Shown: positions 1 through 32,781 of the stretch, one piece after another | Position numbering within the stretch: the first letter of the stretch is position 1 | Layout: each line of letters opens with the position of its first letter | Assembly: GCA_015488995.1 (NCBI GenBank) | Contig: WFMQ01000114.1 | Span: 1-32,781, forward strand | Reading direction: 5' to 3' | From: Nitratifractor sp. | GTDB lineage: Bacteria; Campylobacterota; Campylobacteria; Campylobacterales; Sulfurovaceae | DNA length: 32,781 nt | The notes under the pieces: model-generated | Told to the model about the DNA's origin: nothing | The model's input: only the letters and a program-made list of their open reading frames with translations | Databases searched by the model: none | Position numbers and translations under genes: made by a program

Positions 1-165
1 ATCAAGGACTTCAAACTCCCCGCTCCGGCGATGCCCACGTTTGGCGTCAGCTACGAGACCGGACACTGGACACTGGGTGCGACGATGTACATCCACCCTA
101 TCATGAGTCTGACGACCCGCACGATCACCCCCGCCGTGGATCTCTCGGTGGGGTATCGGTTTTGA
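1..165 (+). CDS. C-terminal end of a probable outer-membrane beta-barrel protein (truncated by window start)
   Basis: Frame 1 open from base 1 to TGA at 163-165; reads ...MPTFGVSYETGHWTLGATMYIHPIMSLTTRTITPAVDLSVGYRF*, with a terminal Phe and alternating pattern typical of OMP C-termini. Confidence 0.5.
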   Translation: MKDFKLPAPAMPTFGVSYETGHWTLGATMYIHPIMSLTTRTITPAVDLSVGYRF

Positions 166-215
166 AAAACATGCGCGGCTAATGATTTTTACTATTTACG
201 GATTTGGGCTGAGGC

Positions 216-560
216 TTAGTGATGGTGACCGATGAGCGTCTGTGCCTCGTCGTACCCCACGATCACTTCTCCACCCTCCATCTCCATGACGGGGCGTTTG
301 ATGAGGGTGTTTTCCCGGCAGAGCCACTCCCGCATCCCAGTTGCGTCGAGGTTCATCTCTTTGAGACCGAGCTTACGGTATGTGGTGCTCCGCTTGTTGA
401 ACAATGTTTCGATCGGGACGTGTGCCAGCCACCGGTCGATCGTCTCACACTCTACTGGGGTCTTACGCATATCGACAAAGGTGTAGTCGATGCCGTGTTC
501 TTCGAGAGCCTTGCGTGCTTTACGTACCGTGTCGCAGGTGGTGATGCCGTAGAGTTTCAT
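216..560 (-). CDS. ArsC/Spx/YffB-family thioredoxin-fold protein
   Basis: MKLYGITTCDTVRKARKALEEHGIDYTFVDMRKTP... is characteristic of the ArsC/Spx family. Confidence 0.9.
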   Translation of the reverse strand: MKLYGITTCDTVRKARKALEEHGIDYTFVDMRKTPVECETIDRWLAHVPIETLFNKRSTTYRKLGLKEMNLDATGMREWLCRENTLIKRPVMEMEGGEVIVGYDEAQTLIGHHH

Positions 561-590
561 GGGTAACCTTTGGGATTTTTGGTAGGGATT

Positions 591-1214
591 TTACCCAAAC
601 CACGCTAATCCTATCCCCATCATCACAAACAATGCCCCGGATACCTGATAAAATCCCTTCAGTTTCGCCTCATCTAAAAACCACGCTTTGGTATGGATCG
701 AGAGGTAGCCGTAGGTCATCAGGGACATAAACGAGATGGCCAAAAATGTTCCGGTCATGATCCAAAACTGCATCAGCGTGCTGCGTGCGGGATCCATAAA
801 GAGAGGGAAGATCACGCTGAAGAATAGGATCGGTTTGGGGTTGGTGGCTGCGACGAGGAAGCCCTTGCGAAAGAGAGCCCATTGGTCGTAGCGTTGGTGG
901 TGACCCTTGGCGGCGAGGGTCAGATGGGTGTGGTGGTTGCGCATCTGGCCGATGCCAAGATAGACGAGGTAGGCGCCGCCTGCCCATTTGAGTATGGTGA
1001 AAAAGATGGAGGATGTTTTCAGCAGCACGCCTACGCCGAACATCGCTACGGAGGCCAAGAGTAGGAGCCCGAGGATGTTGCCCAGTGTCGAGTAGAGCAC
1101 GGCTCTTAGATCCATCCGCATGGCATTGTTGATCGCCAGCAGGATAGCCGCACCGGGGCTGGTGATGGTGAGAAAAGCGATGAGGAGGTAGTTGAGGTAA
1201 ATGTCCATACTCAT
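591..1214 (-). CDS. LysE/RhtB-family amino acid exporter
   Basis: About 207 aa polytopic protein with N-terminal TSPGAAILLAINNAMRMDLRAVLYSTLGNILG motif of LysE/RhtB proteins. Confidence 0.88.
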   Translation of the reverse strand: MSMDIYLNYLLIAFLTITSPGAAILLAINNAMRMDLRAVLYSTLGNILGLLLLASVAMFGVGVLLKTSSIFFTILKWAGGAYLVYLGIGQMRNHHTHLTLAAKGHHQRYDQWALFRKGFLVAATNPKPILFFSVIFPLFMDPARSTLMQFWIMTGTFLAISFMSLMTYGYLSIHTKAWFLDEAKLKGFYQVSGALFVMMGIGLAWFG

Positions 1215-1291
1215 TAGTAGTCCTTTTGTATTGACTCATTTATATGGCATTTTAGAGGATTTGTATGCAGACGTATAGGAAAAAATTGCTT

Positions 1292-2038
1292 TTATTTGAC
1301 CTCTTTAGGCGTGTGCCCATAAAATTTCTTGTACGTCTTGATCATATGTGATTGATCGTAAAAACCGCATAAAAGGGCAGCTTCGGCGAGTGAAATTTTT
1401 TGAGCCAGTTTTGCGCGGACGCAGTCAATCCGGAGATTTTGGCGATATTGGTGGGGCGTGCGTCCAAAGGCTTGTTTGAAGCGTCGGAGGAAATGGTACT
1501 TGCTCATGTGAGCTTCACGTGCGACGGCATCGAGATCGATTTCGGGCGAATCGGCATGAGCATGGAGATAGGTACGGGCTTTTTGCAGAATGGGATCGTG
1601 AGAGGTGGGACGTTTGGCTTCGGGAGTCTCATATACATGATGCAATAATAAATGGTCGATGAGAGCGAGGATTAGCCGATCGTTCTTTGCCGTATCCGTT
1701 GTATTGTGCAGGTCTGAGATCATATCGTTGAGGTGAGAATCCTGGATCAGCCGGTGAAATACTACCGGCACTTCGATATCCAGCGAGTGCGCCCGTGCCT
1801 CGATCTGCGTTGTCGGGATCGAGAGGTTCATGTGTACCCACGTACTCATCCGTGTCTCATGGGCTTCAAATGGATGTATTACCCGTACCATCCCCTCGTT
1901 TGCCTCTGCCTTCTCCCCCTCGACAACAAAACGATGCAACCCCTCCAGCACCAACGAGATGGAATACCCATCATGGGCGTGTTGAGGATAGTTTTGGTCA
2001 GTAAAGGAGCTTTTAACGAGGAGGCAGGTGGGTTTCAT
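1292..2038 (-). CDS. AraC-family transcriptional regulator (N-terminal cupin domain plus complete C-terminal double HTH)
   Basis: HAHDGYSISLVLEG cupin motif; C-terminal HMSKYHFLRRFKQAFGRTPHQYRQNLRI and CGFYDQSHMIKTYKKFYGHTPKE. Confidence 0.93.
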   Translation of the reverse strand: MKPTCLLVKSSFTDQNYPQHAHDGYSISLVLEGLHRFVVEGEKAEANEGMVRVIHPFEAHETRMSTWVHMNLSIPTTQIEARAHSLDIEVPVVFHRLIQDSHLNDMISDLHNTTDTAKNDRLILALIDHLLLHHVYETPEAKRPTSHDPILQKARTYLHAHADSPEIDLDAVAREAHMSKYHFLRRFKQAFGRTPHQYRQNLRIDCVRAKLAQKISLAEAALLCGFYDQSHMIKTYKKFYGHTPKEVK

Positions 2039-2115
2039 GGGGGGTATTGTAACAAAATTTTATGACAATTTGACATATTTTCCAAGCAACTTATGCAAGT
2101 GACTATAATAGAGTT

Positions 2116-2499
2116 ATGAAAATTCGGGTTGACAAACATACCCAGAAAGGGTACAATTATATGATATTTATTGAGTCGAAAGTGTTTGAGAAATTGCGTG
2201 CCAAGTACTTTGATGACGAAGAGTACAGGGCATTGCAGACTTTCCTGCTTGAGAGGCCATTGAGCGGTGATGTTATTCCCGGCACCGGAGGATTGCGTAA
2301 GCTACGTTGGTCTGCTGGGGGTAAAGGGAAGCGGGGTGGATTGCGTACGATTTATCTCTATTTGGCGGGGAAAGATCATCTGCATCTTTTGACGGTGTAC
2401 GCCAAGAACGAAGCAAGTGATTTGTCTCCAGATGAGAAAAAGATACTTAAGGGCATCTCGAACAATAGGTCATACCCACAATGGGCTTTGCAGATGTGA
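2116..2499 (+). pseudogene. HigB/RelE-type toxin gene whose 3' end is interrupted by a MITE-like insertion after Leu-Lys; start may be 2116 or 2161
   Basis: FIESKVFEKLRAKYFDDEEYRALQTFLLERPLSGDVIPGTGGLRKLRWSAGGKGKRGGLRTIYLY... matches HigB/RelE-like toxins; C-terminus GISNNRSYPQWALQM is encoded by the inserted element; excision gives ...SPDEKKILKRIVEELKHG*. Confidence 0.85.
2129..2157 (+). promoter_or_regulatory. Consensus sigma70 promoter TTGACA-17-TACAAT with an inverted repeat (TACCC-AGAAA-GGGTA, 2139-2153) in the spacer
   Basis: Exact -35 at 2129-2134 and TACAAT at 2152-2157; candidate autoregulatory operator of the adjacent TA module. Confidence 0.55.
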
Positions 2500-2716
2500 G
2501 ATTTTGCTTGAGGCGCTCAAAGCGTAGCCGTAGCTACGGTGAAGGGAGCATCGAGTGAAAGATCGCGTCTGCAAAGCCCACCCTTCGGGCATCTCCAGCT
2601 TTCGCCCATACTGCGTTATCGCTTCTTGACGTAGCTTTGGCTATGCCTGCGAAGCGATGCCTTGCCTGGACAAAAGCTGGAAATGTTGTGGGTATGACCT
2701 ATTGTTCGAGATGCCC
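2451..2716. mobile_element. MITE-like non-autonomous element, 266 bp, 31-bp perfect terminal inverted repeats, TTAA at both flanks
   Basis: GGGCATCTCGAACAATAGGTCATACCCACAA (2451-2481) is the exact reverse complement of 2686-2716; TTAA at 2447-2450 and 2717-2720; no transposase ORF inside; internal hairpins 2482-2580 and 2595-2680. Confidence 0.9.
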
Positions 2717-2743
2717 TTAAACGGATTGTAGAGGAGTTGAAGC

Positions 2744-3058
2744 ATGGATAAACGAAACCTGTTTGATGAGCTCAAAGTCGGGCTGGAGGATGCCCGACGA
2801 TATGAGGAGAAAAAACTCACACTCAAGACAGTGGCGTTGCCCCCGAGAGAACCGAAGCTCCTTTCGGCAGAGACGATACGGGCTATCCGGGAGAAGTACA
2901 ATATGAGCCGTGCTCTGTTTGCCCATCACTTGCACATCTCCCCCCGAACTCTCGAAAAATGGGAGCAAGGCACCTCCCGCCCCAACGAACAGGCCTCGAC
3001 ACTGCTGGCTTTGACCGATCGGTATCCGGATATGCTGGAGCGGTTGCGGAGTGTTTGA
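2744..3058 (+). CDS. HigA-type XRE antitoxin
   Basis: HTH region LSAETIRAIREKYNMSRALFAHHLHISPRTLEKWEQGTSRPNEQA; located after the toxin gene. Confidence 0.88.
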   Translation: MDKRNLFDELKVGLEDARRYEEKKLTLKTVALPPREPKLLSAETIRAIREKYNMSRALFAHHLHISPRTLEKWEQGTSRPNEQASTLLALTDRYPDMLERLRSV

Positions 3059-3060
3059 GG

Positions 3061-3084
3061 GGACGGGACTGAAGTCCCTGCTCC
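3061..3084 (-). repeat. REP-like palindrome, reverse orientation (GGAGCAGGGACTTCAGTCCCGTCC)
   Basis: GGAG head plus GGGACT..AGTCCC palindrome; forms an inverted pair with 3165-3186. Confidence 0.75.
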
Positions 3085-3164
3085 TGATGGGAAACAGGTA
3101 AGCTACGGTGAATATGTGGTGTGCATTCCATATTTTAGAGACAAAAAGCGAGCAGCGATGTGCA

Positions 3165-3186
3165 GGAGGCGGGACTTCAGTCCCGC
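3165..3186 (+). repeat. REP-like palindrome (GGAG-GCGGGACTTCAGTCCCGC)
   Basis: GGAG head plus 7-bp stem; related to 9739-9760 with compensatory stem changes. Confidence 0.8.
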
Positions 3187-3202
3187 ACAGTGCCCAAGGT
3201 GT

Positions 3203-3826
3203 TTATTGGGTCTTGTTGCCGTCCTTTTTCTGGATCGGAATTACTTTGGCTTGGGTGATGGCACCTTGCTTCTTCTTCAGCGTGATGGTGATGGTGTTGT
3301 CTTTTTGCTCGGCTTTGATGGTCGCGGGGTCGGCATCGGGCGGGAGGGTGAAGCTCTGGGTAGAGCTGCTGCTGGCGAAGCTGATCACTTTTCCGTAGTT
3401 GCCTTTGGTCTGTTCCTGCTTGTTCTGTGACTGGGTGGTGACGGTGAGCATGCCCTTTTCGGATGTGATGTTCACCTTGGCATTTTTGAGATCATGGACA
3501 CGAATGGTGAGTGCGTAGTGATCCCCTTTGTCCTGGAAGCCCGAGCTAAGTACCCCGGATGAGTGGATCAAGTGAGGGGTCTGTATGAGAGCGGGGGTTT
3601 GGAAGTTTTGCCCGAAATTCTGAAACATGGCATCCATCTGCTGCTGCATCCGACGCATCTCTTCCATTTGGACTGCGAAGATTTTGTCCATTTGGGGGAA
3701 AGGATCCGCAGTGAGTGTTGGCTGGGTGTTGGCAGGGGTGGCACTTACTTTTTGTACCGAGACACTGGCGACACCGAGTGCTCCGAGCAGGGCGATGAGT
3801 CCGACGTATTTCAGCGGTTTTTTCAT
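3203..3826 (-). CDS. Exported Hsp20/alpha-crystallin-domain protein
   Basis: N-terminal signal-like MKKPLKYVGLIALLGALGVASVSVQKVSA; alpha-crystallin-like core ALTIRVHDLKNAKVNITSEKGMLTVTTQ ... SFTLPPDADPATIKAEQKDNTITITLKKK. Confidence 0.8.
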   Translation of the reverse strand: MKKPLKYVGLIALLGALGVASVSVQKVSATPANTQPTLTADPFPQMDKIFAVQMEEMRRMQQQMDAMFQNFGQNFQTPALIQTPHLIHSSGVLSSGFQDKGDHYALTIRVHDLKNAKVNITSEKGMLTVTTQSQNKQEQTKGNYGKVISFASSSSTQSFTLPPDADPATIKAEQKDNTITITLKKKQGAITQAKVIPIQKKDGNKTQ

Positions 3827-3968
3827 GATATTCTCCTTGGATTTCGATGCCTTTTTGGCACCGTTATTTGTACTTGAAATTGTAGGAGCGGAAGTTTAAC
3901 CGAAGTAAAATGAGGGCACGGTGGTGCGCTGGCTTATGTGTGGATTTGAACCCGTTTACTCTGATGAT

Positions 3969-3995
3969 AAAATGTTACAATTTGAGTAACATTTT
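3969..3995. promoter_or_regulatory. Perfect 10-bp inverted repeat AAAATGTTAC-AATTTGA-GTAACATTTT upstream of nosZ
   Basis: Arms 3969-3978 and 3986-3995 are exact reverse complements; adjacent to the FNR-like box. Confidence 0.65.
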
Positions 3996-4035
3996 GATGT
4001 ATGTCAAGATTTTTTCTATCAAAATCGACTACAAT
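3994..4035 (+). promoter_or_regulatory. FNR/CRP-family box TTGATGTATGTCAA (3994-4007) with -10 TACAAT (4030-4035); nosZ promoter
   Basis: One mismatch to TTGAT-N4-ATCAA; box centre 29.5 bp upstream of the first -10 base, i.e. about -41.5 from the inferred start site. Confidence 0.7.
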
Positions 4036-4107
4036 TAGTAGTCTGCTTTATAGTCCGTACTAATACTGACGATTAAAGTTGCATTCAAAACTAAACAGGA
4101 GGGAAAC

Positions 4108-6708
4108 ATGAATCATCGATTCAACAAGCTTTCGACACTGCTTCTGGGTACGGCCGTCGCCGCTTCTACAGCGTTTGGCGCATCCGAGCTCGAAAAAGTG
4201 ATGAAAGCACGAGGGTTGAGTCAGCAGGATCTGCTGGCTGCGGCCAAAACCTACACACCGAGCGGTGGACGCGACAAGTATATTGTGTTCAGTTCCGGCG
4301 GACAGTCCGGACAGATTATCGTTTACGGCGTGCCGTCGATGCGGATTCTCAAGTACATCGGTGTCTTCACCCCCGAGCCGTGGCAGGGCTGGGGCTATGA
4401 TGACGACACCAAAGCGATCCTTGCAGAAGGCAACATCCGGGGGCACAAGATCACCTGGGGAGATACCCACCACCCAGCTCTCTCTGAAACCAACGGGCGT
4501 TATGATGGAAAATGGCTCGTCATCAACGACAAGGCCAATCCCCGTTTGGCAGTCATTGATCTGAGTGACTTTGTTACCAAGCAGATCGTCGTCAACCCGG
4601 TCTTCAAATCCGACCACGGTGGTGCCTTCTTCACCCCCAACTCCGAGTATATCCTCGAAGCGTGCCAGTATGCGGCACCTCTCGACAACAACTACCACCC
4701 CATCGATGAGTATGCTGAGACCTACCGTGGTGGTGTGACTGTCTGGAAATTCAACCACGATAAAGGGCGCATCGAACCGAAGAAATCCTTCACCATCGAA
4801 TTGCCCCCCTATATGCAAGATCTCTCCGACTCCGGTAAAGAAGCTTCGGCAGGTTGGGGCTTTACCAACAGTTTCAACTCGGAGATGTACACTGGAGGGA
4901 TCGAAAAAGGTCTCCCCCCTATGGAAGCAGGGATGAGTCGTAACGACACCGACTTCCTCCAAGTCTACAACTGGAAGAAACTCGCCAAACTGGCCGAAGA
5001 TCCCAAAAATGTCAAGGTCATCAACGGAACACGGGTAATCCCCATCGATGTCGCCGTCAAAAACGACGCACTGTTCCTCGTCCCCGAGCCCAAGTCGCCT
5101 CACGGTGTCGATGTCTCTCCTGATGGGAAATACATCGTCGTCTGTGGGAAGCTCGATACTCATGCGACGGTCTATGAGTGGGCCAAAATCAAGAAGTTGA
5201 TCGCCGACAAGAAATTTGTGGGTAAGGATCCCTTTGGTATCCCCATCATTGACCTCAAGGCAGCCGCTCATTGTCAAGCACAACTCGGCCTTGGCCCCCT
5301 CCATAACCAATTTGGAAAAGGGTGGAAAAATGGTGAAATCTATACCTCTCTTTATGTCGATTCTCAAGTCGTCAAATGGAATTACCTGACCTGTAAAGTC
5401 GAAGACCGTCAAAATGTCAACTACAACATCGGTCACCTCTGCGGCATGGAAGGCAAATCGGAAGATCCTCAGGGTGAGTACATCATCGCATTGAACAAGC
5501 TTGCCATCGATCGCTTCAACGAAATCGGGCCTCTGCATCCTCAGAACCACCAGTTGATCGATATTCGTGGCAAGAAAATGCAACTGCTCTACGATATGCC
5601 AATTCCTCTCGGTGAGCCTCACCAGGCGGTTGCCATCCGTGCAAGCAAGCTCCATCCCAAAGTACGCTACAAGATGGGAACCAGTGCCTTCACCGGCAAA
5701 ACCCATGTCGGTAAAACCTTGGCAGGACAAGAGAAGATCGTCCGCAAAGGCAATCACGTCTATGTCTACGGTACCATGGTGCGCTCACACATCAACCCTG
5801 AGCACGTCACGGTCAACAAGGGCGACACGGTTACTTTCTACCTGACCAACCTCGAGCGGGCCGAGGATGAGACCCACGGATTTACCGTGGATCTCTACAA
5901 TGTCCATACCTCACTCGAGCCAGGTAAAACCGTCTCTGTGACCTTCAAAGCCGATATGGAAGGGGTCTTCCCGTACTACTGTACCGAGTTCTGTTCGGCA
6001 CTCCACCTCGAGATGATGGGATACCTGATGGTCAAAGATCCCAACAAAAAGTACGAGGCAGCAGCCAAACTCAAGATGAGCACTATGTCTCCTGAGCAAC
6101 TCAAAAAAGAGTACGACAAAACTGTCGCGACCAACAAAGCGACCGATGCGGTCATCCAGTCCGTCGTCAAGTTCCTCAAAGCCAATCACTTCGAGAAATA
6201 TCCCACCGTCAAAAACCTCGTCACCGATGCCCTCGATCAGTACGGCAAGATTGCTGGACAGAAGAAGAAATCGGACGAAGCCGTCAAAGCGGGTGATCTC
6301 AACAAAGCGACGCTGTTTGAAAACATGATTTGGCAGTACATGGTCAAAACCGCCGATGTCGGTATCCGTGCCAAAGACTTGCTGGTCAAAAAGATCGCAA
6401 CCCCGATGAGCGAAAAAGCCAAAAAAGGGCATGAAGCTTACCTTGAAGGGGGCTGTAACGGCTGTCACGTCATCGGAAAAGTGAGCTCTGGACCGGATCT
6501 GGTCGGAGTACTCCATCGTCACGAAAATGGTGAGAAGTGGGTCAAAGAGTGGATCATGCATCCTGAAAAGATGTACAACAATCCGTACATCAAGTCGATG
6601 ACCAACTACTTCAACCTCCGTATGCCCAACCAAGGCATGAACGAAGAGCAGACCAACGACATCATCGAATACCTCAAATGGATCGATAAAAACGCCAACC
6701 TGTTCTAA
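4108..6708 (+). CDS. nosZ: Nitrous-oxide reductase, clade II, with C-terminal monohaem cytochrome c domain
   Basis: Sec-type signal; FSSGGQSGQIIVYGVPSMR...; CuA region YYCTEFCSALHLEMMGYLMV; C-terminal CNGCH haem motif; RBS AGGAGG upstream. Confidence 0.97.
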   Translation: MNHRFNKLSTLLLGTAVAASTAFGASELEKVMKARGLSQQDLLAAAKTYTPSGGRDKYIVFSSGGQSGQIIVYGVPSMRILKYIGVFTPEPWQGWGYDDDTKAILAEGNIRGHKITWGDTHHPALSETNGRYDGKWLVINDKANPRLAVIDLSDFVTKQIVVNPVFKSDHGGAFFTPNSEYILEACQYAAPLDNNYHPIDEYAETYRGGVTVWKFNHDKGRIEPKKSFTIELPPYMQDLSDSGKEASAGWGFTNSFNSEMYTGGIEKGLPPMEAGMSRNDTDFLQVYNWKKLAKLAEDPKNVKVINGTRVIPIDVAVKNDALFLVPEPKSPHGVDVSPDGKYIVVCGKLDTHATVYEWAKIKKLIADKKFVGKDPFGIPIIDLKAAAHCQAQLGLGPLHNQFGKGWKNGEIYTSLYVDSQVVKWNYLTCKVEDRQNVNYNIGHLCGMEGKSEDPQGEYIIALNKLAIDRFNEIGPLHPQNHQLIDIRGKKMQLLYDMPIPLGEPHQAVAIRASKLHPKVRYKMGTSAFTGKTHVGKTLAGQEKIVRKGNHVYVYGTMVRSHINPEHVTVNKGDTVTFYLTNLERAEDETHGFTVDLYNVHTSLEPGKTVSVTFKADMEGVFPYYCTEFCSALHLEMMGYLMVKDPNKKYEAAAKLKMSTMSPEQLKKEYDKTVATNKATDAVIQSVVKFLKANHFEKYPTVKNLVTDALDQYGKIAGQKKKSDEAVKAGDLNKATLFENMIWQYMVKTADVGIRAKDLLVKKIATPMSEKAKKGHEAYLEGGCNGCHVIGKVSSGPDLVGVLHRHENGEKWVKEWIMHPEKMYNNPYIKSMTNYFNLRMPNQGMNEEQTNDIIEYLKWIDKNANLF

Positions 6709-6716
6709 CCTCAACG

Positions 6717-6749
6717 GTCAGGCTGTCGGGGAGTTTTGTGCCCCCTGAC
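6717..6749 (+). terminator. Hairpin in the nosZ-nosB intercistronic region (possible attenuator or processing site)
   Basis: GTCAGG...GGGG..CCCC...CCTGAC stem immediately after the nosZ stop; no strong U-tract. Confidence 0.35.
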
Positions 6750-6802
6750 ACCCGACCCACTTTCCTCACCCATCACCCATATTATGCTATTGATAGCGGT
6801 TA

Positions 6803-6844
6803 TTGATATGTGTCAATGCATGGTAAGGGTGATTGATGTACAAT
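6803..6844 (+). promoter_or_regulatory. FNR/CRP-family box TTGATATGTGTCAA (6803-6816) with -10 TACAAT (6839-6844); nosB promoter
   Basis: Same half-sites, same spacing and same -10 as the nosZ promoter. Confidence 0.7.
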
Positions 6845-6869
6845 CGATCCGAAATAAAAAGGAGTTACC

Positions 6870-7658
6870 ATGAACAGTTCATTGACCAAGTCTAGGGTCT
6901 TTGCTTTGTTGGCACTGGGTATTTTGTTGTACTTTTTTGTCATACCGGCTGTCTTTACCCACAATGTGGTGGAGATGGTAGCGGCAGACAAAGCCGACAA
7001 AATCTCCCCGATCACCTATAAAGTGTGGGATTACTACCAGAAAGGGCACTATATCAGCCCCGATACCCCCGAAGGGTCTGCCGGTGATCTCAAAAAGATG
7101 ATCGAGAACGACGGGGAGCTCTCTGTCGCGACTGCTCCGATCTGGTACGTCGCGCTCGAAGCGCCCAACTATCCCAAGGAGACCTTCCCCGACGGGATCC
7201 CAGTCTATTACCATTTTGACGGCTTCAGCGGTGATGTCCATGAGATGGAGACGATCAACCACTTCATCGGGATGGATCCGATGGGGCGGGGTGCTCCGTA
7301 CCTGCGGGCTGCGGCACCGTATGCCCTGGTGGGGGTAGCGCTTCTGTTTGTGCTGTTTATCCTGTACAATTCCCGCCTGCTCAATCTGCTGATGCTGATT
7401 CCGGTCTCTCTTCCGTTGATCTTCCTGGGCTTTTATGCCTATTGGCTCTATTGGTTCGGGCACCACATGCACGCGTGGGGAGCGTTCAAGATCAAGCCCT
7501 TCACACCGACGGTCTTCGGGGATGGCAAGGTGGCACAGTTTACCACCCACTCGTATCCTACGATTGGCTTTTGGTTGTTGGTCGCCATTGCCGTATTGAG
7601 TCTCCTTGCGATGGTCTCGCGCAAAAAAGCGATGCAGCAAATGGCTGACGAGAAGTAG
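6870..7658 (+). CDS. nosB: NosB-like membrane protein of the atypical nos cluster
   Basis: Position directly after nosZ and before nosD; N-terminal TM, periplasmic domain, then TM helices. Confidence 0.85.
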   Translation: MNSSLTKSRVFALLALGILLYFFVIPAVFTHNVVEMVAADKADKISPITYKVWDYYQKGHYISPDTPEGSAGDLKKMIENDGELSVATAPIWYVALEAPNYPKETFPDGIPVYYHFDGFSGDVHEMETINHFIGMDPMGRGAPYLRAAAPYALVGVALLFVLFILYNSRLLNLLMLIPVSLPLIFLGFYAYWLYWFGHHMHAWGAFKIKPFTPTVFGDGKVAQFTTHSYPTIGFWLLVAIAVLSLLAMVSRKKAMQQMADEK

Positions 7659-7665
7659 GGGAAAC

Positions 7666-8904
7666 GTGGTGAGACGACTCGGGGTGATCCTTATGGCATT
7701 GTTCAGTACGGCCAGTGCAAACAATGCATTGCAGGCAGCGATCGATGCGGCGCCATCGGGTGCTCGACTCGATCTGCCTGCTGGGGTCTACCGGGGCAAC
7801 ATCGTCATCAATAAGCCGTTGATTATCGACGGCAAGAACCAAAAAGCAATCATAGAAGGGGACGGCAACGGTACGGTGGTACGGATCACCAGCCCCTTTG
7901 TCACCCTTACCAATGTCATCATTCGCCACAGCGGTGCTGAGCATGAGCGGGTCGATGCGGGCATTTCGGTCGCCAAAGCCGCTCACTGTACTCTCACCCA
8001 CAACCGGATCGAGGATTGCCTCTTCGGGATCGATCTCCAGCAGGTGGATGAGTCCAACATCAGCGACAATTGGATCACCTCCAAGCCCTTCGAATTGGGG
8101 TTGCGGGGAGATGGCGTGCGCCTATGGTATTCCAATGATAATCTGCTCAGCCATAATACGTTGATCAAATCCCGTGATTTTGTCGTCTGGTACAGCCACG
8201 GCAATCACATCGTGAGCAACTACGGAGAGTGGGGGCGGTATTCGCTCCACTTCATGTATACCGGGCGCAACTACGTCCACAACAACACGTATGTCCACAA
8301 CACCGTGGGGATCTTCTTCATGTATTCGCGCGACACCATCGCTACTGGGAATGTGATCCGCAATTCGATGGGCACCACCGGACTGGGGATTGGGCTGAAG
8401 GATTCATCCAATTTTGTGTTGCGCAACAACAAGATCCTCTATTGTGCCCGAGGGCTGTATCTCGATCGCTCACCGTTTCAGCCTGATACGAACAATACGA
8501 TCACGGACAATGCGATCCTCTACAACAGCGTAGGGGTACAATTCCACTCCCTGAGCCTGCACAACATCCTGCGGGGCAATGTCCTCAAAGGCAATATCGA
8601 GACGGTCGTCAACGATTCGTACAATACCCGGGTCACCGAAAACACATGGGACGGTAATTATTGGGAGAGTTACGAAGGGTTTGATAAAAACGGGGATGGT
8701 GTCGGGGATACCCCTTATACCCTCCATGCCTATGCCGACAAAGTATGGATGCTCAATCCGAACGTGAAGTTCTTTTACGGATCGCCGGTGATCTCCATCA
8801 TCAATTTTCTGGCCAAGCTTGCTCCCCTCTCGGAGCCGGTACGTCTCTTGACGGATCGCCATCCTCTGATGGAACCCTCGGCCAAAGTAGAAGGAAGGAT
8901 ATAA
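7666..8904 (+). CDS. nosD: NosD copper-insertion/maturation protein (parallel beta-helix, periplasmic); probable GTG start
   Basis: Repeated right-handed beta-helix pattern (NNKILYCARGLYLDRSPFQPDTNNTITDNAILYNSVGVQFH...); start chosen at GTG 7666 after AGGGGAAAC; signal-like MALFSTASA. Confidence 0.93.
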   Translation: MVRRLGVILMALFSTASANNALQAAIDAAPSGARLDLPAGVYRGNIVINKPLIIDGKNQKAIIEGDGNGTVVRITSPFVTLTNVIIRHSGAEHERVDAGISVAKAAHCTLTHNRIEDCLFGIDLQQVDESNISDNWITSKPFELGLRGDGVRLWYSNDNLLSHNTLIKSRDFVVWYSHGNHIVSNYGEWGRYSLHFMYTGRNYVHNNTYVHNTVGIFFMYSRDTIATGNVIRNSMGTTGLGIGLKDSSNFVLRNNKILYCARGLYLDRSPFQPDTNNTITDNAILYNSVGVQFHSLSLHNILRGNVLKGNIETVVNDSYNTRVTENTWDGNYWESYEGFDKNGDGVGDTPYTLHAYADKVWMLNPNVKFFYGSPVISIINFLAKLAPLSEPVRLLTDRHPLMEPSAKVEGRI

Positions 8905-9707
8905 TGACACCTGAAGAGAAAAAACGACGCGCGTTTATGAAGCACGCCACTGGATTGGGGGTGATCGGAGCCGCTGCCGCTGCTGGGATCTACGCCGCCC
9001 CGATGCTCAAAGCCGACGAGGCAGTTGTCCTGCGCCCACCGGGTGCTGTGCCTGAGGATACTTTTCTCAACCTCTGCATCAAGTGCGGTCAGTGTCTCCA
9101 AGTCTGCCCCTACGACAGCATCGAGCTGGAGCCTGTGACCAACGGTGCGGGGTACGGAATGGCCTTTATCGATCCGACGCAGCGGGGGTGCTATCTGTGC
9201 GATGCGTTCCCCTGCATCCTCGCCTGCCCGACCGGAGCACTCAATCATGAGCACGATCAGATTGAAGATGTGCACATGGGGATGGCGGTCATCGTCAAGG
9301 AGAGTGCTTGCCTCGCCCTGACCCACACACCTGTACCTGAGAGCGCCATCGATCGGATCTACGATCACACCCATGTGCTCAGTGCCGGAGAGCATACGGC
9401 TCACAAAGTCGCCCATCGCGGCAATGAGAGTGAAAAAGAGGAACTACAGAAAAAGCTTCTCGAAAAGCTCGATGCATTTCGAGGAGGTGACAAACCGTGC
9501 ACAATCTGTGCCGATCTCTGCCCCTTCCACCCCGATCCCTCCACGGCGATCGGTATGGTCGCCAAAGGGGGTGGCTTCCTCCCCGAGATCCGCGAAGCGT
9601 GCATCGGATGTGGGGCATGCGTAGAGCTCTGCCCCACCGATGTACTCGAGATCATCCCCCGGGCGACATACGATGATATTTACAAAAAAGGAAAGAACCA
9701 TGCGTAG
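8904..9707 (+). CDS. nosG: NosG (NapG-like) ferredoxin-type protein
   Basis: MTPEEKKRRAFMKHATGLGVIGAAAAAGIYAAP leader plus CIKCGQCLQVCP, CYLCDAFPCILACP, CTICADLCP and CIGCGACVELCP motifs. Confidence 0.93.
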   Translation: MTPEEKKRRAFMKHATGLGVIGAAAAAGIYAAPMLKADEAVVLRPPGAVPEDTFLNLCIKCGQCLQVCPYDSIELEPVTNGAGYGMAFIDPTQRGCYLCDAFPCILACPTGALNHEHDQIEDVHMGMAVIVKESACLALTHTPVPESAIDRIYDHTHVLSAGEHTAHKVAHRGNESEKEELQKKLLEKLDAFRGGDKPCTICADLCPFHPDPSTAIGMVAKGGGFLPEIREACIGCGACVELCPTDVLEIIPRATYDDIYKKGKNHA

Positions 9708-10374
9708 TGTATTAAATCGGCGAACGTCTATCCCACATGGAGGCAGGGCTTCAGCCCTGCACTGCGGGACGGAAGTCCCACCTCCTGATCGAAGAATACA
9801 TGGTGGATTTACGACCGTACTTCTCCCCCTCGCAGGTGCCCTGATCCTGAGTGGATGCAGCGGTAGTGACGCTACCCAACAGACCAAAACCGCTGCCACA
9901 CGTGCGGCACCGGCAGCGATCACAGTGACCGCCGGTGCGGTCAATACCACCGTCAAAAAAGAGAAATCCAAAGAGAACAGCGGCCAGTTCTACTACGCCT
10001 ACAACAAAGAAAAAAATACCACCGATACCGATGAAGCGACCCAACCCCGTACGACGATCGATGCGTATCTGCACATCAAATCCCCCTACGAGCGCGTCCG
10101 GGTCACCATGATGATCAAGCGCCTGAGCAAAGACTACATCATCAAATGTTCTCCGTGTCACGATGACTACGCCAACGGGGTGATCGGTCCATCGTTGCTG
10201 GACAAGAATGCGACGTTTATCTATCAGAGGATCGAAGCGTTCAAGAGCGGCAAGCGAAAAAATCCGTTGATGAAAGAGTTGGTGGAACAGATCGATGATG
10301 CCCATCTCAAAACACTGGCTGAAGAGATCGCAAATTTCAACAAAGAAATCCGTAAAATGAGGAGTGGAAAATGA
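9700..10374 (+). CDS. nosC1: NosC1-like monohaem cytochrome c lipoprotein with a REP-pair-encoded insertion in its N-terminal region
   Basis: Start ATG 9700 after AAGGAAAG; lipobox LILSGC; haem motif CSPCH; order nosG-C1-C2-H. Confidence 0.88.
   Translation: MRSVLNRRTSIPHGGRASALHCGTEVPPPDRRIHGGFTTVLLPLAGALILSGCSGSDATQQTKTAATRAAPAAITVTAGAVNTTVKKEKSKENSGQFYYAYNKEKNTTDTDEATQPRTTIDAYLHIKSPYERVRVTMMIKRLSKDYIIKCSPCHDDYANGVIGPSLLDKNATFIYQRIEAFKSGKRKNPLMKELVEQIDDAHLKTLAEEIANFNKEIRKMRSGK
9739..9760 (+). repeat. REP-like palindrome (GGAG-GCAGGGCTTCAGCCCTGC)
   Basis: GGAG head plus 7-bp stem; two compensatory changes relative to 3169-3186. Confidence 0.8.
9764..9785 (-). repeat. REP-like palindrome, reverse orientation (GGAGGTGGGACTTCCGTCCCGC)
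   Basis: CTCC at 9782-9785; inverted relative to 9739-9760. Confidence 0.75.
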
Positions 10375-10895
10375 AACATATTATCGCAGTGATTGCTGTC
10401 GGATTGGCGGCCTGGGCATCGGTCTATATGCTGGGACTCGATACCGAGGTACACAAGATGGACAGCATCGCCCGGATCATCAAAAGTACCGCAATGGAAG
10501 ACAGCAAACTGGGGGGACAAACCGTCAAGACCAAGCCGGTCGTTCACACCCAGGCCAAAGCATCACCTGCCAAAAGCCAAACCAAAGAGATGGATAAAAA
10601 ACTCGCTGCACTCAGAGAGCGTGCTGGGAACTTGGCCGCGTTTTCGGTCAGTCCTCTTTACAAAAAGAGTTGTGCCTCTTGCCACGGCAACGTGGGTGAG
10701 GGGATCATCGGCCCCAAACTCATGGGACGGACCAAAGATTACATCCTGACCAACCTCAAGGCCTTCAAAGACGGCAGCCGTAAAAACTACGTTATGTATG
10801 GTCTTCTGAGCAAAATGCCCGACAGTGACCTCGAAAGTCTTGCGACCGAGATTGGAACGTTCCAAGCCAAGTTTGATGCAGCTACGAAGAAGTAG
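10371..10895 (+). CDS. nosC2: NosC2-like monohaem cytochrome c
   Basis: N-terminal membrane anchor; CASCHGNVGEGIIGPKL haem motif; overlaps nosC1 stop. Confidence 0.9.
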   Translation: MKHIIAVIAVGLAAWASVYMLGLDTEVHKMDSIARIIKSTAMEDSKLGGQTVKTKPVVHTQAKASPAKSQTKEMDKKLAALRERAGNLAAFSVSPLYKKSCASCHGNVGEGIIGPKLMGRTKDYILTNLKAFKDGSRKNYVMYGLLSKMPDSDLESLATEIGTFQAKFDAATKK

Positions 10896-10925
10896 TACCC
10901 ATAATTATCCGTCAAGGAGACCGTA

Positions 10926-11837
10926 ATGGATCGCTATAACAGCTCGATTCGCGATATACTGAATGCGTCACTTCTCTCGACGCTCTACTACACCAACACA
11001 CACGGGAAAAAACGCCTGACGATTCGGGCGTGGCGCTGGCTGAGCATTTTGGTGATCAACCTGGCGTTTTTCCTCTCGTTTCACATTGACCTGCAGGTGC
11101 TTGAGGGGACGCTCAACGGTTCACGCCTTTTGGGCTTCCACCTGATCGACCCTTTTACCGGGTTGGAGATCCTCGCAGCGGAGCATCGTATCCATACCAA
11201 TGTCATCATCGGTACAGCCACACTGATCGCCTTCTATTTCCTCTTCGGAGGCAAAGCATACTGCTCATGGGTGTGTCCGTATGGGTTTCTCAGTGAGATC
11301 GGAGAGTACGTCCATCTCAAGCTGGTGCGCAAAAAAATCATCAAAGAGCACACCTTTGACCCTCGGTATCGCTTTGTTTTCTGGATCATTTTCTTGATCG
11401 CAGCCGCGCTTGATGGCTATCTGGTATTTGAAGTGATCAATCCGATTGGCATCATCAGCCGCTTTATCACCTATGGCTGGTCGTTGGCGATTGCGTGGGT
11501 GGTGATTATCCTTGCCTTTGAGATTTTTTATTCGCGCCGGGCGTGGTGTACCTATATGTGCCCCGTAGGGACGACGTACAACTTCCTCGGCTGGATCAGC
11601 ATGACCAAGCCCAAATGGGACATGAACCAATGCGACCACTGCGGTGCCTGTCTTATGGCGTGCCCCGAAGCACACGTGCTGGAATTTATCAAACCCAAAC
11701 ACGACAAAAAACGGAAAGAGAAGGGGATCGATACGCAGCTCGTGGTCAACGGCGACTGCACTCTGTGTGGTCGCTGCATGGACGTGTGCCATACCGATGC
11801 GTACCACTATGACTTCCGTCTCAAGGATTTGATCTGA
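10926..11837 (+). CDS. nosH: NosH (NapH-like) polytopic quinol-interacting ferredoxin
   Basis: CSWVCPYGFLSEIGEY and CTYMCPVGTTYNFLG motifs and two 4Fe-4S clusters (CDHCGACLMACP, CTLCGRCMDVCH). Confidence 0.93.
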   Translation: MDRYNSSIRDILNASLLSTLYYTNTHGKKRLTIRAWRWLSILVINLAFFLSFHIDLQVLEGTLNGSRLLGFHLIDPFTGLEILAAEHRIHTNVIIGTATLIAFYFLFGGKAYCSWVCPYGFLSEIGEYVHLKLVRKKIIKEHTFDPRYRFVFWIIFLIAAALDGYLVFEVINPIGIISRFITYGWSLAIAWVVIILAFEIFYSRRAWCTYMCPVGTTYNFLGWISMTKPKWDMNQCDHCGACLMACPEAHVLEFIKPKHDKKRKEKGIDTQLVVNGDCTLCGRCMDVCHTDAYHYDFRLKDLI

Positions 11838-12481
11838 TGGGACTGGTCACGATAGAGAATGCCACCAAGAGCTTCATGGGAGCCCGAGTACTCGATGAGG
11901 TGAGCATCACCATCGATGCTGGAGACCGCATCGCGATGATGGGTCCCAACGGAGCAGGCAAGACGACGCTGGTGCGGGCGATGCTCGGCTTTTACCGGAT
12001 CGAGAGCGGTTCGATCCGTGTCGGGGGATTTGACCCGATGAAACAGCGGGTCAAGGTGCTCGAAAACGTCAGCTTCATCCCTCAAACACCCCCGCCGGTG
12101 CGCTTGAGCCTCGATGAGCTACTGAGCTTTGTCGAGCGGAGCAGCGGGACGGAGCGTCAGGCGATCATCGCCGAAGCCTCCCGGATGGATCTCGATGTCC
12201 ACAGCCACCTCAAGAAACCTTTTTTCAAGCTCAGCGGCGGGATGAAGCAGAAGCTGCTCATCGCCATCGCCCTCTCCAAGCAGAGCAATCTGCTGGTGTT
12301 TGATGAGCCCACCGCCAACCTCGACCCCAAAGGGCGAGAGCAGTTTTATCAGCTTCTGACAGAGATCGATCCCCAGACGGCGACGCTCTTTATCACCCAC
12401 CGCCTCGATGAGATCGAAGCACTGGTCAATCGGGAGATCACCATGGATCTCGGGAAAGTGGTGAACGATGCGCGTCTTTAG
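11837..12481 (+). CDS. nosF: NosF ABC transporter ATPase
   Basis: Walker A GPNGAGKTT, signature LSGGMKQK, Walker B LLVFDEPTANLD. Confidence 0.95.
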   Translation: MGLVTIENATKSFMGARVLDEVSITIDAGDRIAMMGPNGAGKTTLVRAMLGFYRIESGSIRVGGFDPMKQRVKVLENVSFIPQTPPPVRLSLDELLSFVERSSGTERQAIIAEASRMDLDVHSHLKKPFFKLSGGMKQKLLIAIALSKQSNLLVFDEPTANLDPKGREQFYQLLTEIDPQTATLFITHRLDEIEALVNREITMDLGKVVNDARL

Positions 12482-12965
12482 TCTTCTCATATCTTTGGCA
12501 TTTGTCCTCATGCTTAGCATCAATGGATGCAGCAAAAAAAGTACCAACGGAGCCGCCGTCAAAATGCACTGGGATCGGGACATGTGTGAGCGGTGCAAGA
12601 TGGCGATCAGTGAGCGGAAATACGCCGTGGAAGTGGTCAATCCCGCGACGGGAAAAGTGTACAAATTTGACGACATTGGTTGTGCCATCTTGTGGTTTGA
12701 CGAAGAGCACATCCCGTGGAAAGATCACGCCAAGATCTGGATCACCGACGCCAAGACCGGCAAGTGGATCGATGCCCGCACGGCCAAATACACCGACGAT
12801 TCGATCACCCCGATGGCGTATGGATTGGCGGCTTTTACGGTGAAGACGTTTCCGGCAGGACATCAGGCGCATGGTCTGAATGATGCGATTGACACCATCC
12901 ATGCAGTCGAAAAACTCAACCAAGCCAAACTCAAACAAGAGCAGGCAGGAGGTACTCCCCAATGA
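12468..12965 (+). CDS. nosL: NosL copper-binding lipoprotein
   Basis: Lipobox INGC; DMCERCKMAISERKYAVEVVNPATGKVYKFDDIGCAILWF. Confidence 0.93.
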   Translation: MRVFSLLISLAFVLMLSINGCSKKSTNGAAVKMHWDRDMCERCKMAISERKYAVEVVNPATGKVYKFDDIGCAILWFDEEHIPWKDHAKIWITDAKTGKWIDARTAKYTDDSITPMAYGLAAFTVKTFPAGHQAHGLNDAIDTIHAVEKLNQAKLKQEQAGGTPQ

Positions 12966-13789
12966 AAAATCTTTTTTTGATCGCCTACCTCGATATTCGC
13001 GAATCCCTCCGTTCGAAATGGTTTTATGTCTATGCGGTGGTGTTCGGCGGTTTGATGGGGCTGTTTTTTATCACGGGGGTTTCCGACTCGGTGGTGATGG
13101 GCTTCACGGGGCTGAGCCGGATGATGCTGATCTTCATCCAGGTGACCATCATCATCCTGCCGATCTTTATCCTCATCACCACGGTCAAATCGATCTCGGG
13201 GGATCGGGAGTCCAATGTCCTCGAGTACATGCTCTCCTTCCCCGTCAGTCTGCGGGATTACTACTGGGGCAAGATGCTTGGCCGCTTCGTTACCGTCTTC
13301 ACCCCGGTCTTTTTCGCGCTGTTGCTTGGCGTAGTTTTCGGACTGGTACATGGCGGCGACATGCCGTGGCATATGATCGGACTCTATAGCTTATTATTGG
13401 TTTCGATCAGCTTTGTCTTTCTCGGGATTGCCTTTTGGCTCTCGACGATCGTCAAGTCCAGCGACATTGCCCTCGGCGGCGCGTTTGTGATTTGGATCAC
13501 ACTGCTGGCGTTTATCGACATCGCCCTCATGGGTCTCATGCTCCAAAACCGCCTCGACGACAACGTCATCGTGACCCTCGCAATGCTCAACCCCATCGAA
13601 GTGTTCCGCATCGGTGCAATCACCCTCTTCGATCCTGAACTCACCGTCATCGGCCCGGTCGCCTACTACCTGCTCGATACACTGGGCGCGACATGGCTGA
13701 TGGTCTATGCCGTGGTGTATCCGATCGTTGTCGGCATTGTGTTTGCCTTTTTGGGGTACACTGCGTTTCGCAGGAAAGACCTGTTGTGA
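12962..13789 (+). CDS. nosY: NosY ABC permease
   Basis: Six-TM ABC-2 type permease, DRESNVLEYMLSFPVSLRDYYWGK; next to nosF/nosL. Confidence 0.92.
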   Translation: MKNLFLIAYLDIRESLRSKWFYVYAVVFGGLMGLFFITGVSDSVVMGFTGLSRMMLIFIQVTIIILPIFILITTVKSISGDRESNVLEYMLSFPVSLRDYYWGKMLGRFVTVFTPVFFALLLGVVFGLVHGGDMPWHMIGLYSLLLVSISFVFLGIAFWLSTIVKSSDIALGGAFVIWITLLAFIDIALMGLMLQNRLDDNVIVTLAMLNPIEVFRIGAITLFDPELTVIGPVAYYLLDTLGATWLMVYAVVYPIVVGIVFAFLGYTAFRRKDLL

Positions 13790-13837
13790 ATGGGGAATGA
13801 GGAGTTTTGGTTTGCGTTGCTTGGCAACGCTTTTGGA

Positions 13838-13855
13838 GTAGGGACTTTAGTCCCG
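13838..13855 (+). repeat. REP-like palindrome (GTAGGGACTTTAGTCCCG)
   Basis: GTAG head 13838-13841; GGGACT/AGTCCC stem. Confidence 0.7.
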
Positions 13856-13861
13856 TCAAGT

Positions 13862-13879
13862 GGGGCTGAAACCCCAGTC
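13862..13879 (-). repeat. REP-like palindrome, reverse orientation, degenerate head (GGACTGGGGTTTCAGCCCC)
   Basis: GGGGCTGAAACCCC stem; GGAC instead of GGAG. Confidence 0.55.
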
Positions 13880-13897
13880 CCGAAATTTTATGCTCGT

Positions 13898-13919
13898 GTA
13901 GGGTGTGCAATTGCACACC
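13898..13919 (+). repeat. REP-like palindrome (GTAG-GGTGTGCAATTGCACACC)
   Basis: GTAG head plus perfect 18-bp palindrome; close relative at 15173-15194. Confidence 0.75.
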
Positions 13920-13920
13920 A

Positions 13921-13938
13921 AAAATCGCTTGCGATTTT
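13921..13938. repeat. Perfect palindrome AAAATCGC-TT-GCGATTTT
   Basis: 8-bp arms, adjacent to the preceding palindrome. Confidence 0.6.
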
Positions 13939-13974
13939 ATTGTAAAATACAATACCAAATCAAAAGGAGTCACC

Positions 13975-14493
13975 ATGAAAAAACACTTTTTCGCTGGCAT
14001 CATGCTGTTGCTCGGCGTATCTCTCCTCAGCGCAGGGGAGACCAATACAACGACCGCTCCCACCCCTTTTACCGGCAAGATCCAAAAACTGATGGTCAAA
14101 CCACCCCTCACCGATCCAGCCTACAATATGCCGATCGATATGAAGTCCAAGCTCCTCTGTGAAGCGACGCTCAAAAATGGCAAAACCGCCTACTTCATCT
14201 CGGTCAAATCGATGATGATGGTGCATCTCCATCAAGACTACTTCAAGAAGCACAAGCTCCTCGACGATGACATCCAGACACTGTACGTCCACGACTACCT
14301 CACGGGAGAGAAGATCGAAGCTGCCAAAGCCGTCTATGTCTTTGGCAGTCGCATCATCGGCCCCCACGGCGATGACCTGATCCCGCTCAGCAGTGAGACC
14401 AAAGCCAAGATCTTCGAAGCCAAATATGGAGGCCACAAGATCCTCCCCTACGCAAAGATCGATCAAGGATTGATCCGATATTTGGATATGTGA
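13975..14493 (+). CDS. Exported NosL-family-like protein lacking the N-terminal CxxC copper motif
   Basis: Signal peptide MKKHFFAGIMLLLGVSLLSA; C-terminal YVHDYLTGEKIEAAKAVYVFGSRIIGPHGDDLIPLSSETKAKIFEAKYGGHKILPYAKI resembles the NosL C-terminal half. Confidence 0.65.
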   Translation: MKKHFFAGIMLLLGVSLLSAGETNTTTAPTPFTGKIQKLMVKPPLTDPAYNMPIDMKSKLLCEATLKNGKTAYFISVKSMMMVHLHQDYFKKHKLLDDDIQTLYVHDYLTGEKIEAAKAVYVFGSRIIGPHGDDLIPLSSETKAKIFEAKYGGHKILPYAKIDQGLIRYLDM

Positions 14494-14527
14494 GACCCGT
14501 TAAGCCATCGACACCTGCTTTGCGTTT

Positions 14528-14547
14528 GTAGCCTCGGAACCGGAGGC
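14528..14547 (+). repeat. REP-like hairpin (GTAGCCTCGGAACCGGAGGC)
   Basis: GTAG head with bulged GCCTCGG/CCGGAGGC stem between two genes. Confidence 0.45.
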
Positions 14548-14608
14548 GTTATGCGGGCAGAGACTGCACCGCCGAAGGCTGATTAACACCCAACCAAAGG
14601 AGCCACCC

Positions 14609-15130
14609 ATGAACCGCCAAACCCCCATCAACGAAGAGATCGAACTCAAAAACAACGTCTACATCGAGAGTGACACCGACCCCAAGGGGATCATCACCCA
14701 CGCCAACGATTACTTTGCTGAAATCTCCGGCTATACTCCTGAAGAACTCGTCGGAAAACCGCACAATATTGTTCGCCATCCCGATATGCCAAAAGTACTT
14801 TTCCGTATCCTCTGGGATCGCCTCAAATCAGGTGAGAACTTCATCGCTGCGGTCAAAAACCTTGCCAAAGACGGCCGATACTACTGGGTCTTTACCGATT
14901 TTGAGACCGTACGCGACCCCGAAGGCAATATCTCCGGCTACAAAGCGATCCGAAAAAAGATCTCCCACCACGTCACCGACATCCTCGACCCGATCTACAA
15001 AAAAATGGTCGAGCTTGAGCAAGAAGGCGGCATGGAAGCGAGTGAACGCTACCTCACCGATCTGCTGGCCGAGCACGGCGATGACATCACGGTGGATAAT
15101 CTGCTGGAGAATATTCAGCGGTTGTATTGA
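14609..15130 (+). CDS. PAS-domain sensory protein (Aer-type PAS, no output domain seen)
   Basis: DPKGIITHANDYFAEISGYTPEELVGKPHNIVRHPDMPKVLFRILWDRLKSGENFIAAVKN...YYWVFTDFETVRDPEGNISGYKAIRKK. Confidence 0.9.
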   Translation: MNRQTPINEEIELKNNVYIESDTDPKGIITHANDYFAEISGYTPEELVGKPHNIVRHPDMPKVLFRILWDRLKSGENFIAAVKNLAKDGRYYWVFTDFETVRDPEGNISGYKAIRKKISHHVTDILDPIYKKMVELEQEGGMEASERYLTDLLAEHGDDITVDNLLENIQRLY

Positions 15131-15172
15131 TTGTATTTTCTGCAAAATCGCCAGCTTCGATTGGCCGAGTAA

Positions 15173-15194
15173 GGTGCGCAATTGTGCACCCTAC
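15173..15194 (-). repeat. REP-like palindrome, reverse orientation (GTAG-GGTGCACAATTGCGCACC)
   Basis: CTAC at 15191-15194; relative of 13898-13919. Confidence 0.7.
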
Positions 15195-15217
15195 ACGATG
15201 CATCGTCAGTAATGCTT

Positions 15218-15239
15218 GTGGGGCTGAGACCCCAGCTCC
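15218..15239 (-). repeat. REP-like palindrome, reverse orientation (GGAGCTGGGGTCTCAGCCCCAC)
   Basis: CTCC at 15236-15239; TGGGGCTGAGACCCCA stem. Confidence 0.7.
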
Positions 15240-15264
15240 TTGTTGGATGGGCGATGAACCATCC

Positions 15265-15486
15265 CTATCGCCGATACGCCCCTTCGCGAGATTTCACCGA
15301 AAGCACCAGAATGACAAGCCGATCGTCCTCTTTTTTGTAGATGACCTGGTATCGGTGCAGCCTCAATCGATAGAGCGTCTCTTCTGACCCTTGAACCTTT
15401 TTGATCTTTCCTGTTTTGAGGAGTTCGTTTTCATAGTCGGTTGAGAAGTGTGCCGCAAAGGTCAATAGTGACGCTTTGATAAACAC
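15265..15486 (-). pseudogene. RelE/ParE-superfamily toxin, probably N-terminally truncated, no antitoxin recognised
   Basis: KIKKVQGSEETLYRLRLHRYQVIYKKEDDRLVILVLSVKSREGAYR resembles the RelE C-terminal core; N-terminal helices not recognisable; GTG start only. Confidence 0.5.
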
Positions 15487-15548
15487 GATATCCAGCGATT
15501 TTGCACCCTCGATCTGCTATCCTTGCGTAAAAACAAGGAACCCAATCC

Positions 15549-15713
15549 ATGAAAGCCGTCATCATACTCGAACCCAATCAGCCGTTGGGGCTGCTGGTAA
15601 ATACCGCTTCGGTACTCTCCGTGACTCTTGGAGATGTTGTCGAGTCGATCCGGGGCGTAGATACATACGATGCAGATGGTGTGCGCCATCCCGGTGTGAT
15701 CCGTATTCCACCC
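15549..15713 (+). pseudogene. Truncated DUF2000-family gene (N-terminal half only)
   Basis: MKAVIILEPNQPLGLLVNTASVLSVTLGDVVESIRGVDTYDADGVRHPGVIRIP fits the DUF2000 N-terminus; similarity stops at about 15713. Confidence 0.65.
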
Positions 15714-15717
15714 CAAA

Positions 15718-16021
15718 AGAGACTGTTGTACAGCTGTGTGCACCACGTAGCATCAAGATAGAGCATCCTGTAGCTGCGGGCTTCTCCCTCGATGGGATTA
15801 CAGGCATGGAGGGTTTCGGGATTGATAATGATGAGAGCCGAGGGCGTCAGCAGATCTGTTTGGGTGCGGTTGTCAAAGGAGACAATCCTCTCTGTAATCG
15901 CCCCGATGGAGAGTGTGGCATGACGGTGCGGCGTATAATGCGCATCCGAATCGTACGTGTAACGACACTCGACATGCGGTAGAGCTGGATCTTTGAAAAA
16001 GCGGTTGCGTTTTTGGCTCAT
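15718..16021 (-). pseudogene. Truncated AraC-type regulator (N-terminal cupin domain only, HTH lost)
   Basis: MSQKRNRFFKDPALPHVECRYTYDSDAHYTPHRHATLSIGAITERIVSFDNRTQTDLLTPSALIIINPETLHACNPIEGEARSYRMLYLDATW; no HTH follows. Confidence 0.7.
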
Positions 16022-16031
16022 GGGCGATTCT

Positions 16032-16190
16032 TTAGGGAGTCTCTATATTTTGACTGAGCGTCGTGATCTTTTGCTCCAGTTTAGGAAGATAGTTTCGTAC
16101 AATATTATCGATAAAAGCCAGATCGACACCCTCATAATCGTACATTTCAAGCAGGAAATCCACTTTGCCGCGCAACGATGCCTCAGACAT
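16032..16190 (-). pseudogene. Short HEPN/DUF86-like remnant (partner of the upstream MNT gene)
   Basis: YDYEGVDLAFIDNIVRNYLPKLEQKI resembles the C-terminal part of HepT/DUF86; only about 52 aa; ATG overlaps the MNT stop. Confidence 0.5.
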
Positions 16191-16494
16191 AAAGAATATC
16201 CCGCATGATGTATTTTTTGCCGGATCGCGATAGATTGTTTTTGGGAGCAAGATCCACATCGATATTTAAAGCTTTTGAAATATCTTGTTTGATCTCATCG
16301 AGTTTCTTGAAGCCGATGAAACCTTGAAACTGTTCAAAAAACGGTTGTTTGAGATGGTAGAGGATGTCCACGTCACTTCGGGGTGTCTGCTCACCTCTTG
16401 CGTAAGAGTCAAAAATGCCGTCAATGACAAAACCCTCTTTTTCATAAACAGGTTTTAATGATTTGATTTTACGAAGAAGATCATGCTGTGTCAT
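16183..16494 (-). CDS. MNT-type minimal nucleotidyltransferase (antitoxin-like), with G-to-D change in the GS motif
   Basis: GIFDSYARGEQTPRSDVDILY (canonical FGSxARGxxxxxSDxDLL) and C-terminal VDLAPKN. Confidence 0.75.
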   Translation of the reverse strand: MTQHDLLRKIKSLKPVYEKEGFVIDGIFDSYARGEQTPRSDVDILYHLKQPFFEQFQGFIGFKKLDEIKQDISKALNIDVDLAPKNNLSRSGKKYIMRDILYV

Positions 16495-16568
16495 AAGATG
16501 CTCCTGCTTGCAATGAGGGTATTATAGCACAGAGGCATTTGGGTTCCATACTCAAATTTAGACTATTT

Positions 16569-16594
16569 GGGCAGACACATGGGTCTGCCCCTAC
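16569..16594 (-). repeat. REP-like palindrome, reverse orientation (GTAG-GGGCAGACCCATGTGTCTGCCC)
   Basis: CTAC at 16591-16594; GGGCAGAC/GTCTGCCC stem. Confidence 0.75.
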
Positions 16595-17457
16595 GATTTG
16601 CTTACCATCCCATGCACCAGCCGCTCCACTCCAAACACCACCAACCCAACCGTCAGTCCGATCCCCAGCTCCGCGATCAATGAGGGCCAGGGTTCAAACA
16701 TGTGATGCAGCATCTCGATGTTGTGGAGGAAGATACCCCCGCCGACGAGGAGCATGGCGATGGTACCGACGACACCAAGGAGGCGGACGATCACGGGGAG
16801 GGAGGCAACGAGGAGGCGACCGAGACGGTCGGCGAGGGTGCCCTCGTGAGTGCGACGGATGATGCCAAGCCCGATGTCATCGAGGCGGACGAGGAGGGTG
16901 ACGATGCCATACACACCGATAGTGGCCAGCACGGCGACGATGCTGACGGCGATGATTTGGTTGGCCAGTGGCTGGCCGGTGACGGTGCCCAGAGCGATGA
17001 CGACGATCTCGATGGAGAGGATGAAGTCGGTGCGGATGGCGGAGGAGATTTTGACTTTTTCTTCAGCGAGGATCGCTTCGGGAGTTTGAGGGGTGGTCTT
17101 GGCCTCTTCGTCGTGTTCACCGCGATGGAAGAGCCATTCCCACACCTTCTCGGCACCCTCAAAGCTCAGGTAGAGGGCTCCGAGCATGAGGATCGGGACG
17201 ATGACCCACGGCGCAAAGGCACTCAGGAGGAAGGCGATGGGGAGGATGATGAGTTTGTTGAGCAGCGAGCCCTTGGTGATCGCCCAGAGTACAGGGATCT
17301 CCCGTGTGGCATGAAATCCGGCGGCTTTTTCGGCGTTGACCGCCAAATCGTCCCCGAGGACACCGGCGGTGTTTTTGGCGGCGATTTTGGTCATCGTGGC
17401 ACTGCTATCAAGCATCGAAGCGACATCATCAAAGAGGGCGAGCAATCCTACGGACAT
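16591..17457 (-). CDS. DUF808 (YedI-like) membrane protein
   Basis: LLALFDDVASMLDSSATMTKIAAKNTAGVLGDDLAVNAEKAAGF...REIPVLWAITKGSLLNKLIILPIAFLLSAFAPW typical of DUF808. Confidence 0.92.
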   Translation of the reverse strand: MSVGLLALFDDVASMLDSSATMTKIAAKNTAGVLGDDLAVNAEKAAGFHATREIPVLWAITKGSLLNKLIILPIAFLLSAFAPWVIVPILMLGALYLSFEGAEKVWEWLFHRGEHDEEAKTTPQTPEAILAEEKVKISSAIRTDFILSIEIVVIALGTVTGQPLANQIIAVSIVAVLATIGVYGIVTLLVRLDDIGLGIIRRTHEGTLADRLGRLLVASLPVIVRLLGVVGTIAMLLVGGGIFLHNIEMLHHMFEPWPSLIAELGIGLTVGLVVFGVERLVHGMVSKS

Positions 17458-17524
17458 ACGGGTATCCTTGACCGGGAGTGTGTCCCGGGAAATTGACCGT
17501 ATTATATCATGAAGCGTACTCAGT

Positions 17525-18175
17525 TTACTTCATCAGATCCGCAAGGCTCTTCTGCTGGCTTTTGTCGCCGATCCACGTGACGGCGGCATTGACGGTTTGG
17601 TTGTGGGAGAAGACGAAATCGCTCCCCGAAGCTGACCGGTGGCAGGAGATACATCCGACCGGCATCCCTTTGGCGACGCGCCCGGCGAGTTTCATCCCTT
17701 TTTTGTCATCGGCAAAAAGCGAACCGTCGGCTTTGTACTTCGCCCAGAACCAGTCCTGATCGTCCGGGTCGTATCCGGGGACTTTGACCATGATGGTAAA
17801 GGCTTTGAGGTACTTCTTGGGATCGGCTTTGACCGCTGCGATGCTGACACCTTTTCCGCCGTAGTTGGTCTTGGCGATGACCAGTTTTCCGTCGACGATC
17901 CCTTCCATCACTTCGCGTACTTTGCCATGTGGAGGGCCCCCGACGTAGAGGTTATCATGCAGGCCGTCGAAACCAGCGGCGTGGAGCTTTTCCCACATGG
18001 TTTTGGCGAAGGCAATGTCATCCGGTGTGCCAAACGGCGGCTGCATCATCTTTGTTTCCATGGATGCTTTTTGTGGGGCATCATGCCCCTTTTTCATCCC
18101 CTCAGCGGACAGGATGCCTGTAGTGGCCAACAAGGCGGCGGCAGCCACCCCGAGAACGATTTTTGCTGTTTTCAT
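17525..18175 (-). CDS. Cytochrome P460-family monohaem c-type protein
   Basis: Signal peptide; DDQDWFWAKYKADGSL...LAGRVAKGMPVGCISCHRSASGSDFVF. Confidence 0.85.
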   Translation of the reverse strand: MKTAKIVLGVAAAALLATTGILSAEGMKKGHDAPQKASMETKMMQPPFGTPDDIAFAKTMWEKLHAAGFDGLHDNLYVGGPPHGKVREVMEGIVDGKLVIAKTNYGGKGVSIAAVKADPKKYLKAFTIMVKVPGYDPDDQDWFWAKYKADGSLFADDKKGMKLAGRVAKGMPVGCISCHRSASGSDFVFSHNQTVNAAVTWIGDKSQQKSLADLMK

Positions 18176-18310
18176 TGTGTCTCCTTTGGTTTGGATGGTG
18201 CCAGTTTACGCAGGTGGTGTGTAATCTATGTGTATTGGATCCTGTTTTCTTCTTCATACGATCTCCATAAAGTATGCGTATTATCTTTTTGTCAAAACAA
18301 AGGAGACATC

Positions 18311-18991
18311 ATGAAACGAACATTTAAGGGAGCGATCGCCTCCGTATTACTCACAGGTGCCGTTTTTGCCGGCAATACGACAGGACTGGATACTCAGACG
18401 CGATCCGCGCACTTTCTAGTGGATAGCAAGGGTATGACACTGTATACTTTTGATAAAGACGGACTCAACCAGAGTAACTGCAAAGGAGGCTGTCTGAAAA
18501 AATGGCCGAGACTCATGTCGGATACTGCTACACAGATCGCATACAGAATGCACCCACTCTATACTTTCTTCCAGGATGCAAAGCCTGAAGAGACAAAAGG
18601 TGATCAGGTCAAATCTGTCTGGCATGTGGTCTATCCGGCAAAAGGCTTCACGAAAAGCAGTACGGTAAAACTCTCCAAGAAAACAAAGGAGCAGCGTTAT
18701 CTCACGGACAGCAAGTCCATGGCTTTATACACTTTTGACAAGGACAGCAAAGGGCAGTCAAACTGTACAAAAGGATGCCTTCAGAAGTGGCCTGCCTTTT
18801 ATGCGGATGTGCAAGCATTGCCGAAAAATCTTCACAAAAAAGACTTTGGAACGATCAAGAGAAGTGATGGTACAATGCAGACGACCTACAAGGGTATGCC
18901 ACTGTATTATTTCTTCAAAGATACCAAGCCGAAGCAGACCAATGGTGATTGGGCAAAAGGGGTTTGGCACCTAATAGAGCAGGGGGTCTAA
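18311..18991 (+). CDS. Secreted protein with two COG4315-type repeats
   Basis: Signal peptide MKRTFKGAIASVLLTGAVFA; two copies of LVDSKGMTLYTFDKDGLNQSNCKGGCLKKWP / LTDSKSMALYTFDKDSKGQSNCTKGCLQKWP. Confidence 0.88.
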   Translation: MKRTFKGAIASVLLTGAVFAGNTTGLDTQTRSAHFLVDSKGMTLYTFDKDGLNQSNCKGGCLKKWPRLMSDTATQIAYRMHPLYTFFQDAKPEETKGDQVKSVWHVVYPAKGFTKSSTVKLSKKTKEQRYLTDSKSMALYTFDKDSKGQSNCTKGCLQKWPAFYADVQALPKNLHKKDFGTIKRSDGTMQTTYKGMPLYYFFKDTKPKQTNGDWAKGVWHLIEQGV

Positions 18992-18992
18992 G

Positions 18993-19523
18993 ATGAAAAA
19001 GAGTAGCATTGTTTTGGGTAGTTTACTGCTTTTAGGTGGCATGGCCTCTGCCGCTGATATTTATCTCAGCGATGCGGCCAAAGTTCCTGATCTTGTCATG
19101 AAAGATACGGGGCTGGGGTTTAAGGACATTGAGGGGTATCAGAACTACAGAATCGTGGCCACACATTTCAGAAAAGATAAGCACGAGATACGTTATATCC
19201 TTGCCAACCCTGTGGCATACAATGCCCTGAGAACCCATGCTTCAGTCATGCCTGATGGGAGTAAGGTGGTCAAAATAGGGTGGAGTGTCAAAGAAATGAG
19301 TCCTTTTCCCGCTGCACTGGAAGCGGACAAGATACAGAGGGTGGAGTATATGATCAAAGACAAGACCAAGCACGCCGAGAGTGATGGGTGGGGGTACGCA
19401 CGATTTGTCAAAAAAGAAGGTACCTACCAGGCATGGAAAGGCGATCCCAAAAGTTGTGTCGCCTGTCATGCGTCTGTCAAATCACAGGATGCGCTGTTTA
19501 CCAAATTTCAAACGATGTTCTAA
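18993..19523 (+). CDS. Second cytochrome P460-like monohaem c-type protein
   Basis: Signal peptide; GYQNYRIVATHFRKDKHEIRYILANPVAYNA...; C-terminal CVACHASVKSQDALFTKF. Confidence 0.78.
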   Translation: MKKSSIVLGSLLLLGGMASAADIYLSDAAKVPDLVMKDTGLGFKDIEGYQNYRIVATHFRKDKHEIRYILANPVAYNALRTHASVMPDGSKVVKIGWSVKEMSPFPAALEADKIQRVEYMIKDKTKHAESDGWGYARFVKKEGTYQAWKGDPKSCVACHASVKSQDALFTKFQTMF

Positions 19524-20207
19524 ATGAAAAAACGCATCTTGATTGTCGAGGATGAAGAGAGTATCGTAGGGTTTATACGTAACCGACTGGACGATCAGAT
19601 GTATGAGGTGGACATCGCTTATGACGGCAGAGAGGCGATGTCGAAAATCATCGCCCATACTTATGATTTGGTGACGCTGGATATTATGCTGCCACATGTT
19701 GATGGCTTCGAGATTTGTCAGGCACTGAGAAAAAAATCCATGCAGACACTGATCATTATGATCAGTGCACTGGATACGCTTGAGTTCAAATCCAAAGGGT
19801 ATGCCTGTGGGGCAGATGACTATATCGCCAAACCTTTTTCAGCCAAAGAGTTAGCCATGAAGATCACGGCTATTTTGAGACGCAAACACGAAATGAAAAT
19901 GGAGAGTGATACCAGCATCTCTCATGTCATCCTCAACGAAATATCCAAGGAGATTCTGGTCAATGGGCACGCAATCGAGTGGACCCCCAGTGAATATCTA
20001 ATTTTGCGAACCCTCATTCAGAACCGGCATCGTGTCTACAGCCGTCAAGAACTCTCTGAGCTGATCTATGACCACTATCTGGGCGAGATCGATGAGCAGG
20101 GGATCAACAGCCATATCTACCATATTCGCAAAAAAGTCGAGCCGTTTTTCGATAAGGATATTATCAAAACGGTCAGAGGAATGGGGTACAGAATCTATGA
20201 GAATTAA
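19524..20207 (+). CDS. OmpR-family response regulator
   Basis: Receiver domain (ILIVEDEES, TLDIMLPHVDGFE, AKPFSAKEL) and winged-helix output (SEYLILRTLIQNRHRVYSRQELSELIY). Confidence 0.95.
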   Translation: MKKRILIVEDEESIVGFIRNRLDDQMYEVDIAYDGREAMSKIIAHTYDLVTLDIMLPHVDGFEICQALRKKSMQTLIIMISALDTLEFKSKGYACGADDYIAKPFSAKELAMKITAILRRKHEMKMESDTSISHVILNEISKEILVNGHAIEWTPSEYLILRTLIQNRHRVYSRQELSELIYDHYLGEIDEQGINSHIYHIRKKVEPFFDKDIIKTVRGMGYRIYEN

Positions 20208-21243
20208 ATCGTTTACGATCCTGGTCTATATGCTTGCTGGATTGGCTCTTGCAATCTTTACCTCTCTGATGACGTATGTCATCATCGGCAAGCCGATTGG
20301 AATGCTCATGGTGAAGCAGATCATTATGGTGGTACTCTCGGTTGCACCGGCTATTGGCGTGCTGAGCTATTTTTTCGCACACTATTTATCCAAAAAATTT
20401 ATTTGGATCGAGCAAAGACTGGAGAGAATCAAAGCGCAGGATTTTGAAAGAGATGAGAGCCAAACGGCACTGGTCGAGATCAATGATATCAACCAGAATA
20501 TCAACATCCTTGCTGAAAAAATGGACAGATTGATAGCAGACTTGAAACAAAAAAATAAAACACTGGCAGACCTTCTGGTTTCAATGGCACACGACATCAA
20601 AACACCCATTACAATACTCTACGGCCACATGGAAGAGATAGAAGATGGTCTGGTCGACCCAAGTATGTTGCCTGAGGTGCTTGCACACATGAAGGCGGAG
20701 CTGACATTTATAGACGAGTTGACGGTGGACATGCTCCAGTATATAGAGTCCATGGGAAATAAGAGGGGTAGGCGAAACATCGCTGTATTTGACATACTGC
20801 AGGACAAAGTTTTACCGCTCCTGCCCAATAAGGAAGGCGTGGTTGCTATCAATACTGTTGATGAGAATTTACGTCTCTCTTTTAATTGTACAGACTTTAA
20901 GCGTATTTCAGTGAATATCCTCATGAATGCTGTCAAGTTTACTGAACAGGGGTATGTGAAAGTCTACAATGAAGAGAACACCATTGTGTTTGAAAATACT
21001 GGCACAAAGATAGATCTGGATCTCAGGGAAGATATCTTCAAGCCATTTTATACGGTGGACAAAAGTAAGAACCGCAAACAGAGTGGTTTTGGGCTTGGGC
21101 TCTCCATCGTCAAAAATCTCAGTGAGAACAATGCGTACCGTTGCTTTTTGTACGCCAGTAGTGACGAGAAGACCGTATTCAAGCTTGAGCCTCAATCCAT
21201 AAATACTACGCAAATACACTCCGAAGCTGGGGTGATGAGCTGA
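20197..21243 (+). CDS. Sensor histidine kinase
   Basis: Two N-terminal TM helices; H-box SMAHDIKTPITILYGH; N-box NILMNAVKFT; G-box GFGLGLSIVKNL; overlaps the response regulator end. Confidence 0.93.
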   Translation: MRIKSFTILVYMLAGLALAIFTSLMTYVIIGKPIGMLMVKQIIMVVLSVAPAIGVLSYFFAHYLSKKFIWIEQRLERIKAQDFERDESQTALVEINDINQNINILAEKMDRLIADLKQKNKTLADLLVSMAHDIKTPITILYGHMEEIEDGLVDPSMLPEVLAHMKAELTFIDELTVDMLQYIESMGNKRGRRNIAVFDILQDKVLPLLPNKEGVVAINTVDENLRLSFNCTDFKRISVNILMNAVKFTEQGYVKVYNEENTIVFENTGTKIDLDLREDIFKPFYTVDKSKNRKQSGFGLGLSIVKNLSENNAYRCFLYASSDEKTVFKLEPQSINTTQIHSEAGVMS

Positions 21244-21321
21244 CGTGACGATGACTGGCTACACAGGCATCACACACAACCATACTATAATCTTGGCATA
21301 ATACATTCAAAAGGAAATTTC

Positions 21322-22554
21322 ATGAAAAAACTGATCCTCATCCTGATCCTCGGATTCTCACTCCAGGCCAAAGAGCAGACCATCGCATTTGCCGCTGGGT
21401 GCTTCTGGGGCGTAGAGAAGCATTGTGAACACATCCCCGGTGTGCTCAGTGCCACCTCAGGGTATGCGGGAGGCTCGTACGCTGATCCCACATACGATAC
21501 GGTACTCAAACACCGCTTTGACAACGACACGGCGAAGAATTTTACCGAGACGGTGCAGGTAGTCTATGACGATACCCACGTCAGTACGGAGCAGCTCATC
21601 CGGGAATTCTGGGAGCTGCACGATCCTACGAGCGGTAACCGGCAGGGGAATGATCGGGGCAACAATTACCGCAGTGCCCTTTTTTACACCACTCCGGAGC
21701 AGAAAGCCATCGCACTGCGGACGCGGGATGTGTACCAGAAGCTCCTGACCCAAGCCGGATACGGGAAGATTACGACCGAGATCGCCCCCCTCAAACACTT
21801 CTATCCGGCCGAAGCGTATCATCAGGACTATCTGCAGAAACACCCAAACGGTTACTGCCCTGACCACGCCACCGGGGTGAGGTTTTCATCCGATACGATA
21901 CCCAAAGGGGATACCATCATGCCATTGGGCGGGAAAGAGATCGTCGTGATTGATGCGGAGGATTGCCCCTTTTGTGCCCGGTTCAAAAAGGACGTCACCG
22001 ACGGATACCACGGGGATGTTCCCCTGCGTACGGCACACAAAGACCGATTGAAAGGATTTACGATCCAAACTCCGCTCTACGCCACCCCGACGATCCTCTT
22101 CATCGAGGATGGCCGGGAGGTGTTCGCCCATCGGGGGTACCTGAGTCCCAAAGTCTTCTATCAGGCACTGGGGTTGTTCAAGTTGGGGCAGAAGAGCGAA
22201 GCCTATCGGGTTGCGTTTGCCCAGGGGACGGATGGTCGCTTCTGCAAGCAGTATGACAAATTCAAAAATACCTCCGACGGTGTGTTCGTCGATCGCCTCT
22301 CAGGAGATGTGCTTTTTGATACCCGCGACCGGTTCAACTCCCACTCGGGATGGCTGAGCTTTTACAAAGCCGTCGATGGATCGGTGATCGAAAAAGAGGA
22401 CAACCGCTTCGGGATGCACCGGGTCGAAGTGATCGCCCGCAAGAGCGGTGCCCATTTGGGGCATGTGTTCAATGACGCTCCGGGGGGTCGCCGACGGTTT
22501 TGTATCAATGCGACGGTGTTGGACTTTGTGTCGCGGGATACAAAGAAACAGTAA
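21322..22554 (+). CDS. msrAB: Exported methionine sulfoxide reductase fusion: MsrA - thioredoxin-like (CPFC) - MsrB
   Basis: Signal peptide; MsrA GCFWGVEKHCEHIPGVLSATSGYAGG; DAEDCPFCARFKKDV and ATPTILFI; MsrB-like FNSHSGWLSFY...HLGHVFNDAPGGRRRFCINATVLDF. Confidence 0.92.
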   Translation: MKKLILILILGFSLQAKEQTIAFAAGCFWGVEKHCEHIPGVLSATSGYAGGSYADPTYDTVLKHRFDNDTAKNFTETVQVVYDDTHVSTEQLIREFWELHDPTSGNRQGNDRGNNYRSALFYTTPEQKAIALRTRDVYQKLLTQAGYGKITTEIAPLKHFYPAEAYHQDYLQKHPNGYCPDHATGVRFSSDTIPKGDTIMPLGGKEIVVIDAEDCPFCARFKKDVTDGYHGDVPLRTAHKDRLKGFTIQTPLYATPTILFIEDGREVFAHRGYLSPKVFYQALGLFKLGQKSEAYRVAFAQGTDGRFCKQYDKFKNTSDGVFVDRLSGDVLFDTRDRFNSHSGWLSFYKAVDGSVIEKEDNRFGMHRVEVIARKSGAHLGHVFNDAPGGRRRFCINATVLDFVSRDTKKQ

Positions 22555-22605
22555 GACCCCAATCCGCGTGTACGCCCGCCATCAATCGTGATCGGTGACG
22601 GAAGA

Positions 22606-23178
22606 TCAACGGCGGTAAAAGTGCTCTTGGAAAAATGCCTCTACCATACTGTCAAATTTGGCCATCCGCTCTCGACCCTTTGGGAGCTCTGAACGGAGGT
22701 GCCGCATCGTCTGAAGGAAACCATCCACCTCATCGGGGAGGATCGATTGAAACCACCGTCGGATGTGTTTGGCAAAAGCCGGAGACGCACCACCCGTAGA
22801 GAACGCGACGGTCAAATCCCCCTCCTTGACAAACGAGGGGAAGATAAAATCGCAATAGCGGGTATCGTCCACGCTGTTGACCAACACACGTGTATCGCGG
22901 GACTCTTCATAGATCTGACGGTGGAGATCGATCGTATCGGTCGCGACGATCACCATATCAAAGCCCGCGATGTCACCGGTACGGTATGGCCGATGGTAGA
23001 GGGTGAGGCAGTGCTCACCGATGAGGGTGTGGGTCTCTATCGACATCTCAGGGGTGATGACGGTGATCTCTTTGGTGAATTGGACGAGTTTTTCCAGCTT
23101 CTCATGGGCGATGGCACCACCACCGACGACGAGGACGTTACGAGTCTCCATATCCATCAACATAGGGAAATAGGCCAT
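22606..23178 (-). CDS. Siroheme synthase N-terminal domain protein (precorrin-2 dehydrogenase/sirohydrochlorin ferrochelatase type)
   Basis: MAYFPMLMDMETRNVLVVGGGAIAHEKLEKLVQF...VNSVDDTRYCDFIFPSFVKEGDLTVAFSTGGASPAFAKHIR. Confidence 0.93.
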   Translation of the reverse strand: MAYFPMLMDMETRNVLVVGGGAIAHEKLEKLVQFTKEITVITPEMSIETHTLIGEHCLTLYHRPYRTGDIAGFDMVIVATDTIDLHRQIYEESRDTRVLVNSVDDTRYCDFIFPSFVKEGDLTVAFSTGGASPAFAKHIRRWFQSILPDEVDGFLQTMRHLRSELPKGRERMAKFDSMVEAFFQEHFYRR

Positions 23179-23222
23179 AAAGTTCCTTTGGGGGGTCAAA
23201 TACGAGGGGGGGTCGTCATGGA

Positions 23223-23921
23223 TCACTTCGCATGGGGGCGAGAATCTACGCAACGCAAAAACCCACGATACGCACGCGCTTCATCTGGATAGTGACCAAA
23301 ATGTTGGCGATGAAGCGTCGCACAGCGGCTGGGGGTCAGGAAGCACCCCTGATAGTGGGTCGTCCCCTGCTGGGTGCTCTTGTGGGTATAGCAGACATTG
23401 AGGAGAGGATCTTCGGGACGGGCTCCAGGGCGCTCCGGATTGTAGAGGCGTTCGACATAGAGGGGGCACGGTACGGCATGTGCTTTGGCGGAGGAGATCC
23501 CTGGCTTGAGATGGAGTTCGGTTCGTGTTTCCTCTTCATACGGTTTGGCGGGGATGTCCACTTCGAGGGGGTAGGGGGTGTCCAGGCTGAGCGATTTGTC
23601 TGTCCCCACCCATACCTCTCCGGCATCACACTCACCGCCGCAACGGTAGCGTCCTCGGCTCTGGGTAAGATTGTGATCGCACATCAGGTACTGCGACATC
23701 CGCTCCTCACGCCCACTCCGATCGGTCAAGAGCAGTACCATCGGGTGCGTGTCCTGCACATCCCAATCTCGGGGCACGACGAGAATCATCCGCGCAAAAG
23801 ACTCAGGAGGGGTGAGGAGAATATCATCCGCACGATACGCATAGCAACGGTGATAGCTGCCCCCCATTAGCCAGCTCCCCATCACCATCATACTCCAAAA
23901 CATTCGATGCAACCCTACCAT
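23223..23921 (-). CDS. Hypothetical exported Cys-containing protein
   Basis: 232-aa ORF with hydrophobic N-terminus and about nine Cys after the leader; no family recognised. Confidence 0.55.
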   Translation of the reverse strand: MVGLHRMFWSMMVMGSWLMGGSYHRCYAYRADDILLTPPESFARMILVVPRDWDVQDTHPMVLLLTDRSGREERMSQYLMCDHNLTQSRGRYRCGGECDAGEVWVGTDKSLSLDTPYPLEVDIPAKPYEEETRTELHLKPGISSAKAHAVPCPLYVERLYNPERPGARPEDPLLNVCYTHKSTQQGTTHYQGCFLTPSRCATLHRQHFGHYPDEARAYRGFLRCVDSRPHAK

Positions 23922-24015
23922 AGCACACCTCCCACGTGTTTTTCCCCATTATACCAAAATCCCATGATGTTTCAAAATCTATAATGGCTCATTATGATAC
24001 GTATAATATATGATC

Positions 24016-24057
24016 TTGATCTATATCAATCTTCTTTAAGCTCAGTCGCTCTATAAT
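24016..24057 (+). promoter_or_regulatory. Perfect FNR/CRP-family box TTGATCTATATCAA (24016-24029) with -10 TATAAT (24052-24057)
   Basis: Exact TTGAT-N4-ATCAA; same 29.5-bp centre-to--10 spacing as nosZ and nosB. Confidence 0.8.
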
Positions 24058-24082
24058 ACAAAAAATAAAATTAGGAGTAAAT

Positions 24083-24427
24083 ATGTCTGAAATAAAAAAA
24101 ACCCCCGTGGAAGTCCCAGGTGCAACGGTGCCGTTCTATACCTATACGATTGGTGAAACGCAGTATTTCGAGTTTGATACGTCGATGAAAGGACCGCCGG
24201 AGCCGATGGTCAACGCGATGTCCGGGCTCAAGATGGTGACCGATGCCAACAAGCGTCTGGCAATGATCAACCACAAGAAGCCAATGGGGCTGCTGAATAA
24301 GATTGGGGAGAATTTTGATCTCCTTGACGAAGAAACACTTCCCGACGGTAACGTGAAGTTGGTCTTCGGATACAAAGCTGGCGCAAGTGAAAAAGCTGAT
24401 CTCAATGACAGTGAGTGCGACGGATAA
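24083..24427 (+). CDS. DUF2249-like small protein
   Basis: YFEFDTSMKGPPEPMVNAMSGLKMVTDANKRLAMINHKKPMGLLNKIGENFDLLDEETLPDGNVKLVFGYK. Confidence 0.65.
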   Translation: MSEIKKTPVEVPGATVPFYTYTIGETQYFEFDTSMKGPPEPMVNAMSGLKMVTDANKRLAMINHKKPMGLLNKIGENFDLLDEETLPDGNVKLVFGYKAGASEKADLNDSECDG

Positions 24428-24430
24428 ATC

Positions 24431-25699
24431 ATGTTTAACATCTCCCGTGATTTCGCCCCACCCATCAAAATTATCGAGCCGTTTTTTATAATCGGTTCGA
24501 TTTTTTATGCGCTGGGGGTGCTCTTTTTATTGTTCCTCGATCCCTCAAGCGGGCACGTCGATCTCGTGACGGTCGGCTGGGCGCACTGGTTTCTGCTCGG
24601 ATTTGTGATGATGATCATCTTCGGTGCGATGGCGCAGCTGATCCCTGTCGTAGTGGAGGTGGGGCATTTCTCAGTCGATCTCTACTACATCATCTGGCCG
24701 TCTCTGCTGATCGGGACGCTGACGATGGTCGTCGGATTCTGGTGGATGCCGTATGTGTTGGCGTACGGTGGTCTGTTGGTGTTGGTGGCGATGGTGACCT
24801 TCCTGTTCGAGACCTTCCTGACGCTCAAAAAGGCCGAACGGATCACCCTCACGGTCAAGAGCGTCCTGTGGGCCAATATCTTCCTCACCGTAGCGATTGT
24901 CATCGGCTTTTTGATGGCATTGGCGATCGGTGAGGGGGTGGTACTCGATGTCTCCAAATGGCTCGGGGCTCATGCCGTGCTGGTGCTCGGAGGCTTCGTG
25001 ACACTCACGATCATGGGGCTCTCCCTGATTCTGCTGCCGATGTTTGGCCTCTCGCATGGATTTGATGAGATGCCCATCACCCGCGCGTATCAATTGATGG
25101 TCGGTGCCGTGATCGCCTATGTGGCTGGTACAGTGATCGACTGGAGCTGGGTGCGCTGGATCGCGCTGGTGGTGGCGTTTGTCTCCGTGAGCTTTTATGG
25201 CTATCAGATCTGGATCATTTACCAAACCCGTGCCCGCAAGGCACACGACATCTATGCCCGGACGATGTATGTCGGCTACGGATCACTGGCGGTGGCACTT
25301 GTGCTCGGGATCGTGACGCTGTTCGTCTCGAGTGAACAGGTGATCCTCTCGGCGGCGTGGTTTTTGATCCTCGGATTTTTCAGCTATTTGATCAACGGGC
25401 ATCTCTACAAGATCGTCCCGTTTCTCGTCTGGTTTGAGCGCTACAGTCCGCTGGTGGGCAAACAAAAAGTCCCCATGCTCAACGAAATGCTCCCCGAGCG
25501 CAAAGCCGAATGGCAATTTTGGTTTACCTCCACCGGCCTTGTCGTGGGGGGTATTGGGCTTCTCTTTGGGAGCAGCAGCCTCTTCCATGGCGGCGTGACG
25601 CTGATGGTGGTCGGTGCGGGCTTCATGCTCAGCAGCGTCCTCTCCATGCTAAGCTACGGCAAAGAACTCAACATCTCAAGGACAGAAAACAATGTGTAA
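24431..25699 (+). CDS. Polytopic (about 12 TM) membrane protein, haem-copper-oxidase-subunit-I/NnrS-like
   Basis: GWAHWFLLGFVMMIIFGAMAQLIPVVVEVGH, HAVLVLGGFVTLTIMGLSLILLPMFGLSHGF and INGHLYKIVPFLVWFERYS: conserved-looking His within TM segments. Confidence 0.6.
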   Translation: MFNISRDFAPPIKIIEPFFIIGSIFYALGVLFLLFLDPSSGHVDLVTVGWAHWFLLGFVMMIIFGAMAQLIPVVVEVGHFSVDLYYIIWPSLLIGTLTMVVGFWWMPYVLAYGGLLVLVAMVTFLFETFLTLKKAERITLTVKSVLWANIFLTVAIVIGFLMALAIGEGVVLDVSKWLGAHAVLVLGGFVTLTIMGLSLILLPMFGLSHGFDEMPITRAYQLMVGAVIAYVAGTVIDWSWVRWIALVVAFVSVSFYGYQIWIIYQTRARKAHDIYARTMYVGYGSLAVALVLGIVTLFVSSEQVILSAAWFLILGFFSYLINGHLYKIVPFLVWFERYSPLVGKQKVPMLNEMLPERKAEWQFWFTSTGLVVGGIGLLFGSSSLFHGGVTLMVVGAGFMLSSVLSMLSYGKELNISRTENNV

Positions 25700-26000
25700 C
25701 ATAACCAAAGAACAGGTACTCGACTCCATCAGTACCGTCATCGATCCCGAAGTGGGATTCAACATGGTCGAACTCGGCCTCATCTACGGTGTGGAGATCG
25801 ACGATGACTGCAACGCCAAAGTCACCATGACCCTCTCGACCCGCGCCTGCCCCCTGCATCAGATGCTGGAGCAGTGGGTACGCGAAGCGGCCGAACGTAC
25901 CGAGGGGATCAACACAGCCACCATCGAGATCGTCTGGGAGCCAGCCTGGAATGTCACGATGGCAGCTGATAACGTCAAACAAGCCCTCGGAGCGATGTAA
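25692..26000 (+). CDS. MIP18/PaaD/SufT-family Fe-S assembly protein
   Basis: EQVLDSISTVIDPEVGFNMVELGLIYGVEIDDDCNAKVTMTLSTRACPLHQML. Confidence 0.88.
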   Translation: MCNITKEQVLDSISTVIDPEVGFNMVELGLIYGVEIDDDCNAKVTMTLSTRACPLHQMLEQWVREAAERTEGINTATIEIVWEPAWNVTMAADNVKQALGAM

Positions 26001-26002
26001 TC

Positions 26003-26218
26003 ATGCGCGATGCCCTGCGCCACATCTACGGCAACGGCATCGTCTTTTTCTACTACCTCAAATGGCCGTTTCTCCTCGGGTATCCGGCGCTCATCTACGG
26101 AGCCGACTACCCCCGCCACTGGTCGATGGATGCGATCTGGGTCTATTGTCTGGCGTTGATTGTGAAAGATTTTGTCTATCTATTTGTTTTGAAGAAGCGG
26201 CACGGAAATAAGGCGTAA
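26003..26218 (+). CDS. Small hypothetical membrane protein
   Basis: 71 aa, two hydrophobic segments, begins directly after the SufT-like stop. Confidence 0.6.
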   Translation: MRDALRHIYGNGIVFFYYLKWPFLLGYPALIYGADYPRHWSMDAIWVYCLALIVKDFVYLFVLKKRHGNKA

Positions 26219-26315
26219 ATTGTCATCTTCCGATCGCATTTGGCCGTTGTCGGGTATCCTACATCCAGACATGAGCCATTTTTGGCTACACTTCTTCCAA
26301 AACAGGATGTAATGT

Positions 26316-27311
26316 ATGCAAGACAAGCTTCTCTACCAGATGCAAAACACCTTCCCGATGATCGATCGCCCTTTCAAAGTACTCGCCGATGAGTTGGGCA
26401 CCACCGAAGCCGACGTGCTCGCCACCGTGCAGACGCTCAAAGACGAGAAGATCATCCGCCAAACCTCGGCGATCTTTGACACCAAGCGGCTGGGGTACAC
26501 CTCCTCTCTCGTCGCCTTCAAAGTTGCCGAGTCCGACATCGACCGCGCCGCTGAGATCATCAATGCCCACCCCGGGGTCAGCCACAATTACCTGCGCAAC
26601 CACGACTACAACATTTGGTTTACCATGGCCGTCGCTCCTGACAGCCGTCTCGGACTCGAAAAGACCATCGCCATCCTCAAAGAGCAGACCGGAGCCGAGG
26701 ATGCCATCATCCTGCCTACAATAAAAATGTTCAAAATCTCGGTCAAGATGGATACCACCGGCACCCGTGCCAAAAAAGAGAAGGTCAAAAAAGCCGCCCA
26801 CAAAGCCCTCGATCTCACCCCCCGTCATATCGACGTGATCCAAGAGCTCCAAAAGGACATCACCGTCACCGAAGAGCCCTTCCGAGAAGCGATCGACCGA
26901 CTGGAGATGACCTATGACGAATTTTTCACCATCGCTCACGCACTCAAGGATGCCGGCGTCATGCGCCGCTTCGCCACGATCCTCAACCACCGTCGCGCCG
27001 GCTTTTCTGCCAATGCCATGAGTGTGTGGAGTGTCCCTGAGGCCGAGGGGGAGCGGTACGGCAAGATGCTGGCGGAGTTTTCCGCCGTGAGCCACTGCTA
27101 CCTACGTCCGATATACCCCGGCTGGCCGTACAATCTCTTCGCCATGGTACACGCCAAGACCCAAGAAGCCTGCGACACCCTCATCGAGGAGATGGCCGCC
27201 GAGACGGGACTGACTGAGTACAGCAAACTCTACTCCACCCGAGAGTTCAAGAAACAGCGTTTAGTCTATTTCGACAATGCGTTTGCGGCGTGGGAAGCGG
27301 CCAACGGGTGA
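26316..27311 (+). CDS. Siroheme decarboxylase, fused two-domain AsnC/Lrp-type (NirDL/AhbA-AhbB-like)
   Basis: Domain 1: HPGVSHNYLRNHDYNIWFTMAV...LPTIKMFKI; domain 2: VSHCYLRPIYPGWPYNLFAMVHAK...YSTREFKKQRLVYF. Confidence 0.9.
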   Translation: MQDKLLYQMQNTFPMIDRPFKVLADELGTTEADVLATVQTLKDEKIIRQTSAIFDTKRLGYTSSLVAFKVAESDIDRAAEIINAHPGVSHNYLRNHDYNIWFTMAVAPDSRLGLEKTIAILKEQTGAEDAIILPTIKMFKISVKMDTTGTRAKKEKVKKAAHKALDLTPRHIDVIQELQKDITVTEEPFREAIDRLEMTYDEFFTIAHALKDAGVMRRFATILNHRRAGFSANAMSVWSVPEAEGERYGKMLAEFSAVSHCYLRPIYPGWPYNLFAMVHAKTQEACDTLIEEMAAETGLTEYSKLYSTREFKKQRLVYFDNAFAAWEAANG

Positions 27312-27318
27312 GATAGCC

Positions 27319-28119
27319 ATGAAGCACCCTCTCGATACCCACCCCTTTTCACTCGTCCTCTCCGGCGGCGGAGCACTCGGGATCGCTCATCTGGGAGTCC
27401 TGCATGACATGGAGCAGGCCGGACTGGCTCCGGCACAGATCGTGGGTACGAGCATGGGAGGGATCGTCGGGGCTTCGCTGGCGATCGGGCTGCATGAAGC
27501 ACAGATCCGTGCCAATATGGACGACTTCATCCGTATCAGCCGCTGGCTCAACCTCTCGTTTGAGGGCAACTCGATCGTCAAGGGGCGCAAGATCCGGGCG
27601 ATCTTTGAAGAAATATTTGGCGATCGTACCCTGCAAGACACCACCATCCCCCTCACCCTCATCGCCACCGATCTGTTTACCGGAGAAAAGTACCTTTTCA
27701 CCCCCGAGAGCACCACTCCACTCGTCGATGCCCTGCTGGCGACCATGGCGATCCCGGGGGTCTTTGAAGAGCAGCATATCGACGGTCGGGTGCTTGGAGA
27801 CGGCTTCCTCTGCGCCAACCTCGGGCTGGATGAAGCAACCCACGACTCTATCCTGGCCGTCGATGTCCTCGGCACTCGATCCTTCACCCCCACCCTGCCG
27901 GACAATTTCTTCAAGACCGCCAACGTCATGGAGATGATGGATCGCTCCCTGCGTCTGCTGATCCTCAACCAAACCCGAAGCGCCATCGCCCGCACCCAAT
28001 CAGAGGGCAAACACCTCACTCTCCTCGAACCCGACACGGCCGAGTTCAAAACGTTTCATTTCAATAAAGCTGGAGCGATTCGGGAGCGGGGATTGGGGCT
28101 GATACAAACAATATCATGA
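27319..28119 (+). CDS. Patatin-like phospholipase
   Basis: SLVLSGGGALGIAHLGVL, GTSMGGIVGASLA (GxSxG) and VLGDG (DG) motifs. Confidence 0.93.
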   Translation: MKHPLDTHPFSLVLSGGGALGIAHLGVLHDMEQAGLAPAQIVGTSMGGIVGASLAIGLHEAQIRANMDDFIRISRWLNLSFEGNSIVKGRKIRAIFEEIFGDRTLQDTTIPLTLIATDLFTGEKYLFTPESTTPLVDALLATMAIPGVFEEQHIDGRVLGDGFLCANLGLDEATHDSILAVDVLGTRSFTPTLPDNFFKTANVMEMMDRSLRLLILNQTRSAIARTQSEGKHLTLLEPDTAEFKTFHFNKAGAIRERGLGLIQTIS

Positions 28120-28368
28120 TCCTATAAAAATTTTCGCAGAAAACAGAACCAAGATGCCCCCATCATTTTTTCCATATATTACTTTTTTGGCACCGAATCT
28201 CTTCACAAATGATGCAGTAAAATTCCTCAAAAGAGAGTATTTTTGATGAAACAAACCCGCATGGCAAGACACGTGACGCTGTTGAATTGATACGATACGT
28301 GCGGGTATAATAGCCGACAAACTGCGAAAAAATGGAAGATACAATCAAAAAGAGGAGAAACAAAAGTG

Positions 28369-28445
28369 TGGTAGCAGAGGGGGAACTCGAATCCCCGACC
28401 TCCGGCTTATGAGACCAGCGCTCTAACCAACTGAGCTACCCTGCC
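28369..28445 (-). tRNA. tRNA-Met (anticodon CAT), CCA encoded
   Basis: Reverse complement GGCAGGGTAGCTCAGTTGGTTAGAGCGCTGGTCTCATAAGCCGGAGGTCGGGGATTCGAGTTCCCCCTCTGCTACCA folds as a cloverleaf; anticodon loop CTCATAA. Confidence 0.95.
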
Positions 28446-28462
28446 ACACAAAAGAGACCGGC

Positions 28463-28491
28463 ATTCTATCAAAATCAATCTTAGTTGTCAA
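28463..28491 (-). promoter_or_regulatory. Consensus promoter for tRNA-Met (TTGACA-17-TAGAAT on minus strand)
   Basis: -35 at 28486-28491, -10 at 28463-28468, exact 17-bp spacer. Confidence 0.8.
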
Positions 28492-28581
28492 TGAATTTTT
28501 CATTTTTTAACATTTTATTTTATAACTCATTAAAGTTTAGTCAATACCACTCACTATTTTTTAGAAATTAGAGAAAAAGTA

Positions 28582-28610
28582 TTGACATTTTTAGAAAAAC
28601 TCACTAAAAT
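28582..28610 (+). promoter_or_regulatory. groESL promoter TTGACA-17-TAAAAT
   Basis: -35 28582-28587, -10 28605-28610; ACTCACTAAAAT overlaps the -10. Confidence 0.75.
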
Positions 28611-28639
28611 TACGAAAATTTTGATACAAGGAGCATATT

Positions 28640-28906
28640 ATGACCTTTCAACCATTAGCCAATCGTGTCCTGCTGGAGCAGGAAGAGGAAGTGACCACTA
28701 CCGCATCAGGGATCATCATCCCTGATAGTGCCAAAGAGAAGCCCCTCCAAGGGAAAGTACTCGCCGTAGGTCCCGACGCCGAAGATGAAGGTATCGCCGT
28801 GGGGGATACGGCCGTCTTCGCCAAATACAGTGGCACCGAAATTACGCTTGACGACAAAGAGTTGCTCATCCTCGAGAGCAATGACATCCTCGGACTATTA
28901 AAATAA
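28640..28906 (+). CDS. groES: Co-chaperonin GroES
   Basis: [43 protein letters not shown]. Confidence 0.97.
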
Positions 28907-28928
28907 TCATACTATAAAGGAAGTAATC

Positions 28929-30563
28929 ATGGCAAAAGAAGTATATTTTTCCGACAAAGCACGCAACGGACTGTTTGCAGGTGTCACCAAGCTTGCAGAC
29001 GCAGTCAAGGTCACCATGGGACCCCGTGGTCGTAATGTCTTGATCCAGAAGAGTTTTGGCGCACCGGCGATCACCAAAGATGGTGTCTCCGTCGCCCGAG
29101 AGATCGAGCTGGACGATGCGCTGGAGAATATGGGAGCCCAACTCGTCAAAGAGGTCGCCAGCAATACCGCCGATGAGGCGGGTGATGGTACGACGACGGC
29201 GACGGTCTTGGCACACAGCATCTTCAAAGAGGGACTGCGCAATATCACCGCCGGTGCCAATCCCATCGAGGTGAAACGCGGGATGGACAAAGCAAGTGCC
29301 GCCATCATCGATGAACTCAAAAAAATCAGCGTCGAAGTCAAAGACAAAGAGCAAATCGCACAAGTCGCTACCATCTCAGCCAACAGCGATGCCAAAATCG
29401 GTGAGCTGATCGCCGAAGCGATGGAGAAAGTGGGCAAAGACGGTGTCATCACGGTCGAAGAGGCCAAAGGGATCAACGATGAGCTTGAAGTGGTCGAAGG
29501 GATGCAGTTTGACCGGGGATACCTCTCACCTTACTTTGTGACCAACAGCCAGAAGATGACCACTGAGATGGACAACCCCCTGATCCTTATCACGGATGCC
29601 AAAATCAGCAGTCTCAAAGACCTCATCCCCCTGCTGGAACAGACGCAGCAGAGTGGCAAACCACTCTTGATCGTCGCAGACGATGTCGAAGGGGAAGCAC
29701 TCACCACACTCGTCCTCAACCGCCTCAAAGGGATTCTCAACATCGCCGCTGTGAAAGCACCAGGTTTTGGTGACCGCAAAAAAGAGATGCTCAAGGACAT
29801 CGCTGTCCTCACGGGTGGTACGCTGATTACGGATGAGTTGGGATTGAGCTTGGAGAAGACCACTGTGGATCAGCTCGGACAAGCCGGCCGCGTCGTCATC
29901 GATAAAGACGATACCGTGATCGTCGATGGCAAAGGGGAGGCTTCGGCCGTCGAAGACCGCATCAAAGAGATCCGCACGCAGATTGATGCGACGACCAGCG
30001 AATATGACCGCGAGAAACTCCAAGAGCGTCTTGCCAAACTCAGTGGTGGTGTCGCCGTCATCAAAGTGGGTGCCGCGACTGAAACGGAGATGAAAGAGAA
30101 GAAAGACCGCGTCGATGATGCCCTCTCTGCTACCAAAGCTGCTGTCGATGAAGGGATCGTCATTGGTGGGGGTGCTGCTCTGGTCAAAGCGGGCAACGCC
30201 GTCACTCTGAAACTGGAGCACGATGAGCAAGTGGGAGCTGAAATCATCCTCCGTGCGATCAAAGCCCCCATCAAGCAAATCGCCGAAAACGCTGGATTTG
30301 ACGCGGGGGTCGTCGCAGACAAAGTGGCGCATTGTGAAGAGGCCCACCATGGCTTCAATGCAGCGACGGGAGCATACGTCGATATGTTTGACGCAGGGAT
30401 CATCGATCCACTCAAAGTGGAGCGCATCGCGCTGCAAAATGCCACATCGGTCGCCAGTCTGCTTCTGACCACCGAAGCAAGCATCAGCGAAATCAAAGAA
30501 GACAAGCCCGCAGCCCCAGCCATGCCAGACATGGGTGGTATGGGCGGCATGGGGATGATGTAG
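28929..30563 (+). CDS. groEL: Chaperonin GroEL
   Basis: Full-length GroEL with [23 protein letters not shown] and C-terminal GGMGGMGMM. Confidence 0.99.
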
Positions 30564-30584
30564 TCCTCACCCTCTCCCTCCTGC

Positions 30585-30618
30585 CTGAGATTCTCTTCGT
30601 GAGAATCTCGGCGTTTTT
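30585..30618 (+). terminator. Intrinsic terminator of groESL
   Basis: GAGATTCTC-TTCGT-GAGAATCTC stem followed by GGCGTTTTT. Confidence 0.8.
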
Positions 30619-30691
30619 ATATCTTTCTCACATCTCCCTCACATCTTTTCAACCCCACTTACCACTTTTTCTTGAGCTCAGTTTTGGCATA

Positions 30692-30745
30692 TTACCCCAC
30701 TCACTAAACATCCAAACATTTGTGTGTTTAGTGAGTGGGGTAATG
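30692..30745. repeat. Perfect 20-bp inverted repeat with 14-nt loop between convergent groEL and mrp
   Basis: ATTACCCCACTCACTAAACA (30692-30711) and TGTTTAGTGAGTGGGGTAAT (30726-30745). Confidence 0.85.
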
Positions 30746-30840
30746 GATAAAACATAGGGCAATCTGGGAACGTTTTCTATGGGAAGATTTGGAAAATAGG
30801 GCAGGGGGGAGAGTGGACAGATGTCGCACTCTCGTGTGGA

Positions 30841-31956
30841 TTATCGAGATGAACAGGCACTCACGCCTGGGGGGGTCGTAGGCTGGATGGCTTCGTTGGA
30901 GGCACCACCCTCTTCATTGATCTTGTCGATGAAGGCCAACGTTTTGCTCGCAGCTTCCTGGAAACGCTGTGCAGTGGTGCTGTCGGGCTTGTGGTAGGTG
31001 ACCGGCATACCGGTGTCGCCACCGACGCGGACTTCGGGCTCGATGGGGATGCGTGCCAACAACTCAGTGTTGTACTCATCGGCGACTGCCTGAGAGGTGC
31101 CCATGCCGAAGATGTCGTACTCCTCACCATCACCCGGGCAGATGAATCCGCTCATGTTTTCGATCACGCCGGCGGTGGGGATGTGGAGCTTCTGGAACAT
31201 ATCGAGGCTTCGGCGGCTGTCGTCGAGGGAGACTTCCTGTGGCATCGTGACGGTGATGCCCGCCGTGACCGGTACCGACTGCGCCAGCGTCAGCTGGGCA
31301 TCGCCGGTTCCGGGAGGCATGTCGATGACGAGGACATCAAGTTCACTCCAGAGGATGTCGCGGAGGAACTGCTCGATCGCCTTGATGATCATCGATCCCC
31401 GCCAGATGAGTGACTGCCCCGGCTCCATCAGCGATCCCATACTCATGATCTCGACACCGTAGGCTTTGAAGGGGACGACTTTGTTGCCTTGGATCTCGGG
31501 TTTTTGATCGGCGATCCCCATCATGCGGGGGATGTTGGGGCCGTAGATGTCGGCATCGAGGAGGCCCACTTTTTTGCCCTGCATCGCCATGGCGATGGCG
31601 AGGTTGACCGAGGCGGTGGATTTCCCTACGCCCCCTTTGCCGGAGCTGACCATGAGGAAGTTTTTGACATGGGGGGCGATGTTTTTGCCGGTGGTGGCGT
31701 TGCTCTGCTCACGGGGAGGTTTGGGGGCACTGATTTCGACCATCGTATCGGCAAAGCCGAGTTTTTTCATCTCCGTTTCGATGTCCCCGATGAGCTGCTG
31801 TTTCACCTCGTCGGCACTGGAGGTGATGTCGATGGTGACGGTCACTTTGTCCCCATCGATGTCCACTTTTTTCACAAAACCGAACGAAACGATGTTTTTG
31901 GTAAAGCCAGGATAGCTTACGTTTCGTAACGCTTCAAATACGTCATCTTTTGTCAT
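30841..31956 (-). CDS. mrp: Mrp/NBP35/ApbC-family Fe-S carrier P-loop ATPase
   Basis: N-terminal MIP18-like domain; VSSGKGGVGKSTASVNLAIAMA; DVLVIDMPPGTGDAQLTLAQ. Confidence 0.95.
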   Translation of the reverse strand: MTKDDVFEALRNVSYPGFTKNIVSFGFVKKVDIDGDKVTVTIDITSSADEVKQQLIGDIETEMKKLGFADTMVEISAPKPPREQSNATTGKNIAPHVKNFLMVSSGKGGVGKSTASVNLAIAMAMQGKKVGLLDADIYGPNIPRMMGIADQKPEIQGNKVVPFKAYGVEIMSMGSLMEPGQSLIWRGSMIIKAIEQFLRDILWSELDVLVIDMPPGTGDAQLTLAQSVPVTAGITVTMPQEVSLDDSRRSLDMFQKLHIPTAGVIENMSGFICPGDGEEYDIFGMGTSQAVADEYNTELLARIPIEPEVRVGGDTGMPVTYHKPDSTTAQRFQEAASKTLAFIDKINEEGGASNEAIQPTTPPGVSACSSR

Positions 31957-32135
31957 ATTTTTCCTTTATGATTAAACTTTGCGTGAGTTATACCCTACCC
32001 AATCTTAAATCAGCATGAAATCGGAGTCATTTTGTCTACATTAGATTTCGTGTCCCGTTTTGTGACGCATCGTCTCCCATTTTGAAGCCAATCATGTGTA
32101 TAATAGTGTATCAAATTGTTACACAAGGGGAAGAT

Positions 32136-32781
32136 TTGGACGACATTACATTGGTATTACTTGCGGCAGGCAGCTCGACCCGTTTCGGAATGGGAGCAAA
32201 GAAACAATGGCTCTATCAGGGAGATAAGCCTCTCTGGCAGAAGGTGGCCGACGATTTCAACGGTGCCTTTGACTTTGCCAACGTGATCGTAGTCGGTGCC
32301 ATAGAGGAGATCGACTACATGCAACTCTTCGGTGACTATGAAGTTGTAGCAGGCGGTAACAGTCGCCAGGGATCGCTCCGAAATGCCCTCGAAAAAGTTG
32401 GCACACCATACGTCCTCGTCAACGACGTCGCCCGCTGCTGCCTCGACCTCCCCATGATCGAGCGGGTCATCGCCCGCAAGGAAGAAGCCGACTGCATCGT
32501 CCCCACACTCGGCGTGGTCGATACCCTCTATGTCGGAGCGGAAGCCGTAGACCGTGACCAAGCACGTCTCATTCAGACCCCACAGCTGAGCCGTACCGCC
32601 CCCCTGCGCCACGCCATCACATCGGAGACCGACTACACCGATGAGAGCAGTGCGATCCGGGCAGCGGGGGGATCGGTGCTCTTCGTCGAGGGCTCCAGCC
32701 ACGCGCACAAACTCACCCGCCAGGCCGATCTGGCTAAACTCCCCTGCCTCATCTCGCCCGCCTCCGATACCTTCACTGGAT
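32136..32781 (+). CDS. ispDF: IspD domain of a probable bifunctional IspDF (truncated by window end); TTG start
   Basis: TTG 32136 after AAGGGGAAGA; (M)DDITLVLLAAGSSTRFGMGAKKQWLYQGDKPLW...GGNSRQGSLRNAL...VNDVARCCL; absent from the ATG-based ORF track. Confidence 0.85.
   Translation, partial: MDDITLVLLAAGSSTRFGMGAKKQWLYQGDKPLWQKVADDFNGAFDFANVIVVGAIEEIDYMQLFGDYEVVAGGNSRQGSLRNALEKVGTPYVLVNDVARCCLDLPMIERVIARKEEADCIVPTLGVVDTLYVGAEAVDRDQARLIQTPQLSRTAPLRHAITSETDYTDESSAIRAAGGSVLFVEGSSHAHKLTRQADLAKLPCLISPASDTFTG

Follow-up and report, generated by a model that had tools for sequence, protein, structure and literature searches.

The window, 32,781 nucleotides of contig WFMQ01000114.1 from a Nitratifractor sp. 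genome, contains a clade II (Sec-type) nos operon whose NosZ matches TIGR04246 with 855 bits. The operon comprises nosZ, nosD, a napG/nosG-like gene, nosC1, a nosC2-like gene, a napH/nosH-like gene and an ABC ATPase gene, and includes ferredoxin genes. The nosC1 gene (9700-10374, + strand) codes for a monohaem c-type cytochrome (CSPCH motif) of 224 amino acids, predicted to be a lipoprotein. Its ATG codon at 9700 overlaps the stop codon of the upstream ferredoxin gene (ATGCGTAG) and is served by a GGAAAG Shine-Dalgarno (SD) sequence. The h-region and lipobox (VLLPLAGALILSGC) were located at 9817-9858 (+ strand) from the sequence and from an alignment with REP-free orthologues, the lipobox cysteine codon being at 9856-9858.

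Between the start codon and the lipobox, nosC1 carries a perfect head-to-head REP pair of 47 bp (9739-9785), in frame. REP1 (GGAGGCAGGGCTTCAGCCCTGC, 9739-9760, + strand) consists of a GGAG tag and a GCAGGGCT/AGCCCTGC hairpin, and encodes GGRASAL. It is followed by a 5-nucleotide spacer (9761-9765), identical in length in the other pattern-matching doublets of the genus, and by REP2 (GGAGGTGGGACTTCCGTCCC, 9766-9785, - strand), which is inverted and encodes GTEVPP on the + strand. In a shuffled window, no match to REP1 or REP2 is expected. The frame opened at ATG 9700 runs without a stop through the pair to the lipobox LSGC. An inverted, stop-free REP pair at this place in the signal-peptide region had been described in an earlier note on the window, and its coordinates and translation proved right. 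The segment that the note had delimited around it, 9733-9807, was however too short. To define the element, a profile was built from 75 non-redundant doublets, nosC1 being left out. The flanks of these doublets are conserved beyond the REP pair, and the profile matched nosC1 from 9705 to 9822 (E = 1.1e-26). Scored alone against 100,000 random 30-mers, the nosC1 arms gave p = 0.0008 on the 5′ side (ungapped score) and p = 0.00008 on the 3′ side. The 5′ outer arm (9705-9738, + strand) is in frame and encodes about SVLNRRTSIPH. The 3′ outer arm (9786-9822, + strand) encodes DRRIHGGFTT..., with an uncertain end at about 9812-9822. Owing to its conserved outer arms, the full nosC1 element is about 105-118 bp long (~9705-9822).

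This extent agrees with the comparison of the proteins. The distance from the initial methionine to the lipobox cysteine is 53 codons in the window gene as compared to 19 in a REP-free allele. Therefore, the window nosC1 has 34 extra residues (102 nucleotides), instead of the approximately 25 first proposed. The segment encoded by the insert includes TSIPHGGR and ASALHCGTEVPPPDR, and the resident frame encodes mostly small polar residues (GGRASALHCGTEVPPP). The extra cysteine reported earlier is indeed encoded by the REP pair, but it sits within the signal peptide and would presumably be removed by normal SPase II processing. Any relevance of this residue to mature NosC1 was rejected since it comes before the lipobox. 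Since it falls within the arms of the element, an 8-nucleotide direct repeat (CATGGAGG/CATGGTGG, 63 nucleotides apart around the core) was rejected as a candidate target duplication.

The REP family is abundant in the genus. The genome to which the window belongs (a MAG of 1.43 Mb) has 20 REP1-like and 46 REP2-like sites with up to 3 mismatches, against 0 with the reversed pattern as control. Searching four genomes of the genus with a consensus pattern gave 146, 325, 451 and 220 REPs, reversed-pattern controls giving 0-4. These REPs combine a GG(A/G)G tag with a hairpin of 14-16 nucleotides, and the 47-bp doublet with its 5-nucleotide spacer is found at 8, 12, 22 and 13 places in genomes G000 to G003, respectively. 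The own genome also encodes a 175-residue protein (locus L116, ORF 1318-1845) that scores above the Y1_Tnp cut-off, and its gene is bracketed by inverted REPs at 1193-1300 and 1854-1923. Because its score with the NCBIfam model REP_Tyr_transpos (78.6 bits) is just below the cut-off of 80, we call this gene RAYT-like. It is a candidate RAYT for the nosC1-type doublet. A survey of 367 clusters, with 552 REPs and the stretches around them covered, showed that only about 20 of the clusters lie inside a called gene, several of them being chance or terminal overlaps. Overall, the family shows the features of REPs and REPINs: a tagged palindrome in high copy number, stereotyped inverted doublets, a REP-flanked RAYT-like gene and a mostly extragenic location. 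The 47-bp doublet was also observed in other genera (L172-L191), where its flanks are wholly different (ATTGGTCATT... and GCGTTGC...GCAACGC). From these sequences, the outer arms of the element look genus-specific.

Other repeats are visible in the window. A second inverted pair of the same REP family, with a wider spacing, is found at 3065-3084 and 3165-3184. A perfect 35-nucleotide inverted repeat (2447-2481 and 2686-2720, 204 nucleotides between the arms) possibly marks the two termini of a small mobile element. A near-perfect 26-bp hairpin with a 2-nucleotide loop at 30691-30744 is probably a terminator.

We then considered the distribution of the nosC1 insert. It is found in four of four species of the genus, at the same codon, in frame and free of indels. 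The nosC1 orthologues of other genera (27 and 38 loci in two overlapping samples) have ordinary short lipoprotein signal peptides. The alignment of orthologues suggested in the earlier note thus yielded an insert-free gene in every sampled orthologue outside the genus and in one allele within it, and not a segment common to all. The latter allele (L055, MRNYRQILPLIGVVLFVGC) comes from G001, a MAG of Nitratifractor sp. S017_3, where an insert-bearing allele is also present. The two ends of the nos operon in this assembly, on contigs G001:C158 (L055, without the insert) and G001:C160 (L052, with it), reflect either two operons or mixed strains. In a tree of the ferredoxin and the mature part of NosC1, the empty allele branches beside the window gene with a support of 0.92, nested in the insert-bearing clade. 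The simplest reading of these sequences would be a genus-level insert, gained once before the sampled species diverged and then lost once. Horizontal replacement is a possible alternative source of the empty allele. Lost at least once on the simplest reading, the insert would be dispensable. Its palindrome is degrading in G003 and has been altered in G002. In the latter genome (L053), the second REP is now the reverse complement of the first, with outer arms of 15 bp. The variants of this second REP are common to another REP of the same genome (G002:C63:1030-1076), which favours conversion between copies.

Whether the insert is translated depends on the position of the start codon. In the window species, no ATG, GTG or TTG codon occurs between 9700 and the lipobox, so the downstream start that the earlier note had envisaged as a counter-argument is not seen there, and readthrough of the palindrome is required. 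Use of a rare codon, ACG, ATA or CTG, may nevertheless be considered in this species. In G001, G002 and G003, an in-frame ATG is found right before the h-region, after the palindrome (MRM/MGM/MSM), making their start site ambiguous. These congeners suggest another explanation, in which the palindrome is a 5′ leader, the true start lies after it and the open frame is incidental. Such a leader would also fit the slow evolution of the REP core at synonymous sites (pS of 0.17, as compared to 0.50 for the mature part). A downstream start of this kind is the reason why REPs at N-termini are often extragenic, as Di Nocera et al. (2013) caution (PMC3733652). Against it, both congener methionine codons are replaced by threonine and valine codons in the window species, and all four species, like the empty allele, retain an SD sequence and an ATG at the position of 9700. 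Moreover, frame 1 is the one frame free of stops in every species; frame 2 is interrupted in two of them and frame 3 in all four. We therefore regard a 5′ leader as unlikely. Readthrough of the insert is very likely in the window species, judging from the sequence, and the congeners may start after the palindrome.

In-frame REPs are seen elsewhere in the genus. Among the 367 clusters, REPs were found in frame and strictly inside the conserved enzyme genes murD, cobQ, carB and hsdR, and readthrough is unavoidable at these places. The cobQ REP occupies an identical site in all four species (L019/L323/L352/L355/L356); cobQ matched none of the solved structures searched. The murD REP, just before the ATP-binding domain, is present in G000, G001 and G002 (L295/L360/L361). 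A further murD locus (L350, G001:C56:1-654) has about 45 residues tandemly repeated at the start of the contig, possibly an assembly artefact. In carB, the REP of G000 (L047) is an insertion relative to E. coli CarB, and the G001 and G002 genes are shorter at the site. The hsdR REP of G000 (L025) is an insertion relative to EcoR124I HsdR (2w00). An in-frame REP in a conserved gene that has REP-free orthologues is thus documented for nosC1, carB and hsdR. Apparent in-gene REPs at L029, L122, L180, L217, L264, L296 and L298 were discarded as chance matches or terminal overlaps. Finally, a multihaem cytochrome c gene (L071 in G001, 275-1654; L222 in G002) has a REP pair in its signal-peptide region, matched by the doublet profile over 121 nucleotides. 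The pair has opposite orientations in G001 and G002, and is in frame in both. At all six loci (nosC1, murD, cobQ, carB, hsdR and the multihaem cytochrome), the frame used is frame 1, giving GTSVP or GTEVPxP. By our own estimate on this small sample, assuming two open frames per orientation, such agreement would occur by chance about once in 64.

Does the encoded peptide matter? The dN/dS ratio is 0.45 for the nosC1 insert and 0.12 for the mature part. No third-position excess is found among the substitutions of the insert (13, 7 and 14 at the three codon positions), and a codon-position bias was dropped as proof of translation because it is not significant. In the REP core, 5 of 16 third positions are changed, versus 56 of 96 in the mature part (p = 0.06); this low synonymous change could reflect conversion among REP copies or a structural constraint. 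The substitutions suggest a weak coding character only, with selection on the peptide probably weak at best. The strong purifying selection on the mature part, like the occurrence of the insert at an identical codon in four genomes, makes an assembly artefact or a pseudogene highly improbable, even though every named genome with the REPs is a MAG. The insert might instead have gained a function, for instance in the mRNA, where its hairpin would pace the translation of nosC1, or in the protein, where a longer n-region would delay export or target it. Its retention in four species, the existence of a second cytochrome with a matching architecture and the predicted folding of the 9700-9825 RNA as one long hairpin (-41.4 kcal/mol, z -2.0) would be in line with such a role. 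But the insert-free lineage nested in the REP-bearing clade, the degraded or altered palindromes of G003 and G002 and the weak constraint on the peptide argue against it, and we consider a gained function quite improbable. A broader proposal is that the REPIN has repeatedly supplied coding sequence in the genus: frame 1, open in either orientation, would provide a flexible Gly/Thr/Ser/Val/Pro linker that survives in interdomain linkers and n-regions, some copies, such as that of NosC1, having taken on a function in export or in the pacing of translation. As a whole, this proposal appears unlikely to us.

Most probably, a RAYT-type REP doublet was inserted in the 5′ end of nosC1 and is translated from ATG 9700, harmless, and removed with the signal peptide. 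Of this, the sequences show the insertion, its REP family, its phylogenetic distribution and, in the window species, an open frame with no other standard start. A REPIN-like mobile palindrome with conserved outer arms, presumably mobilised by a RAYT, would have entered the gene before the sampled species diverged. The net gain of 102 nucleotides preserved the reading frame, the resident frame being the open one, and the n-region of the signal peptide would have grown from some 6 residues to some 40, with the original SD sequence and start codon, h-region and lipobox left in place. Translation from ATG 9700 would give the preprotein, whose extra segment would be discarded in the course of Sec export and SPase II processing, leaving mature NosC1 unaltered. 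In a loosely constrained n-region, the insert would have been kept as a near-neutral passenger and lost in one lineage. The idea of the earlier note that a mobile palindrome has become coding sequence is thus retained, but 'domesticated' is too strong a word: given the weak constraint and the nested insert-free lineage, 'tolerated passenger' fits better.

The nosC1 gene offers a case where the conversion of a RAYT-type REP into protein sequence can be followed with its site, frame, empty allele, age and parallel cases all visible. The n-region of a signal peptide apparently has room for 34 palindrome-encoded residues, which provides a natural system for studying the n-region length that Sec tolerates and the way mobile palindromes generate protein linkers. 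In-frame REPs are also a warning for those who call genes or build proteomics databases for this group.

Known but uncommon examples of palindromic elements lying in frame within proteins come from Rickettsia and from REPs (PMC3733652), and nosC1 adds an unusually well-resolved case. In the open-licence literature, we found no published report of a REP in a signal peptide. The comparison with Rickettsia palindromic elements made in the earlier note is apt: in both cases, a mobile palindrome is tolerated in frame, in Rickettsia in many unrelated conserved proteins. These elements are however a separate sequence family, compared here by architecture alone, from PMC3733652. Those of R. conorii are CGTC-tagged, and CGTC repeats have no transposase association (PMC3733652), whereas REPs of the nosC1 family flank a RAYT-like gene. 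With REPINs/BIMEs and their RAYTs, the nosC1 family shares high-copy inverted doublets of fixed spacing and a REP-flanked Y1 transposase gene (PMC3116915, PMC2817692). REPINs are mostly extragenic (PMC3116915, PMC2817692), whereas the nosC1 copy lies in the coding region of a signal peptide and has weakly conserved outer arms. The closest parallel is given by the REP monomers and dimers that Di Nocera et al. (2013) described in frame within annotated ORFs of several species, often adding 20-30 amino acids and belonging to families linked to RAYTs (PMC3733652). As in nosC1, an in-frame REP of a RAYT-linked family lies within an ORF. Their families are GTAG- or CGTC-tagged and mostly from other taxa, Sulfurovum NBC37-1 being given as having both types (PMC3733652), whereas the tag of the nosC1 family is GG(A/G)G. 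In contrast to these cases, the nosC1 insert is resolved as to its site, its frame, its empty allele and its phylogenetic age.
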